A stretch of DNA of 64,000 nt from a virus. The notes under the pieces are model-generated. The model worked only from the letters and a program-made list of their open reading frames with translations. It was not told where the DNA came from and did not search any database. Numbering within the stretch: position 1 is the stretch's first letter; the number at the start of each line of letters is the position of its first letter. The DNA lies in IMG/VR virus record IMGVR_UViG_3300034407_001956, positions 30,370 through 94,369 of that record; one strand, given 5' to 3'. The position numbers and the translations under genes were made by a program. Below are positions 1 to 64,000 of the stretch, in pieces.

Positions 1-543
1 TCTGCTGTAATAATTGAAGATAAGATTGGTTCTAAAAGAAACTCTCTTTTTAAAGATACATCTAATCAGACACAAGATAATCCGAATGAGTTTGGAAACA
101 AAATATCAGAGGGTAAAAAGTCTTTAGTAACAAAAGAGTTTATGATTATAGCTAGGATAGAAAGTTTTATATTAGATAAGGGTATTGATGACGCTATCTA
201 TAGAGCAAGCATTTATATCAGTAATGGTGCTGATGGTATTATGATTCATAGTAAGAGTGAAAGTACCAATGAAATATTATCTTTCTGTAAACGTTATGAA
301 AAGTTTAAGAAAAAAGTTCCTTTGGTGGTTGTGCCATCTACTTATAATAGAGTGGTAGAAGAAGAATTAATTAATATTGGAGTAGATGTAGTTATTTATG
401 CTAATCATTTATTAAGAAGTTCTTATCCAGCGATGATTAATACTGCTAAATCTATTTTAGAAAATAAAAGGTCTTATGAGGCTAATAAAAGTTGTTTACC
501 AATAAAAGAAGTTTTGGAGTTAATACCAAATGATTATACTTAA
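1..543 (+). CDS. pepM: Phosphoenolpyruvate mutase, 5' end cut by window edge
   Basis: The frame is open from base 1 and stops at 541-543, so about 180 C-terminal residues are visible and the start lies upstream. The family (isocitrate lyase/PEP mutase superfamily) isomerises phosphoenolpyruvate to phosphonopyruvate, the entry step of phosphonate synthesis. The visible segment starts with EDKIGSKRNS, which fits the EDKxxxxxNS motif that separates true PEP mutases from lyases. It is followed by an IARIES strand and GADGIMIHSK, the usual barrel strands near the active site. It overlaps the next gene by 14 bases, and the next three genes supply the following pathway steps, which supports the call strongly. 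Confidence 0.93.
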   Translation, partial: SAVIIEDKIGSKRNSLFKDTSNQTQDNPNEFGNKISEGKKSLVTKEFMIIARIESFILDKGIDDAIYRASIYISNGADGIMIHSKSESTNEILSFCKRYEKFKKKVPLVVVPSTYNRVVEEELINIGVDVVIYANHLLRSSYPAMINTAKSILENKRSYEANKSCLPIKEVLELIPNDYT

Positions 544-919
544 AGCAGTTACAGATGATGGTTATAATTTCTTCACAGGAGTACCTGATAGTGGATTAAA
601 ACCATTCATAAAAGAGATACAGAAATCAGAATTTGAACACATACCCGCAACCAATGAAGGACAAGCGATTGGAATCGCAGTTGGTGCAGAGTTGGCTGGT
701 ATGAAGAGTTGTGTTTATTTACAAAACTCAGGACTTGGCAATTGTATAAACGCTTTGACAAGTTTATGTATACCACACAATATACTTCCATTGTTAGTGA
801 TAGGACACAGACATACTTTGCCACAACATGCGATAATGGGTAGGGTGGATAAACAAATGTTAGATTTGATTGGTTATTGGAATTATATAATAGTAGAGGG
901 GGATAATAATGTCAAGTAG
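530..919 (+). CDS. ppd: Phosphonopyruvate decarboxylase, N-terminal (PYR-type) subunit
   Basis: This 129-residue protein matches the N-terminal thiamine-diphosphate domain of phosphonopyruvate/sulfopyruvate decarboxylases, which convert phosphonopyruvate to phosphonoacetaldehyde and CO2. It shows FFTGVPDSGLKPF near the start, then TNEGQAIGIAVGAE, which carries the catalytic glutamate that activates the cofactor, and an LQNSGLGN strand typical of the family. In most bacteria the two domains form one protein of about 375 residues. Here the frame ends after the first domain and the second is a separate gene starting 11 bases before this stop. The two-gene arrangement resembles the ComD/ComE sulfopyruvate decarboxylase subunits. 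Confidence 0.88.
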   Translation: MIILKAVTDDGYNFFTGVPDSGLKPFIKEIQKSEFEHIPATNEGQAIGIAVGAELAGMKSCVYLQNSGLGNCINALTSLCIPHNILPLLVIGHRHTLPQHAIMGRVDKQMLDLIGYWNYIIVEGDNNVK

Positions 920-1379
920 AAAAAAGGCTATAGAATTTATATTTGATAGACATCCTGATGCTATCTTTGTAACCAATACAGGTTATATATCTAGAGCAGT
1001 TTATGATATGTATCCAAAAAGTAAAAACATATTCTATATGCAAGGTAGTATGGGATTGGCTCCGTGTATCGGATTCGGTATGGCTTTGAATACAAACAAA
1101 GAGGTTGTAGTTTTGAGTGGAGATGCTGCTCTGTTAATGCACTTAGGAATAACTCACACCATAGCTGATAGAGAGTTGGGTAATCTTTTTGTATATGTTT
1201 TAGATAATGGATGCCACGAATCAGTTGGTGAGTTTTTTAGTTCTCAATTAGAAGATTCTTATTTAGGTATTGATGATATAATCCCAATTACCAAAGATGG
1301 TAAGAAGGGAAGAGTAGAATTAGATTGTGAAAAGAATACAAAACAAATAAAGGAGTTATTTAATAGTGAGAGGATTTAA
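909..1379 (+). CDS. ppd: Phosphonopyruvate decarboxylase, C-terminal (PP-type) subunit
   Basis: This 156-residue protein matches the cofactor-pyrophosphate-binding half of phosphonopyruvate decarboxylase. It shows TNTGYISRAVYD, FYMQGSMGLAPCIGFGMAL and SGDAALLMHLG followed about 20 residues later by LDNGCHESVG, the GDG..N type metal/pyrophosphate motif. The usual GDG reads GDA here, so the third position is substituted. It starts inside the end of the preceding subunit gene and presumably forms a heteromer with it. It ends with a 14-base overlap into the dehydrogenase gene. The start ATG at 909 is the only good one, because homology begins within a few residues of it. Confidence 0.88.
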   Translation: MSSRKKAIEFIFDRHPDAIFVTNTGYISRAVYDMYPKSKNIFYMQGSMGLAPCIGFGMALNTNKEVVVLSGDAALLMHLGITHTIADRELGNLFVYVLDNGCHESVGEFFSSQLEDSYLGIDDIIPITKDGKKGRVELDCEKNTKQIKELFNSERI

Positions 1380-2151
1380 TGGTACATTATTAGTATGTTC
1401 AGAATCTACTAAAGATTTTATGGATGGATTTGATAAAGTTAGAGTTGTAAAAGGAGCTCCTGATGTTAGTATTTTAGATGAGCTTGGAACTTATGAAAAG
1501 GTTACAGCAATAGGTGGTGGTGCTGTAATAGATACAGCAAAAATACTAGCTAAGAATCCTATAATATCATATCCAACTACAGCAGCTGGTTCTACAGAAA
1601 CTTCTTGGTCTGTTTATTGGGATGGTAAAAAGAAGTGTAGTGTAAAAAGACATAAACCAAGAGATGTTATTATAAACTCAGAGTTCTTAAATTTACCATA
1701 TGGGATTGTAGCTGAGACTACGTTTGATGTTGTGAGTCATTGTTTGGATAGTATGAATTCAAAAAAGGCTACAAAAGAAAGCGTAGAATATTGTAATAGA
1801 GCTTTAAAGATATTAAGAAATAGTGGTAGAGGTAATGTCGATTTGATTAGGGCTGGTCGAGAAGCAGGAAAAGCTATAGAAATTGCTGGTACTAATTTAT
1901 TACACTCACTTTCTTATCCATTAACAGGACACTATGGTGTATCGCATGGATTAGCTTTAGGTTATTTCTTACCAAAGATTTCAGATTTTATGATGCATGA
2001 TGTGGATGGCATTATATCTCAATTCTCAAACTTCACAATTGATTTCGATATTGATTTAGAAATGGTAGTTGATGAAGCACTAAAATATGATAAGATTTAT
2101 GAGTGTAATATATTTATTGATAAATCAATTTTAATGGAGGTTTTAAAATGA
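1366..2151 (+). CDS. Iron-containing alcohol dehydrogenase, probable phosphonoacetaldehyde reductase
   Basis: A 261-residue member of the group III (iron-dependent) alcohol dehydrogenases, shorter than the usual 370-390. It starts at GTG inside the preceding gene. It has the NAD(P)-binding GGGAVIDTAK, then PTTAAGSTETSW, and metal-ligand segments DVVSHCLDS and HYGVSHGLALG. Behind PEP mutase and phosphonopyruvate decarboxylase, such a gene normally reduces phosphonoacetaldehyde to 2-hydroxyethylphosphonate (PhpC-type step). That placement is the main argument for the substrate. The C-terminal helical domain looks shortened, so activity is likely but not certain. It overlaps the next gene by ATGA. 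Confidence 0.85.
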   Translation: MRGFNGTLLVCSESTKDFMDGFDKVRVVKGAPDVSILDELGTYEKVTAIGGGAVIDTAKILAKNPIISYPTTAAGSTETSWSVYWDGKKKCSVKRHKPRDVIINSEFLNLPYGIVAETTFDVVSHCLDSMNSKKATKESVEYCNRALKILRNSGRGNVDLIRAGREAGKAIEIAGTNLLHSLSYPLTGHYGVSHGLALGYFLPKISDFMMHDVDGIISQFSNFTIDFDIDLEMVVDEALKYDKIYECNIFIDKSILMEVLK

Positions 2152-2867
2152 GTAGTTTGACAGAGATAGCTGCTAAGTATGATTGTGACAAATATGATTT
2201 AGGTTATTTACAACACTATGAAGATAAATTTGAACCTATAAGAAATGATGTTACTAAGATATTGGAGATAGGCTTAAATACAGGTGGCTCACATTTGATG
2301 TGGTTAGAATATTTTCCAAACGCTATGGTGTATGCTATCGACAGCAGAATACTTTATGAAGTGGTTGTTAAAAATAAACACACTGGTGGAAGAATAGAAA
2401 TGGTTGATGGATGGAATGAAAGAGATGAAGATAGGTTAGTTGTATTTGAGGGTGACCAATCCAGTGATGAGGATTTAAATAAATTCTGTAGTTTATATGG
2501 TGGAGAATTTGATATTATTATCGATGATGGTGGGCATTCAATGAGACAACAACAAATATCTCTAAGAGCTTTATATAATCAATTAAAGTCAAATGGAATT
2601 TATGTAATAGAAGATTTGCATACTGGCAGTAACCAATGGCCAAATCTATACGACAGTTCAGTTATTGAAGAAGGAGACACTATAACAATAGATTTGATGA
2701 AGGACTTTGAAAACAATGATGGTTCGATATTAGAAACTAAACATATATCAAATGAACAGATGGTTGGAATTAGACAGAAAATAACCGATTGTAAAGTTTT
2801 AGTTGGAATGGATAGATATAAAAATTATAAATGGGCAACAACATTAGCTTTTATGGATTTCAAATGA
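2148..2867 (+). CDS. SAM-dependent methyltransferase of the macrocin/mycinamicin O-methyltransferase type
   Basis: A 239-residue class I methyltransferase. It has an N-terminal LTEIAAKYDCDKYDLGYLQHY segment, SAM motif I ILEIGLNTGGSH and the strand FDIIIDDGGHSM followed by GIYVIEDLHTGS. The IDDGGH..Q pattern is typical of the TylF/MycE sugar O-methyltransferase family, which methylates sugars on natural products. This suggests methylation of a sugar or phosphonate-bearing glycan made by the same operon. It starts at the ATGA overlap with the dehydrogenase and its own stop overlaps the next start. The exact acceptor cannot be read from sequence. Confidence 0.75.
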   Translation: MSSLTEIAAKYDCDKYDLGYLQHYEDKFEPIRNDVTKILEIGLNTGGSHLMWLEYFPNAMVYAIDSRILYEVVVKNKHTGGRIEMVDGWNERDEDRLVVFEGDQSSDEDLNKFCSLYGGEFDIIIDDGGHSMRQQQISLRALYNQLKSNGIYVIEDLHTGSNQWPNLYDSSVIEEGDTITIDLMKDFENNDGSILETKHISNEQMVGIRQKITDCKVLVGMDRYKNYKWATTLAFMDFK

Positions 2868-3598
2868 GTAAGGTTGCAGTCATAGTAGAAACCAGAGAAC
2901 ACGATGCTTTCCCATTTGTTATTAATAATGTTATGTCGATTTTGCCAGATGATTGGAGTCTGCAGGTATTTCACGGTACATCTAACTATGATTATGTTTA
3001 TGATTCTGTTGAAAATGATATGACGTTGCTTTGGAAAGAAGTTGAGTTTACAAATTTAGGAATAGATTCAATATCTGCTGATGACTCTAGCTTAGAGATT
3101 ATGCTAACGGAAGATTTTTGGAATAAGGTGGTTGGTGAAACTGTATTGTACTTTGAATGTGATTCGATGCTATGTCCTAATTCAGAACATAAAGTTGAGG
3201 ACTTTGAACACTTTGATTTCATAGGTGGTTATTGGGGAAATCAATTAGATATGTTAGACAATGATTACTCAAAGGTTATGAATGGTGGGTTGTCAATTAG
3301 AAAGAAGAGTTTTATGTTGGACATAATTAAAAACGAATTACAACCATATTTAGAGAGAGGTGGAAATCCTTGTGAGGATTACTTTGTGACAGACAGAATA
3401 AGAACTAAACCAAAGGTAAGAGATGTGTTGAACTTCTCAATAGACAATGGTTATATGTATCCATTGGATGACAAAGCACCATTTGGATTACACAAACCGT
3501 GGGGTGTTAATCCAGCAAAAGGTCACGGAAAGTATTATAATGAAATTAAAAAAGTATGTAAAGATGTAGAGAAATTGGAGATTTACAATGGCGTATAG
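2864..3598 (+). CDS. DUF5672-type putative glycosyltransferase
   Basis: The start chosen is the ATG at 2864, whose ATGA overlaps the upstream stop; the protein then begins MSKVAVIVETREHDAFPFVI, the usual family start. It is 244 residues long. It shows LQVFHGTSNYDYV, VLYFECDSMLCPNSE, FIGGYWG, NGGLSIRKKSFM, EDYFVTDRI and a C-terminal PFGLHKPWG. These are the recurrent motifs of DUF5672 proteins, thought to be GT-A type glycosyltransferases, with CDS..C in the place of the metal-binding DxD. It sits among sugar-modifying genes, consistent with assembly of a glycan. The donor sugar is unknown. Confidence 0.7.
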   Translation: MSKVAVIVETREHDAFPFVINNVMSILPDDWSLQVFHGTSNYDYVYDSVENDMTLLWKEVEFTNLGIDSISADDSSLEIMLTEDFWNKVVGETVLYFECDSMLCPNSEHKVEDFEHFDFIGGYWGNQLDMLDNDYSKVMNGGLSIRKKSFMLDIIKNELQPYLERGGNPCEDYFVTDRIRTKPKVRDVLNFSIDNGYMYPLDDKAPFGLHKPWGVNPAKGHGKYYNEIKKVCKDVEKLEIYNGV

Positions 3599-4241
3599 AG
3601 CTGGAGAAACAATGAGATTAGAGGATGTTGATAAATTAGGAATCCATCCAAATGCTATCTTAGATATAGGTGCACATTCAGGTCAGTTTCATAGTTGGGC
3701 TAAAAGGGTTTGGGGTGATGCTGGCGTATTTATGATAGAAGCTAATCCATTACACGAAGGTGTTCTAAGAAACATAGCAAGTGCTAATGGTGATAATTAT
3801 TTGATTGCTGCTATGGGTGATGAGGAAAGAGATGTTACTTTTTACACTCGAAGTGATAAACCACATACTGAGGGTAATTCTTATTACAAAGAGAATAACT
3901 ATTGGGATATACCACAACTGGTACAGGAAAGTAAAGTAACCTTACAGAAGTTAGATAATCTATTTGAGGATGATGCTGTATTTGATATTATAAAAGTTGA
4001 TACGCAAGGTTCTGAAATAGATATATTGAAGGGTGGTAAAGATTTGGTTAGTAGAGCACAAGCGGTTATATTGGAAGTTTCTTTTATACCATATAATGAA
4101 GGAGCACCAACAGACCAAGAAACTATTGACTATATGAATGAGATTGGTTTTGAGGAAAGAATGAGTGTCGGTGAACATTATGATGGAGACACAATAGTTC
4201 AGAAAGATTTAATATTTACAAATAAGGAGTTAGTTAGATGA
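3588..4241 (+). CDS. FkbM-family methyltransferase
   Basis: A 217-residue protein with the FkbM layout: motif I AILDIGAHSGQFHSW, an acidic strand end FMIEANPLHEG, a loop rich in TxGNS-like residues, and FDIIKVDTQGSEIDILKGG, where the family has VDTQGSE before a Gly-rich helix. FkbM proteins are O-methyltransferases acting on polyketides, sugars and lipids. It starts 11 bases inside the preceding gene and ends with ATGA over the next. Given the context, a sugar hydroxyl is the likeliest acceptor. Confidence 0.82.
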   Translation: MAYRAGETMRLEDVDKLGIHPNAILDIGAHSGQFHSWAKRVWGDAGVFMIEANPLHEGVLRNIASANGDNYLIAAMGDEERDVTFYTRSDKPHTEGNSYYKENNYWDIPQLVQESKVTLQKLDNLFEDDAVFDIIKVDTQGSEIDILKGGKDLVSRAQAVILEVSFIPYNEGAPTDQETIDYMNEIGFEERMSVGEHYDGDTIVQKDLIFTNKELVR

Positions 4242-5425
4242 AGAGAGAGTTTTTAGACTTAGGTAGACAACCTATAGCAAATAAGTTTTTAAAGGAAGAA
4301 GAAATTAATGATGAGTTCTTCTTTGATTTAAAAGTAGTTTTTGATGAAGAGACTAAATTAGTTTCTATGAAGGACTTTGTAAAGCCAGAGTTGATGTTCA
4401 ATGAAGATTACAAATACAATACATCATTGTCTACACCAATGGTTAATCACTTCAGAGATACTGCACAAATGTTAGATGAAAGGTTTAAACCTAATAAAGT
4501 ATTGGAGATAGGTTCTAATGACGGTCCTTTCATAAGTAATTTTGAAAAAGAAAATTCTATTTGTGTAGAACCTTGTGATAATTTTGCAAAGGTTACGGCT
4601 GATATGGGATACAAAACAAGCACAGAGTTTTGGACAACAGAACTTTCTCAGAAGATTAAAGATTCCAATGGTGAGATGGATTTAATTTACTCTGCTAATT
4701 GTATATGTCATATACAGGACTTAGACGATTGTTTTAGTGCAGTAGCTAACTTACTTAGTGATAAAGGAGTGTTTGTATTTGAAGACCCATCTTTGCTTAG
4801 GATGTTAGAAAGAGGTTCATATGACCAAATATATGACGAACACGCGCATGTATTTTCAGTCACAGCACTCGATAATATTTTAAGAAAGAATGGTTTGATT
4901 ATATTTGATGTTGACAACTTATCAGTTCACGGTGGTTCTAATAGAATCTATGCTAAAAAACCAAATATTCCATCTAACAATACTATAAGTGAAAATGTTC
5001 ACAGAAATCTAAAAGAGGAAGAATCTTTTGGAGTTGGTAATTTTGAAACATATGAAATATTTGCCAAAAGAGTTAAAGACTCAAAGGATGAGTTGCTTAG
5101 GTGTTTGAAAAACCTAAGACATAATGGTAAATCGATAATCAGTATTGGTGCTACATCAAAGTCTACTACTGTATTTAATTATTGTGGTATTGATAGTTCT
5201 TTGATTGATTGTATTACCGACACAACACCTGATAAACAGAACTTACTTGCGCCAGGTAGTCACATACCTGTAGTAGATAGAGAGTCAGTAAACTTAAATG
5301 ATTACGACTATGCTTTCTTAGGCGCTTGGAACTTCAAAGATGTTATAGCAAATAAGGAAAGTGAATTTGTTGCTGGTGGTGGACAATTCATAACGCATGT
5401 ACCAAAAATAATGACATTTTCATAA
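4238..5425 (+). CDS. Class I C-methyltransferase with C-terminal methyltransferase_14-like domain
   Basis: A 395-residue protein similar in layout to NDP-hexose C-methyltransferases (TylC3 type). It opens with LDLGRQPIANKFL, the remnant of the N-terminal zinc-binding domain, but the usual paired CxxC cysteines are missing. SAM motif I is VLEIGSNDGPFI near residue 88. Next comes YDEHAHVFSVTAL, the characteristic HEH-like segment, then SIISIGATSKSTTVFNYCGI and a C-terminal Rossmann-like half. The family methylates carbon 3 of ketosugars. Loss of the zinc ligands suggests a degenerate N-domain. Confidence 0.78.
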   Translation: MKREFLDLGRQPIANKFLKEEEINDEFFFDLKVVFDEETKLVSMKDFVKPELMFNEDYKYNTSLSTPMVNHFRDTAQMLDERFKPNKVLEIGSNDGPFISNFEKENSICVEPCDNFAKVTADMGYKTSTEFWTTELSQKIKDSNGEMDLIYSANCICHIQDLDDCFSAVANLLSDKGVFVFEDPSLLRMLERGSYDQIYDEHAHVFSVTALDNILRKNGLIIFDVDNLSVHGGSNRIYAKKPNIPSNNTISENVHRNLKEEESFGVGNFETYEIFAKRVKDSKDELLRCLKNLRHNGKSIISIGATSKSTTVFNYCGIDSSLIDCITDTTPDKQNLLAPGSHIPVVDRESVNLNDYDYAFLGAWNFKDVIANKESEFVAGGGQFITHVPKIMTFS

Positions 5426-5436
5426 AGGAGATTGAT

Positions 5437-5820
5437 ATGTATTACAATGAGGATGATAGAGCTCAAAGGTTATTAGATGTTTTTGAAGTTTTAGACGGAC
5501 AAATAAATGTTTCATACGTTAATAGTACAGAACACATTGTCGCTTGGCATAAACACGATATACAATCGGATTATTGGACTTGCATCAAAGGTTCTTTTAA
5601 GGTGGGAATGGCTACCGAAGAAGATGGTTGTGATTTTGTGTATCTATCAGACAAAGACCCGAGAGTCGTTGAAATGAAACCAGGAGTCTATCACGGATAT
5701 AAAGCATTAGAACCAGGTTCTATACTACTATATTACCTAACAGAGAAGTATAATCCCAACGATGAGTTCAGAGTACCAGTTGGACATTTCGGAGAGGAAT
5801 GGGGAAGGGCAAATAAATGA
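5437..5820 (+). CDS. RmlC-like cupin (dTDP-sugar 3,5-epimerase fold)
   Basis: A 127-residue single cupin domain preceded by an AAGGAG site at 5424-5429. It has HIVAWHKHDIQSDYWTCIKG, with the metal/substrate histidines and the WT.IKG turn seen in RmlC epimerases. Further on are PGVYHGYKALEPGSILLYYLTEKYN and EEW at the end. RmlC enzymes epimerise 4-keto-6-deoxy sugars at C3/C5, fitting the neighbouring RmlD-like reductase and dehydratase genes. It is shorter than canonical RmlC (about 180 residues), so it may be a related sugar isomerase rather than a true 3,5-epimerase. Confidence 0.72.
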   Translation: MYYNEDDRAQRLLDVFEVLDGQINVSYVNSTEHIVAWHKHDIQSDYWTCIKGSFKVGMATEEDGCDFVYLSDKDPRVVEMKPGVYHGYKALEPGSILLYYLTEKYNPNDEFRVPVGHFGEEWGRANK

Positions 5821-6725
5821 AAAACTACTTGGAAGAGTATATGGATTTTTATTCTGAAAAGAACAATTTAGATAGAGGTTCAGTTGGAAAGGTTTTTTAC
5901 AAATCTATGGGTGCTTTTAAAGATGGTAAAGGTTGGAATGGTGAGGGTTTGTTAGAGCTTGGAGACACTATGGCAGAGATTATGCAGTGGAAATACATTT
6001 CAAAAGAAAAAGAAAGTAGTTTCTACAATGATGACAGAATAGATTTTAGAAAAATGTATATTTATATGCAAGATTTAGATTTAATGAGAATGTTGTCTTA
6101 CGGTCCTTCACTAAATGAAGAACATTTGAAAGATATTACAAGAGATTTTGTTAATAATTTGCGTGATAAATATAATTATAGTCAAATGAATATCAGTTGG
6201 GTTGGTGGAAATCAAAATAATGAAGATTTAAAAGAAATATCAATAGTTGATTATGGTTGTGGTTTAGCTTATTGGACAATATCTATTTGTAAACAATTAA
6301 CCGAAATGGGAATCCCAAACAAATTAACATTGGTAGATATTAACAGAGAATCTTTTGTTGAATTTCTAGATTATCTCTGTAAAAAAAGAAATATTAATTA
6401 TGAGTTTATAGAAGTTACACATAGTAAATTAGTTCCCGAACTACCTAAATTTGATTACGCACATATTATGGCAGTTTTAGAACATACTTCAGAGCCTGAA
6501 GAAATTGTTGAAGAATTAGTTGAAAAGGCAAGACACAGTGCTCTTATATTTGGAACATTTTACGATGATCCTTTTGATGACTTTGAACATATATCATATG
6601 ATTTAAGTGGTTGTAGAGAAATATTGGAGAACAACAAAAAATGGGATATTACAAACATTGGTTCTCATTGGAATGATGAGACAACTGTTTATCAGATTTC
6701 AAAACCTAATGAGGCGTGGAATTAG
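5817..6725 (+). CDS. SAM-dependent class I methyltransferase
   Basis: A 302-residue protein that starts at an ATGA overlap. The first 140 residues are helical with no clear domain. A Rossmann methyltransferase core follows, with motif I SIVDYGCGLAYWTISI, an acidic strand LTLVDINRES and motif IV-like FDYAHIMAVLEHTSEPEEIV. It is the third methyltransferase in the cassette. The long N-terminal domain might bind the acceptor. No specific substrate can be assigned, though sugar or lipid glycan acceptors are plausible from the neighbours. Confidence 0.68.
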   Translation: MKNYLEEYMDFYSEKNNLDRGSVGKVFYKSMGAFKDGKGWNGEGLLELGDTMAEIMQWKYISKEKESSFYNDDRIDFRKMYIYMQDLDLMRMLSYGPSLNEEHLKDITRDFVNNLRDKYNYSQMNISWVGGNQNNEDLKEISIVDYGCGLAYWTISICKQLTEMGIPNKLTLVDINRESFVEFLDYLCKKRNINYEFIEVTHSKLVPELPKFDYAHIMAVLEHTSEPEEIVEELVEKARHSALIFGTFYDDPFDDFEHISYDLSGCREILENNKKWDITNIGSHWNDETTVYQISKPNEAWN

Positions 6726-7139
6726 ATGACAACGATAGATGATGTTAAAAGAATCAATTTAAAGTATATTGAAGATTACGATGGAAAATTGGCACCAATT
6801 GAATTTCATAAAGATGTTCCATTTGAAGTTAAAAGAATGTTCTATGTATTTGGTGTACATAATCAGAACGACAGAGGAAAGCATAGTCACTATAAAACTA
6901 AACAATTACTAATTTCTATAGCTGGTAAGATTATTGTTAGATGTGATGATGGTTTAGGGTTTGTATCAAGTCATATATTAGATAAACCGTGGAAGGCTTT
7001 ATACATACCTGAAATGATTTGGGATGAACAAATTTATACTAGTAAGGATTCTGTGTTATTGGTATTGTCGAATACTTTATACGATCCTTCTGATTATATA
7101 GAGGACTTTAAAAAATTTGTGGAGATAAAAAATGGCTAG
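6726..7139 (+). CDS. FdtA/WxcM-type cupin sugar isomerase
   Basis: A 137-residue double-stranded beta-helix protein similar to dTDP-4-oxo-6-deoxyglucose 3,4-oxoisomerases (FdtA/QdtA). It shows RMFYVFGVHNQNDRGKHSHY, the RGxHxH signature that binds the sugar nucleotide, followed by KTKQLLISIAGKIIV and ALYIPEMIWDEQ. The family moves the keto group from C4 to C3 of a dTDP-sugar before transamination. The DegT aminotransferase further down the cassette would be the matching next enzyme. The start codon directly follows the upstream stop codon. Confidence 0.8.
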   Translation: MTTIDDVKRINLKYIEDYDGKLAPIEFHKDVPFEVKRMFYVFGVHNQNDRGKHSHYKTKQLLISIAGKIIVRCDDGLGFVSSHILDKPWKALYIPEMIWDEQIYTSKDSVLLVLSNTLYDPSDYIEDFKKFVEIKNG

Positions 7140-7782
7140 AACTATAAGTTATAATCCATATCCTTGGATGACTATAGAAAACTTTCATCCATCAGAGGCT
7201 ATGGTAAGAGCAGCTGCTGAAAGCTTTGATGATGTAAAAGATTGGGTTAAATATGGTGGTGATGATGCTGGACAGATTCAGTATTGTTCTAAGTTAGGTC
7301 GTCAGAATGTACCAGCACCCGCCTTACTTTTATTAGACTATATAGCAACACATTGTAATCCCGATAATGAGATGGGATTCGATACTAAATGTTTTCCCGA
7401 TATGTCTCACTATGGTGGTGGTATGATGATTACACCTAATAAAAATGGTGAAGGTGGTTATTTAGGAGCGCATGTAGATGCTAGTCATCACGGAATACAT
7501 AACGATTGGAAAAGGGAGTTTAGTGCTATACTCTGTTTGTCAGAAGATTACGATTCTTCTTTTGATTTAAGAGTAAGTGATGGGAAAGAGCAAGGAACTA
7601 TACCATATAAATTTAATCAGTTAAATGTGTTCAAATGTTCTGATAATTCTTGGCATGGTTTACCTGAGATTACAAAGGGTATGGATAGAAAAACGTTAGG
7701 AGTTATGTTTTGGTCTAAGGATGAAGAGGGTAAACAAATAAAAGCTAAATTCAATAATGATTTGGAGTGGGATAATGAGTAA
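7132..7782 (+). CDS. 2-oxoglutarate/Fe(II)-dependent oxygenase
   Basis: A 216-residue protein with the HxD..H iron triad of prolyl-4-hydroxylase-like dioxygenases. GYLGAHVDASHHGIHNDWKR carries HVD, and the distal histidine lies in NSWHGLPEI, followed by RKTLGVMFWS where the arginine should bind 2-oxoglutarate. The strand between, FSAILCLSEDYD, fits the jelly-roll core. These enzymes hydroxylate carbon centres. In a phosphonate/sugar cassette it could hydroxylate a glycan, a phosphonate or a protein. It begins 8 bases inside the cupin gene. Confidence 0.75.
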   Translation: MARTISYNPYPWMTIENFHPSEAMVRAAAESFDDVKDWVKYGGDDAGQIQYCSKLGRQNVPAPALLLLDYIATHCNPDNEMGFDTKCFPDMSHYGGGMMITPNKNGEGGYLGAHVDASHHGIHNDWKREFSAILCLSEDYDSSFDLRVSDGKEQGTIPYKFNQLNVFKCSDNSWHGLPEITKGMDRKTLGVMFWSKDEEGKQIKAKFNNDLEWDNE

Positions 7783-8596
7783 AAAATATAAAGTACTTGA
7801 TTTAGAAACATATAAAGCAGGCATTGGTACTTCTACAAGACCAATGTGGAAAGATTTAGAGTTACAACCAAAAGAACTTTGGGATAAAGTATATGATGAA
7901 AATTATCTTAACTGGTGGCATACTGATTCTAAAAGTGGAGAGGGAACTGTAAAAGAAGCTGATAGAAGAATCAGAGTAATAAATAATATTTTAGAAGATT
8001 ATGAAATAGAGAACATTTTAGATATAGGTTGTGGTGATTTGTATTGGGCAAAAAAACTGAACTTAGATAAAATAAAAAGATATGCTGCAGTAGATATTTC
8101 AGAAAGATGCGTAGCAGAAAATCTTTATAAAGAAACAGATACTTTAGAAATTTACCAATGTGATATGACAAACCCAAATGAGAATTACAGATTTTACAGT
8201 CCAAGAACTCTGAAGTATCCAAAAAATGAATGGGATTTGGTTATGATGTTTGATGTATTGAACCATTGTATTCAAGAAGAGATTGATGAGATAATAAACT
8301 TTTTACTGAATGCTAATGTAAAATATGTTCTTACCAATAACTTCTCTTTAAAAAGAATGGAGTTTGAAAATAAAGAGTTTGAAAATACTCCCGAAGAGAC
8401 TGGCGTATGGTGGCCTGGACATTGGGATGGTAAAACAAAAGAGGTTAGAAATATGCCTGTCAATTTAGAAATACACCCAAAGTGGAGATGGAAAACTATA
8501 AAGTCTGATGAAGAGTTTCATCTAACGACATCAGAAAGTGGAACGCAATTGCCACAAGGAAATGAGTGTTTAGATTTATATAAAATAAATGAATAG
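7775..8596 (+). CDS. SAM-dependent class I methyltransferase
   Basis: The start chosen is ATG 7775, which overlaps the upstream stop as ATGAGTAA; the in-frame ATG 18 bases earlier is less likely. The protein has 273 residues. SAM motif I is NILDIGCGDLYWAK, followed by AAVDISERCVAEN and DLVMMFDVLNHC. The C-terminal half contains GVWWPGHWDG and ends in a Trp-rich region. It is a small-molecule or sugar methyltransferase by architecture, with acceptor unknown. Expression is probably coupled to the oxygenase gene. Confidence 0.68.
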   Translation: MSKKYKVLDLETYKAGIGTSTRPMWKDLELQPKELWDKVYDENYLNWWHTDSKSGEGTVKEADRRIRVINNILEDYEIENILDIGCGDLYWAKKLNLDKIKRYAAVDISERCVAENLYKETDTLEIYQCDMTNPNENYRFYSPRTLKYPKNEWDLVMMFDVLNHCIQEEIDEIINFLLNANVKYVLTNNFSLKRMEFENKEFENTPEETGVWWPGHWDGKTKEVRNMPVNLEIHPKWRWKTIKSDEEFHLTTSESGTQLPQGNECLDLYKINE

Positions 8597-9326
8597 AATA
8601 TTAGTTACGGGTGGGGATGGAGAATTTTGTAAAAACTTAGTCGAACAAGGAACAGATTGTCAATTTCTAACACCAACAAAAAAAGAAGCTGATGTAAAAG
8701 ACTATTGGAATTTAGATAGTTATTTTTATACACATCAAAAAGAATTTGATTATGTAATACACGCAGCTGCTATTACACGACCTATGGTTATACACGAAGA
8801 TAATCCACCACTAAGTATAAAGACAAATATAGTTGGTACTTCTAATGTGGTATTAATGTGTGAAAGGTATAATAAAAAAATAGTTTACATATCTACTGAT
8901 TACGTTTATGAGGGAACAGATGGTAATTACAAAGAGAAAGATGCTTTAAAACCATTCACTAAATATGGTTGGTCTAAGTTAGGTGGAGAATGTGCAGTGC
9001 AAATGTATGACAACCATTTAATATTAAGAATGGCTATGAATAAGAAACCATTTCCACATCCAAAAGCATTGATAGATATGAAAAAGAGTTTGATGTGGAT
9101 TGAAGATGCCGCTAAAACAACTTTAAAATTATTAGATGAAACTGGCATAGTAAATGTCGGTGGGAAGTCACAATCTGTTTATGACTTTGTGAAGGAAGAA
9201 AATCCTAAAATCAAACCAATCGTATTGGATGATATACCTGATGTTAATATGGCTACTGATTGTTCTATGGATACAACAAAGTTAAAGATGTTATTAAAAA
9301 TGAAGAGGCTTATAGATGAATCTTAA
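8589..9326 (+). CDS. RmlD-like short-chain dehydrogenase/reductase
   Basis: A 245-residue extended SDR protein. The N-terminus has ILVTGGDGEFCKNL as nucleotide-binding loop, then DYVIHAAAITRPM, ISTDYVYEG and YGWSKLGGE, which gives the YxxxK catalytic pair. The order and the STDYVY strand resemble dTDP-4-dehydrorhamnose reductase. It is about 40 residues shorter than the family norm. With the RmlC-like cupin it could complete a deoxysugar route. It overlaps both neighbours by about 10 bases. Confidence 0.78.
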   Translation: MNRILVTGGDGEFCKNLVEQGTDCQFLTPTKKEADVKDYWNLDSYFYTHQKEFDYVIHAAAITRPMVIHEDNPPLSIKTNIVGTSNVVLMCERYNKKIVYISTDYVYEGTDGNYKEKDALKPFTKYGWSKLGGECAVQMYDNHLILRMAMNKKPFPHPKALIDMKKSLMWIEDAAKTTLKLLDETGIVNVGGKSQSVYDFVKEENPKIKPIVLDDIPDVNMATDCSMDTTKLKMLLKMKRLIDES

Positions 9327-10332
9327 AGCTTATGGAGGACACAAACGTGTATGTATAATTGGACATAAAGGTTATATTGGTTCTACTCTTTACAATGTAT
9401 TAAAGAGTAGTGATGTACACACAACAATATTTGATGATTTAAATATAAACTCTTGTCGTGATGTTGAAGAAGCTTTTCTTCCCTCATTTGCAGGCGGCCG
9501 CCATAAAAAGTTTGATGTTATATTTTGGTTAGCATCAGCTGATTTATCTTCCATACCAAGCAATATGAAAGAAAAGGATATAGATGCTTTAATCAGAGAA
9601 AGAGGTGTAAATTGTGATTCTCTTTTATACTTATACAAAGCTCTTGAAGGACAAACACCAACAATTGTATTTACAAGCTCTACAAATGTTTATGGTGATA
9701 TTCCACATCAAATTGTTTCTGAAGATACAATTGAAAATCCACAAACTTTATGGCAAGCACACAAAATCTTATCTGAAAATTATATAAACACTCTGTTTCC
9801 AAATTCTATTTGTTTAAGAATACCTAACATTTATGGTATTATGCCATATCGTAATAAAGAGGTGTATGGTGCAAACTCACACGATACAAGTATGCCTAAA
9901 GAACAACTTCTTAATACAAATACATACTTTAGACCTGTAGTAAATAAAATTATTCGTTTGGGTATTGAAGATGAAAAATTAACCTTATATAAAAATAAAT
10001 TGTGTTTCAGAGATTATCTACATATTTATGATCTAATAAACGCTTTGGTATTAGCTGGTTTACAGAAATCAACTGAAAAAAGATACTACACGTTGGGTTG
10101 TGGAAGTCGTTCAACAATTGAGGATGTTTGGAACATTATCGCTGAGTATCTCGGTAGTATACCTATAGAATATAATGACAAAGCATTAAGCGATATGGAG
10201 ACTCGTAGTTTTACTTCAGATTACACTCGGTTTAAAGATTTAACGGGGTGGAATCCTAAGTATACATTACGTTTTGGCATAAAGGAGAGTATAGAACAAA
10301 TCAAAAAGGTTTTAAATGATTCAACTTTTTAA
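9316..10332 (+). CDS. NAD-dependent epimerase/dehydratase family protein
   Basis: A 338-residue extended SDR: VCIIGHKGYIGSTL for nucleotide binding, VIFWLASAD, IVFTSSTNVYGDI and CFRDYLHIYDLINAL. The catalytic tyrosine of YxxxK is replaced: the segment reads WQAHK. The lysine remains but Tyr is absent, so the chemistry may be altered or a nearby residue may serve. The C-terminus has the usual GWNPKYTLRFGIKESIEQ substrate-domain ending. It is one of four SDR enzymes in the cassette that together would interconvert nucleotide sugars. Confidence 0.75.
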   Translation: MNLKAYGGHKRVCIIGHKGYIGSTLYNVLKSSDVHTTIFDDLNINSCRDVEEAFLPSFAGGRHKKFDVIFWLASADLSSIPSNMKEKDIDALIRERGVNCDSLLYLYKALEGQTPTIVFTSSTNVYGDIPHQIVSEDTIENPQTLWQAHKILSENYINTLFPNSICLRIPNIYGIMPYRNKEVYGANSHDTSMPKEQLLNTNTYFRPVVNKIIRLGIEDEKLTLYKNKLCFRDYLHIYDLINALVLAGLQKSTEKRYYTLGCGSRSTIEDVWNIIAEYLGSIPIEYNDKALSDMETRSFTSDYTRFKDLTGWNPKYTLRFGIKESIEQIKKVLNDSTF

Positions 10333-11248
10333 TGTAAATAATCACATAGTAGATACATCTGAATTTTCTAATATGTTACACGATGATATAGTGATTCAGT
10401 ATGAAAAAGAGATTGCAAATTATGTTGGTGCTAAATATGCTTGTGCTGTAAATAGTGCGACCAATGCTATATTTTTAACGATGGTGATGGAAAAATATAT
10501 GAATCCACGAGTCATCAAAATACCGAGCATAATACCACCTGTAGTTGCTAACGCAATAATAACAAGCGGAAATAAAGTAGAGTTTACTGATAATGTTGAG
10601 TGGGTTGGTGATTCTTATGTACTACATAAATTCAGAACATATAAGGTGGTTGATTCTGCACAGAAATTAGAAAGAAATCAGTTTACAAAAGAATGTAATC
10701 CAAATGATTTGATGATGTTTAGTCACTATCCAACAAAACCTTTAGGTGGTGCTGATGGTGGAGTTATTGTTACAGATGATTATAAGAAGTATAAATGGTT
10801 TAAACAAGCAGTTTTAAATGGAACTACATTCTCTAATAATAATTGGGAAAGGGGTATATCTTTTCCTGGTTACAAATCTTATATGAGTTCTATACAAGCA
10901 AAAATAATTATGAATAACTTCGTAAACTTTGATAAAAAAATGAGAAGTTTGGGTAGTTTAGTTGATATGTATAATAAAGAATTAGGTTATGAAAACACTA
11001 GTAAACATCTTTATAGGATTGAGGTTGTGAATCAAGAAAAGTTCATTAATAATATGAAAAGAGCTGGAATAGTTTGTGGTATACATTACCCAGCATTACA
11101 TCTTAATTCCATTTACAATAATGGTAAGAAATTCGATTTACCAAAATCTGAAAAGGTAGCTAAACATACTGTTTCAATACCAATGAATGAAACCTTATCT
11201 TTTAATGATATGGAATATCTTTTAGAAAAAATAAAGGAGAATATGTAG
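10316..11248 (+). CDS. DegT/DnrJ/EryC1/StrS-type aminotransferase
   Basis: A 310-residue PLP enzyme, about 50 residues shorter than typical sugar aminotransferases. It shows ANYVGAKYACAVNSATNAIFL, the D..AQ strand VVDSAQKLE, and MMFSHYPTKPLGGADGGVIV, where the lysine of SHYPTK is the expected Schiff-base residue. The middle has YMSSIQAKIIM and the end has the usual HYPALH and VSIPM segments. It would transfer an amino group to a keto-sugar nucleotide, matching the FdtA-like cupin and PseB-like dehydratase nearby. Confidence 0.82.
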   Translation: MIQLFNVNNHIVDTSEFSNMLHDDIVIQYEKEIANYVGAKYACAVNSATNAIFLTMVMEKYMNPRVIKIPSIIPPVVANAIITSGNKVEFTDNVEWVGDSYVLHKFRTYKVVDSAQKLERNQFTKECNPNDLMMFSHYPTKPLGGADGGVIVTDDYKKYKWFKQAVLNGTTFSNNNWERGISFPGYKSYMSSIQAKIIMNNFVNFDKKMRSLGSLVDMYNKELGYENTSKHLYRIEVVNQEKFINNMKRAGIVCGIHYPALHLNSIYNNGKKFDLPKSEKVAKHTVSIPMNETLSFNDMEYLLEKIKENM

Positions 11249-11856
11249 TGGCTGTATCTTTTTATGATGGCACATCGGACTTTTATCTCAATGATTCTGA
11301 GTTTAACGGTCCTCGTGATAAGGGTAAATTAGAGCCAGTTTATACTAAATTGTATGAGTTGGTTAAGAATGCCAAACCTAATAATATAGTGGAGTTAGGA
11401 GTTGGTTCAGGTGCTTGTACTGTCGCTATGGCTAGAGGTTTGGAAGAAGTAAATGCTGATGGTAGGATGATTGGTTTCGATACTTTTGATGCTTGGGGTG
11501 GAATCAGAACTGTTTATAAGAAGTTAAAATCACGGAACCTACATAATTTCATACATAGTATGAAAGAGGGTAATGTCTTTGATTTATGGGTAAATAATCC
11601 AACTGATTTTGATTTTTTGTGGATAGACATTGACAACACTTGGAGAAGTACATATGATGTTGTTTTTGGTAATGAAAAGATACTAAACCAAATAAAAGAA
11701 GGTAGTCCTGTTTACATAGAAGGTGGTGCTGATGCACATCCGAGAATGAATAAAAATACTCTCAATGATTTCCATAATAGTTTGGGTAAAGAAGTTTTTA
11801 AGTACACACTTCTATCAGGTTTGAGAGTTAGTATCTCAAAATTAGAATTAATATAA
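11248..11856 (+). CDS. Class I methyltransferase-like protein
   Basis: A 202-residue protein that starts at GTG directly at the upstream stop codon, with AGGAG at 11235-11239. SAM-binding motif I is NIVELGVGSGACTVAMARGL, followed by RMIGFDTFDAWGG and FDFLWIDIDNTW. This resembles O-methyltransferases of the cephalosporin hydroxylase/rhamnosyl methyltransferase group. No acceptor can be inferred. It adds to the unusually high number of methyltransferases in this cassette. Confidence 0.62.
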   Translation: MAVSFYDGTSDFYLNDSEFNGPRDKGKLEPVYTKLYELVKNAKPNNIVELGVGSGACTVAMARGLEEVNADGRMIGFDTFDAWGGIRTVYKKLKSRNLHNFIHSMKEGNVFDLWVNNPTDFDFLWIDIDNTWRSTYDVVFGNEKILNQIKEGSPVYIEGGADAHPRMNKNTLNDFHNSLGKEVFKYTLLSGLRVSISKLELI

Positions 11857-11864
11857 GGAATAGT

Positions 11865-12788
11865 ATGAAAAAAATATTGGTATTAGCAACTGGTTGGCAT
11901 TTCAGTTCTCATTTTTATGAGGAGATGGTTAAACAAAAAGTACCTGATGGTTGGGAAGTTGATTATTTTTGTATTGCACATAGAGCACCTGAAGATGAGA
12001 ATACTATAGCTGAGAAACAAAACATCAGAGATTCGGAGCCTGAAAACTTCTTAGTTGAGATGGATAAACAAATGTATGAGTATCCAATAACTGAAGAAGA
12101 TTTAACCAATTTAGGGTGGATTTATTTGTTGGAAGATAATACCTGTTGTGATGGTGAAATATTTAATCAATGGGCAGATAATGAAAACCATAACTACGAA
12201 GATTACGACATTATATGTTTAACGCACGATGACAATTACATACTATCAGATAATCTGTTTATGGATATGTTAGAGAATAATATTAAGGTACACAAACCAA
12301 TAATTCATAGTAGATATGGTGTAGCTAACCATCAATTTAAAACTGAAGAGGTTGCTATAAATGATATAGATTGGATGTTCTTAGAAAATGGTTATAGTGA
12401 ACACGTTCCAAAGGCTTTCACACCAAGATCTTCCTTTTGTTTCTTTAAAAAAGAATTAGTTGATTTACTACCTGATAATAGATTTGACATAACTGAAACA
12501 GTGACTGGTAATAAACTGATGAGTAGAGTTGGTGAGACAAAAAGTTTTGATGAACATATGGATTTAAATGATTGGAATAGTCCTGTTGGAACATTGAGAG
12601 AATGGTTATACAATGTAAAGCCGGATTTAGGAATGTTAAATCATTGTGGATGGTTCTCAGTATCAGCTCAAAGGGTTAGTCGTTATTGTATAGAAGGAGA
12701 AAGAGGACTTGTCAGTAAACATCAAAGTGATTGTGGTAAATATGTTCCATCACTTCTAAAACAATTAGAAGAAATAGGGATGGTGTGA
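11865..12788 (+). CDS. Glycan cassette protein, glycosyltransferase-like, unrecognised family
   Basis: A 307-residue protein I do not recognise with confidence. It begins KKILVLATGWHFSSHFYEEM, the kind of first strand seen in sugar-active Rossmann proteins. CLTHDDNYILSDNLFMDM has the spacing of a GT-A DxD metal site after a hydrophobic strand. PRSSFCFFKKELVDLLPDNR resembles the acceptor region of GT2-like enzymes. It lies between a methyltransferase and a glycosyltransferase, which favours a sugar transferase. Other possibilities remain open. Confidence 0.5.
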   Translation: MKKILVLATGWHFSSHFYEEMVKQKVPDGWEVDYFCIAHRAPEDENTIAEKQNIRDSEPENFLVEMDKQMYEYPITEEDLTNLGWIYLLEDNTCCDGEIFNQWADNENHNYEDYDIICLTHDDNYILSDNLFMDMLENNIKVHKPIIHSRYGVANHQFKTEEVAINDIDWMFLENGYSEHVPKAFTPRSSFCFFKKELVDLLPDNRFDITETVTGNKLMSRVGETKSFDEHMDLNDWNSPVGTLREWLYNVKPDLGMLNHCGWFSVSAQRVSRYCIEGERGLVSKHQSDCGKYVPSLLKQLEEIGMV

Positions 12789-12789
12789 T

Positions 12790-13527
12790 ATGAATATAAC
12801 TACGCCAGTAATTCACGATAGACATTTAGTTAGAGAAGCCTTTGAACTTCTGAAGAGTCAAACAGAACCAGGTATATTTACACATCCAAAAGACTTAACA
12901 ATATTGACTTGTAGAAATGAGGGTTCGTTAGAGGATAGAATTATAGATAGTTTGGTTGGTTATGATGAGACTTCGATATTAGAAGCTAATACAGAATATT
13001 TAGGTTTGGATTTAGTTGTACTGAAAGATGCTAGATTACCTTGGAGAAACACATTTAAATTTGAATTGATAAACAACTATCTTCAATCGGGCAAATGTAC
13101 TACAGAATATTTTATGTTTTGTGATGCTGTCGATGTTATTTTTGTAGACCATCCAACTAAAGTTATTGATATATTTAAATCTTTTCAATGTCAAGCTTTA
13201 TTTATGTCTACCTCATCGTTAGATGGATACAATTGTATGCCAGAGGTATTAGATTGGGTTCATAATACAAATGGGGGTATACCTCGTTATTTAAATAGTG
13301 GTGTCTATATTGGAAAAACATCTTTCATAAAAGAATTATTTGAAATGTCTATGGAATATGCTCTACCACACGGAGTCATTATGGATGAATACAGAGATTA
13401 TTTAGCTAAAGAACCTAAAGATTATCCGCATGGTTCACAAGACCAAGATATTATTAGATATTTAGAACCAAAACTTTATCCACAATTAAGGGTGGATTAT
13501 CAAAACAAAATGGCATTTAGGGGTTGA
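12790..13527 (+). CDS. PLOD/procollagen-galactosyltransferase-like glycosyltransferase
   Basis: A 245-residue GT-A type protein. It shows LTILTCRNEG, EYFMFCDAVDVIFVDHP with the metal-binding D..D, LFMSTSSLDG, then RYLNSGVYIGKTSFIKE and HGSQDQDIIRYLEP, ending VDYQNKMAF. The order DAxDVxF, LNSGxxIG, DDQ/SQDQD is that of the glycosyltransferase domain of lysyl hydroxylase/procollagen galactosyltransferases, found also in many large phages. It probably transfers a hexose. It follows the previous gene by one base, indicating one transcript. Confidence 0.72.
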   Translation: MNITTPVIHDRHLVREAFELLKSQTEPGIFTHPKDLTILTCRNEGSLEDRIIDSLVGYDETSILEANTEYLGLDLVVLKDARLPWRNTFKFELINNYLQSGKCTTEYFMFCDAVDVIFVDHPTKVIDIFKSFQCQALFMSTSSLDGYNCMPEVLDWVHNTNGGIPRYLNSGVYIGKTSFIKELFEMSMEYALPHGVIMDEYRDYLAKEPKDYPHGSQDQDIIRYLEPKLYPQLRVDYQNKMAFRG

Positions 13528-13528
13528 T

Positions 13529-14437
13529 ATGAAAATATTAATAACAGGAGGAACTGGAACTGTAGGTAAATCTCTCATAAAACAAAATGATAATGAGTAT
13601 ATCAGCATAAGTAGGAATGAAGAGAACATAACTAATTTAAAAAGAGAATATCCAAATGTTAAATGTTATGTTGGTAATATAGAAGATAAGTCTTTACTGC
13701 TCAGAGTATTTAAAGATGTAAAGCCAGATGCTGTAGTACACGCAGCTGCTATGAAACACATTGATTTGATGGAAGAGAATCCAATAGCTGGTTGTAATGT
13801 AAATGTTGTGGGAAGTCTGAATGTGGTAGAGGCTAGTATTATAAATGATGTTCCAATAACCATTGGTGTCAGTACAGACAAAGCTTGCTTATCAGAAAGT
13901 GTTTATGGTGCTTCAAAGTATCTGATGGAAAGAGTCTTTATGAATAGCAACAATGATAATGGTAGTAGATTTGCTTTGACTAGATTTGCTAATGTGGCTC
14001 ATAGTAATGGTTCAGTATTACCATTTTGGTTGAAGTTAAAATCAGAACGTAAACCACTCAAACTTACAGATCCAAAGATGAACAGATTAATATTCTCAAA
14101 AGATGACGCTGCTAGTTTGATTAATAGAACCATTGACTTTACCCAAAAATATGGTGGTGGATTTGTAAAGTCGTATAAGATGAAATGTGTGAATATGCTA
14201 GATTTAGCTAAAGTAATATCTGATAATATAGAGATAGTCGGTACGAGACCTGGTGAAAAAAGAGATGAGGATTTAATATCTGAAAGAGAAATAGCTCGTA
14301 CTTTTATTTATGATGACGACATACATATAAAAGCTGAAAAGAATACTGAAGTAAATAGGTTATTTGAACCATATAATTCAGCTAGTGCTGAGAAGATGAG
14401 TTGGGAAGAGATGTTAGAGTTGGTCAATAGATGTTAA
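13529..14437 (+). CDS. UDP-GlcNAc 4,6-dehydratase (PseB/CapD/FnlA-like SDR)
   Basis: A 302-residue SDR. It shows ILITGGTGTVGKSL, VVHAAAMKHIDLMEENP, NVNVVGSLNVVEA, GVSTDKA, YGASKYLMERVF for the YxxxK pair, and ANVAHSNGSVLPFW with LTDPKMNRLIF. The KHIDLME.NP, VSTDKA and GSVLPFW segments are specific for the UDP-N-acetylglucosamine 4,6-dehydratase/CapD group, which makes 4-keto-6-deoxy aminosugars. Paired with the DegT aminotransferase upstream, it suggests a pseudaminic-acid-like or other diamino sugar. The next gene starts 7 bases before this stop. Confidence 0.82.
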   Translation: MKILITGGTGTVGKSLIKQNDNEYISISRNEENITNLKREYPNVKCYVGNIEDKSLLLRVFKDVKPDAVVHAAAMKHIDLMEENPIAGCNVNVVGSLNVVEASIINDVPITIGVSTDKACLSESVYGASKYLMERVFMNSNNDNGSRFALTRFANVAHSNGSVLPFWLKLKSERKPLKLTDPKMNRLIFSKDDAASLINRTIDFTQKYGGGFVKSYKMKCVNMLDLAKVISDNIEIVGTRPGEKRDEDLISEREIARTFIYDDDIHIKAEKNTEVNRLFEPYNSASAEKMSWEEMLELVNRC

Positions 14438-15450
14438 AAGATTATAAAATAGCTTGGTTCACAGAAGGTGGATGGACAGGTAAAGTTGGATTAGATAATC
14501 CTAATATGAGAAATGATGTATCTACGATGTATACATTAGGAGCTGAACACTTTCCTATATTTCAAATATCACAAGTCTTACAACATTTTGGTGAGAATCA
14601 CTTTGATTTTGGTATTGTAACTTTACCAAAAACAAAGACAGAAGAACTAATGAAGTTTGATATGGTTGGTGATTTAAAGAAGTTATGTAAGAAAACTATA
14701 TCAATGCAAGAAGGTCCTCATTGGTTGTTTCAAGACTACACAATGGAACAACAGATTTGGTGGTTTAATGCCCTTACAGAATTTGATTTACTATTTGCTC
14801 ATAATAAAAAAGATGTAAACTATTATAAAGGGGTTACAGATAAACCTGTACATAAAATGCCAACACTAATGTTAGCGGAGAGGCTTGGAGTAGTTCCTAA
14901 AATTGATTCTTTGGTAGATGAGTATGGAGATTTACCCAGCCCAAAAGCTTATGAACAACACAAAGTAATTATCGGCGGTAATATGGTAAGATGGTATGGT
15001 GGGTTTGATTCTTATGTGATTGCTAGAGAATTTGATATGCCAATTGTTGCTCCATCTATGGGTAGAAGAATAGAAAGAGAAGAAGAAATGGGTATAAATC
15101 ATCTTCCTTATATGGGCTGGACAGAATGGATGAATAATTTGAGTTCAATGTACATCGGTGTTCATCTGATGCCAACACATGCGGCTGGTACATTTGCATT
15201 GAATTGTGCATACCACGGAATACCTTGTATTGGTTACAGAGGATTAGATACTCAACAGGAACTACATCCTTTATTATCGGTGGATGATGGGGATTTAAAT
15301 GCTGCTATAAACTTAGCACAGAGATTAAAAGAACCAAATCATTATAATCAATATAGTATTAGTTGTAGAGAGAATTATAAAAACTCTCTTTATAACGAAG
15401 AGAACTTTGTACCTTACATAACAGAAATATTGGAGTCTTTAAATGGATAA
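14431..15450 (+). CDS. GT-B fold glycosyltransferase-like protein
   Basis: A 339-residue protein starting IAWFTEGGWTGKVGLDN. In the second half are KVIIGGNMVRWYGGFDSYVIA, INHLPYMGWTEWMNNLSSMYIG and HAAGTFALNCAYHGIPCIGY, which follows the E-x7-E-like C-terminal nucleotide-sugar site of GT-B enzymes. No individual family could be recognised. It overlaps both neighbours by 7-8 bases and is thus coupled to dehydratase and MazG-like genes. Confidence 0.6.
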   Translation: MLKDYKIAWFTEGGWTGKVGLDNPNMRNDVSTMYTLGAEHFPIFQISQVLQHFGENHFDFGIVTLPKTKTEELMKFDMVGDLKKLCKKTISMQEGPHWLFQDYTMEQQIWWFNALTEFDLLFAHNKKDVNYYKGVTDKPVHKMPTLMLAERLGVVPKIDSLVDEYGDLPSPKAYEQHKVIIGGNMVRWYGGFDSYVIAREFDMPIVAPSMGRRIEREEEMGINHLPYMGWTEWMNNLSSMYIGVHLMPTHAAGTFALNCAYHGIPCIGYRGLDTQQELHPLLSVDDGDLNAAINLAQRLKEPNHYNQYSISCRENYKNSLYNEENFVPYITEILESLNG

Positions 15451-15691
15451 TAAATTACAAGAGCTATTAACAATCACAATGGAAGAATGTGGTGAGTTGA
15501 TTCAAGCATGCAGTAAAGCAATTCGTTGTGATACATACTATGATAATGATAAGCTATTGGAGGAGGTTGGTGATGTCCAACAGATGATAGAGCTGATGCA
15601 CGATTACGATTTAATTAGTTGGGAAGATGTTCAAGTCCGTATGAAGTTAAAAGAAGAAAAATTAAAGAAATGGAGTAAGTTATATGATTGA
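15443..15691 (+). CDS. MazG-like nucleotide pyrophosphohydrolase
   Basis: An 82-residue all-alpha NTP pyrophosphatase-type protein. It has TITMEECGELIQACSKAIR and LLEEVGDVQQMIELMHDYD, the two EExxE/ExxD metal-binding helices. This short single-domain form is frequent in marine phages, where it is thought to hydrolyse (d)NTPs or ppGpp-like nucleotides; the role here is inferred. Its location in the sugar cassette is unusual and may mean it removes nucleotide by-products. Confidence 0.8.
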   Translation: MDNKLQELLTITMEECGELIQACSKAIRCDTYYDNDKLLEEVGDVQQMIELMHDYDLISWEDVQVRMKLKEEKLKKWSKLYD

Positions 15692-16916
15692 TGATAGAAT
15701 AATAAGTTTTATCCAACCTAGCAGAAATAATTTAAAGTATTTAAAATGGAGCTATAATAGTATCCGTAAGAACTTAGGATACAGACACGAGATATGTTGG
15801 GCTGATGATTTCTCTGATGATGGAACTTGGGAGTGGATGCAGGAGATTGCAGACAAAGATAAGAATGTAAAGATATATAGAAACGAAGGACCTGAAAGAT
15901 TAGGACATACTATATTATATGATACATTAGTCAAAATAGCAACAAGTGATATTGTAATGATATATCATGCAGATATGTATGCTTGTCCTGGTATGGATGA
16001 TGCAGTTCTACGACATTTAGAACGTGGGAAGGTGGTTAGTGCTACTAGAATAGAACCACCACTACATCCAGACGGGCCTGAGAAAATATTAGTAGATTTC
16101 GGAATAGAACCTGAAGAGTTTGAAGAACAAAAACTGATGGAATGGTTAGAGGGTGATATGAAAGTCTCAACAAATGTGGGTAGAACTACTGAAGGAATAT
16201 TTGCTCCGTGGGCTATATACAAAGATGATTTTTTGGCAATCGGTGGGCACGATCCTTTGTACGCTCCACAATCAAAAGAGGACTCTGATATATTCAATAG
16301 GTTTGTATTAGCTGGATACGAAACAATACAGACTTGGCAGGGCTTTGTATACCATATGACTTGTAGAGGTAGTAGATTCAAAGATGGTGCTATGAGGAAT
16401 CCTGCTGGTCAGGTCTTTATGAAAGGTAGAGAATCGTCAGAGTGGTTGGCTCAAAATCTAAGGAGTACTCGTAACTTCATTCGTAAATGGGGGCATATGG
16501 TAAATCACGACCAATTTCTTAAACCTATTGTACCACCCAAATATGACATAGGGTTTGTGGTAAAAAATTGTGATAGCAATATGTTGAAAGAATTAGAACC
16601 TTGGTGTTCTGATATGTATGGTGATTGGGTTGGACATAAAGGTTTTGGTGTGAATCAGTATATCGAAGAAGAACAACCAAATACAAAGTTTAAATTGAGT
16701 AATAAATTACACTCACATCATACAAAACCAACCAATGATATAGTAGTTAGTTTCGATGCTCAAAAGCTAACACCACAGAACTTTCAGGTCATTGTCAATA
16801 TGTCTGAACTAATAACAGATAGTGGTGAGGTGGGTGAGATGGAATATGATATATTTAAATTTAAAATCAACTCTATAAAAACATATGAAAAGGAGTTAAT
16901 AATATGCGAGTCTTAG
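15684..16916 (+). CDS. Family 2-type glycosyltransferase
   Basis: A 410-residue GT-A protein. The N-terminal 280 residues carry IISFIQPSRNNLKYLKWSYNSI, EICWADDFSDDGTWEWMQEIA with the DDxSxDGT nucleotide-binding loop, and DIVMIYHADMYACPGM, where HAD sits at the DxD position. A later EDSDIFNRFVLAGYE matches the ED acceptor/catalytic motif. The C-terminal 130 residues form an extra domain without recognisable motifs. It probably builds the same glycan as its neighbours. Confidence 0.78.
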   Translation: MIDDRIISFIQPSRNNLKYLKWSYNSIRKNLGYRHEICWADDFSDDGTWEWMQEIADKDKNVKIYRNEGPERLGHTILYDTLVKIATSDIVMIYHADMYACPGMDDAVLRHLERGKVVSATRIEPPLHPDGPEKILVDFGIEPEEFEEQKLMEWLEGDMKVSTNVGRTTEGIFAPWAIYKDDFLAIGGHDPLYAPQSKEDSDIFNRFVLAGYETIQTWQGFVYHMTCRGSRFKDGAMRNPAGQVFMKGRESSEWLAQNLRSTRNFIRKWGHMVNHDQFLKPIVPPKYDIGFVVKNCDSNMLKELEPWCSDMYGDWVGHKGFGVNQYIEEEQPNTKFKLSNKLHSHHTKPTNDIVVSFDAQKLTPQNFQVIVNMSELITDSGEVGEMEYDIFKFKINSIKTYEKELIICES

Positions 16917-17824
16917 TAACAGGTGGTGCCGGATTTGTTGGAACTAATCTAATAAAGAGATTATTAAAAGATGGTCACGAAGTAGTATCGGTAGACAATT
17001 ATTCAACAGGTAAAAAAGAAAATGAACAAAAAGGTTGTGAATATCATCACAGAGATTTGTCAAATAGTGATTGGTGGGCATTATGGGATAATTGTGAGTG
17101 CCAGTTTAGCTGTGACTGTCAGATAGAACCTGTCGATATAATATATCATTTAGCTGCTCTACCAAGAATTGTACCATCATTTGAAAAGCCGGTTGATACA
17201 TTTAAATCAGGTCCTATGGCAACTATTAATGTATTAGATTGGGCTAAACATTCAGAGACACCAGTCATATATGCTGGTTCATCATCAGTTACAGGCGATG
17301 TGTATGCTAATCCATATACCTTTACTAAGTGGCAGAATGAACATCTAATGGATTTGTATAATAAGCTATTTAGTGTTCCAACTGCTATTTGTAGGTTCTA
17401 CAATGTGTATGGTGAACACCAGGCAAGCGAAGGTAGTTATTGTAATGTATTGGGTATATTCCAAAGACAGTTCAGTAATGGAGAACCACTAACCATTACA
17501 GGCGATGGAGAACAACGAAGGGATTTTACATATGTTGGCGATATTGTAGATGGTTTAGTTAAATGTGGTACATCTTTGTTGATTCCAAATGCATATCACG
17601 CTAAAATCAATGGTGAATCATTTGAATTGGGTAATGGTGATAATCGTTCTATCAACGAATTGGCTGAAGCATTCGGAGACTATCCTACAGAGTATATTGA
17701 CGCTAGGCCAGGTGAAATGAGAGAGACTCTAAATACGGATACAAAAGCTCAAGAAAAGTTAGGTTGGAAACCAAATGGTGACATAATAAGATTTATTAAA
17801 GAAAATTATGTTTTAGATAAATGA
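16904..17824 (+). CDS. NAD-dependent nucleotide-sugar epimerase/dehydratase
   Basis: A 306-residue extended SDR of the GalE/WbpP group: VLVTGGAGFVGTNLIKRLL, DIIYHLAALPRIVPSF, YAGSSSVTGDVYANPYTFTK with the YxxxK pair, FYNVYGEHQ, GDGEQRRDFTYVGDIVDGL and a C-terminal GWKP. The RRDFTYV.D segment is typical of UDP-hexose 4-epimerases. Three cysteines in a CECQFSCDCQ insertion near residue 70 are unusual for the family. It starts 13 bases inside the GT2 gene and closes the sugar cassette. Confidence 0.82.
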   Translation: MRVLVTGGAGFVGTNLIKRLLKDGHEVVSVDNYSTGKKENEQKGCEYHHRDLSNSDWWALWDNCECQFSCDCQIEPVDIIYHLAALPRIVPSFEKPVDTFKSGPMATINVLDWAKHSETPVIYAGSSSVTGDVYANPYTFTKWQNEHLMDLYNKLFSVPTAICRFYNVYGEHQASEGSYCNVLGIFQRQFSNGEPLTITGDGEQRRDFTYVGDIVDGLVKCGTSLLIPNAYHAKINGESFELGNGDNRSINELAEAFGDYPTEYIDARPGEMRETLNTDTKAQEKLGWKPNGDIIRFIKENYVLDK

Positions 17825-18057
17825 CATACTATATATTATTAGGTAATGATTCCGTAGAAGATATATGGGATGAAAACATTTTAGGAGAAGAATCTTTTGA
17901 AACGTTTTATACAGGTAATGGTTTTAAAGCTTTAAATAATATAGTTATAAGACAACCTGATTTATTAGAGACTGTAACTATTATAGATGAACAAAAAAGG
18001 ACATACGAAGTGTCAGAATTTTTGGATTTAATTACAAAATGGAAAATAATGTCTTGA
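17821..18057 (+). CDS. Conserved small protein, function unknown
   Basis: A 78-residue protein starting at an ATGA overlap. It begins TYYILLGNDSVEDIWDEN and ends in a short helix DLITKWKIM. Proteins of this look occur in T4-like cyanophages, but I know no function. Its TGA stop codon lies within the -35 hexamer of the promoter at 18054, so the gene sits at the very end of the cassette. Confidence 0.6.
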   Translation: MTYYILLGNDSVEDIWDENILGEESFETFYTGNGFKALNNIVIRQPDLLETVTIIDEQKRTYEVSEFLDLITKWKIMS

Positions 18058-18083
18058 CTTTTAGTGTAAAAGTTGAGTATATT
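18054..18083 (+). promoter_or_regulatory. Sigma70-like promoter (TTGACT-18-TATATT)
   Basis: TTGACT at 18054-18059 and TATATT at 18078-18083, spaced by 18 bases and preceded by GTC. It should drive the small genes from 18098 onward. It belongs to the repeated promoter family described in the findings. Confidence 0.7.
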
Positions 18084-18097
18084 TAGGAGAAGATAAG

Positions 18098-18277
18098 ATG
18101 AATTTAGACTACAGGGATTGGGAAGAGCTTGAAGATGAAGCATTGGAAGAATCTCAACAGACTAAGAAAAAACCAAAAAAGAAAAAGAAAACTTGGAAGG
18201 AATTAAACACAAATGAACAGACTAAAAGGAATAAAAAGACTGGCAAACTATGGTCTAATCACCCTAATAGGATTTAA
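18098..18277 (+). CDS. Small Lys-rich protein, unknown
   Basis: A 59-residue reading frame preceded by TAGGAGAAG at 18084-18092. The first 20 residues are acidic (DWEELEDEALEES) and the middle is a Lys run. It overlaps the following lipoprotein gene by 65 bases in another frame. The good ribosome binding site and position right behind a promoter support it, but no relative is recognised. Confidence 0.55.
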   Translation: MNLDYRDWEELEDEALEESQQTKKKPKKKKKTWKELNTNEQTKRNKKTGKLWSNHPNRI

Positions 18278-18761
18278 CTTATTTATAGGTTGTGAAGATA
18301 GCAACCACATAGAGCCGATAGAATTTGTATTAGAATCTAATTTAACTGAAGATTCTAATGGCTTTTACCACTTAGAGATAGATACTTCGGTATGGCAAAC
18401 TCTACATAGAATAAGTGGTGGTGTTTACAGAAATGGCGAATCTGTAGATGTAATAAAATTTGGATGGTACAGTTCTCATCATTGGATAATAGGAGATGAG
18501 TTCGGTTACGTTATAGCTAACAATGGATTAACCGATGATATGACATACGTTGGTTATGACACGACATATATTACTTGGTTTACTGGTTGGGAAGTTCCAA
18601 TCGTAAATGGTGCATCTTATAGTAATTCGGATGGAGAAGTGAATACTATGATGGCGCCTATAAAAACTATGGTAGGAGATACTGCTGCTATTCAATACTC
18701 TTTCTACGATGACTGGAGAGGGGAAGAAACCAATGGGGTATTTTATGTAATATTTGATTAG
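18213..18761 (+). CDS. Putative lipoprotein
   Basis: A 182-residue protein with an N-terminal basic region, hydrophobic stretch and lipobox FIGC near residue 27, followed by EDSN. It should be exported and lipid-anchored. The mature part is rich in Trp, Tyr and acidic residues with predicted beta strands. It has no recognised domain. Its lipobox style (GCED) recurs in other lipoproteins of the window at 23124 and 41196, suggesting a common adaptation to the host envelope. Confidence 0.6.
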   Translation: MNRLKGIKRLANYGLITLIGFNLFIGCEDSNHIEPIEFVLESNLTEDSNGFYHLEIDTSVWQTLHRISGGVYRNGESVDVIKFGWYSSHHWIIGDEFGYVIANNGLTDDMTYVGYDTTYITWFTGWEVPIVNGASYSNSDGEVNTMMAPIKTMVGDTAAIQYSFYDDWRGEETNGVFYVIFD

Positions 18762-18774
18762 TAGGAGATGAGCT

Positions 18775-19023
18775 ATGAAGTTTGTGTTGGTAGATAAATT
18801 AGACAACATAACTGATAAGAGAGATTTTAGCAATATAGAAGAAGCTAATAGGTATTTTATCAGCAGGAAGCAAATAGAAGAGAATGAATTTAATAACTTG
18901 TGGAAAGTAATGTTACAGAGTGATTATGACACTCAAAGGCAGATTTCACAAAGGCAAGGAAGTACAATACAATATGAGTGGTGGAGAGAAGAGGATACAT
19001 ATTTGGATGGGGAGAAGTCGTAA
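18775..19023 (+). CDS. Small protein, unknown
   Basis: An 82-residue protein preceded by TAGGAGATG. It begins KFVLVDKLDNITDKRDFSN and has a helical middle with an IEENEFNNLWKVM stretch. Its stop overlaps the start of a 29-residue membrane peptide gene. I recognise no family. Confidence 0.5.
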   Translation: MKFVLVDKLDNITDKRDFSNIEEANRYFISRKQIEENEFNNLWKVMLQSDYDTQRQISQRQGSTIQYEWWREEDTYLDGEKS

Positions 19024-19112
19024 TGAATTGGAATAAATTTATAAGAGATGAAATGGTACACATTTATATTGGTATGTTTATATTAATTATTTTAATCGTG
19101 TTGAATAAATGA
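19023..19112 (+). CDS. Single-pass membrane microprotein (29 aa)
   Basis: The frame starts at an ATG overlapping the upstream TAA and ends in TGA overlapping the next ATG. The peptide has a charged N-terminus and one hydrophobic helix (YIGMFILIILIVL). The tight overlaps on both sides argue for translation. Function is unknown. Confidence 0.45.
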   Translation: MNWNKFIRDEMVHIYIGMFILIILIVLNK

Positions 19113-19276
19113 AAGAATTAACTAAAGAACAACAAAAAGAATTGGAAATGCTGGCTACTGAAATAGAAGCAGAAGCTATCCAAATGAAAATAGACTATGA
19201 GAACAATCCATCAGAAATGAGCGGAAGTATTGTAGTTGTACACGAAGAATCAGAATACTTAGATGAGGAAGAGTGA
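19109..19276 (+). CDS. Small acidic protein, unknown
   Basis: A 55-residue protein beginning KELTKEQQKELEMLATEIEA, likely a coiled coil, ending in an acidic tail DEEE. It starts at the ATGA overlap with the previous peptide and its stop overlaps the GTG start of the Mom-like gene. It might be a co-expressed partner of one of those neighbours, which is a guess. Confidence 0.5.
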   Translation: MKELTKEQQKELEMLATEIEAEAIQMKIDYENNPSEMSGSIVVVHEESEYLDEEE

Positions 19277-20037
19277 CTAAAAAATATGTAGATACATCTA
19301 AACTATCTGTTAGAGAAATAGATAGAAAGATTGCTAAGAAATTAATAGTTGAGAATCATTATTCACATCAATGGACAAAATGTACTCACGCATTGGGTTT
19401 GTTTACCACAACGGGTAGAGAACACTCATTTTTTGATGAACCTGAAGAGAAGTTAATTGGTGCTATATGTTATGGAGATCCAATAGGTAGAAACTCTGGC
19501 GCTTCAATATCATTAGCAGTACCGAGAACAGCAGTATTTGAGTTGGTAAGATTATTTGTATTTGATGGTTATGGTGGCAATATAGAATCATATCTAATAG
19601 GTGAGAGTTTTAGGTGGTTGAAGAAGAATAGGCCGGATATAAAAGCTCTCATATCATATTCAGACCCAATGCAAGGTCATGTTGGAACTGTGTATCAGGC
19701 AACCAATTGGATATACCAAGGTAATAATATAAGGTGGTCTGATAGTTGGTTGTTTAGATTTGAAGAGGATGGTAAGTGGCAACACGGAAGAACTATATTT
19801 CCTTATTATGGCACAAATGATATAAAGAAGATGAAAGGCTTAGTTAAGAATGACTTTTGGGTAAAGAAAGAGGTGAAGAAACATAGATATGTTTATCTAT
19901 TAGGAACTAAGGGAGACAGAAAGAAAGCTTTAAGAAAAATAAAACATCCGATTCTACCATATCCGAAAACAGGTGATATAATGGAATCAGAAATAGTAAA
20001 AATAAAAGTACACAAATTTGGGAGGATTGATGGCTAA
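19273..20037 (+). CDS. Mom-like DNA modification protein (GNAT fold)
   Basis: A 254-residue protein starting at GTG, in overlap with the upstream stop. It has ENHYSHQW near residue 31, LIGAICYGDP, FELVRLFVFDG and SYSDPMQGHVGTVYQATNWIYQG. This order resembles phage Mu Mom and related proteins, where the SYADxxxGHxGTxYQATxW stretch is highly conserved. Mu Mom adds a carbamoylmethyl-type group to adenine and protects phage DNA from host restriction. Here a similar DNA-modifying role is inferred. It would fit with the DUF4338 gene at 61252, another member of this fold. Confidence 0.68.
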   Translation: MTKKYVDTSKLSVREIDRKIAKKLIVENHYSHQWTKCTHALGLFTTTGREHSFFDEPEEKLIGAICYGDPIGRNSGASISLAVPRTAVFELVRLFVFDGYGGNIESYLIGESFRWLKKNRPDIKALISYSDPMQGHVGTVYQATNWIYQGNNIRWSDSWLFRFEEDGKWQHGRTIFPYYGTNDIKKMKGLVKNDFWVKKEVKKHRYVYLLGTKGDRKKALRKIKHPILPYPKTGDIMESEIVKIKVHKFGRIDG

Positions 20038-20578
20038 TCACGTATGGACAAGAACAGTAATAAATTCGGATAAAGAAGAGGTTCATTCTAAATTATTGGA
20101 GTGGTATGGTGAAATAAAACAACACCACGATGTAAAAGGAGTTGTTGAACCAATATTCGGAAAAGATTGGGATTATGATATAAACTTAATAGGTAGCAAA
20201 TGGATTGTGATAGAAGATTGTACATTAGGTGATGCTCCAGATACAGAGATTAACTTCTGTTCAGCCTGGTCTCCGCCAATAGAGTTTATGGAAGAATTTA
20301 CGGCAACTTTAGTAGCTATAGATGATACAGTTACGGTAGAGTTTACAGGCGATGAAGAATCAGATGACTTTTTGTTTGCTGGTTATGGTAGTAAGAATGG
20401 ATTTCATTGTGAAGAAGATTCTGATGTTCCTGAAAGACCATTTGAAGAAGAATGTGAAGAGGATGGTACAGATTATGATGAATTGGTAGATGAGTTTTAC
20501 GATGAGTGTTGGTCGATACAAAATAATATGTTAAGTATGTGTAAAAAGAAGGTAGAAGAAAATGATAAAGATAATTAG
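20030..20578 (+). CDS. Acidic phage protein with ferredoxin-like (YubB/Api92-type) features
   Basis: The start chosen is ATG 20030, four bases after GGAGG at 20021-20025. The protein is 182 residues and begins ANHVWTRTVI. It has a SAWSPPIEFMEEFTATL segment typical of DUF1281/Api92-like proteins, where W(S)P is followed by helix and strand. The last 60 residues are extremely acidic with several Cys. The family is common in phages and plasmids but its function is unknown. The domain call is tentative. Confidence 0.55.
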   Translation: MANHVWTRTVINSDKEEVHSKLLEWYGEIKQHHDVKGVVEPIFGKDWDYDINLIGSKWIVIEDCTLGDAPDTEINFCSAWSPPIEFMEEFTATLVAIDDTVTVEFTGDEESDDFLFAGYGSKNGFHCEEDSDVPERPFEEECEEDGTDYDELVDEFYDECWSIQNNMLSMCKKKVEENDKDN

Positions 20579-20717
20579 TATAACGCTAGCATTGTTACTT
20601 TTCAATAGTTGCGCTTGGTTGTCTGCACCTTACGAATCAGACAATGATAGGCAGACAGAAAAAAAGAAGAAACAAAAACGAAACAAAGGTGAAAAGCCTG
20701 ATTTAGATAGGATGTAA
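20562..20717 (+). CDS. Small lipoprotein (possible outer-membrane spanin-like)
   Basis: A 51-residue frame that begins inside the preceding gene. Its N-terminus is a short signal with lipobox FNSC at residues 14-17, followed by a highly charged Lys-rich tail. Size and build resemble Rz1-type outer-membrane spanins. The next gene encodes a TM-plus-coiled-coil protein, as an inner-membrane spanin would be. The lysis genes lie 32 kb away, so the spanin idea is only a possibility. Confidence 0.55.
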   Translation: MIKIISITLALLLFNSCAWLSAPYESDNDRQTEKKKKQKRNKGEKPDLDRM

Positions 20718-20719
20718 AT

Positions 20720-20959
20720 ATGATACAAATAGAAATAATAGGTTGGGTGTGGTTAGGAATAATCGTAGGTATGCTAATAGGCATAGTTTTAAGTTCTTTA
20801 ATGGGTGCTAGTAAGTTTGGTGATTTACAGGCAGACAATGTAAAGCTTAAATTTATAGCAGACTCACTCAAAGAGGAAATATTCAGATTAGAAAACCAAG
20901 TCAAGCCAAAACCAAGAAAGAAAAGAATTCAAGCTAAATCAATAAAAATTGGTGAATAA
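20720..20959 (+). CDS. Membrane-anchored coiled-coil protein
   Basis: A 79-residue protein with an N-terminal TM helix (VWLGIIVGMLIGIVLSSL), a coiled-coil segment NVKLKFIADSLKEEIFRLEN and a basic tail. It starts two bases after the stop of the lipoprotein gene. The layout is like a short inner-membrane spanin; other membrane-adaptor roles are equally possible. Confidence 0.55.
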   Translation: MIQIEIIGWVWLGIIVGMLIGIVLSSLMGASKFGDLQADNVKLKFIADSLKEEIFRLENQVKPKPRKKRIQAKSIKIGE

Positions 20960-20970
20960 ATAATATCTTT

Positions 20971-20980
20971 GATATTTATT
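20971..20980 (+). promoter_or_regulatory. TATTTATT-type element (putative late promoter)
   Basis: The sequence GATATTTATT lies 46 bases before the start at 21027. The same TATTTATT core recurs at similar distance before at least seven other gene groups in this window. Confidence 0.4.
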
Positions 20981-21026
20981 TATAAGTTAAAAAACTGCAG
21001 AATATAACTTAAATGGAGATCGAATA

Positions 21027-21308
21027 GTGAATCAAAATGACCGGAAGGAATTTGAGATTGTTCATTTAAAGATAGATGAACTCAAAAATAATATAGAGAA
21101 AATGCAAGCAGATATGGAAAAGGCTCATCTTAAAACGGATGACAATCTAAGTTTCATTAAGGAAAATCTATTCAATCCCCAAGAAGGCCTATGGGCTGAG
21201 ACAAAACAAAATAGTCAATTCAGAGAATCCGCTGGTAAGTGGAGAAGTATGATTGGCGCTGGTTTTATTGGGCTGTTCTTCAAGCAGCTATATGACGTTT
21301 TCGGATAA
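21027..21308 (+). CDS. XhlA-like small protein: coiled coil plus C-terminal membrane helix
   Basis: A 93-residue protein starting at GTG, after TGGAG at 21014-21018. Residues 8-45 form a charged coiled coil; the C-terminus KWRSMIGAGFIGLFFKQLY is a short hydrophobic helix. This is the layout of hemolysin XhlA/holin-accessory proteins, though it may be any tail-anchored phage protein. The next gene starts 17 bases before its stop. Confidence 0.5.
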   Translation: MNQNDRKEFEIVHLKIDELKNNIEKMQADMEKAHLKTDDNLSFIKENLFNPQEGLWAETKQNSQFRESAGKWRSMIGAGFIGLFFKQLYDVFG

Positions 21309-21783
21309 AATATCACCAATAAACTTAGAATCGTTTCTCAATATGACTGTCGTTACAGGTCATGGTGGGAAAGAAGTCGTTAATTTAGATGGAAAGCTAA
21401 AGACTGTCAGAGAATTAGTTGATTATTGGAATCCTCAAAGAATACAACAAACTATAGATAAACTATCAATGGGTAAAAATAAAGAGACAATGGAGAAAAC
21501 TGGTTCATTTGATTTTTGCCGTAATCCACAATATTTAAATTGTATGGTGGCTGGCTTCAGACATAATGTAGCAAACCACCACGAAATTGGTTGGGATAAG
21601 ATGACTAAAGAATATTATGATTCATTAGAACCAATGAGTGATGAAGAGATAGAGATATACCTAAGAGAGAATCCAGTAGAGTTTGATAAAGGACATATAC
21701 ATAGCTCGTATCACAGAGCTTGTGCTATGGTTGGTAGATTAATAAAAGGTCAAAAATATATAACATTTTATGTACGAGAATAA
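21292..21783 (+). CDS. Conserved hypothetical phage protein
   Basis: The start chosen is ATG 21292, within the end of the previous gene; the earlier in-frame ATG at 21253 would lie deep inside that gene. The 163-residue protein starts TFSDKISPINLESFLN. It carries two conserved-looking blocks: CMVAGFRHNVANHHEIGW and KGHIHSSYHRACAMVGRLI, rich in His and Cys, which might bind metal or nucleic acid. I recognise no family. It is followed by a 14-base overlap with the next gene. Confidence 0.55.
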   Translation: MTFSDKISPINLESFLNMTVVTGHGGKEVVNLDGKLKTVRELVDYWNPQRIQQTIDKLSMGKNKETMEKTGSFDFCRNPQYLNCMVAGFRHNVANHHEIGWDKMTKEYYDSLEPMSDEEIEIYLRENPVEFDKGHIHSSYHRACAMVGRLIKGQKYITFYVRE

Positions 21784-22291
21784 GGATTGGATTTGGATGA
21801 TGCCCCACGGAGACATAACACGAGTAAAGTATTTAGATGAGGTGGATATGCCAAAGGATGAGTTTGCTATATGCCAGTCTAGCATATTAGCTCTGATGGG
21901 TATAAGAGATAATGAAGATTTAGATATAATAACAACCAATGAACCAACTAAACGAACTGAACCACACAATGAACATTCTTTATCTGCTTGGGGGCGTGGT
22001 AGTACAAATGGTCACGTTGAGTCGGTTCATCCATATGAATATGGTATAGATAATATAGAAGATAGTAGTTTCAAATTCAAAGGTTATAATTTCCTATATC
22101 CTAAGTACTATTTCAGATATAAGAAAGTGCCACCAATGGGTGACCAAAACGATTGGGAAAGGGATATATCAGATTGGAAAGGTATAGTACAATTCTTTGA
22201 TATTAGTAGTCACTTAGACTATCCATTTAATCAGCTAACAGAAGAACAATTAGGAGTCGAATATCTTAAAAGATATACAGAAACTATTTGA
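21770..22291 (+). CDS. Hypothetical protein, possible nucleotidyltransferase-like segment
   Basis: A 173-residue protein. The stretch SSILALMGIRDNEDLDIITT has the look of the D.D strand of nucleotidyltransferase-fold proteins (GxRxxxDLDI), but a second diagnostic motif is not clear. The rest is rich in aromatic residues (FLYPKYYFRYKKV). It ends overlapping a kinase-like frame, and the pair may act together, as sugar or antibiotic-type modifying enzymes do. The function stays open. Confidence 0.5.
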   Translation: MYENKDWIWMMPHGDITRVKYLDEVDMPKDEFAICQSSILALMGIRDNEDLDIITTNEPTKRTEPHNEHSLSAWGRGSTNGHVESVHPYEYGIDNIEDSSFKFKGYNFLYPKYYFRYKKVPPMGDQNDWERDISDWKGIVQFFDISSHLDYPFNQLTEEQLGVEYLKRYTETI

Positions 22292-22784
22292 GTGGGTAGG
22301 CGATAGAGAAGTCGTAGATTTAGGTAGGAATGGTGGATTCGCTCATAAGGGTATGTATAAGATAGAAAACAAATGGATAATGAAAGTTACTAATCTAAGA
22401 GAGTATACTATTACTCATCATTTACAAGGGCACGACAATATAGTATCTATGATGCCAATGTCTCAAAGGAGTGGTAAATACGCTTCGGTAGTTATGGAGT
22501 ATTGTGATAAAGGTAATCTATCCAACTGTGATATTACAGAGATTGGTAAACAAAATATAATAGAGGATATAACTAAAGGCATAGGATATATGCTGAGTAA
22601 GGGATATATTCAGAATGACTTATGGAGAGAAAGAGGAGAACACCTTAGTAATTTCTTCGTAAGAAAGAACGGAACTGTGGTATTGGGTGACTTCGGTAAT
22701 GTGAGTAAGGTTACTAATAAAAATCTAACAGAATTAATGAAACAACTTGATAATATTATTGAATATATTAATATATATTGTTGA
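22263..22784 (+). CDS. Kinase-fold protein with probable non-AUG start
   Basis: The first ATG in this frame is at 22353, but the frame is open from 22254 and the upstream part encodes LGRNGGFAHKG, a glycine-rich loop like that of kinases, just before WIMKVT with the VAxK-type lysine. AGGAG at 22252-22256 stands six bases before an ATC codon at 22263, so a near-cognate start there is proposed. Later come YIQNDLWRERGEHLSNFFV in place of the HRD catalytic loop (QND, Asp kept) and LGDFGN with the DFG metal motif. The protein of about 173 residues lacks most of the C-lobe, so it is a minimal or pseudo-kinase. Confidence 0.6.
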   Translation: MLKDIQKLFEWVGDREVVDLGRNGGFAHKGMYKIENKWIMKVTNLREYTITHHLQGHDNIVSMMPMSQRSGKYASVVMEYCDKGNLSNCDITEIGKQNIIEDITKGIGYMLSKGYIQNDLWRERGEHLSNFFVRKNGTVVLGDFGNVSKVTNKNLTELMKQLDNIIEYINIYC

Positions 22785-22953
22785 GGGGTGTCAATGGCGG
22801 AGACACCGAAAACGCGTGTGAATACGTGTATCGCTTAATTTCTTTGACACCATTGGTAAAATCTACTAATCGTAGATTTCACCTATAATTGTACTTAATG
22901 GTAAATCATAAGGCTTTCCCAATTGAGGGAAATGCTCGGTCGGGAGATTAGTT
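22785..22953 (+). promoter_or_regulatory. Structured leader with alternative stems
   Basis: This 169-base gap holds competing inverted repeats. GGTGTC at 22787-22792 can pair with GACACC at 22802-22807, or GGTGTCA with TGACACC at 22845-22851, while CAATGG at 22792-22797 matches CCATTG at 22850-22855. A clean hairpin AAATCTAC/GTAGATTT follows, then TTTCCC/GGGAAA. It may be a regulatory leader or small RNA for the gene at 22954. No known riboswitch class is recognised. Confidence 0.4.
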
Positions 22954-23127
22954 ATGAAAAGGGATATATTAAAAAGGTTTTTGGAATTGGTTCAATCAAA
23001 GAATAGGCTCGGTGAGTTAGAAGAATCACTACTCAGAGCAAAAACACTCATCAGCTTAGACATAAAGCTTGATAGTATAGAGGATGATTACTTTATGAAC
23101 CGTGAACATAGAAGGGTAAAGAAATGA
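22954..23127 (+). CDS. Small helical protein, unknown
   Basis: A 57-residue protein with a CGGGAG site eight bases before its ATG. It is largely alpha-helical (ELVQSKNRLGELEESLLRAK) and ends in a basic tail. Its stop overlaps the next start as ATGA. No family is recognised. Confidence 0.5.
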   Translation: MKRDILKRFLELVQSKNRLGELEESLLRAKTLISLDIKLDSIEDDYFMNREHRRVKK

Positions 23128-23459
23128 AAATGAGATGGCAAGATTTATATCTGCTTCCGAAGTGGTGGAGCATAGCGGTATGGTCAATAACAATAATCCT
23201 ATACCTAACCCTAATCGGTTGTAAGGAGGATATGTATATAATGGGCTACGGATTGGTGCCGGGTGATAAGGAAGAAGCAACCCTAAACTTTCCCCTAATT
23301 GATAAGAACAATGTAACGCACAACTTTCTTAAAGAATATAACATCGGTATATACGATGAGGATGTAATGTATTGTGCTAGTCATCATACTTGGGAAAGCA
23401 TACGTGGTGTATACGATATGGAATCCGATATGAAGGTATACGAGGTAAGGGATAAATAA
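23124..23459 (+). CDS. Membrane-anchored or lipoprotein, unknown
   Basis: A 111-residue protein with a hydrophobic helix (SIAVWSITIILYLTLIGC) ending in the lipobox-like LIGC and followed by KED. It should be exported, with the mature part acidic and lacking known motifs. The lipobox resembles those at 18213 and 41196. Confidence 0.5.
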   Translation: MKMRWQDLYLLPKWWSIAVWSITIILYLTLIGCKEDMYIMGYGLVPGDKEEATLNFPLIDKNNVTHNFLKEYNIGIYDEDVMYCASHHTWESIRGVYDMESDMKVYEVRDK

Positions 23460-23479
23460 TAATATAATGGAGAAATATA

Positions 23480-23551
23480 ATGAAAGAATATAAATGTCCA
23501 AATTGCACCTGCAGTGATGATGATTTGTGTGCTTGTTGTATAAATAAATAA
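23480..23551 (+). CDS. Cys-rich microprotein (23 aa)
   Basis: A very short frame with TGGAG at 23468-23472 and an ATG eight bases later. The peptide has five cysteines in CPNCTC and CACC arrangement, suitable for one zinc. The next gene starts one base after its stop. Coding is plausible but unproven. Confidence 0.35.
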   Translation: MKEYKCPNCTCSDDDLCACCINK

Positions 23552-23552
23552 T

Positions 23553-23969
23553 ATGGTAAATAAAAATGATATGAGATGGCCTAAGGTTTGTGAGGGTGAA
23601 TGTGTACCGAAGGGATGGGGAGAAGAAATAATAATAGCTAATAACAAAGACTATTGTGGTAAGGTATTGGTATTCAAAGAAAGCGGTAAGTTCTCAATGC
23701 ACTTCCATATGATAAAGGACGAGACGTGGTATGTAGAGAAGGGAAGGTTTGTGTATAGGTGGATAGATATATTAACAGCGGAGATAAAAGAAAACCTATT
23801 AAAGCCAGGCGACGTGGTAAGACAAAGGCCAGGCCAACCTCACCAATTGGAGTGTCTAAACGGTGGCGGTAGGATATTTGAGGTGAGTACAGAACATAAG
23901 GATTCAGACTCATATAGGGTAATGCCAGGTGACTCTCAATCTAAGAAGGACATCAACCCATTTAAGTAA
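23553..23969 (+). CDS. Cupin protein, sugar-isomerase-like
   Basis: A 138-residue single cupin: VPKGWGEEIIIANNKDYCGK, KFSMHFHMIKDETWYVEKGRF with the HxH..E metal set, then PGDVVRQRPGQPHQLECLNGG with the fourth ligand His. The ending EVSTEHKDSDSYRV resembles phosphomannose isomerase type II and D-lyxose isomerase cupins. It may act on a sugar, in line with the glycan theme, but it lies apart from the sugar cassette. Confidence 0.68.
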   Translation: MVNKNDMRWPKVCEGECVPKGWGEEIIIANNKDYCGKVLVFKESGKFSMHFHMIKDETWYVEKGRFVYRWIDILTAEIKENLLKPGDVVRQRPGQPHQLECLNGGGRIFEVSTEHKDSDSYRVMPGDSQSKKDINPFK

Positions 23970-23999
23970 AATAAATTTCAGCGTCATATACTTATATGT

Positions 24000-24275
24000 A
24001 TGACAGACAACTTCAAAAAGCTAGATAAGATTCCAACAATCAAATCATTGGATACTAAGGTAAGAAGGCTTACCAATGTAATAAAGGATCCTGATGGTTA
24101 TAATAGTGGAATAGCCTCATCGAAGAGGATTGAAAAAGTAGAGGAGAGAGTGGATGAATTAACCGCTATTTCCCACCCACCTGTTGATTTCTCCCATAAG
24201 TTAGATTCATTACACCATAAGATAGATAGGATGATTGAGATGCTTGAGCGTCTTACAGACGAGCAATCAAATTAA
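24000..24275 (+). CDS. Coiled-coil protein, unknown
   Basis: A 91-residue protein with two heptad stretches (IEKVEERVDELTAI and LDSLHHKIDRMIEMLERL). Similar small coiled-coil proteins are often structural or trimeric phage proteins. No ribosome site is obvious beyond weak A-rich sequence. Confidence 0.45.
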   Translation: MTDNFKKLDKIPTIKSLDTKVRRLTNVIKDPDGYNSGIASSKRIEKVEERVDELTAISHPPVDFSHKLDSLHHKIDRMIEMLERLTDEQSN

Positions 24276-24513
24276 TTGGTTAGAGATTCTCTCTAGCCTT
24301 TACTATCTATTACTATTCATCCTCATATGTAAACTATGGTGGGATGAGACTTAACCCACTTTAACCCTTTTTGACACACTTCACTACTTATTAGATATAA
24401 ATCAGTATGTCAGGGAGCGCAGAGTATATCGCTCGTATGTCATACTGTCAGAGTATTTTTTATAGTAGCTTTGATATTATCGGTATGTCAAAGTGACAGA
24501 AATGGAGGGTTTT
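24276..24513 (+). promoter_or_regulatory. Control region with promoter and GTATGTCA repeats
   Basis: After a small hairpin (TAGAGA/TCTCTA near 24290) there is a TTGACA at 24371-24376 with TATAAA about 19 bases on. Three copies of GTATGTCA start at 24405, 24435 and 24483. The second is part of the palindrome GTATGTCATAC, and GAGCG/CGCTC flank the first gap. The spacing (30 and 48 bases) suits an operator, perhaps for the HTH protein encoded next. Confidence 0.5.
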
Positions 24514-25029
24514 ATGGCTAAAGTAAGCAAATCTAAGGTAGTATGGGCGATTAATGAGACTCAGAGTATGCGTCAAGCCTCTCAATTGTTAGGCTTAGCG
24601 TATAATACGTTTAAGAAGTACGCAAAGTTGTATGAGGTGTGGGCTCCGTTAGAGACAAACGCAGGTATACCACAGCGTAGTAGCGGAGGACTTAAACCAG
24701 CTGAGTTGGAAGATATATTCGCTGGAAAGAATCCATCGTATAGTTCTACTAAGTTATTACACCGCTGTTTTAGGGAAGGATACTTAGCAGAGGAGTGTAG
24801 TAACTGTGGATATGATGAGTACCGCCCCTCTGATATGACTAAACCGCTAATGTTGGATTACTTAGATGATGACCAGACCAATAAGGAGCTAGCCAATCTC
24901 AGGGTATTGTGTTATTGTTGTTATTATATACTCAAAATGGACAGATTAGAGGTAGAAGTACCAGCAAATGTCAAATCCTTTCAGAAAGCCATATACACCG
25001 CTTTTAATCAGAGTAACGAATCCAAGTAG
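24514..25029 (+). CDS. HTH protein with degenerate HNH/zinc domain
   Basis: The start chosen is ATG 24514, behind GGAGG at 24504-24508. Residues 15-40 (TQSMRQASQLLGLAYNTFKKY) read as a helix-turn-helix. The C-terminal part has CSNCGYDEYRPSD, LMLDYLDDDQTNKELANLRVLCYCC, an HNH-type zinc fold with the N..NLR.LC..C pattern kept. The catalytic histidines of HNH nucleases are absent (LDY in place of HH). It could be a DNA-binding regulator derived from a homing-type endonuclease. It may bind the GTATGTCA repeats upstream. Confidence 0.65.
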   Translation: MAKVSKSKVVWAINETQSMRQASQLLGLAYNTFKKYAKLYEVWAPLETNAGIPQRSSGGLKPAELEDIFAGKNPSYSSTKLLHRCFREGYLAEECSNCGYDEYRPSDMTKPLMLDYLDDDQTNKELANLRVLCYCCYYILKMDRLEVEVPANVKSFQKAIYTAFNQSNESK

Positions 25030-25041
25030 TTTGTTATATCT

Positions 25042-25059
25042 TTCAGGGCCAACCCTGAA
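25042..25059 (+). terminator. Hairpin after 24514 gene
   Basis: TTCAGGG and CCCTGAA form a perfect 7-bp stem with loop CCAA, 13 bases after the stop codon. There is only a short T stretch behind it, so termination efficiency is uncertain. Confidence 0.45.
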
Positions 25060-25086
25060 TTTACACAATTCTGACGTAAAAGTCAA
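25058..25086 (-). promoter_or_regulatory. Minus-strand promoter-like sequence
   Basis: On the minus strand TTGACT (25086-25081) is followed after 17 bases by TAAATT (25063-25058), with GGC in front as in the repeated + strand promoters. It points into the 24514 gene as antisense. No minus-strand gene lies beyond it. Confidence 0.35.
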
Positions 25087-25169
25087 GCCATAATATAACT
25101 TTTTTTAATAGAAGCGCTGTCATGATGCCGTGCGCAGAGTCGCCAATCCAAAATAAATGAAAATAAGGC

Positions 25170-25198
25170 TTGACATTGTGGTTTATTCTGTGTATATT
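25170..25198 (+). promoter_or_regulatory. Sigma70-like promoter (TTGACA-17-TATATT), tandem copy 1
   Basis: TTGACA at 25170-25175 and TATATT at 25193-25198, in the context AAGGC...TGTATATTAAGG. It is followed 104 bases later by a near copy. Both should drive the noncoding region downstream. Confidence 0.72.
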
Positions 25199-25273
25199 AA
25201 GGTGTTGAATGAGGGGATTAAACGATGGATTCAACGCTCTTTGAAAATTAGTTAAAAAAAGTTAAAATAAGGC

Positions 25274-25302
25274 TTGACTTTCTCATTTATTCTCTGTATA
25301 TT
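25274..25302 (+). promoter_or_regulatory. Sigma70-like promoter (TTGACT-17-TATATT), tandem copy 2
   Basis: TTGACT at 25274-25279, TATATT at 25297-25302. The flanks (ATAAGGCTTGAC, TTTATTCT, TGTATATTAAGG, ATGAGG) repeat those of the copy at 25170, so this is a tandem duplication. Confidence 0.72.
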
Positions 25303-25339
25303 AAGGGGTTGGATGAGGTGAGTTTTTTGAAAAGTTAAA

Positions 25340-25780
25340 GAATTAGGAACTAAGGTTAAGAGCCACTGCTAGTCGTCATTCGACTTCTGGAGTTCCGAAA
25401 GACATCGCACCGAAAGGGGCTGAAACGCTGGGTTTGGAAACCTAACTGAGTAAGGTGCGGACATAGAAGGCCTGTGATAGAGTTCTAATCAAACTCTTAG
25501 GTAAGAGGTTGTCTGAGGACAAAAGGGAGTGATTGCCTGAGTAGTCCGTTAGTAAGGCTGTGGGGTTCGAATCCCCACCTTTGTTTTCGGTTGTTGGTCC
25601 GATATAAAACCAACAAAGATTTTAGTTGAGCTGAGGAGCCAAAAACCGACCCGATTAAATACGAGCTTGATGATGGGTGTTAATAGACAGTTTAAAGCCT
25701 GATGGACAGACAACTAAGTATGGAGGCTGGAGACTAGCGATGTCAATAAGACTCTCTCCCCTCCGCCGGTTTTGTGACAG
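25340..25780 (+). ncRNA. Candidate large structured RNA
   Basis: The 25030-25866 gap has no supported gene. Downstream of two promoters lie many self-complementary pieces: GGAACT/AGTTCC (25346, 25391) enclosing AGTCG/CGACT, CGCACC/GGTGCG (25406, 25454) enclosing GGGTT/AACCT, AGAGTT/AACTCT (25479, 25492), a T-arm-like hairpin GTGGGG TTCGAAT CCCCAC (25560-25578), TTGTTGG/CCAACAA (25591, 25610) and a long-range AAAACCG/CGGTTTT (25642, 25767). Size and phage setting recall GOLLD or ROOL type ornate RNAs, but I cannot confirm any known family. Confidence 0.55.
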
Positions 25781-25866
25781 AATGACAGAGTAATATAATA
25801 TCAGCGGTACGCTGAAAAATAAGTAGCTCATAACTATTTATTACCATATAACGGAGAACACTATAT

Positions 25867-26058
25867 ATGAAGCAAACTAAGAAAGCAACAGATTTCGACA
25901 TAATAGAGATAATAGAGCAGGAGATGATAAGCATGTGGAATACAGGTGAGATTCCCTATCTGCTGAAGAAGGATCCGGAATTCGTACAGGTGATAATGGA
26001 AGGGCTGATGTTGGAACGCAGCTTTTGGAGTCAGAATATGGTGGTGGGAGAGGCTTGA
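25867..26058 (+). CDS. Small acidic protein, unknown
   Basis: A 63-residue protein with CGGAG at 25852-25856 before its ATG. It is helical and acidic at the start (FDIIEIIEQEMISMW) and resembles small regulatory phage proteins without a known family. Its TGA lies inside a TTGACA hexamer at 26055-26060. Confidence 0.5.
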   Translation: MKQTKKATDFDIIEIIEQEMISMWNTGEIPYLLKKDPEFVQVIMEGLMLERSFWSQNMVVGEA

Positions 26059-26075
26059 CAATATGACATACCCCC

Positions 26076-26096
26076 GGCATTAAGTCGTTAATCGCC
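26076..26096 (+). other. Strong hairpin in 26059-26220 gap
   Basis: GGC-ATTAA and TTAAT-C-GCC form an 8-bp stem with loop GTCG and one bulge. It follows a TTGACA hexamer that lacks a clear -10. It could be a leader hairpin or a weak terminator. Confidence 0.3.
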
Positions 26097-26220
26097 AAAC
26101 TATGACAAAGTGACAGGCGCTCCATATTGGTTCCTGAATCGGACCAGGTTTTGAGTTCCTATAGAAATTGATATATTATGTGTATCGTAAACGATAAAAA
26201 ATAAACAGCTAGGAGTTATA

Positions 26221-26559
26221 ATGAAAAGAATATTAGGAAGTATAATACATATACTTTTGGTATTAGGTACTTTACTATTATGTACATCTAAACTAAATGG
26301 GATGCAGAGTAATGTAGAGATGATTCCATATAGATTAGTTCCATCGATGGATATAGAGTGTCCTATACAGATAGAAATAATCCATCCTATATCTATATTG
26401 GGTGTTCCAATAATATATGAGGATGAGTTCATAGAGGTTATAAAAGAAAGGGTTATATTTGAAACCACCAATCCATTCGCTCAGAATGAGATATTCAGTA
26501 TAGATGGTAAACAATACTATTTACTCAGAGTTCCCTACACAGGAGTTAGTTGGAAATAA
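26221..26559 (+). CDS. Exported or membrane-anchored protein, unknown
   Basis: A 112-residue protein after CTAGGAG. The N-terminus has a hydrophobic signal or anchor (ILGSIIHILLVLGTLLLCTS). The rest is mostly beta with many Ile, Pro and Glu and ends in YYLLRVPYTGVSW. No domain is recognised. Confidence 0.5.
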   Translation: MKRILGSIIHILLVLGTLLLCTSKLNGMQSNVEMIPYRLVPSMDIECPIQIEIIHPISILGVPIIYEDEFIEVIKERVIFETTNPFAQNEIFSIDGKQYYLLRVPYTGVSWK

Positions 26560-26572
26560 TTAAAGAAAAGGC

Positions 26573-26602
26573 TTGACTCGTATAGGTATTTCTTCGTATG
26601 AT
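26573..26602 (+). promoter_or_regulatory. Sigma70-like promoter (TTGACT-18-TATGAT)
   Basis: TTGACT at 26573-26578 and TATGAT at 26597-26602, in the repeated AAAGGCTTGACTCGTAT context. Transcription from about 26609 would exclude the ATG at 26608 as a start for the next gene. Confidence 0.7.
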
Positions 26603-26649
26603 CTGGTATGAGAAAAGAGAGATTAACTAACTTTACAAAAGGAAAAAGA

Positions 26650-26883
26650 ATGAAGAATTTAAAAGTAAACGCTTTCGGTGATGTAGTGGAAAGAGGATTG
26701 TATGACTATGGTAATCACAAAGCCCAACTAAGTTTTAACTTTGAAAAAAAGTACGAAGTAGTAATGCATCAAATAAACATTCAGAAGATGGGAGAGTTCA
26801 AATTAAAGATGAATGAATTACAGAATGAGATGGATGACTGGTTTAAACAAATGGATGCTGAATTAAAAAAAGGAAATAACTAA
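26650..26883 (+). CDS. Small protein, unknown
   Basis: The start chosen is ATG 26650 behind AAAAGGAAAAAG, since the promoter above would begin transcription at about 26609. The 77-residue protein has a beta start (KNLKVNAFGDVVERGLYDYG) and a helical, charged end. It starts a run of four small genes joined by one-base overlaps. Confidence 0.55.
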   Translation: MKNLKVNAFGDVVERGLYDYGNHKAQLSFNFEKKYEVVMHQINIQKMGEFKLKMNELQNEMDDWFKQMDAELKKGNN

Positions 26884-27215
26884 TGAACTTAAACGAAACT
26901 ATATTTCATAAGAATCACATAATCGGTGTCGAAGAGTTAGACCCACCATTCAGAGAGGTTCGCTTCCAACATCTAATGAAAGAGTTCTGTGAGGACTACA
27001 ATCATTATGAGGCTGATGAATTTGCCGTAGTATGGTATGAGAAAGATGAAGATTTATATATCGAACAAATATACAATCACGATACAGGTGAGGTATATTG
27101 GGAAGATAGGAGTAAACAACTTCCAAACCCAAATTGGACAGACAACGATGAGATACTTTATTGTAGTCTTTTAATGTGGGGTAATTTAGAACAAACTATA
27201 GGAATGAATATATAA
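26883..27215 (+). CDS. Small acidic protein, unknown
   Basis: A 110-residue acidic protein whose ATG overlaps the upstream TAA. It has FAVVWYEKDEDLYIEQIYNH and a GEVYWEDRS block. I recognise no family; it is probably a minor metabolic-takeover protein of the phage. Confidence 0.5.
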   Translation: MNLNETIFHKNHIIGVEELDPPFREVRFQHLMKEFCEDYNHYEADEFAVVWYEKDEDLYIEQIYNHDTGEVYWEDRSKQLPNPNWTDNDEILYCSLLMWGNLEQTIGMNI

Positions 27216-27457
27216 TGGCCATATTAAAATCAGCGCCCTACAACAAACCAATGATTGACTTATCAGGTCCGAAAGGTAATGCTTTCTATCTGCTTAATTT
27301 AGCACAGAAGTATGGTAAACAATTCGGTTGGGGAGTTATGGAGATTAATGCTATGCTTGATAATCTAAAGAGCGGAGACTATAAACATTTGGTAGAAGCA
27401 TTCGATGGGTACTTTGGTGAGGTTGTTGATTTAAATCTAGCGGGCATAGAACTATAA
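27215..27457 (+). CDS. Conserved small phage protein
   Basis: An 80-residue protein with LSGPKGNAFYLLNLAQKYGK and DYKHLVEAFDGYFGEVVDL. The PKGNAFYL start followed by a helical DYxxLxxxFxxxF end recurs in many tailed phages. Its function is not known to me. Start and stop overlap the neighbours by one base each. Confidence 0.65.
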   Translation: MAILKSAPYNKPMIDLSGPKGNAFYLLNLAQKYGKQFGWGVMEINAMLDNLKSGDYKHLVEAFDGYFGEVVDLNLAGIEL

Positions 27458-27693
27458 TGTGGGAAGAGAAGGCTGAAAGAGAACTAAAATATCGTCAGCG
27501 ATTTAAAAGGTTACAGAGTACTATGATGAGATGGGCTGATAAGAATAAACGAGCTCATCTATATGGGGATTATGAACTAACCGATAGATGGAAACAGGAC
27601 CTAAAGGTTGTATTGGTGTATGAGCGACAGAAGCACCTAACGGCTGAGGCTATGAGGATATTGAATGACTTATATAATAAATATAGGTCTTGA
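27457..27693 (+). CDS. Small basic protein, unknown
   Basis: A 78-residue, Lys/Arg-rich helical protein (ERELKYRQRFKRLQSTMMRW). It may bind nucleic acid. Its TGA stop is embedded in a TTGACT hexamer at 27690-27695. Confidence 0.5.
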   Translation: MWEEKAERELKYRQRFKRLQSTMMRWADKNKRAHLYGDYELTDRWKQDLKVVLVYERQKHLTAEAMRILNDLYNKYRS

Positions 27694-27708
27694 CTCGTAT
27701 AACATATT

Positions 27709-27921
27709 ATGAGTAAGTTCTTTGATTATGGAGATGTCGATTCCGAAGATTCCCAATGGTTTCATATTAAGGCTAGGGATATGGATATATTCCAACCTGA
27801 TGGTAAGGTTATTACCTTTTGGCTATGGGGAGTATCGGAAACAGACATACGACATATACTCTCTAAAAAAAATATAAAGGATATAGAATGGATAAAGAAA
27901 AAGACACCACCCTTTGCGTAG
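27709..27921 (+). CDS. Small protein, unknown
   Basis: A 70-residue protein that begins 13 bases after a TTGACT hexamer that has lost a normally spaced -10. It starts SKFFDYGDVDSEDSQWFHIK. The next gene begins 34 bases before its stop. Confidence 0.5.
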   Translation: MSKFFDYGDVDSEDSQWFHIKARDMDIFQPDGKVITFWLWGVSETDIRHILSKKNIKDIEWIKKKTPPFA

Positions 27922-28430
27922 GTTGTGAGACCACCCTATCCGATGAGCGTATACACTTAGGCTTTACCGATTGTGTGGAGTGTAGTAAGGTAGATAAGTA
28001 TTCTTCTCATACCATATACCCACATAAGACAGGTGGCTTTATACAACCTGTGTCAGCTGAACAAGCGGACAATATGAAAAGGCTAGACCGCCGAAGTGTA
28101 GGCGGTGAGCGTAGAGCCAAAGGAATCGTAGCGGATAATAGTTGGGATAGGTGGTTGAAGGATTACCTATCTAAGAAAGACTCTCCCCCAAGTGAGCCTA
28201 AGACTAATCCATTACCTACACCATTACCAATTTTCATCCCTTACCAAAAAGCAATCGATGAGGCGTTAGCCAAGTTTGAAGATAGGGGTTACGAAGCAGC
28301 GGCGGAACTTACACAATCGATGTATACGAGCGACAAGATTTCGTTAGCACACAAAGCGAAGATTATGAACGAGCTTTCCTCACTAGCCCTACTCACGACC
28401 AAGCAACGAAGATGGATGAAAAAATTATGA
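27888..28430 (+). CDS. Zinc-ribbon phage protein
   Basis: A 180-residue protein with CVGC near residue 10 and CVEC near residue 29, forming a four-Cys zinc site. It is followed by SSHTIYPHKTGGFIQPVS, a block seen in hypothetical proteins of T4-like cyanophages. The rest has a Pro-rich linker and a helical C-terminus. The role is unknown; a small DNA- or ribosome-binding protein is plausible. Confidence 0.6.
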   Translation: MDKEKDTTLCVGCETTLSDERIHLGFTDCVECSKVDKYSSHTIYPHKTGGFIQPVSAEQADNMKRLDRRSVGGERRAKGIVADNSWDRWLKDYLSKKDSPPSEPKTNPLPTPLPIFIPYQKAIDEALAKFEDRGYEAAAELTQSMYTSDKISLAHKAKIMNELSSLALLTTKQRRWMKKL

Positions 28431-28687
28431 TGTTTAACAAATTGGGGCACTATTTATTTAAGAGAATGAGCAAAGACCAAATAGCGTTAAGGAAAACTAG
28501 ACCACAAAATATGGTGGGTTTATACATCAATTCAAAAGACATTCAACAGTACATAAATGATTATTATAATTATGGTATAGATTATATGGGTGACGATAAT
28601 ATGTCATCAGAAGATTTTGTAGAATCACAAATAAACGAACCAGGCGAAGAACTTTATTGGGATGACGCTGATGGGGAGGAAAGTTAA
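28427..28687 (+). CDS. Small acidic protein, unknown
   Basis: The start chosen is ATG 28427, since its ATGA overlaps the upstream stop as usual in this genome; 28412 is an alternative. The 86-residue protein is basic at first and acidic at the end (ELYWDDADGEES). No family is recognised. Confidence 0.5.
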   Translation: MMFNKLGHYLFKRMSKDQIALRKTRPQNMVGLYINSKDIQQYINDYYNYGIDYMGDDNMSSEDFVESQINEPGEELYWDDADGEES

Positions 28688-28803
28688 TGAGGGCAAAAAT
28701 GTTAGATGAGGTAATGAAGAGTAGGAGTAACATACCAATGTTACTATTCGTTGCGGTAGTTTGTTTTTTAATAGGATTAACAATAGGAGTTATGTCAGTA
28801 TGA
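28687..28803 (+). CDS. Membrane microprotein (38 aa)
   Basis: A short frame whose ATG overlaps the upstream TAA and whose TGA overlaps the next ATG. One TM helix (IPMLLFVAVVCFLIGLTIGV) follows a short charged N-terminus. Tight coupling supports coding. Confidence 0.45.
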   Translation: MRAKMLDEVMKSRSNIPMLLFVAVVCFLIGLTIGVMSV

Positions 28804-29711
28804 ACATAGGTTACGCTTGTATCAATATGCAATTATCATCACAGAAACCAAAGGTGTATACCGGCAGAAGTATGATTAAACGAACCTTTAAAGCTAGGGG
28901 CATTGAGTATGCATCTGAGCTAGGTTTACAGAATTGTAAAGACTTATTTGAAATAGTTAAATGGAATAATGAGAATGGGTTTCCTTTCTTTCGTATTACA
29001 TCTAATTTATTTCCTTGGTCATCTGAATACAAACTTGAGGATATGCCAGACTATTTTGAGATAGGTAGTACACTAGCAAATGTGGGTAAGTATGTAGCTG
29101 ACAATAATATGAGGATTACTTCTCATCCTGGTCCATTCAATGTTCTTACTTCACCACACCCACACGTTGTAGATAATTGTATCAATGACTTATCCACACA
29201 CGGAGAAGTATTTGATATGATGGGATTGAGTAGAACACCTTACAACAAAATCAATATTCATATTGGTGGTGCTTATGGAGATAAGGAATCAGCTATGGCT
29301 AGATTCTGTACCAACTTTGTTAGATTGCCAGATTCGGTTAAGAGTAGACTCACTGTTGAGAATGATGATAAGGCTACTATGTATTCTGTTAGAGATTTAT
29401 ATGATGGAGTTTACAAAGTAATTGGTATTCCTATTGTATTTGATTACCACCACCATCAGTTCTGTACAGGTGATTTGACAGAACAAAAAGCATTGGAGTT
29501 GGCTATTAAAACGTGGGGTGATATTAAACCTGTTGTTCATTATTCAGAGAGCAGACGTGACGAAAAGAAAGATGATACTATCAGAGTACAGGCTCATTCA
29601 GATTATGTTTATGAGAAGATTGAGACATATGGTCACGACATTGATATTATGATTGAGGCTAAACATAAAGAGCTAGCAGTTCAGAGATATAGGGAACTAC
29701 ATATTGACTAA
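28800..29711 (+). CDS. uvdE: UV-damage endonuclease (UvdE)
   Basis: The start chosen is ATG 28800 (ATGA overlap), giving the expected MNIGYACINMQLSS beginning. The 303-residue TIM-barrel protein shows FFRITSNLFPWSS, ITSHPGPFNVLTSP, INIHIGGAYGDKESAM, TVENDD, FDYHHHQF and VHYSESR, the metal-binding His/Glu/Asp strands of UVDE. The enzyme nicks DNA 5' to UV photoproducts and starts repair. A phage living in sunlit water could use it to repair its own genome. Confidence 0.9.
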   Translation: MNIGYACINMQLSSQKPKVYTGRSMIKRTFKARGIEYASELGLQNCKDLFEIVKWNNENGFPFFRITSNLFPWSSEYKLEDMPDYFEIGSTLANVGKYVADNNMRITSHPGPFNVLTSPHPHVVDNCINDLSTHGEVFDMMGLSRTPYNKINIHIGGAYGDKESAMARFCTNFVRLPDSVKSRLTVENDDKATMYSVRDLYDGVYKVIGIPIVFDYHHHQFCTGDLTEQKALELAIKTWGDIKPVVHYSESRRDEKKDDTIRVQAHSDYVYEKIETYGHDIDIMIEAKHKELAVQRYRELHID

Positions 29712-30477
29712 TCTAAATATGACAGTATACCACATACCGAGATGTGCTGGTACAACCTTTCAATACTATCTATTAAGTCTGTATGGTGTAGGAGTAGAAG
29801 TAGAAAAATATGATACTTCAGATAGTAATCCACACCTACAGATAAACGAATTGGAATTTACAGGTGATTTGGTTAGAGACTACTCATCTATAAATTGGGA
29901 TTCTAAAACATTTGGCTATAAGATATTATTGGATAATGAAAGCACTGTAAATGAAGATGTTGGAGAAAACATATACAGATACGGAGATGTAGACTTTGAT
30001 TTGATGTATGGACATTTTGGTATAGATAAGTATCCATCAGAAAATCGTAATAAAGTAGTTTGGTTAAGAGAACCATTAGAAAGAGCATTATCACAAGCTA
30101 AGTATCTGGCATACGCTCAAAGATACTACGCTTCAGATTTAGATTGGCCGTTTGAGAATATGGATATAAATGATTACATAAACTCTGATGATGTTGTGAA
30201 TACTATGACAAAATATGTTGGTAAAGATTTATCTGATTTTAAGTTTGTTGGTATAGTTGAACATATGGATAGAGATATTGCAAGGTTTCAAGATATGTTT
30301 GGATTAGAAAAAACTAAGCTACCTAAAACAAATCAGTATGATTCTATGGTTAGAGTAGCTCCAATACATTGTGATGAGTGCTCCAAAAGATTTGATTTCA
30401 TATCAGCTGATATAGATAGACAAAGATTTTTTGAAAATAATAAAGAGGACTATGAACTATACAATACTTATATATAA
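29704..30477 (+). CDS. Sulfotransferase family protein
   Basis: A 257-residue protein. HIPRCAGTTFQYYL matches the 5'-phosphosulfate-binding loop (PKxGxTT) of PAPS-dependent sulfotransferases; VVWLREPLERALSQAKYL matches the 3'-phosphate segment (R..P..R..S). The gene likely starts at TTG 29704, 9 bases after AGGGA; ATG 29719 is an alternative. It may sulfate a glycan, possibly the one made by the 2-18 kb cassette. Confidence 0.75.
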   Translation: MTNLNMTVYHIPRCAGTTFQYYLLSLYGVGVEVEKYDTSDSNPHLQINELEFTGDLVRDYSSINWDSKTFGYKILLDNESTVNEDVGENIYRYGDVDFDLMYGHFGIDKYPSENRNKVVWLREPLERALSQAKYLAYAQRYYASDLDWPFENMDINDYINSDDVVNTMTKYVGKDLSDFKFVGIVEHMDRDIARFQDMFGLEKTKLPKTNQYDSMVRVAPIHCDECSKRFDFISADIDRQRFFENNKEDYELYNTYI

Positions 30478-30489
30478 ACGGAGAATATT

Positions 30490-30795
30490 ATGTACTTAGA
30501 TGATAATAAATCTTACCTTTTATTTGGAAAGGATTTAAATTCAATTATAGCAATTTTACAATCGGTAAGCGATCGTAATCCTGATATAGATAAGTTAAAT
30601 GAACTTATACAGAAGCTAAAAGATATGAGGTCTTATGAAGATATGTTAAATGATTTTATATTTGGTGACCAAAAAACTTATCCGAGAGATAAAAAAGAAA
30701 TTGGTAAAAAGGATAATATGACATTAGAAGAAATGATGAAAGATTTGGAATTGAGATTTATGGATGAGAGGGATAAAGATAATGGAAAGAATTGA
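30490..30795 (+). CDS. Small helical protein, unknown
   Basis: A 101-residue protein with ACGGAG ahead of ATG. It is helical and charged with a DKLNELIQKLKDMRSYEDML coil. The next gene starts 14 bases before its stop. I recognise no family. Confidence 0.5.
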   Translation: MYLDDNKSYLLFGKDLNSIIAILQSVSDRNPDIDKLNELIQKLKDMRSYEDMLNDFIFGDQKTYPRDKKEIGKKDNMTLEEMMKDLELRFMDERDKDNGKN

Positions 30796-31066
30796 CCATA
30801 TAGCTATAGTAGTTACAAACATATCACAGGCGGTTAGATGGTATACCAATAAATTTGATTGTAAAGTAAACTACGAAGATAAGAGTTGGGCAGAATTACA
30901 ATTTGATAATATTAAGTTAGCTTTGGTATTACCACAAGACCATCCACCACACATAGCATTTGAATCAGATGATTTAACTAACCCAACCAAACACAGAGAT
31001 GGTTCTGAATCTGTTTACGATCACGATTCGTTTGGTAATATAATAGAGTATATAAAGTATGAGTAG
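30782..31066 (+). CDS. Glyoxalase/VOC-fold protein
   Basis: The start chosen is ATG 30782, which gives MERIDHIAIVVTNISQAVRW, the classic first strand and helix of the vicinal oxygen chelate fold. It is 94 residues, about one half-domain: PPHIAFESDDLT and DSFGNIIEYIKY close the module. It has two probable metal ligands (His7 and Glu near the end) and would act as a dimer. The substrate is unknown; phages rarely carry such enzymes outside resistance genes. Confidence 0.7.
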   Translation: MERIDHIAIVVTNISQAVRWYTNKFDCKVNYEDKSWAELQFDNIKLALVLPQDHPPHIAFESDDLTNPTKHRDGSESVYDHDSFGNIIEYIKYE

Positions 31067-31187
31067 TAAAGAACAAATAGAATATATCTACATCGGCATA
31101 GCTATTGGTTTTATGATTGGATTTGCCGTAGGTTTTTATTTAGAAAGCTATTTAGCGGTAGAGAATTTAGTTATGGAAATGTCTTGA
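31059..31187 (+). CDS. Membrane microprotein (42 aa)
   Basis: The ATG overlaps the upstream gene by eight bases. A single TM helix rich in Gly (YIGIAIGFMIGFAVGFYL) follows a short polar start. Its TGA stop is inside the TTGACA of the promoter at 31184. Confidence 0.45.
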   Translation: MSSKEQIEYIYIGIAIGFMIGFAVGFYLESYLAVENLVMEMS

Positions 31188-31213
31188 CATATATAGTATT
31201 TATTTAGTATATT
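31184..31213 (+). promoter_or_regulatory. Sigma70-like promoter (TTGACA-18-TATATT)
   Basis: TTGACA at 31184-31189 and TATATT at 31208-31213, driving the HAD gene at 31237. The spacer also contains TATTTATT. Confidence 0.7.
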
Positions 31214-31236
31214 CATATATGACAAAAGGGGTAAAA

Positions 31237-31770
31237 ATGAAAAAGACAATAATTTTTGATTTAGATGGAACACTAGCAGACATCGAAGCTAGGAGGCAGT
31301 TGGCTATGATTCCAGGTAAAAGAGTCAATGAGAATGGATTCAATGTTCCTAAATTGGATTGGGATATATTCTTTGATGCTGAAAGCATTAAGTTAGATAA
31401 ACCAAATGCTCCTGTTATTAAGATGGCTCAGATGTTTAAAGCTGATGGTTTTAAGATTGTCATCTTTAGTGGTAGGAATGATAGGTCTTTCTTTACTACT
31501 AAAAAATGGTTATTAGATAATGATGTACCATTTGATTTATTGGTGTTAAGGCCTGATAAGTTTCAAGCTGATTCTTGGCCGATTGCTGATGGTAATCCAG
31601 CTACTAAAGAAATGAGGTTTATGCCTGATGAAATCCTAAAGAAGAAGATGTTAGATACTTTTGTAGACATTGACGATGTATTCTTAGTTGTCGATGACAG
31701 ACAGAAAGTTGTGGATATGTGGAGAGCTTTAGGACTTAATACATTTCAGGTAGCACCAGGAAATTTCTAA
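31237..31770 (+). CDS. HAD-family phosphatase (polynucleotide 3'-phosphatase-like)
   Basis: The start chosen is ATG 31237 behind AGGGG, because transcription begins near 31220. The 177-residue protein has FDLDGTLAD with both catalytic Asp residues, IVIFSGRND as motif II, a lysine-containing region, and FLVVDDRQKVVDMWR as the motif IV acidic pair. This order and SGRND are like the phosphatase domain of T4 polynucleotide kinase. It could trim 3'-phosphates during RNA or DNA repair, together with UvdE. Confidence 0.75.
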   Translation: MKKTIIFDLDGTLADIEARRQLAMIPGKRVNENGFNVPKLDWDIFFDAESIKLDKPNAPVIKMAQMFKADGFKIVIFSGRNDRSFFTTKKWLLDNDVPFDLLVLRPDKFQADSWPIADGNPATKEMRFMPDEILKKKMLDTFVDIDDVFLVVDDRQKVVDMWRALGLNTFQVAPGNF

Positions 31771-31778
31771 AAAAAGTC

Positions 31779-31808
31779 TTGACTTGTATTGCAATTATAT
31801 ATTATATT
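31779..31808 (+). promoter_or_regulatory. Sigma70-like promoter (TTGACT-18-TATATT)
   Basis: TTGACT at 31779-31784 and TATATT at 31803-31808, in the AAAGTCTTGACTTGTATTGCAA context of the repeated promoter family. It drives 31836. Confidence 0.72.
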
Positions 31809-31835
31809 TACATATAACAAAAAAGGAAAAAATAA

Positions 31836-32171
31836 ATGACTTACACTTTTGAAAAAACATTTGGAAAATTTGACTCTTCCACTAACTTTGAAGGAAACAA
31901 ACTCATTGTAGAGTATGTTTACTCTTCTGTTAGTGATTGTATCAAAGTAGTTGAGATGAGTAGGGTTGATTCTGAGGGTACTCACTTCCATAGGCTTAAT
32001 TGGATGAGTAAAGAAGGTCAAGCTTCTTTGATGGAAGATTTAGAAAATGATATGACAGATAGAATGTGTGGTACTGGTAATTATAGTAATAGTATAGAGA
32101 ATGATTTAGAGATTGCCAATATGGAAGCGGATTGGTTGATACAAAAAGCAGAAATACATTATGGTATATAG
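31836..32171 (+). CDS. Small protein, unknown
   Basis: A 111-residue protein after AAAAGGAAAA. It begins TYTFEKTFGKFDSSTNFEG and has no recognised domain. It heads a run of four small, overlapping genes that end in a tRNA. Confidence 0.5.
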   Translation: MTYTFEKTFGKFDSSTNFEGNKLIVEYVYSSVSDCIKVVEMSRVDSEGTHFHRLNWMSKEGQASLMEDLENDMTDRMCGTGNYSNSIENDLEIANMEADWLIQKAEIHYGI

Positions 32172-32379
32172 GTTAAATAGTATTAAAGCTGAGTTGGATG
32201 GAGACACCATACAATATGATAATGGAGAGAGTATATGGTTAGTTACTTATCTATCTCAATATGATTGGGATAATCCAGCTCCACATAGTACTGAAGATGC
32301 GTTTAAGATTGGTAAGGTGGTTAAAGAATATAATATCACTTGGCAAGAAATAGAAGAAGAAGCGAGGATGTATGTATAA
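32161..32379 (+). CDS. Small acidic protein, unknown
   Basis: A 72-residue protein starting 11 bases inside the preceding gene. It includes NITWQEIEEEARMYV at the C-terminus. No family is recognised. Confidence 0.5.
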   Translation: MVYRLNSIKAELDGDTIQYDNGESIWLVTYLSQYDWDNPAPHSTEDAFKIGKVVKEYNITWQEIEEEARMYV

Positions 32380-32596
32380 AGAAATATTAGAAAAGTTAGA
32401 GGCTATAGGTGTTGCTATAGATGATGGTTATAATACTGCAGTGGATACAGAAGAGAACAGCGATTCAATGTACTATACTAATCACGCTAGTGATTTACTT
32501 AACGAACTGATGGTTAGTGTTGAGAAGCAAATTCAAAGTGAGAGAGAAGAAATACCTGGCTTTGAGGGAACTATGGGAGCATTGGAAAACTTATGA
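32372..32596 (+). CDS. Small acidic helical protein, unknown
   Basis: A 74-residue protein with an 8-base overlap to its upstream neighbour. It is acidic and helical. It may be regulatory. No family is recognised. Confidence 0.5.
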   Translation: MYKEILEKLEAIGVAIDDGYNTAVDTEENSDSMYYTNHASDLLNELMVSVEKQIQSEREEIPGFEGTMGALENL

Positions 32597-32808
32597 ATCT
32601 ATTAGACAAACTAATTGAAACATTTGATGGCGAAATTATGGTAGACAATCAATGGCGTGTAAATGGTTCTAATGGTGTTCACTATACAGTAGAATGGGAT
32701 CCTTATCACAGACATTATAGTTGTGGTTGTAAAGGTTATAAGTTTAGAAGAAAATGTAGACACATTACAGAATTGAGCGAATCATTTAGGAAAAGAATAC
32801 AAAACTAA
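32593..32808 (+). CDS. SWIM zinc-finger protein
   Basis: A 71-residue protein with YSCGCKGYKFRRKCRHI, the CxC..CxH arrangement of SWIM zinc fingers, which bind DNA or protein. Before it is VHYTVEWDPYHRHY. It starts at an ATGA overlap and is followed six bases later by a tRNA gene. Confidence 0.75.
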   Translation: MNLLDKLIETFDGEIMVDNQWRVNGSNGVHYTVEWDPYHRHYSCGCKGYKFRRKCRHITELSESFRKRIQN

Positions 32809-32813
32809 AAACT

Positions 32814-32885
32814 GCGAGTATCGTATAATGGTTATTACCTTAGCCTTCCAAGCTAATGATGTTGGTTCGATTCCAACTACTCGCT
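32814..32885 (+). tRNA. tRNA-Gly (anticodon TCC)
   Basis: Acceptor GCGAGTA/TACTCGC, anticodon stem TTAGC/GCTAA with loop CTTCCAA, and T-arm GTTGG TTCGATT CCAAC, discriminator T. No CCA is encoded. It is 72 bases and reads GGA codons. Confidence 0.9.
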
Positions 32886-32914
32886 CAAAAATTTATAAAA
32901 ACTAAGGAGTAAAA

Positions 32915-33127
32915 ATGGTTGAAATACAAAAAAATAGCCGTGAGGTTATTCGTATATCTGAATCTGAATACGAAGGTCATAAGTTTGTAGACCTACGAAT
33001 TTGGTATACTGATGGTGGAGATTATAAACCTACAAAAAAAGGTATATCATTCCATCCATCTAAAACTAAAGAAATAGTTGAAGGGATATTAAAGATAGCT
33101 GAATCAGGTGATTGGGATAATTTTTAG
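32915..33127 (+). CDS. PC4/p15-like ssDNA-binding protein
   Basis: A 70-residue protein after AAGGAG. The core is KFVDLRIWYTDGGDYKPTKKGISFHPSK followed by a helix (EIVEGILKIAE): curved sheet plus helix of PC4/Sub1 transcription coactivators, with the conserved D.R.WY and P..KGI.. pattern. In phages such proteins bind single-stranded DNA and may aid replication or transcription. Confidence 0.75.
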   Translation: MVEIQKNSREVIRISESEYEGHKFVDLRIWYTDGGDYKPTKKGISFHPSKTKEIVEGILKIAESGDWDNF

Positions 33128-33474
33128 TGAGTAAATTGTGGTGGGCTGTAGGAGCTCAAGCACTTGGTTCTATAATTGCTTTCTATCAGTTACAAGGACA
33201 CTACGCATTTCCTCAATATAAAAAGTTTTTTGGTAGCATGTGGTTTGTGTACTTAACGAGTATACCAATAGCACCACTATTCTTTTATGCTACTAAATGG
33301 TCTTATGAACACTTTGGTGCATTTTGGAATTTTAGATTGGCTGGATTTGGTATTGGTACAATTGTATTTGGTATGATGGCTTGGTATATATTTGGAGAAG
33401 TACCAACCTTAAAAACTATTATCAGTTTGCTGTTGGCTATGGCAATAATATTAATACAGGTTTCTAATTTATAG
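33127..33474 (+). CDS. Four-helix membrane protein, DMT-like
   Basis: A 115-residue protein starting at GTG at the upstream stop. Four hydrophobic stretches (residues 5-22, 38-58, 68-90, 95-113) match the size of small multidrug-resistance/DMT-type proteins. Related small membrane proteins occur in T4-like cyanophages. The transported substrate, if any, is unknown. Confidence 0.55.
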   Translation: MSKLWWAVGAQALGSIIAFYQLQGHYAFPQYKKFFGSMWFVYLTSIPIAPLFFYATKWSYEHFGAFWNFRLAGFGIGTIVFGMMAWYIFGEVPTLKTIISLLLAMAIILIQVSNL

Positions 33475-33500
33475 AAGTAATACTAAAAACTTAATTTTTA

Positions 33501-33510
33501 TATATTTATT
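33501..33510 (+). promoter_or_regulatory. TATTTATT-type element (putative late promoter)
   Basis: TATATTTATT lies 36 bases before the gene at 33546, which begins a virion-cargo-like run. It is the same core as the elements at 38181 and 43421. Confidence 0.45.
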
Positions 33511-33545
33511 TACATAACAATAACGCGTTAATTGAGGACTGTATT

Positions 33546-33740
33546 ATGAAAACAATACTAACAACAATACTTTCTTTGTTTATCTTCTTTGGTGCTGTTC
33601 CAAATTTGAATGCTTCAGATATGAAGATGGATAATATGGAAGAAATCAAAAAGAAGAAAAAGAAGAAAAAGAAACTTGGTGGAAAAAAGGGTAAGAAATC
33701 TAAGAAAGGTTTTTTCTCTAAGATTTTCGGAAGTAAGTAA
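33546..33740 (+). CDS. Exported Lys-rich small protein
   Basis: A 64-residue protein with an N-terminal signal (TILSLFIFFGAVPNLNASD) and a mature part that is almost all Lys and Gly. It may bind DNA or the envelope after export. No family is recognised. Confidence 0.5.
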   Translation: MKTILTTILSLFIFFGAVPNLNASDMKMDNMEEIKKKKKKKKKLGGKKGKKSKKGFFSKIFGSK

Positions 33741-33744
33741 TAAG

Positions 33745-34302
33745 GTGATTAAGTTACAAGAAATATTAGAAGGTACTTGTGGCTATGGCGTTGATGGTCA
33801 GCTAGGTGATGAGCCAGCTGGCCCGCACCTTTTGAAGAAGAAAAAATTTGATTTAGACGAAACTTGTCAAAAAGGATATATGACACATCCTACTCGTAAG
33901 ACAAAGATTATGTTTGGTAAGAGATATAGGAATTGTGTAAAGAAAGAAGGAGTCGATACTACAGTTACATTAGAACAAGCTGGTATGATAGCTGACAACA
34001 TATGTGAGAATTGTGGTGACTTTGCAAATGAAAATTTAAGAAAGTGGTTTAAAGACCGATGGGTTAATATTGGTAAAAAGAAAAAGGGCGGTGGTCACCC
34101 ACCGTGTGGATCAAGTGGAAAAAAAAGAGGGTATGCTAAGTGTGTTCCAGCATCAAAGGCTGCTGGGATGTCAAAAAAACAAAAAGCGTCAGCGACACGT
34201 AGGAAGAGGTCGGCTCAAAATAAAGCAGGTAGAGGTGGTACATCATCATTAAGCGGTGGTGGTAAGAAACCAATAAGAGTATCAACCAAACCAAAGAAGT
34301 AG
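33745..34302 (+). CDS. Basic virion-cargo candidate with head-targeting-like leader
   Basis: The start chosen is GTG 33745, which yields the leader VIKLQEILE/GTCG, very like the MIKLKxLLxE leaders of the following genes. The 185-residue protein contains ETCQKGYMTHPTRKTKIMFG, a Cys cluster (CENCG) and a very basic C-terminal third (KKQKASATRRKRSAQNK). A leader with hydrophobic-x-Glu resembles T4 internal head proteins cleaved by the prohead protease. DNA compaction in the head is an inference from the basic tail. Confidence 0.6.
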   Translation: MIKLQEILEGTCGYGVDGQLGDEPAGPHLLKKKKFDLDETCQKGYMTHPTRKTKIMFGKRYRNCVKKEGVDTTVTLEQAGMIADNICENCGDFANENLRKWFKDRWVNIGKKKKGGGHPPCGSSGKKRGYAKCVPASKAAGMSKKQKASATRRKRSAQNKAGRGGTSSLSGGGKKPIRVSTKPKK

Positions 34303-34311
34303 GAGAGTATA

Positions 34312-35361
34312 ATGAAGTTAGAAGAGATGGTAGGAAAAATGATGACAGAGGCTCAGTTCGATGAAGCAGCTGGTAAGAAAGATGCTTGCTATCGTAAGGT
34401 GAAAGCTAGATATGATGTCTGGCCGTCAGCTTATGCAAGTGGTGCTCTCGTAAAATGTCGTAAGGTTGGCGCTGCTAATTGGGGAAACTCTAAAAAAGAA
34501 TCCGTAAATGAAGTGGACACACCCATGTTTAAAATAACATATCAAGATTCTGCTGGTAGAAAGAAAACTGATATTATGAGGGCAAAAAATAATAATTTAG
34601 CAAAAAGAGATTTTAATGCTTCAAATAAAGGTCGAGGTTTTAAAATTTTAAGTGTAGTAAAAGAAGGTACAACAAAAATGTTCGCATCAGCAAAGGTTGA
34701 TGCCGCAGTTAAGTTAGCTAAGAGAATGGGTGGTAATATGACTAATGCTGTAAAGAAGATTGAGAAAATGGCAAAAGGATTATCTAAGAATGGTAGAGTA
34801 CAATATGCTCTTCAACAGGCCAATGAAGGTTTAGGTGATAAGTTCTCTAAAAAATTATCTAAGTTTAATAAGAAGAATCAGAAGAGCAGAGATGCTATGA
34901 AGAAGTATGCTAAACTAAAGAAGAAAGAATCTGTAGATGAAGCTAGAGGAACTTGTTGGGTAGGCTATCAACAAAAAGGTATGAAAGATAAAGGTGGTAA
35001 GATGGTGCCTAACTGTGTTAGGGAAATCACAGAAATATATTATGAGGTAGATGGTAAAGGTTACGGATATACATTTGAGCATATAAATGATGGTAAGTTA
35101 AACGAAGCAGAATACCAAGGTAGGAAAGTTAAGTTAGGTAAACCGACACAGGGAGATGCAAAGAAATTTAAAGTATATGTTAAGAATCCTAAAGGTAATG
35201 TAGTTAAGGTAAACTTCGGACAAGGTGGTAAAGCTAAAGGTGGAACTATGAAGATTCGTAAATCTAATCCTAAAGCTAGAGCTAACTTTAGAGCTAGACA
35301 TAATTGTGATAATCCAGGGCCAAGACATAAGGCTCGTTACTGGAGCTGCAGAAAATGGTAA
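34312..35361 (+). CDS. Large basic multi-segment protein with head-targeting-like leader
   Basis: A 349-residue Lys-rich protein after AGGAG. Its leader MKLEEMVGKMMTE/AQ is followed by DACYRKVKARYDVWPSAYAS, seen in phage virion proteins. Potential prohead-protease-type sites (hydrophobic-x-Glu) recur at residues 64-67 (SVNE), 207-210 (SVDE), 238-241 (EITE) and 262-265 (LNE), dividing it into segments of 25-140 residues. The C-terminal module ends CDNPGPRHKARYWSCRKW. It could be a polyprotein of DNA-binding head peptides. That is a hypothesis. Confidence 0.55.
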   Translation: MKLEEMVGKMMTEAQFDEAAGKKDACYRKVKARYDVWPSAYASGALVKCRKVGAANWGNSKKESVNEVDTPMFKITYQDSAGRKKTDIMRAKNNNLAKRDFNASNKGRGFKILSVVKEGTTKMFASAKVDAAVKLAKRMGGNMTNAVKKIEKMAKGLSKNGRVQYALQQANEGLGDKFSKKLSKFNKKNQKSRDAMKKYAKLKKKESVDEARGTCWVGYQQKGMKDKGGKMVPNCVREITEIYYEVDGKGYGYTFEHINDGKLNEAEYQGRKVKLGKPTQGDAKKFKVYVKNPKGNVVKVNFGQGGKAKGGTMKIRKSNPKARANFRARHNCDNPGPRHKARYWSCRKW

Positions 35362-35603
35362 AGTTAAAAGAATTATTAAACGAATCAACTTATGTGAAAG
35401 GCAAGAGGGATGTTATAGTAAAAGGTTCATTTCGTCAAGTACACAAAAGTTTGACTATGAATGTAACAGAAGCACCAATGTCTGATAAATTATCTTCAAT
35501 AAAAAGTGTCTTTAAGAAAGCTATGAAAAAAGCTCATGATGATTATGTTAAGGCAGTTGCTAAAGCATCAAAACCTTTTGACAATGAAATAACAGGCGTA
35601 TAG
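35355..35603 (+). CDS. Small basic protein with head-targeting-like leader
   Basis: An 82-residue protein with leader MVKLKELLNE/STYV, followed by VKGSFRQVHKSLTMNVTE/APMS, which offers a second possible cleavage. The rest is a Lys/Ala-rich helix (SVFKKAMKKAHDDYVKAVAK). It starts 7 bases before the stop of the previous gene. Confidence 0.55.
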   Translation: MVKLKELLNESTYVKGKRDVIVKGSFRQVHKSLTMNVTEAPMSDKLSSIKSVFKKAMKKAHDDYVKAVAKASKPFDNEITGV

Positions 35604-35605
35604 TT

Positions 35606-36442
35606 GTGAATTTAAAAGATATAATAGAAGATCTACAATTAGGTAAAGTCTATACGGATAAAGACAGGCCACCTTTCAAAGTAGAATCCAAAGAAGAACC
35701 TATATCTGAAAATAAAATGGAAATCAAGAAGATATATCAACTTCTTATCAAATATGGAAATAGCGCAAAAGATGTTGCTCAGATGCTCAAAAAGAATTAC
35801 AAGTATGTGGCTAAGACATATGCTAACTCATCAGCAAGAGATAAGGCTATGGCTCTTTCAGGACTTCATTCTTTAGGTGAGAGTAAAATGATTAAATTAA
35901 AAAGTTTATTAACTGAAATAGTATTTCACGATGACTTTATGAAAGAAATAAAGAGAGCTGAAAAGGAAACTGGTAAAAAATTTAAAATACCATCAAGTAC
36001 AAAAAAACTTTGTATGATGGCTAAGAAAGATGGGTTTCATAAATTAGATTATCTTGGTAAAAAATCAGGTAAAGCAAGAGAACCAAATAAGTTAATGTAC
36101 CAAGCGTATGCATTTGTGCAGGGTTGGGGTCATTCTAAGTATAAAAATAATTGGGATTGGAGAAGTGACAAAAGCCAACCAGTTTTACAGAACATTCAAA
36201 ACTCAAGTATTTATACAAGCTTATTTGATTATGATTATTTAAGAGGACACGTCACTACAGATTTACAAGCATCTCAAATAGTTGCAAATATTATGCCTGG
36301 TTCAAAAGATGAAGAGCCAGCTTACTATTTGGTAAAAGATTACTTAAACTCTTTTGGTAGTCAAAGGGGCGGTGACAGAGAAAGTATGTTAGTCAATAAA
36401 GTTGAATGGTGGTTAAAGAAGAACAAGGTACAAACAAGATGA
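35606..36442 (+). CDS. Fused protein with two head-targeting-like leaders
   Basis: A 278-residue frame starting at GTG. The first leader is MNLKDIIED; residues 95-104 repeat a complete leader MIKLKSLLTE in frame at 35888. The part between is a small domain with KKNYKYVAKTYANSSARDKAMALSGLHS. After the second leader comes a longer domain with VQGWGHSKYKNNWDWRSD and DYDYLRGHVTTDLQASQI. An internal start at ATG 35888 is possible: GGTGAG lies ahead of it. Alternatively one precursor is cut at both sites. Confidence 0.55.
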   Translation: MNLKDIIEDLQLGKVYTDKDRPPFKVESKEEPISENKMEIKKIYQLLIKYGNSAKDVAQMLKKNYKYVAKTYANSSARDKAMALSGLHSLGESKMIKLKSLLTEIVFHDDFMKEIKRAEKETGKKFKIPSSTKKLCMMAKKDGFHKLDYLGKKSGKAREPNKLMYQAYAFVQGWGHSKYKNNWDWRSDKSQPVLQNIQNSSIYTSLFDYDYLRGHVTTDLQASQIVANIMPGSKDEEPAYYLVKDYLNSFGSQRGGDRESMLVNKVEWWLKKNKVQTR

Positions 36443-36654
36443 TTAAGTTAAAAAAAATACTAACAGAAAAGTCTGAGAAAATTCAGGTGCGTGGTGTTGG
36501 TATTTATGATTTAAACTCACTAACAAATAAAGTTATTAAGATGGCTAAAGACTTAGAAAAGAATGCAAAGAAAGGTGATTGGCACAAATCATCTCGTAAT
36601 AGTATAAGAGCTTTTGCTGAAATGTGGGATGCTCTATCAGAATATGACAGATGA
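36439..36654 (+). CDS. Small protein with head-targeting-like leader
   Basis: The start chosen is ATG 36439, whose ATGA overlaps the upstream stop. The leader is MIKLKKILTE/KSEK. The 71-residue protein ends with a helix (HKSSRNSIRAFAEMWDALSEY) and overlaps the next gene by ATGA. No other family is recognised. Confidence 0.55.
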   Translation: MIKLKKILTEKSEKIQVRGVGIYDLNSLTNKVIKMAKDLEKNAKKGDWHKSSRNSIRAFAEMWDALSEYDR

Positions 36655-37034
36655 TTAAATTAAAAAATTTACTCTTAGAAGATGTATCTCAATCCCAATT
36701 GAACCAAGTAGAAAAATACTTAGATAAGTTATGGGCTAAAGTTGGTATTGATGTAGAGTTTACTCGACACTTTATGGATAGAGTAAATGACGCAAGAAAT
36801 GGTAAACCAATATCACCAGCAGAACTAATTAAGATTTACAGAGAAATTTATAAGAAGTATGGTAAACCAATATCACAATTAAAAAGTGGTGTTGAGATAT
36901 TATTAAAAGATATGGAAACTGATATTAATGTACCAGTTGTATTACGATGGGATGGTAAAGAATTTGATATGATTGCCAAAACTGTAATGAGGAAGAAGAA
37001 TTTTAAATCAAGCACAAAGAAGTATTCAGTATGA
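36651..37034 (+). CDS. Conserved phage cargo protein with head-targeting-like leader
   Basis: A 127-residue protein with leader MIKLKNLLLE/DVSQ. The body has VEFTRHFMDRVNDARNGKPI, YREIYKKYGKPI and DINVPVVLRWDGKEFDMIAKTVMR, a domain conserved in T4-like marine phages. In those phages similar proteins are annotated as structural or hypothetical. FTRHFxDRVNDxRN has some flavour of an RNA- or toxin-like fold, which I cannot confirm. Confidence 0.6.
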   Translation: MIKLKNLLLEDVSQSQLNQVEKYLDKLWAKVGIDVEFTRHFMDRVNDARNGKPISPAELIKIYREIYKKYGKPISQLKSGVEILLKDMETDINVPVVLRWDGKEFDMIAKTVMRKKNFKSSTKKYSV

Positions 37035-37648
37035 TTAAATTAAAAGATTTATTAGAACTAAATGAGATGACTTATAATAAAGGTCCGAATGAAAAACATC
37101 AGAGTAGGATTAATTATCCTGTAACTTTGTTTAATGAAATCACAATGGAGAAAGTTCCTTTTCCTGAAAATAACAGTAAGGAAACTTTAGCGGAATTAAA
37201 ATATTTATCAAAAGTAAAATTAGATAAAAAATTTGTAAAAGTACACGATGATGTAGAAAAAGTGTTTAGTAAAAAACATAAAGAATTAGGATTAGAGTTT
37301 AATAAAGAAGAAGCTAAAGATTTACTTAAACAATCTGCTAAGTATATTATGGAACTAAAATATCAATATCAGAGACCAAGACCATATCAGATAGCTGAGT
37401 TTTATGGTATTGATTTAAATGGTGCTGAGTTAAGTAGTATGAAAACACCATCCTATCCAAGTGGACATGCGGTACAAGGTTATTTAATGGGTAAGATTTA
37501 TTCTGAAAGACATCCTAAGTATACAAGACACTTTACTGATTTAGGTGAAGATGTTGCTGAATCAAGAATAGTTGGTAAAGCACACTATCCATCTGATAAA
37601 GAGTTTGGTAGAAAATTAGCAGAAAAACTATTTGATAATTTAACATAG
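37031..37648 (+). CDS. PAP2-type acid phosphatase with head-targeting-like leader
   Basis: A 205-residue protein with leader MIKLKDLLELNE/MTYN and a full PAP2 phosphatase core. KYQYQRPRP matches the Kx6RP motif, PSYPSGHAVQGYL holds PSGH, and ESRIVGKAHYPSD holds SRx5HxxxD. Catalytic Lys, Arg, His and Asp are all there. There is no signal peptide or membrane helix, so it is a soluble class-A-like phosphatase. If the leader works, the enzyme would be packed in the head and injected into the host. It might act on lipids, nucleotides or sugar phosphates. Confidence 0.78.
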   Translation: MIKLKDLLELNEMTYNKGPNEKHQSRINYPVTLFNEITMEKVPFPENNSKETLAELKYLSKVKLDKKFVKVHDDVEKVFSKKHKELGLEFNKEEAKDLLKQSAKYIMELKYQYQRPRPYQIAEFYGIDLNGAELSSMKTPSYPSGHAVQGYLMGKIYSERHPKYTRHFTDLGEDVAESRIVGKAHYPSDKEFGRKLAEKLFDNLT

Positions 37649-37655
37649 AGGTTGT

Positions 37656-37925
37656 ATGAAAATATTACATCTTAATCTGTATCGTAAGTACTTCGATGCA
37701 ATTCTTAAAGGTGAAAAGACAATAGAGTATAGAGACATCACACCATATTGGTCTAAAAGATTAGAGGGTAGATATTATGATGTGATTAAATTTAAAAACG
37801 GCTATCGTAAAGATGCGCCAGAAATGGTTGTTGAATATAAAGGTATGGACACAGTAAATTATAAAAATGAACTTACTTATGCGATTGGGCTCGGCAAAAT
37901 ATTGAAAACTAAAAATGTCGCCTGA
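37656..37925 (+). CDS. ASCH/PUA-like domain protein
   Basis: An 89-residue protein with LHLNLYRKYFDAILKGEKTIEYRDI, the G-E-K-T-x-E-x-R strand of ASCH domains, and a following DVIKFKNGY. ASCH proteins bind RNA or modified nucleosides (YqfB-type amidohydrolases have the same size). It follows the cargo genes but lacks the leader, so it is expressed with them yet not targeted to the head. Confidence 0.7.
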   Translation: MKILHLNLYRKYFDAILKGEKTIEYRDITPYWSKRLEGRYYDVIKFKNGYRKDAPEMVVEYKGMDTVNYKNELTYAIGLGKILKTKNVA

Positions 37926-38163
37926 AGATAAAAAGAGTTTAGAAAGATTAAAAACTCTTAAAATAAAAGATGGTTTGCCTGAAGATTTAGAGATAGCAAT
38001 ACAAACATTTTTAGAACAAGCTTATATAATTGGTGAATATGATTTGCCACATATGCCTCCAGAATATATGGAAAATCTATTAAAAACTCTTGCTAAATAT
38101 CCCGAGCACAATATGATGACATTATCTTTAATTGAAATATTAAAAAGAGAAGATTTATTGTAA
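37915..38163 (+). CDS. Small helical protein, unknown
   Basis: An 82-residue acidic helical protein starting 11 bases inside the ASCH gene. It includes EIAIQTFLEQAYIIGEY. No family is recognised. Confidence 0.45.
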   Translation: MSPEDKKSLERLKTLKIKDGLPEDLEIAIQTFLEQAYIIGEYDLPHMPPEYMENLLKTLAKYPEHNMMTLSLIEILKREDLL

Positions 38164-38180
38164 TAGTAATTAGTATATAT

Positions 38181-38190
38181 TATATTTATT
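38181..38190 (+). promoter_or_regulatory. TATTTATT-type element (putative late promoter)
   Basis: TATATTTATT precedes the PhoH gene by 47 bases, embedded in ATATATTATATTTATTA, nearly identical to the element at 43421. Confidence 0.45.
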
Positions 38191-38236
38191 ACCAGAAAGG
38201 AATAATTTCCTAACTCAAAAATAAAGGAGAATCCTT

Positions 38237-39067
38237 ATGTCTGATAAGAAGATAAGAACTGTTACACAAGTTAAATCAAATCAACCATGCGAAAATAAAA
38301 GACAAGCCCTCTCTCAAATCAAAAGAATTGATTGGACTGCTTTAGAGTTTAGAACACCAAATCAAAAAACATTCTATCGAACTATTGGTAGAAACGATGT
38401 CACATTTTCAGTAGGACCTGCTGGGTGTGGTAAAACATTTTTAGCTACACATTATGCACTAAAGAATTTAGCTAAAGGTAAATATGATAAAATGATAATC
38501 ACAAAACCATTAGTTGAGGTGGATGGTGAGAAGATGGGATATTTGCCAGGAGATATAGATGAAAAGACTGCTCCGTATATGATGTCTATATATTACAATA
38601 TGGAACAGATAATTGGAAAGGAAAGATTAGAAGTATTAAAAAGAGCCGGAGTCGTACAAGTTATACCTTTAGCTTATATGAGAGGACTAACTCTAACGGA
38701 TAGTGTAGTTGTATTAGATGAGGCACAGAATGCCACACCATCACAGATAAAAACTTTCGTAACACGCATAGGACAAGGAAGTAAGTATATCATAAATGGT
38801 GATTTGATGCAATCTGATTTAAGAAAAGCAAATGGATTAGATGATGCTATAAAAAGATTCACTGGAATTAGAAGAGTGGGATTTAGTCAATTTGATTTAT
38901 CAGATGTGGTTAGACATCCTATCGTAGCTGAACTATTAGAACGCTATCAAGATGAATATGAGTTAGGTACATTGTCAGCTGAAGAAACTTTATCTATGTG
39001 GATAGAAAAGCAAGAGTATGATGAACCAATTACAACTAACAGATATTTTTATAAAATACGCAATTAA
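38237..39067 (+). CDS. phoH: PhoH-like P-loop ATPase
   Basis: A 276-residue protein after AAAGGAG. It has Walker A GPAGCGKTF at residues 60-68, Walker B VVVLDEAQN, and the PhoH-specific MIITKPLVEV, GYLPGD and INGDLMQSDL motifs. PhoH proteins are very common in marine phages; a helicase or RNA-related role is suspected. N-terminal 40 residues are a phage-type extension with no clear homology. Confidence 0.93.
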   Translation: MSDKKIRTVTQVKSNQPCENKRQALSQIKRIDWTALEFRTPNQKTFYRTIGRNDVTFSVGPAGCGKTFLATHYALKNLAKGKYDKMIITKPLVEVDGEKMGYLPGDIDEKTAPYMMSIYYNMEQIIGKERLEVLKRAGVVQVIPLAYMRGLTLTDSVVVLDEAQNATPSQIKTFVTRIGQGSKYIINGDLMQSDLRKANGLDDAIKRFTGIRRVGFSQFDLSDVVRHPIVAELLERYQDEYELGTLSAEETLSMWIEKQEYDEPITTNRYFYKIRN

Positions 39068-39081
39068 CTATATATATTAGT

Positions 39082-39306
39082 ATGAAAGTTACATATGCTA
39101 AAAGACTGCCACCTGGTGATAGGTGGCAGATTGGAAACGAAGTATTCGATACATTAACTGAATGTCTTAATCAGATATTCTTACGAGAAAGCGCAACTTA
39201 CTTTGAAGTGGATGCGGGTGTTGGTGAGATATACATTGATGATGGTCAGGAGGCGCCTAAAGCACCACCTAAGATGTGGGATTTATATGGTGAAAAAAGT
39301 GAGTAA
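39082..39306 (+). CDS. Small protein, unknown
   Basis: A 74-residue protein with a KVTYAKRLPPGDRWQIGNEV start and acidic end. The next start lies one base after its stop. There is no clear ribosome site. No family is recognised. Confidence 0.5.
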   Translation: MKVTYAKRLPPGDRWQIGNEVFDTLTECLNQIFLRESATYFEVDAGVGEIYIDDGQEAPKAPPKMWDLYGEKSE

Positions 39307-39307
39307 T

Positions 39308-39544
39308 ATGAAATCGGATGCTGTTTACAATCAATGGGATAATATGGTATATGTTAGATCTAATGGAGATACTATTCACATAATCTGCAATAAAGAAGAA
39401 CAGATGGATGCGGTAAATGAAAGGTTCTATGAAAGTGGTAATGAATTAATTGGCTACGAAGAATGGGATGAGGGAGAGGATAAGAAATGGATTATGACTT
39501 GGAAAATCCCAAAGGAATACGACAAACTATTGGAGTATAATTAA
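39308..39544 (+). CDS. Small acidic protein, unknown
   Basis: The start chosen is ATG 39308 directly after the upstream stop; the longer frame from 39203 would overlap that gene throughout. The 78-residue protein has repeated beta strands (NMVYVRSNGDTIHIIC) and an acidic WDEGEDKKW segment. Confidence 0.5.
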   Translation: MKSDAVYNQWDNMVYVRSNGDTIHIICNKEEQMDAVNERFYESGNELIGYEEWDEGEDKKWIMTWKIPKEYDKLLEYN

Positions 39545-39552
39545 TATTAGTT

Positions 39553-39562
39553 GATATTTATT
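39553..39562 (+). promoter_or_regulatory. TATTTATT-type element (putative late promoter)
   Basis: GATATTTATT is 31 bases ahead of the membrane-protein gene at 39593 and thus the start of the envelope cassette. Confidence 0.4.
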
Positions 39563-39592
39563 GCTGTATTAGTATATTAGTAGGAGATTATT

Positions 39593-39886
39593 ATGAAAAA
39601 TCCTTTAGCAACATTTTATAGTTGGCAAGTAAGTAGTGGAGCATTAGATGGTTGGACATCATATCATCTGGCCGCTGGTTTGTTTATTGCTAAAATAGCT
39701 CAATGGTTAGGTAGTTCTGATTTTTGGGCAGTAATGTGGGTAGTTATTATCGGTGTAGCTTGGGAAATATTTGAATATTTCGTAGAGGGTACTGAAGAAA
39801 CTTACGGAACTAAACAGAAGTGGGCTTGGAATACAGGTACAGATTTATTTGTTGAGATAGCCGCTGCTTGGTGGATGGTATTATAG
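39593..39886 (+). CDS. Small membrane protein, VanZ/DUF2238-like
   Basis: A 97-residue protein after AGGAG with three hydrophobic helices. YHLAAGLFIAKIAQWLGSSD and VVIIGVAWEIFEYFVEG recall the LxAGLxI..GxxWExxE pattern of VanZ-like or DUF2238 membrane proteins. It is the first gene of the envelope cassette. The function is not known. Confidence 0.55.
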   Translation: MKNPLATFYSWQVSSGALDGWTSYHLAAGLFIAKIAQWLGSSDFWAVMWVVIIGVAWEIFEYFVEGTEETYGTKQKWAWNTGTDLFVEIAAAWWMVL

Positions 39887-39895
39887 GAGAATACA

Positions 39896-41182
39896 ATGTT
39901 AAAGAAAATTATAATAGGTTTGTTATTAACCTCATCTTTGTTTGGAGAAACCGAACTTTGGAAATTTTTTAAATATTCAACTGCTTATGCTAGCTTTAGT
40001 TTGAATGCTCCAAGATACCAGGATGATAAGTTTGCTATTGTAGGTGGATTATCTACTGGTGATTTAGAGGTAGAAAGAACTGAAGGTGAGTTAAAACCTG
40101 ATTTTCAAAAATCATTTGGTTTGAGAAAAGTTGCTAGGTTTAAGTATGAACCAAAGCGTGGAGTAAAGTCAGCTGGTAAGGGTGGAACTTGGTATGATGG
40201 TTCAGAACATAATCCTAGTGAAAGCGCCACATTTGGTCCTGTGTCAGCTTGGGAATATCTAATCAAATGGTCAGAGGGTAGACAATGGGGTAATGAATAT
40301 CTTAATCAAGAGTATTGGGTACGATATACTGGCGATTGGTTGATGGCTAAAGTTGGTTGGACAGAATTAGGATTGGAAGATATTAATTATGGTCAAGGTG
40401 ATTTAAGATTAAAGTGGTCACCGGAAATATCAAATAGTCAAATTCATATAAGCGTTGGATTGAAACACAGACAACATCCTGTGTATGGATTTGATGCTAT
40501 GATATTAGACACTACTTGGTACAGAGGACAATGGTGGGCATTTGCAGAAGATGCTTTTAATGTCGATGATAATGAATGGCGCGATCCCGCACACTTTGAT
40601 GAAGATGGAAATTGGATAGAAACTGAACTATTAGAATATAGAGATGGTGAATGGGTTCCTGTTGAAGGACCAGGTCCGTTTTGGAATGGTGATGCTGGAG
40701 CTAGAGGATATGATTGGTTGTGGAGAGATGAGAATGGTAAAATCTTTGCATACACAGATAGAGAGTATTTTCTATATCATTTTCCAGGTATGTTAGAAGA
40801 ATACATCGATGCTAAGAAACGTAATATTGGATTTCAAAGAGAAACATCTTTGGTGTTTGGATTAGATTGGTATTACTATGCTGAAAATTGGTGGGTACAC
40901 GGTTGGGGTAATTACTTACCTTTCCATTATGGTCACGATAAATATTCTTATCATAATGCTAATGCTTACAAAGATCATTTAGACGCTAATAAAGATCCAG
41001 AAGATTTTATGTATATGGCGCCAATGTGGATGGGTTGGAATGATTATGATTTTGGTGGAATATTCGGAGTAAAGATTAAAGATAATCTTGGCGTATTTGC
41101 TGAAGGTAAATATTTATTCTATTGGGAAAGGCCAGCTTATGATATTAAGTTAGGTGTTAATTATCAATTTGTAGGATGGTAA
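39896..41182 (+). CDS. Putative outer-membrane beta-barrel protein
   Basis: A 428-residue protein after AGGAG with a signal peptide (KKIIIGLLLTSSLFG, probable cleavage before ETELW). The mature part is extremely rich in Trp and Tyr, with many short alternating strands, and ends in VNYQFVGW, an aromatic C-terminus typical of outer-membrane barrels. It is most like porin/Omp-type or phospholipase-type barrels, but no family was recognised. Made by a phage, it might alter the host surface or block re-infection. Confidence 0.55.
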   Translation: MLKKIIIGLLLTSSLFGETELWKFFKYSTAYASFSLNAPRYQDDKFAIVGGLSTGDLEVERTEGELKPDFQKSFGLRKVARFKYEPKRGVKSAGKGGTWYDGSEHNPSESATFGPVSAWEYLIKWSEGRQWGNEYLNQEYWVRYTGDWLMAKVGWTELGLEDINYGQGDLRLKWSPEISNSQIHISVGLKHRQHPVYGFDAMILDTTWYRGQWWAFAEDAFNVDDNEWRDPAHFDEDGNWIETELLEYRDGEWVPVEGPGPFWNGDAGARGYDWLWRDENGKIFAYTDREYFLYHFPGMLEEYIDAKKRNIGFQRETSLVFGLDWYYYAENWWVHGWGNYLPFHYGHDKYSYHNANAYKDHLDANKDPEDFMYMAPMWMGWNDYDFGGIFGVKIKDNLGVFAEGKYLFYWERPAYDIKLGVNYQFVGW

Positions 41183-41195
41183 GATGGAGATGGTA

Positions 41196-41744
41196 ATGAA
41201 AAAATTATTTTTAATATTAGTTTTATTGCTCACATTTAGTTGTGAAGATTCTCGAATAGAAGAAGAGCCACAAGAAAATATTCAAATGTGGGTTAATGGT
41301 GACATAATACCTGTGTATGATTACTATGAAAGCATAACTACATATGGAATAAAAACTATTACAGATGGTGGTAATATTAAAAAAGTATTCGTAATCCATT
41401 TCCAAAAAGGTTTAGGCCGTATAAGTCCTGAGAAAGAACATTATGCATTAATCTTTTATGATATTGATGCGGATGATGATAATGACTTAATAGATTTAGG
41501 TGTTTATATAAATCCAGATTCAACTTCTTCAAAGGGTATTACATTAGAAATTACAGGTTTATCTGATTATACTACAAATGCACAAGGTGTTATAAATGTA
41601 AATAATAAAAATATAATTAGTGGTGTAGCTGAAGGCACTTTTTGGAATCCATATAGAGAAGAATTTCAAAATGGATTAATTGTATTTGATAATTTAGAAA
41701 TTGGAACAGATCCAGAAAATACATTTTACTCGGAGTATTATTAA
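41196..41744 (+). CDS. Putative lipoprotein
   Basis: The start chosen is ATG 41196, five bases after GGAGA at 41187-41191. The 182-residue protein has signal LFLILVLLLTFSC with lipobox FSC, then EDSRIEEEPQE. The mature part is beta-rich, with YDIDADDDNDLIDLG that could bind calcium. It lies between an outer-membrane barrel and an MshEN-domain protein, so it is probably on the outer membrane. Confidence 0.6.
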   Translation: MKKLFLILVLLLTFSCEDSRIEEEPQENIQMWVNGDIIPVYDYYESITTYGIKTITDGGNIKKVFVIHFQKGLGRISPEKEHYALIFYDIDADDDNDLIDLGVYINPDSTSSKGITLEITGLSDYTTNAQGVINVNNKNIISGVAEGTFWNPYREEFQNGLIVFDNLEIGTDPENTFYSEYY

Positions 41745-42343
41745 TGAATGGTGATATTAAAATAGGAAAGTTACTTTGTGAAGAAGATATAATCACAAAG
41801 AGACAATTGAACCAAGCCTTACAATTACAGGTAAAGGGAGACAAACGTACTCTCGGTGAGATACTTGTGGACAAAGGTTTCTGTAGCTTAGATGACATAA
41901 CTGATATTTTAATGAAAACATCAGATGACCATAACCATATAGAAAAACAAGAAGAAATTTCGGAAAAGATAGAACCAACGAAAAAAGAACCAATCGAAAT
42001 AAGTGAAGATAAAGTATTGGATACTAAATTCACACTATCAGTACAAACAATGATAGGTGCTGGAACAGGTTTAGCGTCATTAATTGGAATGTGGTATACA
42101 CTACAAGGTGAAATTGAAGAAGCTAAACAATTACCATCTTTAGAAAGTTTGTATAAGCAAGAGTATCCATCAAGACCAGAAGGGTATAACTGGCCTCGTT
42201 CTTTTGAACAATACAAAGATAATGTTGGTACTCTTCAAGATGATATGGATGAAGCCTTTGGAATAGTTGAAGAATTGGAGGAGACAATAAAAGAATTACA
42301 GAAAGACATTAAAGACCTTGAAAGAAGAAAGAGGGATAAATAG
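41744..42343 (+). CDS. MshEN/T2SSE-N domain protein with membrane helix
   Basis: A 199-residue protein. The N-terminus KIGKLLCEEDIITKRQLNQA plus TLGEILVDKGFCSLDDITDI is the MshEN-type (GspE N-terminal) fold that in type II secretion and pilus ATPases contacts partners or binds cyclic-di-GMP. A Glu/Lys-rich linker, one hydrophobic helix (MIGAGTGLASLIGMWYTL) and a coiled coil follow. No ATPase domain is present. Close to two pilin genes, it may link pilus machinery to a phage factor. Confidence 0.65.
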   Translation: MNGDIKIGKLLCEEDIITKRQLNQALQLQVKGDKRTLGEILVDKGFCSLDDITDILMKTSDDHNHIEKQEEISEKIEPTKKEPIEISEDKVLDTKFTLSVQTMIGAGTGLASLIGMWYTLQGEIEEAKQLPSLESLYKQEYPSRPEGYNWPRSFEQYKDNVGTLQDDMDEAFGIVEELEETIKELQKDIKDLERRKRDK

Positions 42344-42353
42344 GAGTTTGTTT

Positions 42354-42728
42354 ATGAGATATTTAATTAGTTTGATATTTTTTTTGTCTGCATTAACCGC
42401 TCAAGTTACAGACAAAAATTTTAAAGAGAAGATAGGGAAAGGATTTTCGGTAGTAGTATTCACTTCCAACTATCAAGAAAAAGAATTGGATGAATCGGTT
42501 CTAAAAGGAGTTGGTGGATTTGATGATGCCAAAATAATTACAGTCAATTCTTCAGATGTTAAAAAGGTTATTAAAAAATTAAGAATTAGAAATTATCCAT
42601 CTATTGCTTTATTCCACAATGGAAGTAAAGAAGAAGTTTGGAAAGCCGATATGGATGGTGATTGTGGGTGTTCATCATCTGATATTAAAAAGGCTATAGA
42701 AGATGTCAATTCAGAAGATGTATTTTAG
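42354..42728 (+). CDS. Exported thioredoxin-fold protein lacking CxxC
   Basis: The start chosen is ATG 42354 behind TAGGAG. A signal peptide (YLISLIFFLSALTAQ) precedes a thioredoxin-like domain: FSVVVFTSNYQEKELDESV, AKIITVNSSDVKKVIKKLRI and RNYPSIALFHNG with the cis-proline. The redox CxxC is missing. A CGC motif sits near the C-terminus. It likely acts in the periplasm as a binding rather than redox module. Confidence 0.62.
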   Translation: MRYLISLIFFLSALTAQVTDKNFKEKIGKGFSVVVFTSNYQEKELDESVLKGVGGFDDAKIITVNSSDVKKVIKKLRIRNYPSIALFHNGSKEEVWKADMDGDCGCSSSDIKKAIEDVNSEDVF

Positions 42729-42734
42729 GAATGC

Positions 42735-43385
42735 ATGAATATAGCAACTTTAGCTGGTCACTTAGCATTTGGTCTGATTGCCTTTTCTTTTCTTGTCAAG
42801 GACATTTTATGGTTACGGATAATATCTACACTAGCTAGTGTATTCTCTGTATTTTATAATTATGTAATACCAATAGAACCAATGTGGATTCCAATTTTTT
42901 GGAATATTGTATTTGCATTAGTCAATATATATCATATAGCAATTATAATTTATGAAAAGCGTCCTGTTGATATGTCGCCTAAACATAAAGAGCTATACGA
43001 AACAATGTTCAGAACTATGACACCAGTAGAGTTTTTAAAAATAACTAAGATAGCTGATTGGACACATTTTAAAAAAGATGAAGTAATAACACAAAAAGGA
43101 CATTCAGTACCTACTTTGAATTTAATATATAATGGAACAGTTGATGTTATGGTAGATAGTAAATCTGTAGCAGAATTAAAAGATGGACAATTTATAGGAG
43201 AGATGTCTTTTTTAACAGAGAAACCAGCAACTGCTACTTGTAAAGTAAAACACGATACAGAGTGTTTAGTTTGGGAACAGAAAACATTTAAGGAACTATT
43301 AAAAAGAAATCCATCATTATACTTTACGATTCAGTCTATTCTAAGTGCACAAGTATCTAGTGCTCTAGTTCACAGTAATAAATAA
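42735..43385 (+). CDS. Popeye-like membrane protein with cyclic-nucleotide-binding domain
   Basis: A 216-residue protein. Three hydrophobic helices occupy residues 7-80. Then EKRPVDMSPKHKELYETMF leads into a cNMP-binding fold: EVITQKGHSVPTLNLIYNGT, ELKDGQFIGEMSFLTEKPAT, with FIGEMSFL at the ligand cassette and a C-terminal helix. The layout (three TM plus cNMP domain and MSxxxxxLYExMF linker) is that of Popeye-domain proteins. The ligand-binding Arg is not obvious. It might sense a host second messenger. Confidence 0.7.
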   Translation: MNIATLAGHLAFGLIAFSFLVKDILWLRIISTLASVFSVFYNYVIPIEPMWIPIFWNIVFALVNIYHIAIIIYEKRPVDMSPKHKELYETMFRTMTPVEFLKITKIADWTHFKKDEVITQKGHSVPTLNLIYNGTVDVMVDSKSVAELKDGQFIGEMSFLTEKPATATCKVKHDTECLVWEQKTFKELLKRNPSLYFTIQSILSAQVSSALVHSNK

Positions 43386-43420
43386 ATTTAATTTTTTACA
43401 CACTTTTAAACAATATATAT

Positions 43421-43430
43421 TATATTTATT
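43421..43430 (+). promoter_or_regulatory. TATTTATT-type element (putative late promoter)
   Basis: TATATTTATT followed by ATGG lies 30 bases before the start at 43460. Its flank ATATATTATATTTATTA matches that before PhoH. Confidence 0.45.
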
Positions 43431-43459
43431 ATGGACAACTAACCAACTAGGAAAATATT

Positions 43460-43801
43460 GTGGAATCTAAAGCAATAGAAAACCTTATCGGTGAGTATGG
43501 TTGGTTACTTCTATCGGGGATTTTAATCCTTTTATTTCAAAATACTATACAAGAAGCCGTAGACGGAATTATGATATTTTTGGGAAATGACTATAATGAA
43601 GATGATGTAGTTATGGTGGATGGTGCGCCCGGCCGTATCGTAAGAGTCGGTATGTGGAAAACTGTATTCTTTATATACCACGTAGTAAATGGTAAAATAG
43701 TAGGTGGCTCTAAGTTAGTAGTACAAAATTCTAAATTAAAAGATTTAAAAATAGAAAAACCATTACCTAATTTAGATCTGTCTAAATTTGATACAAAGTA
43801 A
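43460..43801 (+). CDS. MscS-like mechanosensitive-channel fragment
   Basis: A 113-residue protein starting at GTG. One membrane helix (YGWLLLSGILILLFQ) is followed by the MscS beta-domain pattern: GNDYNEDDVVMVDGAPGRIV, TVFFIYHV and KLVVQNSKLKDLKIEKPLP. It lacks the other helices and C-terminal portion of a full channel. Short MscS-like proteins of this type are seen in cyanophages. It may be an assembly partner or a host-osmotic modulator. Confidence 0.68.
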   Translation: MESKAIENLIGEYGWLLLSGILILLFQNTIQEAVDGIMIFLGNDYNEDDVVMVDGAPGRIVRVGMWKTVFFIYHVVNGKIVGGSKLVVQNSKLKDLKIEKPLPNLDLSKFDTK

Positions 43802-43856
43802 CATTTTGATACTAACATAATGATACACATTTGATATATTCTGTATAATAGAAAAT

Positions 43857-43879
43857 CCTCACTTTTTGTGGGGTTTTTT
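43857..43879 (+). terminator. Intrinsic terminator
   Basis: CCTCAC pairs with GTGGGG (one T-G wobble) around loop TTTTT, then six T. It lies about 55 bases after the MscS-like gene and before the pilin-like genes. A TAGTATATAGG near 43965 may be the next promoter. Confidence 0.8.
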
Positions 43880-44029
43880 GTGCGCTCCCTATCTTAAACA
43901 ATATTAACATTTAAAAATAATTTAATTTATTTTTTAAAAAATGGCTACTTTGGTACGCTTTTTGTAGTATATAGGTGTAGATACAATCATTCGGAGAGTA
44001 TTAAACAAATAAGAAGAAGGAGAACTGAG

Positions 44030-44689
44030 ATGTTCGAGACAATCAAAAGATTTTTCAAAAAACTAAATAAGAAAATAAAGAGCAACACAGGTAATTCATT
44101 AGCTGAATTCGCTGTTACTACTGCTATGATGGCTACTTTAGCTACAACAGCCGCACCTAAGTTCGGTAATGTCGGAGCTGCTGCTAAAGAGAAGAAGTCT
44201 ATAGCTAACATTGATAAGATTTTAACAGTAGCTAACAACTACTACAACCAACAAGTATCTGAAGAAGGTAAGGGAAGATTTCCTGGACAATCAAAGTATG
44301 ACCAACCAGTAGGTGGGATTGACTTATCAGATGGAGCATATACTGATGAAACTCTTGAAGCATATATTGAAACTATACTTGAACAAAAGGATTCTTATGA
44401 ATCTGAATTGGGTGAGTTTGTTTATGTATTTTCAACATCAACTGATGATGACGATGCTTTACAAGGAGATTGGATGAACTTAGAAACATCAGTTGATTTT
44501 AATTCACAAGGAGCACTTGACTTTAAGAAAGACTTTGGTAATAAGGGTATTGAATCACCATTTCAGGATGGTTCATATGCTTACTTAGTAATACCAGGAA
44601 GTGGTAGTGGAACAGACGCTCAGGCACCTGCTCTTGTTGTAATCGACACAGAGAATCCAGGAAACTTATTTAAAACTTTAGTACCTTAA
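44030..44689 (+). CDS. Type IV pilin-like protein (variant prepilin leader)
   Basis: A 219-residue protein after AAGGAG. Its basic N-terminus leads to NTGNSLAEFAVTTAMMATLA, in which G is followed by five residues with Glu at +5, as in prepilin-peptidase substrates, then a hydrophobic helix. The rest has SANID-like helix, Asp-rich loops and a C-terminal beta part. It resembles a pseudopilin or major pilin with an unusual leader. It precedes a canonical pilin gene. Confidence 0.65.
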   Translation: MFETIKRFFKKLNKKIKSNTGNSLAEFAVTTAMMATLATTAAPKFGNVGAAAKEKKSIANIDKILTVANNYYNQQVSEEGKGRFPGQSKYDQPVGGIDLSDGAYTDETLEAYIETILEQKDSYESELGEFVYVFSTSTDDDDALQGDWMNLETSVDFNSQGALDFKKDFGNKGIESPFQDGSYAYLVIPGSGSGTDAQAPALVVIDTENPGNLFKTLVP

Positions 44690-44722
44690 TTTAATAACAA
44701 AAAAAACCGGAAGGAAAAGAAA

Positions 44723-45166
44723 ATGAAGAACATACTCAAAAAAACAAATAAAGGTTTCACTCTGATTGAACTTGTAATGGTTACAATCATATTGGGAATC
44801 CTAGCGGCTGTAGCAATACCTCGCTATCAACAGACTGTAGATAATGCGGAAGCAACTGCAGAAAAGGCATTTGTCGATATGGTATGGGCTGGATGTGAAC
44901 AAGAAGCTTCTGAAAGACTAACTGAGTTTGGACTTGAGGCGTGGCCTTATAATCCACTAACAGTTATTGGTAGAAGTCGTAACATATCAGTTACATTGTT
45001 TGAAGGTGTACCCGATGAAGATAATGAATGGCAGTTTAGTGTGGATGCGGCTGGAACACCAGCAATATTCCATCACAGACGAAACGATGAAATCTATTAC
45101 TATAAGTACGATTCATTGTCATTTGAGTTAGACGAACTACCTACGCTTTATACAAACGAAGGATAA
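44723..45166 (+). CDS. Type IV pilin / pseudopilin
   Basis: A 147-residue protein after GGAAGG. KKTNKGFTLIELVMVTIILG is the textbook prepilin leader: cleavage after Gly, Phe+1 and Glu+5, followed by the hydrophobic helix ending in AIPRYQ. Size and layout match PilE/GspG-type pilins. The C-terminal domain has two-stranded segments and an acidic end. The host's prepilin peptidase and assembly machinery must process it, as no such genes are here. Confidence 0.88.
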   Translation: MKNILKKTNKGFTLIELVMVTIILGILAAVAIPRYQQTVDNAEATAEKAFVDMVWAGCEQEASERLTEFGLEAWPYNPLTVIGRSRNISVTLFEGVPDEDNEWQFSVDAAGTPAIFHHRRNDEIYYYKYDSLSFELDELPTLYTNEG

Positions 45167-45193
45167 TTAATGGGGGATTTGAATAATATTTCC

Positions 45194-45203
45194 CCTATTT
45201 ATT
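45194..45203 (+). promoter_or_regulatory. TATTTATT-type element (putative late promoter)
   Basis: CCTATTTATT occurs 17 bases before AAAGGG and 26 bases before ATG 45220. It is close to the gene, so its promoter role is less sure. Confidence 0.3.
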
Positions 45204-45219
45204 ATAATAAAAGGGTATT

Positions 45220-45663
45220 ATGAAATTTAAACTCACAGACGATATTTTAGAACTTGTATTATTTGGATTAATAATGGTTACTTTGGGGTTCGTTTTTTTT
45301 AGAAGTGACGAACCCTCTAAAGTACAAAAAGAACCTACTATTGATGACTTTTATGAGTTTCCACTGCAAGCGTGGCAAACCACAGATTTGCAAGGCGGTG
45401 ATTGTATAAAGATTAGGTATATGGTTACTAAACCAAATACTCGTTTGATTATGAAAAGCGCTGATGGAGTAAGAGTACATATGCAACCAATATCTTTGAG
45501 CCCGAGAAAAGGTGAAGATAGAATAGAAACTTATGTGTGGAAACTATATCGTACAGAATGGACAGACAAAATATCTCCTGGCGAATATCTTATTATAGTA
45601 GGAACAGACCACGATAGGAGACCATCCAAAACAAACTTATCAGTAAAGGTAAATGTATTATGA
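45220..45663 (+). CDS. Membrane-anchored beta-rich protein, unknown
   Basis: A 147-residue protein with an N-terminal membrane helix (ILELVLFGLIMVTLGFVFF) and a probable Ig-like beta fold that begins after a linker (IKIRYMVTKPNTRLIMKS, GEYLIIVGTDHD, SVKVNVL). It is oriented with its domain in the periplasm. It belongs to the envelope cassette; partner unknown. Confidence 0.55.
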   Translation: MKFKLTDDILELVLFGLIMVTLGFVFFRSDEPSKVQKEPTIDDFYEFPLQAWQTTDLQGGDCIKIRYMVTKPNTRLIMKSADGVRVHMQPISLSPRKGEDRIETYVWKLYRTEWTDKISPGEYLIIVGTDHDRRPSKTNLSVKVNVL

Positions 45664-46274
45664 AAAAAGTCTTGACTTTTGTATTAATGATGATAGTGAT
45701 AAGGGCGCAGGATGTCACTCGAGTATCTGAAATAAAATCATCTACATTCCTCGGTAAAGAATGTGATGATACTGAATACAGAAATTCCAATGGTTCACCC
45801 AATTGGAAAAATTATGGTGCTTGGTTAAGTGAATGTGACTCAATGCAGACAGTGCATTATGATGCTGTGTTTGCTTTAAGAGATAAAGAAAGACGAAAAG
45901 AAAAAGCAATACAAGATAGCCTTGAACAAATAGAAATAGCAAGTATGGATATAGACGCTGAATTAGATATGGATGCTATGTGGGATAATACGATATGGCA
46001 AGAGATAGAAGAAGTCGGTGAAACTATATATGGTGAAGTAGAACAAGTAACTTCAGTTGCTGGTGTTCGTGGTGCAGAAGCAGAAGATGAAGCATTGAAT
46101 CATCTATATTATAGAAGAAGTATGCGTGGTATTGCTATGATAGACTTACAGAAAGCATATGGTAAGTTAATGAATACAAAGGATAGGTTAGAGAAATCAA
46201 ATCCCAAACATCCAAAACTAAAGAAAATCAACGATTTACTTTCACAATTAAGAATTAAAATAAAAAACACTTAA
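45660..46274 (+). CDS. Exported helical protein, unknown
   Basis: A 204-residue protein starting at an ATGA overlap. Its signal (VLTFVLMMIVIRAQD) is followed by a region with two Cys (KECDD, SECDS) and then long acidic helices. A C-terminal helix contains IDLQKAYGKLMNTKDRLEKS. It likely stays in the periplasm. No family is recognised. Confidence 0.55.
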   Translation: MKKVLTFVLMMIVIRAQDVTRVSEIKSSTFLGKECDDTEYRNSNGSPNWKNYGAWLSECDSMQTVHYDAVFALRDKERRKEKAIQDSLEQIEIASMDIDAELDMDAMWDNTIWQEIEEVGETIYGEVEQVTSVAGVRGAEAEDEALNHLYYRRSMRGIAMIDLQKAYGKLMNTKDRLEKSNPKHPKLKKINDLLSQLRIKIKNT

Positions 46275-46376
46275 ACTAATCAAATTCTAACAATATTTTC
46301 CTTAATATTTTTTATTTTCCAACTATATATTGTACGAGTTAGTACAATAAAGTTCTAGCGTTACAAGGAGATAAAA

Positions 46377-46700
46377 GTGAGATTACTGTGTTTAGTGTTA
46401 ATGGGCGTGTTGGCCGCCCAAGACTTACCAAATGGTGAGAGCCGTCAGCCCCAACCAATAATAGATTTTCAACTTAGTCAATACGATTTACCATATACTT
46501 CGAATAGTTCTGGTAATATAGTGGTAGAATTCGTAATAGATGAAAAGGGAAAAGTTATAGAACCTGAAATAACAGATACATTTAATGTTTCATTTAATGA
46601 TATTGTTTTAGATAAAGTAAGGCGAATGAAGTTTACACCACCAATGCAAAATGGAATACCAATTAAAGTTAAATATAAATTACCAATTAAATTTAAATAA
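46377..46700 (+). CDS. TonB C-terminal-domain periplasmic protein
   Basis: A 107-residue protein starting at GTG after AAGGAG. A signal peptide (LLCLVLMGVLAAQ) replaces the usual membrane anchor. The domain GNIVVEFVIDEKGKVIEPEI, then VLDKVRRMKFTPPMQNGIP and YKLPIKF is the TonB C-terminal fold. Without an inner-membrane helix it cannot transmit energy by itself; it might cap or compete for TonB-dependent receptors. Confidence 0.75.
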   Translation: MRLLCLVLMGVLAAQDLPNGESRQPQPIIDFQLSQYDLPYTSNSSGNIVVEFVIDEKGKVIEPEITDTFNVSFNDIVLDKVRRMKFTPPMQNGIPIKVKYKLPIKFK

Positions 46701-46789
46701 ATTAAAAAAAAATTGTATTTGAGAATATATACATATATATATTAATGTATCAAATACGATACAAATGTTTTTTGACAATTTGAAAATTT

Positions 46790-47275
46790 GAAAAGTGCAG
46801 AGAGTAATTAACTCTGTATGGGATTGGTCGAATAATGAGTAGATGATGAAGCTCATAAGACAATCTAATGTGAGTTGTGGTGACTTGGAACTCTGCTAAA
46901 TGTAGTAGAGGTGTAACGGTCCTCATAGACATATGACACATAATGTACTTTCAGAAACTAAACGTTGATTCGTTGACCTTTTTATGGGTAAGGGTAAAAC
47001 CGAAATCCCATCTTGTGGCTGAATAATTTAGTCTCAGAGAGATAAGGCAATATCACAGACATTGTAGTCGCTCTAACGTAGAATTAACCATCTATTAGGA
47101 GAACCAGTATAACTTCTGGGTGATAGGTAAAGGGTAATAAAAATCTGAGCTGAAAGTTGTAGGTATTCAATAATCCTACATCCCCCTAATTTTCAATATT
47201 ATATAAAAAGGGTTCGACCGATTTTTAGTTTCCACTTTCTTAAAACTTTAAAAACTACAGAACCCTTTTTTATTT
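46790..47275 (+). ncRNA. Candidate structured RNA with terminator-like end
   Basis: The 46701-47339 gap holds no convincing gene. It contains stems CAGAG/CTCTG (46798-46815), GATTG/CAATC (46822, 46861) enclosing ATGAG/CTCAT, an 8-bp hairpin CTCTGCTA/TAGTAGAG (46891-46910), CCAG/CTGG (47105), TGTAGG/CCTACA (47158-47180) and a terminal 11-bp stem AAAAAGGGTTC/GAACCCTTTTT (47205-47270) ending in a T run. A palindrome TGTATC...GATACA at 46746-46763 may be an operator. No known RNA family is recognised. Confidence 0.5.
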
Positions 47276-47286
47276 AAAGAAATCCC

Positions 47287-47316
47287 TTGACTCGTATTGC
47301 AATTCTTTTGTATATT
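47287..47316 (+). promoter_or_regulatory. Sigma70-like promoter (TTGACT-18-TATATT)
   Basis: TTGACT at 47287-47292 and TATATT at 47311-47316 with spacer CGTATTGCAATTC, the strongest match to the family consensus. It drives 47340. Confidence 0.75.
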
Positions 47317-47339
47317 TAAGTATAACAAAAGGAGTTAAT

Positions 47340-47501
47340 ATGATGTATTCGGAGTGCTGTGGGGCGATAGTCTATGATGACTATGACTTATGTAGTGAAT
47401 GTCTTGAACATTGTGATGTTTGGGAAGATGATGATGACGAGGATGAGCAGATGGAGAAGTTACTTGAAATGAATCCAGAATTCGATCCAAAAAATAAATA
47501 A
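47340..47501 (+). CDS. Small zinc-ribbon-like acidic protein
   Basis: A 53-residue protein after AAAAGGAG. It has ECCGA, then LCSEC and HCD, a possible four-Cys zinc site, followed by an Asp/Glu run and a short helix. ATG 47340 or 47343 could start it. No family is known. Confidence 0.5.
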   Translation: MMYSECCGAIVYDDYDLCSECLEHCDVWEDDDDEDEQMEKLLEMNPEFDPKNK

Positions 47502-47510
47502 AGAAAAGTC

Positions 47511-47540
47511 TTGACTCGTATTGCAATTATTTTGTATCTT
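47511..47540 (+). promoter_or_regulatory. Sigma70-like promoter (TTGACT-18-TATCTT)
   Basis: TTGACT at 47511-47516 and TATCTT at 47535-47540 in the conserved AAAGTCTTGACTCGTATTGCAA frame. The -10 is weaker than in its relatives. Confidence 0.6.
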
Positions 47541-47545
47541 CTTGT

Positions 47546-47689
47546 ATGATGAAAGAGACTTTAAGAACCATTTTGTTACTATTCGTTTTAATAACAGACA
47601 ATGCTGGTGCTACTAATCTTAAAAAAAATAAAAAAAACTTAAAAAAAGGCTTGACTCATATTGCATTTTGTTTGTATGATCAGGTATGA
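47546..47689 (+). CDS. Possible short exported peptide
   Basis: A 47-codon frame starting about at the predicted transcription start, with a hydrophobic signal-like stretch (LLLFVLITDNAGA) and a Lys run. It reads through the next promoter and may be spurious. No ribosome site is available if the promoter is correct. Confidence 0.25.
   Translation: MMKETLRTILLLFVLITDNAGATNLKKNKKNLKKGLTHIAFCLYDQV
47651..47680 (+). promoter_or_regulatory. Sigma70-like promoter (TTGACT-18-TATGAT)
   Basis: TTGACT at 47651-47656, TATGAT at 47675-47680, in the family context AAGGCTTGACTCATATTGCA. It drives the VWA gene. Confidence 0.72.
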
Positions 47690-47703
47690 GAAAAAGGGAA
47701 AAT

Positions 47704-49803
47704 ATGAAGAAGATAAAAAACTTTAATCCAATGGCTCTCAGAGAGAAATACTCTGTGGGTTCTTCTAATAAAAAAAATAACTACTCTTCTTTTTGGTTGG
47801 ATAATGATTGGGATAATAACTCTTCAATCTTTGATGACGAAACAGATAAAAAGAAAGGTGTTGATTTAGTTGCTTTGGCTTCTTATAGAAGAGCCATTAG
47901 TAACTTTGTTTCTATTGTGACTGGTGAATCAGACATCAAAGTGACTTTCAAATCTAGTGGAGATAGTTATACTGATGGTAAGGCTGTCACTATCTCATCT
48001 AAATTAGATGACAAATTATTTGATTCTACTGTTGGTTTGGCTCTTCACGAAGGTAGTCACATTAAACTATCAGACTTTGATTTTCTAAAACAACTCTCCA
48101 ATAACATTCCACAGGAATATATTAAGAGGGCTGAGGTTTTTGGTTGGGATGCTTATGATGTAAAAGAAAAACTTAAAAACTTATTGAACTATGTAGAAGA
48201 TAGAAGAATTGATTATTTTGTCTTTTCAAATTCACCTGGTTATAAAGGTTATTATCATTCAATGTATGATAAGTATTTTCATTCAAAGATTATTGATAAG
48301 GCTCTTCAAACTGATGAATATACAGATAAAGATTGGGATTCATACATTTTCAGAATTATCAATCTCACTAATAAGAATTCTAACTTAGATGCTTTACCAG
48401 GTCTCAGAGAAATCAAAAATCTTATCTTCAGAAATGTAAAAAGTTTAGAATCTACTTCAGATGCTTTTGGTGTCGCACTTAAAGTATTTCACATTCTATT
48501 AGATAATTTAGATGTACCGGCTTCTAATCAATCAGAAAATGGTGATGGTGAAGAGTCTGAAGATGGTGAAAATGTTGAAGGTGGTGAGGGTTCTGGTGGT
48601 GCTGGTGGTGATGAAGGTTCTGAAACAATCTCAGATGAAGAGTTTAATGAGTCTTTAGAAAATGGTGTTGGTTCAGGTGATGGAGATGATTCTAAATCTA
48701 AGGTTGAACTTTCAGATGCTCAGAAAAAACAACTTCAAAATGCCATCAAAAAGCAAGATAAGTTTATGAATGGAGATATTCAGAAAAAGCAATTGACTAA
48801 AAAAGATAAAGCTTCGATGGATTCAGTTGAGTCTGCCGGAATGAGTTATGTTGATGTTGCTGGTGCTACTAATCGTTGGACTGGTAAAAAAGTTCCTACT
48901 AAAGTTTTGATGGTAAAGAAATTTACTAAAGCTCTGGCTGAGTCTGATACAATTGGTATGATTGAAAATCCTAATTACAAATGGTCTAGAGAAGAGTACA
49001 AAGAAGCTATCGCTAAAGGTTTAGTGATGGGTACTATTTTAGGTAAGAAGCTTCAGGTTCGTGGAGAGTCTCGTGAGACTAAGTGGTCACGTTTGGATAG
49101 TGGTCGTATTGATAAGAGATTGGTTGCTGAGCTTGGGTTTGGTAATGAGAGAGTTTTCAAAACTACTTTTACTGAGTCTTACTCAGATGCTTTTCTTCAC
49201 ATTTCTATTGATGCTAGTGGTTCGATGGGTGGAGATAAGTGGACAAATACTCAGACTTCTGTTGCCGCCATCGCTAAGGCTTGTTCAATGATTAACAATG
49301 TTGATTTGGTTATTTCTTACAGAAGTACTCAAAGTGTCGGTAATGGTTACAGAAATAGAAATGAATCAAATCCATTGATGATGATTGCTTATGATTCCAG
49401 AGTTGATAAGATTTCAAAGATTAAGAATCTGTTTCCTCTACTTCGCCCATCAGGCACTACTCCTGAAGGATTGTGTTTTGAGGCTGTAATGAAAGAAATT
49501 GAAGTTGGTTCTAATGATAAAGATTCTTACTTCCTTAATTTTTCAGATGGAATGCCAATGTTTAGTAATAATGACATTGATTATTACCATGACACCGCTA
49601 TCGACCACACTTCTAAAATGATTAAAGAGATTCGTAGTCGTGGTGTTAAGGTTCTAAGTTACTTCATCGGAGATGGTTATGACAGAGAAAATTCTACTTC
49701 AACTTTCAAAAAAATGTATGGTAATGGTGCTGCTTTTGTCGATGTGACTTCGGTATTGGCTGTGGCTAAGACAATGAACAAATTGTTTTTGGAGAAAAAC
49801 TAA
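47704..49803 (+). CDS. CobT-like VWA-domain protein with HExxH segment
   Basis: The start chosen is ATG 47704, because the promoter's start point (about 47687) leaves the ATG at 47686 outside the transcript. The 699-residue protein has HEGSH at residues 115-119 (HExxH) and VEDRRID about 45 residues on, a metallopeptidase-like region. An acidic linker and a C-terminal VWA domain follow, with MIDAS DASGSMGG at residue 503. Similar VWA/peptidase proteins occur in many T4-like phages, paired with the AAA ATPase encoded next. Vitamin B12 function is not implied; a role in proteolysis or complex remodelling is more likely. Confidence 0.8.
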   Translation: MKKIKNFNPMALREKYSVGSSNKKNNYSSFWLDNDWDNNSSIFDDETDKKKGVDLVALASYRRAISNFVSIVTGESDIKVTFKSSGDSYTDGKAVTISSKLDDKLFDSTVGLALHEGSHIKLSDFDFLKQLSNNIPQEYIKRAEVFGWDAYDVKEKLKNLLNYVEDRRIDYFVFSNSPGYKGYYHSMYDKYFHSKIIDKALQTDEYTDKDWDSYIFRIINLTNKNSNLDALPGLREIKNLIFRNVKSLESTSDAFGVALKVFHILLDNLDVPASNQSENGDGEESEDGENVEGGEGSGGAGGDEGSETISDEEFNESLENGVGSGDGDDSKSKVELSDAQKKQLQNAIKKQDKFMNGDIQKKQLTKKDKASMDSVESAGMSYVDVAGATNRWTGKKVPTKVLMVKKFTKALAESDTIGMIENPNYKWSREEYKEAIAKGLVMGTILGKKLQVRGESRETKWSRLDSGRIDKRLVAELGFGNERVFKTTFTESYSDAFLHISIDASGSMGGDKWTNTQTSVAAIAKACSMINNVDLVISYRSTQSVGNGYRNRNESNPLMMIAYDSRVDKISKIKNLFPLLRPSGTTPEGLCFEAVMKEIEVGSNDKDSYFLNFSDGMPMFSNNDIDYYHDTAIDHTSKMIKEIRSRGVKVLSYFIGDGYDRENSTSTFKKMYGNGAAFVDVTSVLAVAKTMNKLFLEKN

Positions 49804-49928
49804 TGGAAAGTAAAATCAAAAACCTAATAAGAGAGCATGTAAAAAATATGCGAAGAAGTTATTGGTGGTTAGGCGAAAACGAAGATGTGGTTAAAAAAAT
49901 AATGAAAATAATTAAAGAAAAGGCTTGA
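49803..49928 (+). CDS. Small helical protein (41 aa)
   Basis: ATG 49803 overlaps the upstream TAA. The peptide has a basic amphipathic helix and RRSYWWLGENED. Its TGA is within the TTGACT of the next promoter. No family is known. Confidence 0.4.
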   Translation: MESKIKNLIREHVKNMRRSYWWLGENEDVVKKIMKIIKEKA

Positions 49929-49954
49929 CTCGTATTGCATTTTATGTGTATTAT
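49925..49954 (+). promoter_or_regulatory. Sigma70-like promoter (TTGACT-18-TATTAT)
   Basis: TTGACT at 49925-49930 and TATTAT at 49949-49954, context AAGGCTTGACTCGTATTGCAT. It drives the AAA ATPase gene, so VWA and AAA genes have near-identical promoters. Confidence 0.72.
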
Positions 49955-50013
49955 TAGGTGTAATGAGAGAGACAAAAATTAACAATTCAAATCAAATAAA
50001 AGGAAAAAAAGAT

Positions 50014-51171
50014 ATGAATAAATCTGTAATCGTAAAAGTAGAGATGTCGGGCAATCGTTATAATGCCTTCGACAAAGATGGTGTGAAATACACATCAGCT
50101 ATGGGAACAGGCACTCGTAAGAGAGCTTACCAACAGGGTATGGCTTTGGAACGTAGGGTTGATAAAAATGGTAGGAATTTTTGGTGGAAAGTTCCAATGT
50201 CAGAATTTGAGGCTACTTGTGCTCCTGTCATTGATGTTTCATCAGTTGATATTCCTACAGAACATGCTGAGGTTCTTAACTTCATTCACTCTTCTTATGG
50301 TTTAAAACCGCAAGGTTTGGTTATGAAAGAGCTGAAGTGGAAGTATCTGATTCGTTCAGCTGTTCGTGGTAAGAATATTTTGATGACAGGTCCTGCCGGA
50401 TGTGGAAAAACTATGGCGGCTAAGTCATTGGTTAATTCACTTGATAGGCCTGATTACTACTTCAATTTAGGTGCGACACAAGATCCTCGTGCCACTCTGA
50501 TTGGTAATACTCACTTTGATAAAAAGAAGGGTACTTACTTTTCTGAGGCTTTGTTTGTAAAAGCTATTCAAACTCCTAACGCTGTTATTTTGTTAGATGA
50601 GTTGAGTCGGGCTCATCCTGATGCTTGGAATATTTTGATGACTGTCTTAGATAGTGGTCAGAGATATTTGAGACTTGATGAGGGTGAAGGTCAAGAAACT
50701 ATCAATGTGGCTGAAGGTGTGACTTTCGTTGCCACCGCTAATGTGGGTAATGAATACACTTCTACCAGAGTTATGGATAAGGCTTTGATGGATAGATTCA
50801 TTATCGTAGAAATGGATGTTTTGACTTCTGATGAAGAACATGGCTTACTGAATTATATGTTTCCGCATGTTGATTCAGACTTACTAAAGTCTGTTGCTGA
50901 GATTGCTTCTTCAACTCGTAATGAGTCAAAGTCTGAAGCTGGTAGATTGTCGGGTGGTATTTCAACCAGAACTTCGGTTGAGATTGCTGGACTTCTCTTT
51001 GATGGTTTCGGATTAGATGAGGCGGCTGAAGTGACTGTCTATCCTCAGTTTTCTGATGATGGTGGGCTTGAGTCTGAAAGAACTTATGTGAAGCAGCTTG
51101 TTCAAAAGTATGTTTCTGATGGTTCTTCTGATGACTTGTTCAATGAAGATGAAGTTGAGAACGCTAACTAA
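50014..51171 (+). CDS. CobS/MoxR-like AAA+ ATPase
   Basis: The start chosen is ATG 50014 behind AAAGGAAAA, since the promoter begins transcription near 49961. The 385-residue protein has Walker A GPAGCGKT at residues 126-133, Walker B VILLDELSRA near 191-200, sensor FVATANVGNEYT and arginine-finger-type LMDRFIIVEMD. It is the ATPase partner of the VWA protein, as in MoxR/VWA and CobS/CobT pairs. An N-terminal 90-residue domain is phage-specific. The pair probably remodels or inserts metals into host or phage complexes. Confidence 0.85.
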   Translation: MNKSVIVKVEMSGNRYNAFDKDGVKYTSAMGTGTRKRAYQQGMALERRVDKNGRNFWWKVPMSEFEATCAPVIDVSSVDIPTEHAEVLNFIHSSYGLKPQGLVMKELKWKYLIRSAVRGKNILMTGPAGCGKTMAAKSLVNSLDRPDYYFNLGATQDPRATLIGNTHFDKKKGTYFSEALFVKAIQTPNAVILLDELSRAHPDAWNILMTVLDSGQRYLRLDEGEGQETINVAEGVTFVATANVGNEYTSTRVMDKALMDRFIIVEMDVLTSDEEHGLLNYMFPHVDSDLLKSVAEIASSTRNESKSEAGRLSGGISTRTSVEIAGLLFDGFGLDEAAEVTVYPQFSDDGGLESERTYVKQLVQKYVSDGSSDDLFNEDEVENAN

Positions 51172-51186
51172 GTTTCTCTCTGTGAA

Positions 51187-51214
51187 TGTCTGCTCCTACT
51201 AAGAGGGGCGGACA
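51187..51214 (+). terminator. Hairpin after AAA gene
   Basis: TGTCTGCTCC and GGGGCGGACA form a 10-bp stem with two G-T pairs and loop TACTAAGA. It has no T run and precedes the stronger terminator. Confidence 0.5.
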
Positions 51215-51220
51215 TCAAAC

Positions 51221-51264
51221 GGGTGGCTGGTTTTAATTCCTTTCTCCGGCCACCCAATTTTTTT
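51221..51264 (+). terminator. Strong intrinsic terminator
   Basis: GGGTGGC (51221-51227) pairs with GCCACCC (51249-51255), with flanking G-C pairs, and is followed by AA and seven T. It ends the VWA/AAA transcription unit. Confidence 0.85.
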
Positions 51265-51311
51265 ATCTGAAAGGTTTGAAGATTTTTAAATAAAAACAAA
51301 CAGGAGTAAAT

Positions 51312-51599
51312 ATGGAACAAAGTAAAATAGGTGATTTTGAAAACTTTATAATTATGGCAACTAAAACATCAGGACTATCCACAAGTTATAGTACATTTTT
51401 AGATTATAAAACAGTAAGAACATTTTTAAAGAAAATAGCGTCTACGCCAGATAATGATACTTTTTTATATGAGAAAACTATTTATAGTAAGAAGATTACA
51501 ACCGCAGATGCTAATAACATATTAACTAAATTAGATAGAAATGTTTATGATTCAAGAATGAGATTATTAGCTACGCAACTAAATATTAGATTACGATAG
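51312..51599 (+). CDS. Small protein, unknown
   Basis: A 95-residue protein after CAGGAG. It has a helical core (TVRTFLKKIASTPDN) and a C-terminal RMRLLATQLNIRLR. No family is recognised. It precedes the thermonuclease by 10 bases. Confidence 0.5.
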   Translation: MEQSKIGDFENFIIMATKTSGLSTSYSTFLDYKTVRTFLKKIASTPDNDTFLYEKTIYSKKITTADANNILTKLDRNVYDSRMRLLATQLNIRLR

Positions 51600-51609
51600 G
51601 AGAAAGCTA

Positions 51610-52107
51610 ATGGCTAAAAAACCAGCATCATTTGAGTACAATGGTACTTTAGATAGAGTTTTAGATGGAGACACAATCGATTGTTATATTGATTTAGGTT
51701 TTGATTTGAAGATTAAAAAAAGAATCAGATACATGGGTATTGATACTTGGGAATCAAGAACAAGAGATTTAGACGAGAAGAAGAAAGGTTTAGCTGCTAA
51801 AGCTAGAAACAAAGAATTATTAGAAGCTGGTGTGTTTAAGATTGTATCTCACGGAACTGGTAAATTTGGTAGGGTTCTCGGAGAGATTTTTGTATCACCT
51901 GATTCTGTAGGTCACGAAATTGCAGAAAATGTTGATAGGTCTGTAGATGGACTAGTTAGTATAAATGACATACTGATTAATGAAGGGCATGCTTATGAAT
52001 ATGATGGTGGAAAGAAAAAAGCATTTGTAGCTGAGATAGCTAAAGAGAAAGCAGCTAAGAAAGAAGATTTAGTTGATAAACCAGCTGAAGAAAATCAAGA
52101 AGAATAA
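51610..52107 (+). CDS. Thermonuclease (SNase-like)
   Basis: A 165-residue protein after AGGAG. DRVLDGDTIDCYIDLGFDL is the first catalytic strand with both Asp residues; RIRYMGIDTWESR contains the catalytic Arg and Glu-like positions; GKFGRVLGEIFV carries the second Arg. It should degrade DNA and RNA in a calcium-dependent way. It lacks a signal peptide, so it likely acts inside the cell on host nucleic acid. The C-terminus is a charged tail. Confidence 0.82.
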   Translation: MAKKPASFEYNGTLDRVLDGDTIDCYIDLGFDLKIKKRIRYMGIDTWESRTRDLDEKKKGLAAKARNKELLEAGVFKIVSHGTGKFGRVLGEIFVSPDSVGHEIAENVDRSVDGLVSINDILINEGHAYEYDGGKKKAFVAEIAKEKAAKKEDLVDKPAEENQEE

Positions 52108-52125
52108 AATAACTCAGGAGGTTAT

Positions 52126-52308
52126 ATGAGTAAAAAGAAAGATAGTGGTCAGTGGAATCACTATAAAAAGTGGACTACCAGTGAGGGTTACACATTTATG
52201 GCATTGAATGAATCAGATGCTATGGAGTATTTGAGTGTAATGCCAAAACATATGGGAGATGCTAAAAAGTTACAGGAGGTTAAAGATGAAAAGTCAAATG
52301 GCAAGTAG
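52126..52308 (+). CDS. Small basic protein, unknown
   Basis: A 60-residue protein after CAGGAGG. It includes WTTSEGYTFMALNESDAMEY. The following gene starts 23 bases before its stop. No family is recognised. Confidence 0.5.
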   Translation: MSKKKDSGQWNHYKKWTTSEGYTFMALNESDAMEYLSVMPKHMGDAKKLQEVKDEKSNGK

Positions 52309-52486
52309 GCAGGCAGAATCTTTGACTATGGATTTAGCAAAGATAAAAACCGCTATATCAGAATTAACAAATGTTGTTAATGAGATTAAAACTCAATTAG
52401 GTGTTGTAAACAAAAACACAAATCAATTAGAGTTAAATCTACCCAATGTAACAACAACCTTAGATTACCACGAAGAAGAACAATGA
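52286..52486 (+). CDS. Small coiled-coil protein, unknown
   Basis: The start chosen is ATG 52286, eight bases after AGGAGG. The 66-residue protein has an SLTMDLAKIKTAISELTNVV coil and an acidic tail. Its TGA overlaps the next ATG. Confidence 0.5.
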   Translation: MKSQMASRQAESLTMDLAKIKTAISELTNVVNEIKTQLGVVNKNTNQLELNLPNVTTTLDYHEEEQ

Positions 52487-52653
52487 AAAAAGAACGTACA
52501 AGATACAAAGTTCTAAATACAGTAACTACTGTAAATGGAACTTTGTATGCTAAAGAGGCTGTTTTCGTTGAGAATGTAGAAGCGAATGGTGATTGGAGAG
52601 TTAAAGATACTATGGGCAGAATTTGGTTTGTTAAGAAAGAGAATTTAAAATAA
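52483..52653 (+). CDS. Small beta-rich protein, unknown
   Basis: A 56-residue protein starting at the ATGA overlap. RTRYKVLNTVTTVNGTLYA and WRVKDTMGRIWFVKKENL suggest an SH3-like fold. No family is recognised. Confidence 0.5.
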   Translation: MKKERTRYKVLNTVTTVNGTLYAKEAVFVENVEANGDWRVKDTMGRIWFVKKENLK

Positions 52654-52667
52654 TATTTAGTTCTTCA

Positions 52668-52677
52668 TATATTTATT
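52668..52677 (+). promoter_or_regulatory. TATTTATT-type element (putative late promoter)
   Basis: TATATTTATT lies 20 bases before the holin candidate start, near a TGGAG site. Late expression of a lysis pair would fit. Confidence 0.45.
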
Positions 52678-52696
52678 GTTATATTGGAGAATTTTT

Positions 52697-53008
52697 ATGG
52701 AAAACAAAAAAGCCTTAGAAGCTTGTAATTGTAATTGCAAAGAAAAAAAAGTTGAAAAGAAACCAGACTTACCAACAGGTCCTGATTTATATTTGGGCGG
52801 AGATGGTTTGCCTGATTGGATGCAATTTACCATTACTGCTGGTATGTTTGCTATATTGTACTGGGTATTATATTTACTATTTCATCCTACCTTAGAATTG
52901 GATGAAACTCATAGAGATTTGTTGAACATTATATTAGGTACATTTATTGCTACTTTTGGTAAGACAATAGACTTTTGGTTTAGACACTCTAAGAAGAAGG
53001 AGAAATAA
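52697..53008 (+). CDS. Putative holin or lysis-associated membrane protein
   Basis: The start chosen is ATG 52697 after TTGGAG. The 103-residue protein has a Cys-rich start (ACNCNCKEKK), two hydrophobic helices (MQFTITAGMFAILYWVLYLL and LLNIILGTFIATFGKTIDFW) and a charged end. It sits three bases upstream of an endolysin gene. That layout, size and position suggest a holin, though small phage membrane proteins of other kinds also occur here. Confidence 0.6.
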   Translation: MENKKALEACNCNCKEKKVEKKPDLPTGPDLYLGGDGLPDWMQFTITAGMFAILYWVLYLLFHPTLELDETHRDLLNIILGTFIATFGKTIDFWFRHSKKKEK

Positions 53009-53010
53009 TA

Positions 53011-53487
53011 ATGTTAGTTGAATTTGATGATATTATAGAAGTAGTATTACACCACGAAGGTGGATATGTAAACGATCCTGACGATCCGGGCGGAGAGACT
53101 AATTTTGGCATAGCTAAACGTAGTCATCCCGATGTGGATATTGCCAACTTAACAAAAGATGGTGCTAAAGAAATTTATAAAGAACATTATTGGGATAAGA
53201 ACAAAGTAGAATCCCTTTCAGAAGAATTAAGACATATATATTTTGATATGTGTGTAAACCAAGGTAGAGGCAGAGCCGTTAAGATTCTACAACGTGCTGC
53301 AAATGCAAAAGGAGCTGGACTTAAAGTAGATGGTGGAATGGGCCCGATGACTATAGCCGCTATGGATGGAGTAGAGTTAGATAGAGTTAGAGCTTACAGA
53401 ATTAAATACTATGCTGATTTAGTTACTCGTAAACCAGACTTAGAAAAGTTCTACTTTGGTTGGTTTAGAAGAGGTTTAGAGGTATAA
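53011..53487 (+). CDS. GH108-type endolysin (peptidoglycan hydrolase)
   Basis: A 158-residue protein with AGGAG at the stop of the holin candidate gene. VVLHHEGGYVNDPDDPGGET holds the catalytic Glu16 in the family motif ExGGY, then NFGIAK, and IYFDMCVNQGRGRAVKILQR and a C-terminal peptidoglycan-binding-3-type segment (GMGPMTIAAM). It hydrolyses cell-wall glycan strands. It has no signal peptide, so it needs a holin to reach the wall. Confidence 0.9.
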   Translation: MLVEFDDIIEVVLHHEGGYVNDPDDPGGETNFGIAKRSHPDVDIANLTKDGAKEIYKEHYWDKNKVESLSEELRHIYFDMCVNQGRGRAVKILQRAANAKGAGLKVDGGMGPMTIAAMDGVELDRVRAYRIKYYADLVTRKPDLEKFYFGWFRRGLEV

Positions 53488-53612
53488 AAAAAGTTTAAAA
53501 TAAATTACGTTTTTATTAATTTTCTTTATATATATATTATAGAAGTTACTAATGTCGCTCAAAAGAGGACATTGGTGTTTGACTAAATAGTAAACAAAAT
53601 AGGAGAAACCTA

Positions 53613-54086
53613 ATGACTAAAGTAATAGTACGCAATCCATTTCCTGTAATCGACAGGGATTCTTTTTTAACACCATTTGATAAAATGTTCGACCAAATTG
53701 TCGAATCATCTTTTCCCGATGTAACAAAATCGGTTGGAGTTAAACCATTTCAAGGAACAGCATATCCAAAAGTAAATGTATATGAATACGATGATAAGAT
53801 TGGAATCATATCAGAGATTCCTGGTTTAGATAAGAAGCAGCTCAATGTAGAAGTTGAAGAGGGCATATTAACCATTAGTGGCGATAAGCACGGAATCGAT
53901 GGTGAAGATGGCGCTAAAGTACTTCGTAGAGAGTTAAAAGCATCTTCATTCAAACGTTCATTTGAACTTGGTGATTTATTAGATGGAGAAAACATTTCAG
54001 CTAATTTTAAAGATGGAATTCTCTCTGTTTCTATTCCTAAAATAGAACCAAAAAAGCCGACAAAGCACAGCGTCAAAATAAAATAG
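53613..54086 (+). CDS. hsp20: Hsp20/alpha-crystallin small heat-shock protein
   Basis: A 157-residue protein after TAGGAG. The alpha-crystallin domain has YPKVNVYEYDDKIGIISEIPG, LNVEVEEGILTISGDK and ISANFKDGILSVSIPK, with the GILxxxxP end. The short N-terminal arm and IXI-like tail (KHSVKIK) are usual. Phage Hsp20 genes are known in T4-like cyanophages, where they may protect assembly. A small hairpin AATGTC/GACATT stands in the leader. Confidence 0.9.
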   Translation: MTKVIVRNPFPVIDRDSFLTPFDKMFDQIVESSFPDVTKSVGVKPFQGTAYPKVNVYEYDDKIGIISEIPGLDKKQLNVEVEEGILTISGDKHGIDGEDGAKVLRRELKASSFKRSFELGDLLDGENISANFKDGILSVSIPKIEPKKPTKHSVKIK

Positions 54087-54272
54087 ATGCAAAAACGCAT
54101 CAATGTAAATGATGACGTGTTCGTAGTTCTTGGAACAGTGTCGGTAAATAAAGGTTATTCGCCAGATAAACTCAAAAGTATGTGGAGATTAGCCGATGCT
54201 GTTCTCAGGAACAACAATGATTATTATATATGTATGAAGTGTTTAGAAGCCGAATTTGAAGATATAAATTAG
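54087..54272 (+). CDS. Small protein, unknown
   Basis: A 61-residue protein whose ATG directly follows the Hsp20 stop. It includes KSMWRLADAVLRNNNDYYIC. No family is recognised. Confidence 0.45.
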   Translation: MQKRINVNDDVFVVLGTVSVNKGYSPDKLKSMWRLADAVLRNNNDYYICMKCLEAEFEDIN

Positions 54273-54280
54273 GTTTTGAA

Positions 54281-54290
54281 TATTTATTAT
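54281..54290 (+). promoter_or_regulatory. TATTTATT-type element (putative late promoter)
   Basis: AATATTTATTATAAATA includes both TATTTATT and TATAAATA and stands 20 bases before the GTG at 54310, near AGGAG. Confidence 0.45.
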
Positions 54291-54309
54291 AAATAAATAG
54301 GAGAAACTC

Positions 54310-55290
54310 GTGTTTGAACAATCTAAATCGTTTAATAAGTTAGTGGGATTTTCAGCTCTATCAATAGCTGGGAGCGCTGCTTTCTTTTCAGTATTTGGTT
54401 TATCAAAGCTATTTGCTGGAGCACAATTTGCTGTTATTATAATGGCTGGTTCATTAGAGTTTGGTAAATTAGTAGCTGCTTCATTTCTATATAGATATTG
54501 GGATAAAATAAATCTAGCACATAGAACCTATATGACAATAGCAGTTGTTACTCTCGTATTAATCACATCCGCCGGTATATTTGGATTTCTATCCAACGCA
54601 TACCAAGGTGCTACAGTAGGTTTTGAGAAAGAATCTACTGCTTTAATTTATAAACAAGACAGGCTAGACCAGTTAGAAGAAGATAAAGTATACTTAAAAG
54701 AGGAGTTAGATGCTGCTGTAAAAGAACTACCTGAAAACTATCGTACTGCTCGTAGAAAACTTAGAGAAGAATATCAACCTAAGATAAATCAAATCAATAC
54801 TGATATGATGGATTTGAAGGCTGAAATTGGAGATTTGAAGATAGCATTAGTAGAGACAGGAGTTGAAGTAGGACCTGCTATTTATTTAGCTAGGGTATTC
54901 AATTCAGATGTCGATACAGTTGTGAAATTCTTTATTTTTGTTCTTATCTTTGTATTCGATCCAATGGCAGTTTTATTTGTAATAAGTTACAATGTAACTC
55001 TGTTAAATGATAAAGAAGAACCTACCAAAAAGAAAGAAAAAAATAAAAAGTGGTGGGAAGTATATGGAGAAAAAGCTGAAAGAAAAAAGAAAGAATGGAA
55101 AGACAACATAAAATCTACAGTTAGTAATGATGAAAGATTCAATGCAAAAGAAGAACCAATTGAATTAGAGGCTGACTCTGAGGATATTGCATCAATAGAA
55201 GGATCTAAAAAAGATTTAGAAGCTAACTTAGTTGATCCACCACCTACTCAGAGATTAGAAAAAGGTGGATTTAGTAGAAAAATGAGATAA
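54310..55290 (+). CDS. Four-helix membrane protein with central coiled coil, unknown
   Basis: A 326-residue protein starting at GTG. Two hydrophobic pairs (residues 8-60 and 76-96; then 205-228) enclose a long coiled coil with EESTA..LDQLEEDKVYLKEEL and NQINTDMMDLKAEIGDLK. It resembles DUF4407-like membrane proteins. The cytoplasmic tail is Lys-rich and acidic. Function unknown; possible roles are membrane scaffolding or tape-type spanning. Confidence 0.55.
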   Translation: MFEQSKSFNKLVGFSALSIAGSAAFFSVFGLSKLFAGAQFAVIIMAGSLEFGKLVAASFLYRYWDKINLAHRTYMTIAVVTLVLITSAGIFGFLSNAYQGATVGFEKESTALIYKQDRLDQLEEDKVYLKEELDAAVKELPENYRTARRKLREEYQPKINQINTDMMDLKAEIGDLKIALVETGVEVGPAIYLARVFNSDVDTVVKFFIFVLIFVFDPMAVLFVISYNVTLLNDKEEPTKKKEKNKKWWEVYGEKAERKKKEWKDNIKSTVSNDERFNAKEEPIELEADSEDIASIEGSKKDLEANLVDPPPTQRLEKGGFSRKMR

Positions 55291-55297
55291 AAAAGTC

Positions 55298-55327
55298 TTG
55301 ACTTGTATTAGATTTTCTTATTATATT
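55298..55327 (+). promoter_or_regulatory. Sigma70-like promoter (TTGACT-18-TATATT)
   Basis: TTGACT at 55298-55303 and TATATT at 55322-55327, directly after the TAA of the membrane protein. It drives 55353. Confidence 0.72.
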
Positions 55328-55352
55328 TAGGTATAATACAGGGAAATAATAA

Positions 55353-55691
55353 ATGAATAATGAAAATAAAGTAATATATGATTCTTCGATAAGTAAATTA
55401 TTGGAAAACATTAAAGTGGATTACTCTAAATTTATGAGCAATCCAGAAATGGTTGAAAACTTTAACAATGGAGTTTCTGTTAAACCTGGTAGAAAGTTTG
55501 ACAAAGTTGTGCATGGTTCTTCAGTATGGGGATTCATCGCTAAAACAGATGGTGTACTAAAGGGTATTCCTTACTTTGTTGGAGATGTATTTAAAGCGGC
55601 TAGTTGGAGAGCTCCAGCTAAACACGTTAGAGGTACTATTTTTTCTTCTGAAACTAATTGGTTTAGTTGGACAGGACCAAGGTATTTATAG
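55353..55691 (+). CDS. Small basic protein, unknown
   Basis: A 112-residue protein beginning NNENKVIYDSSISKLLEN. It has SVWGFIAKTDGVLKGIPYF and ends in a Trp-rich block. Its stop touches the GTG of the next gene. The two form one short unit. Confidence 0.5.
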   Translation: MNNENKVIYDSSISKLLENIKVDYSKFMSNPEMVENFNNGVSVKPGRKFDKVVHGSSVWGFIAKTDGVLKGIPYFVGDVFKAASWRAPAKHVRGTIFSSETNWFSWTGPRYL

Positions 55692-56134
55692 TGAATAAGT
55701 GGATTGAATTTAACAAAAAACAATTTGGAAGTAGAATTGTTGCTTTGGAAAATATAATCAAAACACAGGTAAGGGCTAGTGGTAAATCGGATCAATTTAC
55801 TTCCGATATGTTAGTGGCATTGAAGTCTGGTAGAAAGATTACTCATAAGATGGAAGCAGCCATAAATAGCATTGTAAAACGCAATTCGCCTGAGGAGATG
55901 AGTAAGAGAGTTAAATGGGTTGAATCGGTAGTTCCTAAAATGCTAATGGTTAATAATTTGATAGGAGATACTGATTGGTCTGATGGGTATAAACGTAGTA
56001 AAGAATATTTTTTAGGAAGTATTATGAAACAGGCTACAAATAATATGAGATTATCCAAAAAACAAATGGATGCTGTAAATGGAATTTACAAACAGGCTGT
56101 AAATAATATTAAAAAAAATAAAAATAAGTCTTGA
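55691..56134 (+). CDS. Basic helical protein, unknown
   Basis: The start chosen is GTG 55691, overlapping the upstream stop. The 147-residue protein is Lys-rich and helical, with SDMLVALKSGRKITHKMEAA and a basic C-terminus (NNIKKNKNKS). It might bind nucleic acid. Its TGA is part of the next promoter's TTGACT. Confidence 0.5.
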   Translation: MNKWIEFNKKQFGSRIVALENIIKTQVRASGKSDQFTSDMLVALKSGRKITHKMEAAINSIVKRNSPEEMSKRVKWVESVVPKMLMVNNLIGDTDWSDGYKRSKEYFLGSIMKQATNNMRLSKKQMDAVNGIYKQAVNNIKKNKNKS

Positions 56135-56159
56135 CTTGTATTTATTTATTTCGTAACTT
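56131..56159 (+). promoter_or_regulatory. Weak sigma70-like promoter (TTGACT-17-TAACTT)
   Basis: TTGACT at 56131-56136 with TAACTT at 56154-56159, in the family context AAGTCTTGACTTGTATT. The -10 is poor. Confidence 0.5.
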
Positions 56160-56182
56160 GTAATATCAATAAGGAGACAAAT

Positions 56183-56713
56183 ATGATTACTTTAGAAAAA
56201 GCTATAGCTGGAGTACTAGCGGTGACATTAGTAAATGGTTTTTTCTCAACCACTATGTTTAAAGAATATAAACAAATGTATTCAACTAAAATAGAGAGGT
56301 TGGAATCAGAAAATTCTTCATTAAGAGATGAACTATCTCATTATGATGAATATGGTATACAGGTAGATGTAACAATGTATCAACCTAATACTATTCAATG
56401 TGATGATACGCCAGATATTACTGCTGATGGAACTAAGATTCGTATCAGTAAAGCTTCAGATTATAAGTTTGTTGCTTTATCCCGTAACTTACTAAAAAGA
56501 TGGGGTGGGCCTTTTGACTATGGGGATTTTGTATTACTCAAAGGTACAAGCCACAAAGATGGTGTATATCAGGTAAGAGATACTATGAATCCTAAATGGG
56601 TAAATGTAGTAGATATTTTAGAATCAGAGCATGTAGAACCTTATAAGTATACGGATGCTCATATTTATAAATTGAATTGGTTAAACAAAGAAAAGGAAAT
56701 AACAAATGGCTAA
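56183..56713 (+). CDS. Membrane-anchored 3D-domain protein
   Basis: A 176-residue protein after AAGGAG. It has a TM helix (AIAGVLAVTLVNGFFSTTMF), a short coil and a DPBB '3D' domain: VDVTMYQPNTIQCDDTPDIT, VALSRNLLKRWGGPFDYGD and YQVRDTMNPKWVNVVDIL. The 3D fold occurs in lytic transglycosylase-like and stationary-phase cell-wall enzymes. The Asp residues expected are in D..TPD and D.M. It may be a cell-wall-active enzyme held at the membrane. Confidence 0.68.
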   Translation: MITLEKAIAGVLAVTLVNGFFSTTMFKEYKQMYSTKIERLESENSSLRDELSHYDEYGIQVDVTMYQPNTIQCDDTPDITADGTKIRISKASDYKFVALSRNLLKRWGGPFDYGDFVLLKGTSHKDGVYQVRDTMNPKWVNVVDILESEHVEPYKYTDAHIYKLNWLNKEKEITNG

Positions 56714-57149
56714 AAATAAAAACACATTTGAAAAAAATGGTGGTTACTATATCGATGGTGTTGCCTATATGGACTGTAAAGTCACAGGTGAACCTGTTGC
56801 TAACGTAAGCACAGAAGCAGTATCCGTAATAGGCAGTAGGGCTGTGATGGGTAATATGCATAAATTGTTCCCCGATGTATCTAAACCGGCATACAAACCA
56901 ACAGGTCGTCCTGCTGGATGGCATTTTATGGCTGAGTTCGTAGATAAAGATGGTAATGTATTTCACAAAGGTAAAGAACAACCTAAGTTGAAAGGTACTC
57001 TTAAACCTACAAAAGTAGTGGCTAAGAAAAAAGCTAAACGAAGAACAAAAGAAGAGATACTTATTGCCAGAGACAGAGAGAAAAAAGCAGCTCTCAAAAA
57101 AGCAGTAAAGAAACAGAAGGATTTCATCAATCACAATTTCGGAGGTTAG
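56706..57149 (+). CDS. Conserved basic phage protein
   Basis: A 147-residue protein that starts 8 bases before the stop of the 3D gene. It has AYMDCKVTGEPVANVSTEAV and PTGRPAGWHFMAEFVDKDG, then a long Lys-rich tail. Similar proteins occur in T4-like cyanophages as hypothetical proteins. The tail suggests nucleic-acid binding. Confidence 0.55.
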   Translation: MAKNKNTFEKNGGYYIDGVAYMDCKVTGEPVANVSTEAVSVIGSRAVMGNMHKLFPDVSKPAYKPTGRPAGWHFMAEFVDKDGNVFHKGKEQPKLKGTLKPTKVVAKKKAKRRTKEEILIARDREKKAALKKAVKKQKDFINHNFGG

Positions 57150-57446
57150 ATGGTAAAGATGACAAATATAGCGATGGATAGGGATTACTTTAAACAAAAA
57201 GGTAATCCCAACGCTAAGAAAGAAGCTCAGTATACTGAGTGTTGTGGAGAAGATGTAGATTACGATGGATTGAATATTAATGATAAGTCTGATTGGAAAT
57301 TAATTGAAAATCATATCGAAAGGCATTTGATTGAATATTCATCTGTCGAATCCGTAACTCCTGTGTCTTGTGAAGAGTGTGGTAGATTTTTAGAATACAA
57401 AGCAGTTATAAAAGATCCTAAAAGTAAAAAGGGCTGGTTTAAATAA
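57150..57446 (+). CDS. Small zinc-finger-like protein
   Basis: A 98-residue protein after GGAGG at 57140-57144. It has ECCGEDVDYDG and SCEECGRFLEY, a four-Cys pair. The helical middle is rich in charged residues. Its stop touches the peptide deformylase start. Confidence 0.5.
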   Translation: MVKMTNIAMDRDYFKQKGNPNAKKEAQYTECCGEDVDYDGLNINDKSDWKLIENHIERHLIEYSSVESVTPVSCEECGRFLEYKAVIKDPKSKKGWFK

Positions 57447-58144
57447 TGCATCAGACTTATACACCAGAGATTTCTAAGTCAGGCAATCCAAAAGGTAAAA
57501 TGCAAAAATTTCCATGGAAAAATAAAGTTATAAATTGTTTTAAAAATGATAATCCATTAATACAAAAGAAACTAAGAGAGGTGACAGTTGAAGAAGGATT
57601 GGAAATCGCAACAGAATTATTTCAGATACTTAACGAAAGAAAAGACGGCATTGGGTTGGCAGCTAATCAAGTGGGAATTGATGCACAAGTGGCCGTTGTC
57701 AATGTTCGTGAACCTTTGGTACTCATCAATCCGAAGATTGTATCGAAGGAAACTGAGATTCCTTTTTATGAGGGTTGTCTATCTTATCCAGGCAAAGGAG
57801 TACACACCAAACGATACGAAACAGTCCACATAGAAACTGCTCAATCTGAGAGTGGTTGGATTTTTAGTGGGGTTGATAGGGGAGAATCTGGCAAAGGTAG
57901 TTGGGAAGATGATGAAATTGAAGAGGATAGAGCAGTTAGAACTTTAGAGGCTGTTTGTATTCAACACGAAATAGACCACTTAAATGGTGTACGAATTATG
58001 GATAGAGTGAGAAATACTACTGTTAAATCTGAAAAGAAAATTGGTCGTAATCAATTGGTTACAATTAAAAAGGGTGATGCAGTTAAAGTATTAAAATACA
58101 AAAAAGCACAGAAGTTTTTAAATGATGGTTGGGATGTTACATAG
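57446..58144 (+). CDS. def: Peptide deformylase
   Basis: A 232-residue protein with all three deformylase motifs: GIGLAANQVG at residues 68-77, YEGCLSYPG at 108-116 with the metal-binding Cys, and QHEIDHLNG at 173-181 with both His and the catalytic Glu. It removes the formyl group from nascent proteins. An acidic insert (residues 133-163, ending GSWEDDEIEED) lies between motifs 2 and 3, longer than usual. Phage deformylases are well known in marine phages and presumably speed translation of phage or photosystem proteins. Confidence 0.93.
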   Translation: MHQTYTPEISKSGNPKGKMQKFPWKNKVINCFKNDNPLIQKKLREVTVEEGLEIATELFQILNERKDGIGLAANQVGIDAQVAVVNVREPLVLINPKIVSKETEIPFYEGCLSYPGKGVHTKRYETVHIETAQSESGWIFSGVDRGESGKGSWEDDEIEEDRAVRTLEAVCIQHEIDHLNGVRIMDRVRNTTVKSEKKIGRNQLVTIKKGDAVKVLKYKKAQKFLNDGWDVT

Positions 58145-58532
58145 AAAAATAATAAGACCACTACTACAGGAGATTTATCAACCTGATGGTTGGAAGATGC
58201 TAACCTGTTGTATGTTATTAAACCTAACTAATAGAAAACAGGTGGATACAATCAGAGATGAGTTGTTTAGTAAATATCCAACACCAAAGGATATGATGAA
58301 TGCTAATCAATCAGAGTTAGCTGAGTTGTTGAAACCATTGGGATTGTATAATAGACGAGCCAAATCATTAAAGAAGATGAGTGAGGGTTATGTCAAAGGT
58401 TTTAAATCTGTTGATGAGCTATATGGCATAGGACAATATGCTAAAGACTCGTGGGAGATATTTCAGAACAATAATAAAAACGTAAACCCAACAGATAAAG
58501 TTTTGTTGGCATACTTAGATATGGAAATGTAA
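58134..58532 (+). CDS. MBD4-like HhH-GPD DNA glycosylase
   Basis: The start chosen is ATG 58134, overlapping the deformylase stop. The 132-residue protein begins LHRKIIRPLLQEIYQPDGWK. It shows CMLLNLTNRKQVDTI, KPLGLYNRRAKSLKKMSEGY and DELYGIGQYAKDSWEIF, the helix-hairpin-helix, then VNPTDKVLLAYL with the catalytic Asp. This order is that of MBD4/thymine-mismatch glycosylases, not EndoIII (no iron-sulfur loop). It should excise U or T mispaired with G in DNA. Confidence 0.75.
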   Translation: MLHRKIIRPLLQEIYQPDGWKMLTCCMLLNLTNRKQVDTIRDELFSKYPTPKDMMNANQSELAELLKPLGLYNRRAKSLKKMSEGYVKGFKSVDELYGIGQYAKDSWEIFQNNNKNVNPTDKVLLAYLDMEM

Positions 58533-58672
58533 TGAATAAATGGGATAGAGTAGAAAAGAAAAAACGAGTAACATCTCATCAAGACATACAGATGATATAT
58601 TTTAAAACAGCATTGTTTGTATTGATAGCGATAGCATACTTCTATTTTATAATAATGGGTTGGACATTATGA
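58532..58672 (+). CDS. Membrane microprotein (46 aa)
   Basis: The ATG overlaps the upstream TAA and its TGA overlaps the next ATG. A basic N-terminus is followed by one TM helix (ALFVLIAIAYFYFIIMGW). Function unknown. Confidence 0.45.
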   Translation: MNKWDRVEKKKRVTSHQDIQMIYFKTALFVLIAIAYFYFIIMGWTL

Positions 58673-58791
58673 GTAAAAAATACTCTGAAGCAGGAAAGGG
58701 TGATAAGAGTAGGGTGACGGATAAAAAGAAATATGCCGATAATTGGGAAAAGATTTTTGATAAAAAGAAAAAGAGAAAAAAAGATGAATAA
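58669..58791 (+). CDS. Small conserved basic phage protein
   Basis: A 40-residue Lys-rich protein with SRVTDKKKYADNWEKIF, a block found in small hypothetical proteins of marine phages. It starts at an ATGA overlap and ends eight bases into the next gene. Confidence 0.5.
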   Translation: MSKKYSEAGKGDKSRVTDKKKYADNWEKIFDKKKKRKKDE

Positions 58792-59107
58792 AATAAAATC
58801 ATATTGGAGTTTGTTCTCTGAATATTTATATTTAGCAGGTTTAGGTATATTGGTATTTTTGTTTACAGGTTTGTTTTTAAGCATACCATTGTGGTTACTT
58901 TGGAATTGGTTAATGCCAGATATATTTGGTTTACCAACATTAAATATACTACAAACATTTGGATTGACAATACTTATTACACTATTGTCGCCTAAAGAAA
59001 TTAAACTTTCTAAGAAAAACCCTAAGATTATTACAGATACTAAAATGGATATTGATGGGAAATTAGAAGAAGTTTTAAAAGATATTACATCACAATTTAA
59101 AGCTTAG
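58784..59107 (+). CDS. Two-helix membrane protein, unknown
   Basis: The start chosen is ATG 58784, behind AAAGAG-rich sequence; the frame from 58733 is longer but less plausible. The 107-residue protein has two TM helices (YLAGLGILVFLFTGLFL and a second near LQTFGLTILITLL) and an acidic C-terminus. Confidence 0.45.
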   Translation: MNKIKSYWSLFSEYLYLAGLGILVFLFTGLFLSIPLWLLWNWLMPDIFGLPTLNILQTFGLTILITLLSPKEIKLSKKNPKIITDTKMDIDGKLEEVLKDITSQFKA

Positions 59108-59141
59108 ACTCTATTTATATCCATAATAAGTGGAGATATGA

Positions 59142-59291
59142 ATGTTAGATTTAGAATGGGTATTAGATTCTTTGAAAGAAGCTAGAGACAATGAAGATTG
59201 GGATTTAATAAAAGAAATAATATCTTATATAGAAAGTCGTGACGACTTTAATGATGACGATAGTTGGTCGGAACATTTAGAAAATATTTAA
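59142..59291 (+). CDS. Small acidic protein, unknown
   Basis: A 49-residue acidic peptide after TGGAG. It is helical (WVLDSLKEARDNEDWDLIKE) and ends four bases before the predicted tmRNA. CTATTTAT stands 30 bases ahead. Coding is probable. Confidence 0.45.
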   Translation: MLDLEWVLDSLKEARDNEDWDLIKEIISYIESRDDFNDDDSWSEHLENI

Positions 59292-59295
59292 ATAT

Positions 59296-59702
59296 GGGGC
59301 TGTCATTGGAAATCGACAGGTGTTTTTTGAAAATAGAGTGCAACGGAGATTGAGTAGGTCTCGCTAAAAAAAACTCACCAAACTGAAATGGCGATAATTC
59401 GCTTGACGGGTTGGACATTGATTGGCATTTAGCCGAGTATGATTACTCAGCTGCTCCAATCAGCCGTAAGGCAGATGTTCAGCAAACTTACGCTTACGCT
59501 TAAGTTACTGAGTTGTCTAACACTCGGTCATAAAATAAGTTAGACAAACAACTCTTACATATGAGTATAAAGATGTACGGAGCTATCCAATAAAATAGCT
59601 GGTGTGTTGCAGGTACTGTCTCAGAGGGTTGGAACCTGATAAGTTGTGAATGACTTTTTTGATAATACAGACTGGACAGGGGTTCGATTCCCCTCAGCTC
59701 CA
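59296..59702 (+). ncRNA. ssrA: tmRNA (ssrA)
   Basis: The 5' end GGGGCTG pairs with CAGCTCC at the 3' end (one G-T), and the 3' half holds a T-arm AGGGG TTCGATT CCCCT. The 5' end also has GGAAATCGACAGG, the D-loop-like tmRNA signature. In between lie AT-rich helices and a short reading frame. Starting at GCA 59471 this frame encodes ADVQQTYAYA and stops at TAA 59501. Length is about 407 bases. The CCA end is not encoded (CACAAA follows). tmRNA frees stalled ribosomes and tags incomplete proteins. Confidence 0.85.
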
Positions 59703-59720
59703 CAAAATTAAGGAAATAAA

Positions 59721-60131
59721 ATGTCAAGTGTATTACTACCACCAGCAATAGCAGCTAAAGGTTTTATAGATGTATCTATACCAATATCCGCAGGTTCGGG
59801 CGTAGCAGCTGCTGGCTATCCTGGTGTAATTGCTCCTGTAACTGCTAACTTAATATCAGCTATAGCGAGCATAACCGCAATACAAACTGCTTTATTGCCT
59901 ACTGGTGCAATAGCACCACCATCAAAAATTGGAGTAAATATAACTGGCGCTGCGCTTGGACAGATTACAGCAATTCAAACTGCTATCGCAGCAAATGTTA
60001 CTGCCGCTGCTGTACCAGCAACTGTAGCAGCTGGTATTGTTATTCCAGCGGGCGCTACGGCAATAACTGGCGCTTTAACTGCTCTATCAGCATTTATACA
60101 AACAGGATTAATATTACCACAACAAATATAA
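59721..60131 (+). CDS. Ala/Ile-rich low-complexity protein, unknown
   Basis: A 136-residue protein after AAGGAA. It is about one third Ala, with almost no charged residues, and repeats near-identical blocks such as ITAIQTALL and ITAIQTAIA. It could be a hydrophobic or amyloid-like structural protein. It has a Pro pair near the start and lies right after the tmRNA gene. No relative is recognised. Confidence 0.55.
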   Translation: MSSVLLPPAIAAKGFIDVSIPISAGSGVAAAGYPGVIAPVTANLISAIASITAIQTALLPTGAIAPPSKIGVNITGAALGQITAIQTAIAANVTAAAVPATVAAGIVIPAGATAITGALTALSAFIQTGLILPQQI

Positions 60132-60246
60132 TCTTTTTGACAGTAACAGGTTTTTATATTATATATATTATTATTCCGGATAAGGATGTAGAATTTTTAA
60201 GAAAAAAATTCCCTTTAGGATGTAATTAAAAATAAGGAGTTATATA
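60132..60246 (+). other. Intergenic hairpin region
   Basis: GAATTTTT (60191-60198) pairs with AAAAATTC (60204-60211); AGGATGTA is repeated on both sides. TATTATATATATTATTATTC stands upstream. It may be a leader of the ParB-like gene. Confidence 0.3.
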
Positions 60247-61077
60247 ATGAATGTAACTAGTAAAGTGAATCTACCAACACTTCAAATGGTAGCTTTAAAG
60301 AATTTAAAACCTTTAAAGGATATTAACAGAGCAGAACATAAACCACACACAATATCAATGGAACAAGCTATTAGAGATAATGGTTTTATGGATGTTATAA
60401 AAGTATTTTCTATGAATGAAGATGGAACATATGATATAGCAGAATCTACTCATAGATTTCGTGGATTGAAAAATATTCATATTGATAATCTTGATGTAGA
60501 AGTTCCTTGTGCTATTTTACATTGGAAAGATAAGGATGATAAAGACGAAATCCAAAGAACTATTATTGATTTAAATGTCAATAATAAAGATTGGGAGACT
60601 TTTGATTATGTATCGAGTCATGCAGCTGCTCATTGGAGAGATAAGGAAGTTCATAAGACTTTTGTAGAAATACGAGATAATATGAAAGACTTTGCAAAAA
60701 TAAGTATATCTAATGGAGTTATAGCTAGTGTCTATACTAAAGAACTCCGTAATCACGATGTTCTTAAAAAAGCCGACTTAGCTTGTGATTTTTCTGTAGA
60801 AAGTAAAGATAGAGAGTTTGTAAATACTCTTCTAAATACCCTGCGAAGTTTAAGATTAGAGTTTGGTAAAAAGCAAATGTCAGCTCCATTTCTTCGTAAG
60901 TATGTTTACCATTTATGGAACAAAGCGAAAGAACTTAAATATGATTATAACGAATGGTATTTGTTCGTAGATAAATCCATTGAGTGTATTGAGATGAAAT
61001 TAACTTCTGTTAAAAGTATGCCACAAGATGATATATCTTTTGATGATTGGTTCTCTACAATAAAAGTGAAAAAATAG
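60247..61077 (+). CDS. ParB/Srx-like nuclease-fold protein
   Basis: A 276-residue protein after AAGGAG. The N-terminal 130 residues show VALKNLKPLKDINRAEHKPH, MEQAIRDNGFMDVIKVF and DIAESTHRFRGLKN, the ParB N-domain with a variant of the GxHR box (STHRFRG). The rest is helical without an HTH that I can see. It could bind CTP or act as a nuclease/regulator. Phages use ParB-like proteins for partition or host takeover. Confidence 0.7.
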   Translation: MNVTSKVNLPTLQMVALKNLKPLKDINRAEHKPHTISMEQAIRDNGFMDVIKVFSMNEDGTYDIAESTHRFRGLKNIHIDNLDVEVPCAILHWKDKDDKDEIQRTIIDLNVNNKDWETFDYVSSHAAAHWRDKEVHKTFVEIRDNMKDFAKISISNGVIASVYTKELRNHDVLKKADLACDFSVESKDREFVNTLLNTLRSLRLEFGKKQMSAPFLRKYVYHLWNKAKELKYDYNEWYLFVDKSIECIEMKLTSVKSMPQDDISFDDWFSTIKVKK

Positions 61078-61121
61078 TAAAATAAATTTGTATTTGAACA
61101 TATAAATATATATATATTATT

Positions 61122-61193
61122 GCGGGTGAAGTGTTATAGGAAACACACTTCGATTCCATCGAAGAGATGTAGGTTCGACTCCCACCACCCGCT
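61122..61193 (+). tRNA. tRNA-Gly (anticodon TCC), second copy type
   Basis: Acceptor GCGGGTG/CACCCGC, D-stem GTGT/ACAC, anticodon stem CTTCG/CGAAG with loop ATTCCAT, T-arm GTAGG TTCGACT CCCAC with one mismatch. No encoded CCA. It has the same anticodon as the tRNA at 32814 but otherwise differs. Confidence 0.85.
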
Positions 61194-61251
61194 CAAAATT
61201 TTGGCCAGCGTGGCTACTTAATAATTGAAAATTAAATAAAGAGAGTATAGT

Positions 61252-62445
61252 ATGGGATTCGGAGATTTCTTTGACGAACCAAAATTCGACTTTGATAAAG
61301 AAAAAAAGACATTTGTAGATAATCTAAATCTACTTAAAACAATGTCGGTTCAAGAACAAACATTATATAAAAAGTGGCAAGAATTTAATGCTGATGTATA
61401 TTCAATGACTCAGAAAGCATCTAAATTTAAGAGAATTAATAATTCCCTTTGGATGCCAAAAGACATCAACAATAAAGAACAAACCATAAAAGAGATAGAA
61501 GCATTAGAACCTTATGTTGAAATGTTAGAGCAGGGTAATGCTAAGGATAATGAGACGTGGACATTGGTTCGTAGGTTGATTCATAGTATGGAGTTTACTG
61601 CCAATCCAGGCAGAAATATTAAGTTCTTTGTTAAAGATAAAGTAACCAATAAACTATTGGGTGTTATATGCTTGGGTTCTGATGTAACTTCGTTAGGAGC
61701 TAGAGATAAGTTTATAGGTTGGTCTTTAGATAATAAATTTAAAGATGGTAAATTAAAACATACTGCTATTGGTACAACCATATGTTGTTCTCAACCATTA
61801 GGATTTAATTTCTTAGGTGGTAAGTTAGTAGCCGCTTTAGTTACATCATCTGTAATTAGAGATGCTTGGAAGAAGTTATATGGACAAACATTAGTTGGTT
61901 TATCTACCACAGCTTTATATGGAATTCATTCTATGTACAACTCAATTCCACATTGGAAAACTATGGGTAAGTCAGTAGGTAGAATATCATTGAAGCCAGA
62001 TGATTCCACTTATGATGTATGGCATGATTGGGTAAGGGATAATATGTCAGAAGAGTATACAAAAGCTACCACACAAAAAGAGGGTGTAGCAGGTCCTCCA
62101 ACTGGCGTAAAACAAAAAACAATTAATATGATATTCAAAGCAGTTGGTATTAAACCATCTGATTATCAACACGGATTCCAACGTGGTATTTATTATGCCG
62201 ATATGTATGAGAATGGTAATCAGTTTTTGCGTGGGGAGATAGAAGAGAGTGATTTGAAAATGAAACCTAAGTACAATGATGATAGTGACTACATAATGAA
62301 TTGGTGGAAACCTAAAGCTATCAGAAGATATAGTAAGTTATATGATGAGGGTAGGCTAAAGCCTGAGAAACTTTTTTATGGAGACATTGTAGGTAAAAGT
62401 TGGGAAGAAGTAAAAGAACAATATTTAGGAGAAATTGGAAGATAA
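61252..62445 (+). CDS. DUF4338 (DruA-family) protein
   Basis: A 397-residue protein after GAGAG. The core RNIKFFVKDKVTNKLLGVIC, RDKFIGWSLDNK and later KKLYGQTLVGLSTTALYG with MYNSIPHWKTMGKSVGR follow the pattern of DUF4338. This family is the DruA component of the Druantia anti-phage system and has a GNAT-like fold related to Mom. Here it is carried by the phage, next to a possible nuclease. It may modify DNA, act in competition with other phages, or protect the phage genome. Confidence 0.68.
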   Translation: MGFGDFFDEPKFDFDKEKKTFVDNLNLLKTMSVQEQTLYKKWQEFNADVYSMTQKASKFKRINNSLWMPKDINNKEQTIKEIEALEPYVEMLEQGNAKDNETWTLVRRLIHSMEFTANPGRNIKFFVKDKVTNKLLGVICLGSDVTSLGARDKFIGWSLDNKFKDGKLKHTAIGTTICCSQPLGFNFLGGKLVAALVTSSVIRDAWKKLYGQTLVGLSTTALYGIHSMYNSIPHWKTMGKSVGRISLKPDDSTYDVWHDWVRDNMSEEYTKATTQKEGVAGPPTGVKQKTINMIFKAVGIKPSDYQHGFQRGIYYADMYENGNQFLRGEIEESDLKMKPKYNDDSDYIMNWWKPKAIRRYSKLYDEGRLKPEKLFYGDIVGKSWEEVKEQYLGEIGR

Positions 62446-62448
62446 GTC

Positions 62449-62477
62449 TTGACTTGTATTAAAATATTGTGTATATT
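62449..62477 (+). promoter_or_regulatory. Sigma70-like promoter (TTGACT-17-TATATT)
   Basis: TTGACT at 62449-62454 and TATATT at 62472-62477, context AAGTCTTGACTTGTATT...TTAAGGTATG. It starts five bases after the DUF4338 stop and drives 62483, whose ATG is almost at the transcription start. Confidence 0.72.
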
Positions 62478-62482
62478 AAGGT

Positions 62483-62638
62483 ATGAATAAAACACCACAA
62501 AAACACTTTTGGAAAAACGCTATTGTTTTCGTAAATGGTAAACAAGGAAAGATTACCAACTGGGCAAAGAATAAGTTTTTCATTCAATTTTCTAAAACTT
62601 CTAATTGGGTAAATGCTGGACACATAGTATGGAACTAA
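62483..62638 (+). CDS. Small basic protein (51 aa)
   Basis: ATG 62483 lies at the promoter's expected start site. The peptide has KGKITNWAKNKFFIQFS, possibly a KOW-like nucleic-acid-binding fold. It overlaps the next gene by 10 bases. If leaderless, its translation would be unusual. Confidence 0.45.
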   Translation: MNKTPQKHFWKNAIVFVNGKQGKITNWAKNKFFIQFSKTSNWVNAGHIVWN

Positions 62639-63270
62639 ATAAAAACAATTTGATTAAAGAAAAAGATGTATTCAATATGGTTGATAATAAATTTATAGCT
62701 AATATGTCTCCTATCGATTGGGGTAAGACTATGGCTATCGCCAATGAATACATATGTAGAGATTTAATGACTTCTTTAGGTGGTAAGAAAGTTATACATA
62801 CCGATGAATGTGTTGAGGGTAGTGAAGGTGGTATGCTATTAGAGAGGTTAAACATAGATACTTCAAACAATGGTTCAGGCTTTGATACTATTGTTCTATC
62901 TAATGGTAAAAGAATTCAATGTAAACTCAGACAGGTAAAGGGTAAGACGCCTTATAGTACACAAACCCACTTTGATAATACTCGTAGAACTACAGGTCAG
63001 AATAAAGGTACTGCAGGTGGTGGTGCAAATGGTCATGTTAGATATGGTAGTGGTGAGTTTGATTATGTTTTAGTTTCATTAATAGAAAGTTATAAAGACA
63101 AATCTGTAAGAACAGATTTAAACAAATGGAATTTTTCTTTTATTCCGATTTCTGATTTAGTAGATCCTACGATGCCAGAGTTTTGTTTATCACATATACC
63201 AGCGTCTGTATTAGAAAAGAATAAATTAGAATCTGATAAAGATTGGAAAGATAGATTTAAGGAAGTCTAA
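62629..63270 (+). CDS. Possible PD-(D/E)XK restriction-endonuclease-like protein
   Basis: The start chosen is ATG 62629, overlapping the previous stop. The 213-residue protein has GSGFDTIVLSNGKRIQCKLRQV, which fits the D-x(n)-(E/Q)xK pattern of PD-(D/E)XK nucleases (FD, then QCK). ANEYICRDLMTSLGG and a TQTHFDNTRRT region surround it, and the C-terminal FSFIPISDLVDP resembles type II restriction enzymes. It is the gene after a DUF4338 protein. The nuclease call is an inference from a single motif. Confidence 0.5.
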   Translation: MELNKNNLIKEKDVFNMVDNKFIANMSPIDWGKTMAIANEYICRDLMTSLGGKKVIHTDECVEGSEGGMLLERLNIDTSNNGSGFDTIVLSNGKRIQCKLRQVKGKTPYSTQTHFDNTRRTTGQNKGTAGGGANGHVRYGSGEFDYVLVSLIESYKDKSVRTDLNKWNFSFIPISDLVDPTMPEFCLSHIPASVLEKNKLESDKDWKDRFKEV

Positions 63271-64000
63271 TGAACATATTTGATTTTGCAAAAGAATCGG
63301 ATTCCGATAAGGAATATCCGTATAAAATATTAGTATATCCTAACATCACATATATGCGTGATTTAGAAAAGGATTCTTATGTTGTAGTTTTGCGTAATGT
63401 TATTAAAGAATTAAATAAAATTCGTAATGATATTCATTGGACAATTTTATCTCCTGGTGATATTAAGAGTTTGACATTTGAGAACACAACACAAATACCA
63501 ATCAATCTACCATCTTATCCAAATGCTATGAGATGTCATTTTAATTATAACGAAATCAAAGCTAACCTTAGATGGAAAGAAACTGATTTCGATGTGGTAT
63601 ATTCCCATCTGCCAGAACATACTTTGAATATGACTAACCTATTAGAAAATGATACTAATATCACACCTAAGTATGTTGGTTATTGTCATTGGTATGAGGT
63701 AAATGAAAACACTAACTATAGTAAGCGTATGCTTATGGACAACTATAATGGTATGCTTGAGATGGAAGAGTGTGGCGTAAATAGTATTTGGTTAAAAGAA
63801 TTAGTATTAGAAAAAGCTAAAGAGTGGTACAATAAAGAAACCATTTCTAAATTAGATGAGATTATACAACCACATTATTTAGGTATAGATAAAATAAATA
63901 ATGTAGAAGTTCCAACCAAAAAGAAAACCATCATCTTCAATCATAGAGACAATTACTATACAGGTTGGACTTGGTTTATAGATAGAATGGATGAACTTTA
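63270..64000 (+). CDS. Glycosyltransferase-like protein, 3' end cut by window edge
   Basis: ATG 63270 overlaps the preceding stop, and the frame stays open to the window end (about 243 residues). It begins NIFDFAKESDSDKEYPYKIL and shows LVYPNITYMRDLEKDSYVVV-like strand, DFDVVYSHLPEHT and YVGYCHWYEV, with later RDNYYTGWTWF. HLPEHT and CHWYE resemble the first Rossmann half of GT-B glycosyltransferases. The family is not certain. The rest of the gene is outside the window. Confidence 0.5.
   Translation, partial: MNIFDFAKESDSDKEYPYKILVYPNITYMRDLEKDSYVVVLRNVIKELNKIRNDIHWTILSPGDIKSLTFENTTQIPINLPSYPNAMRCHFNYNEIKANLRWKETDFDVVYSHLPEHTLNMTNLLENDTNITPKYVGYCHWYEVNENTNYSKRMLMDNYNGMLEMEECGVNSIWLKELVLEKAKEWYNKETISKLDEIIQPHYLGIDKINNVEVPTKKKTIIFNHRDNYYTGWTWFIDRMDEL

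Follow-up and report, generated by a model that had tools for sequence, protein, structure and literature searches.

A one-piece tmRNA gene with a long predicted tag in a marine T4-like phage lineage

The 64,000-nucleotide stretch of viral DNA analysed here (the window) carries a one-piece tmRNA (ssrA) gene at positions 59296-59702, 407 nt in length up to the discriminator A. The gene and its parts, as well as the adjacent 49-codon ORF and the DruA-like gene described below, are on the plus strand. We consider it highly probable (roughly 0.82), as judged from sequence comparison, that this gene gives rise to a working one-piece tmRNA that is maintained in a lineage of marine T4-like phages, uses the SmpB protein of the host and adds a 37-residue tag starting with the GGC codon at 59390. 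The predicted anatomy, the alanine determinant and the long reading frame are shown by comparison with relatives, while the role of the tag would most likely be ordinary ribosome rescue followed by degradation by a host protease, with an extra block in the tag possibly guiding the latter. The long tag is the most unusual feature of the gene and was absent from the first-pass annotation.

ARAGORN, Rfam and 69 relatives agree on the identity of the gene. ARAGORN finds a single one-piece tmRNA in the 64-kb window (59296-59703), and the Rfam model RF00023 matches 59296-59705 over the whole model (1-374, E 4.6e-27). In a second search this copy was the sole tmRNA match above the cut-off in the entire 94,369-bp record. 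The gene order is standard and the ARAGORN class is tmRNA, not tmRNA*, i.e. the gene does not qualify as a permuted (two-piece) form. Among the features that define membership in RF00023, a 7-bp acceptor stem, T-arm, G3-U70 pair, pseudoknots PK1 and PK2, helices H5 and H2, and a tag reading frame are present. The CCA end is absent from the gene sequence, and the acceptor stem is followed by ACAA instead. The first-pass annotation had proposed a phage-borne tmRNA gene from its pairing ends, T-arm and GGAAATCGACAGG block. All three elements are found in the window tmRNA, and the model searches are in agreement with the proposal, since the ARAGORN call is positive and the RF00023 score of 74.4 bits is above the gathering score of 47. 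Covariation among relatives supports the same conclusion, and the phage origin is supported by the virus record itself with its T4-like DNA polymerase, helicase and ribonucleotide reductase genes. As 69 distinct full-length homologues occur in related phages, chance resemblance is excluded and the element is confirmed as a genuine tmRNA. The remark that phage tmRNAs are uncommon also matches a published survey, in which tmRNA was found in 402 of 18,146 phage genomes (about 2%) and one-piece forms were rarely marine (PMC9004378).

The relatives were collected by a neighbouring gene and by the tag itself. The downstream DruA-like protein (61252-62445), which is uninformative on the tmRNA, was used as bait, and 80 loci were returned and kept. 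Among the 61 bait loci that were checked, 21 have a tmRNA of the same family upstream of the DruA-like gene, 24 are without it even though at least 3 kb of upstream sequence is available, and 16 are too short to judge. A DNA pattern of the tag core gave 89 stretches, and the two approaches combined yielded 69 distinct full-length genes on marine-type phage contigs; the alignment (A1) contains 62 sequences. An exact DNA pattern of the 5' end gave no match in IMG/VR, and the ParB-like neighbour, used as bait, gave no confirmed relatives.

The secondary structure is well supported by this alignment. Of the 60 pairs predicted by RNAalifold, 32 show double-sided compensatory changes; they span the acceptor stem, T-arm, H2, H5 and S1 of PK2. 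The 5' strand of the acceptor stem, GGGGCTG (59296-59302), pairs with CAGCTCC (59695-59701) at seven of seven positions, and the stem is fully paired in all 69 homologues in at least five sequence versions (62 were counted directly; the other seven, of the GGGCCCG type, have a start offset of 1 nt and are fully paired from the first G). Its third pair, the alanine determinant G3·U70, is G-U in 62 out of 62 aligned sequences. The T-arm, AGGGG-TTCGATT-CCCCT (59678-59694), keeps its five pairs in all 62 sequences, with double-sided changes in four of the five, and the inner end of H2, GCAAC (59340-59344) paired with GTTGT (59643-59647), shows compensatory exchange between G-C and A-U in 17 of the 62 sequences. 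PK1 (59346-59377; S1 GAGAT/GTCTC, S2 TGAGT/ACTCA) has compensatory stems in the relatives, and each of the 62 sequences can form it, in many variants. The small hairpin GCGA-TAAT-TCGC (59391-59402) that covers the start of the tag recurs with compensatory changes, e.g. as GTGA/TCAC and ACGAA/TTCGT. H5, AACTTA/TAAGTT (59485-59506), which corresponds to RNAalifold columns 231-236/263-268 and shows double-sided changes, encloses the last part of the tag together with its stop codon. PK2 (59507-59546) consists of S1, ACTGAGT/ACTCGGT, with seven of seven pairs in all 62 sequences, and S2, TGTCTAAC/GTTAGACA, with 5-8 bp in all 62 and several sequence versions. The putative PK3-PK4 region (59547-59640), assigned by its position between PK2 and H2, is variable, conserved in parts, and present in at least two exchangeable versions among the relatives. 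A single helix, CCGAGT...ACTCGG, that the Rfam alignment places at the tag was rejected, as the relatives pair ACTCGG with ACTGAGT of PK2 and not with the tag.

The predicted tag reading frame comprises 37 codons (59390-59500), translated as GDNSLDGLDIDWHLAEYDYSAAPISRKADVQQTYAYA, and ends with a TAA stop codon (59501-59503); the alanine carried by the tmRNA is additional. The putative resume codon GGC (Gly, 59390-59392) is separated from PK1 by a 12-nt linker (59378-59389) with an A at position -4. Both properties match E. coli tmRNA, in which the resume codon follows PK1 by 12 nt and A86 (-4) is the main determinant of the frame (PMC2481249). The spacing is 10-13 nt and the A at -4 is present in all 62 sequences, the resume codon being GGC, GGT, AGC or GAC. 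The frame is open in 62 out of 62 genes, the stop codon is TAA in 58, TAG in three and TGA in one, and length changes preserve the frame: in 61 of 62 genes, codon 1 and PK2 are a multiple of three nucleotides apart, with the flanks spread over all three remainders. The single exception is most likely L148, in which an insertion follows the stop codon.

ARAGORN places the start of the tag 45 nt further downstream, at GAG 59435, and reports only a 22-aa part (59435-59500). One could thus envisage an ordinary phage tmRNA with a 22-aa tag, in which the preceding 45 nt are an untranslated insert with a hairpin; we consider this unlikely, but it is the alternative that survives best. Apart from the program call, it draws on the UAGCC that precedes GAG, which is similar to the UAGUC of E. 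coli and counts against an upstream start, and on the GCA (Ala) that L032 has at the position of GAG. The hairpin over the resume codon is an unusual feature that was also counted against the upstream start; in modelled tmRNAs, a 'helix m' close to this codon has been considered (PMC1168896). However, GAG 59435 is 57 nt from PK1 as opposed to 10-13 nt, ARAGORN begins the tags of homologues at differing places (VNDEPTYAYAA, GDYQPSYSYAA, EYDYS...), and most of the variation in the upstream codons is synonymous in the tag frame. When only relatives retrieved via the neighbouring gene or the 5' end are used, i.e. independently of the tag, the share of synonymous differences indicates coding constraint in the 15 codons omitted by ARAGORN (column permutation; codons 7-15, p = 0.0004; codons 6-15, p = 0.003; codons 1-15, p = 0.005), and frame 0 contains no stops as compared to 30 and 26 in the other two frames. 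Codons 1-6 alone, which overlap the conserved hairpin, give no clear coding signal (p = 0.27, larger set), so the exact resume codon rests on the PK1 spacing and A(-4), and the true one could differ by a codon or so from GGC 59390. The ARAGORN start is apparently a truncated tag call, and translation appears to resume upstream, at GGC 59390. Another candidate, the frame from GCG 59391 (AIIRLTGWTLIGI), was rejected because the relatives have stops in it.

Tags are usually 10 residues long, with a published range of 8-35 (PMC3968760), while those predicted for the present family have 34-42 residues and exceed 35 in 54 of 62 genes. Conservation is concentrated in two blocks, SLxGLxIDWHLA close to the start and a terminal QPTYAYA or QPTYAYAA, and the middle is variable. 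Owing to the search pattern with which relatives were gathered, IDWHLA looks more invariant than it is; relatives retrieved via the neighbouring gene or the 5' end also retain the motif, with conservative changes in L030 (VDWHLA) and L008 (IDWQFA) and a silent change in L046. In L173, L129 and L116 a compensatory pair of the tag-start hairpin (GGC/TCG to GGT/TCA) is silent in the protein, and therefore RNA structure and peptide seem to be under joint selection at the start of the tag. At 59408-59413, the GGG of the codons GGG-TTG is invariant in 66 out of 66 distinct sequences found by the pattern, which permitted GGN; this suggests a constraint on the RNA itself. Pfam and PDB searches with the tag gave no convincing domain or structure match, structure prediction of the tag alone gave a low-confidence model (pLDDT 61) with no secondary structure, and a tblastn search of 50,697 phage records gave one match only, at chance level.

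In 84,980 species genomes of bacteria and archaea, the tag-core pattern, an exact-match DNA scan that bacterial relatives with other codons could escape, was found on one contig only. This contig (NHIV01000037.1, our L177) was deposited under the MAG bacterium TMED198; it also carries the DruA-like gene and is of phage origin, and its presence in the MAG is likely a binning error or the trace of an infection. TMED198 was rejected as a host, since the matching contig is itself phage and binning is weak evidence of a host; the MAG's own tmRNA has a short tag, ADYGYAAAA. Two more distant loci (L071:1921-2266 and L082:2035-2368) have tmRNAs with ordinary short tags, GNEYQYMAVA and GNYNTYNVAYA, upstream of the same DruA-like gene. 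It is possible that such genes were the source of the long-tag form, or that they were acquired separately. In two other loci (L018:2437-2547 and L043:2437-2547) a tmRNA remnant consisting of the PK3-PK4 part only lies downstream of the same type of small ORF, which points to loss by internal deletion.

In the mechanism that we propose, host alanyl-tRNA synthetase would charge the phage tmRNA via G3-U70, and host SmpB together with the phage tmRNA would enter ribosomes stalled on broken mRNA. Translation would resume at GGC 59390, alanine plus the 37-residue tag would be added, and synthesis would terminate at TAA 59501. The tag would combine an inner block specific to the phages (SLxGLxIDWHLA), a middle that varies and a QPTYAYA/YAYAA end of the kind that is read by proteases, and the tagged product would be degraded by a host protease, with the extra inner block possibly acting as a guide. 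SmpB (PF01668) was detected neither in the record nor in nine relatives (73-216 kb; controls were positive and the contigs may be incomplete), so the phage tmRNA presumably uses the host SmpB. Likewise, no recognisable ClpP or Lon gene was found in the phage records that could serve as a dedicated protease. The roles suggested in the first-pass annotation, rescue during mRNA decay or retagging of host proteins, are reasonable candidates. More tentatively, SLxGLxIDWHLA might serve as a second signal and direct tagged proteins to a specific adaptor, protease or phage protein, in which case their fate would differ from that of host-tagged proteins; we regard this as doubtful.

Instead of tagging, the RNA might act as a decoy or regulator that titrates host SmpB or competes with the host tmRNA, the tag being unused. 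There is a precedent in phage DS6A, a TLD-only form of which inhibits the tmRNA of E. coli (PMC11915505), but the tag frame, the stop codon, H5, PK1 and PK2 are under selection in about 60 distinct genes and would be needless in a decoy, which makes this reading very improbable. A decaying host gene acquired by chance would agree with the relatives that have no such gene and with the PK3-PK4 remnants in L018 and L043, but can practically be dismissed, as the window copy is intact, compensatory and synonymous changes run across the lineage, and the only contig with the tag core in the exact-match scan of the species genomes is itself phage.

It is worthwhile to compare the phage gene, which we take to be a working tmRNA, to known systems. 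With the bacterial one-piece tmRNA (ssrA, RF00023) it shares the G3-U70 acceptor stem, the T-arm, H2, PK1, the 12-nt linker, H5 with the stop codon, PK2 and a putative PK3-PK4 region; it differs in the 34-42-aa tag, the conserved inner block, the hairpin over the tag start and in that no SmpB gene was found with it. The OM43 myophage Melnitz has a permuted two-piece tmRNA of the alphaproteobacterial type with a glutamine riboswitch, and Mosig is reported among the tmRNA-bearing phages with this riboswitch (PMC9004378). Melnitz and the related pelagimyophages are likewise marine T4-like myophages with tmRNA, but theirs is two-piece. The DruA-like neighbour protein of the window phage also occurs in the pelagiphages Mosig and HTVC008M, and no tmRNA was found near its gene in either. 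The mycobacteriophage tmRNAs (Bxz1 group, Wildcat) are phage-borne too, and in blastn the overlap with 50,697 phage records was limited to the T-arm end. RefSeq viruses were searched in a 2025 tmRNA database paper (PMC11915505). Finally, the phage tag resembles the mf-ssrA tag of Mesoplasma florum in its length and in its aromatic-alanine end (TYAYA or TYAFA as compared to NYAFA), and its end resembles the usual LAA as well. Mollicute tags are read by Lon in bacteria without ClpXP (PMC9382460); we see this likeness as a lead, not as a test.

The window thus holds a real but variant tmRNA, whose tag family would be longer than the published range within the open-licence literature. A large, uncultured marine lineage keeps a tmRNA with a phage-specific tag block that our searches detected neither in bacterial genomes (exact-match scan) nor among known domains, and the length of the tag together with this conserved block would argue for selection on the tag itself, beyond ribosome rescue. 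The question why phages carry tmRNA can now be put in a testable form, i.e. who reads the block? As ARAGORN, the standard program, shortens such tags, collections of phage tags may contain systematic errors.

The record (94,369 bases, a virus) encodes a T4-type DNA polymerase, a DnaB-like helicase, ribonucleotide reductase, PhoH, CobS- and CobT-like proteins and a peptide deformylase. The polymerase is nearest to that of Microcystis phage Mel-JY01 (46% identity), then to pelagiphage HTVC008M and cyanophages (31-33%), and the label 'marine' derives from the known relatives and from the TMED MAG contig. A manA RNA motif (RF01745, 64.7 bits) at 46983-47184 precedes the CobT-like (47686-49803) and CobS-like (49963-51171) genes. 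There are two tRNA-Gly(TCC) genes in the window, at 32814-32886 and at 61122-61194, the second of which lies 1.4 kb past the tmRNA and is retained in many relatives. The DruA/DUF4338-like gene (PF14236, 85 bits) encodes a protein whose conservation extends over many phage contigs and to pelagiphages, one cyanophage relative being annotated as 'methylcarbamoylase mom'; DruA is otherwise familiar from the Druantia defence system. The tmRNA starts 4 nt past the end of a 49-codon ORF (59142-59291), and its immediate upstream sequence has no promoter-like site in the forward direction, so the window tmRNA is probably co-transcribed with this ORF and cut from a longer transcript. Most of the other tmRNAs in the family look co-transcribed as well. 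In L105 (206-240) and L124, a consensus-like sigma-70 promoter, TTGACA-17-TATATT, ends 7 nt before the tmRNA and would give early transcription by the host polymerase.
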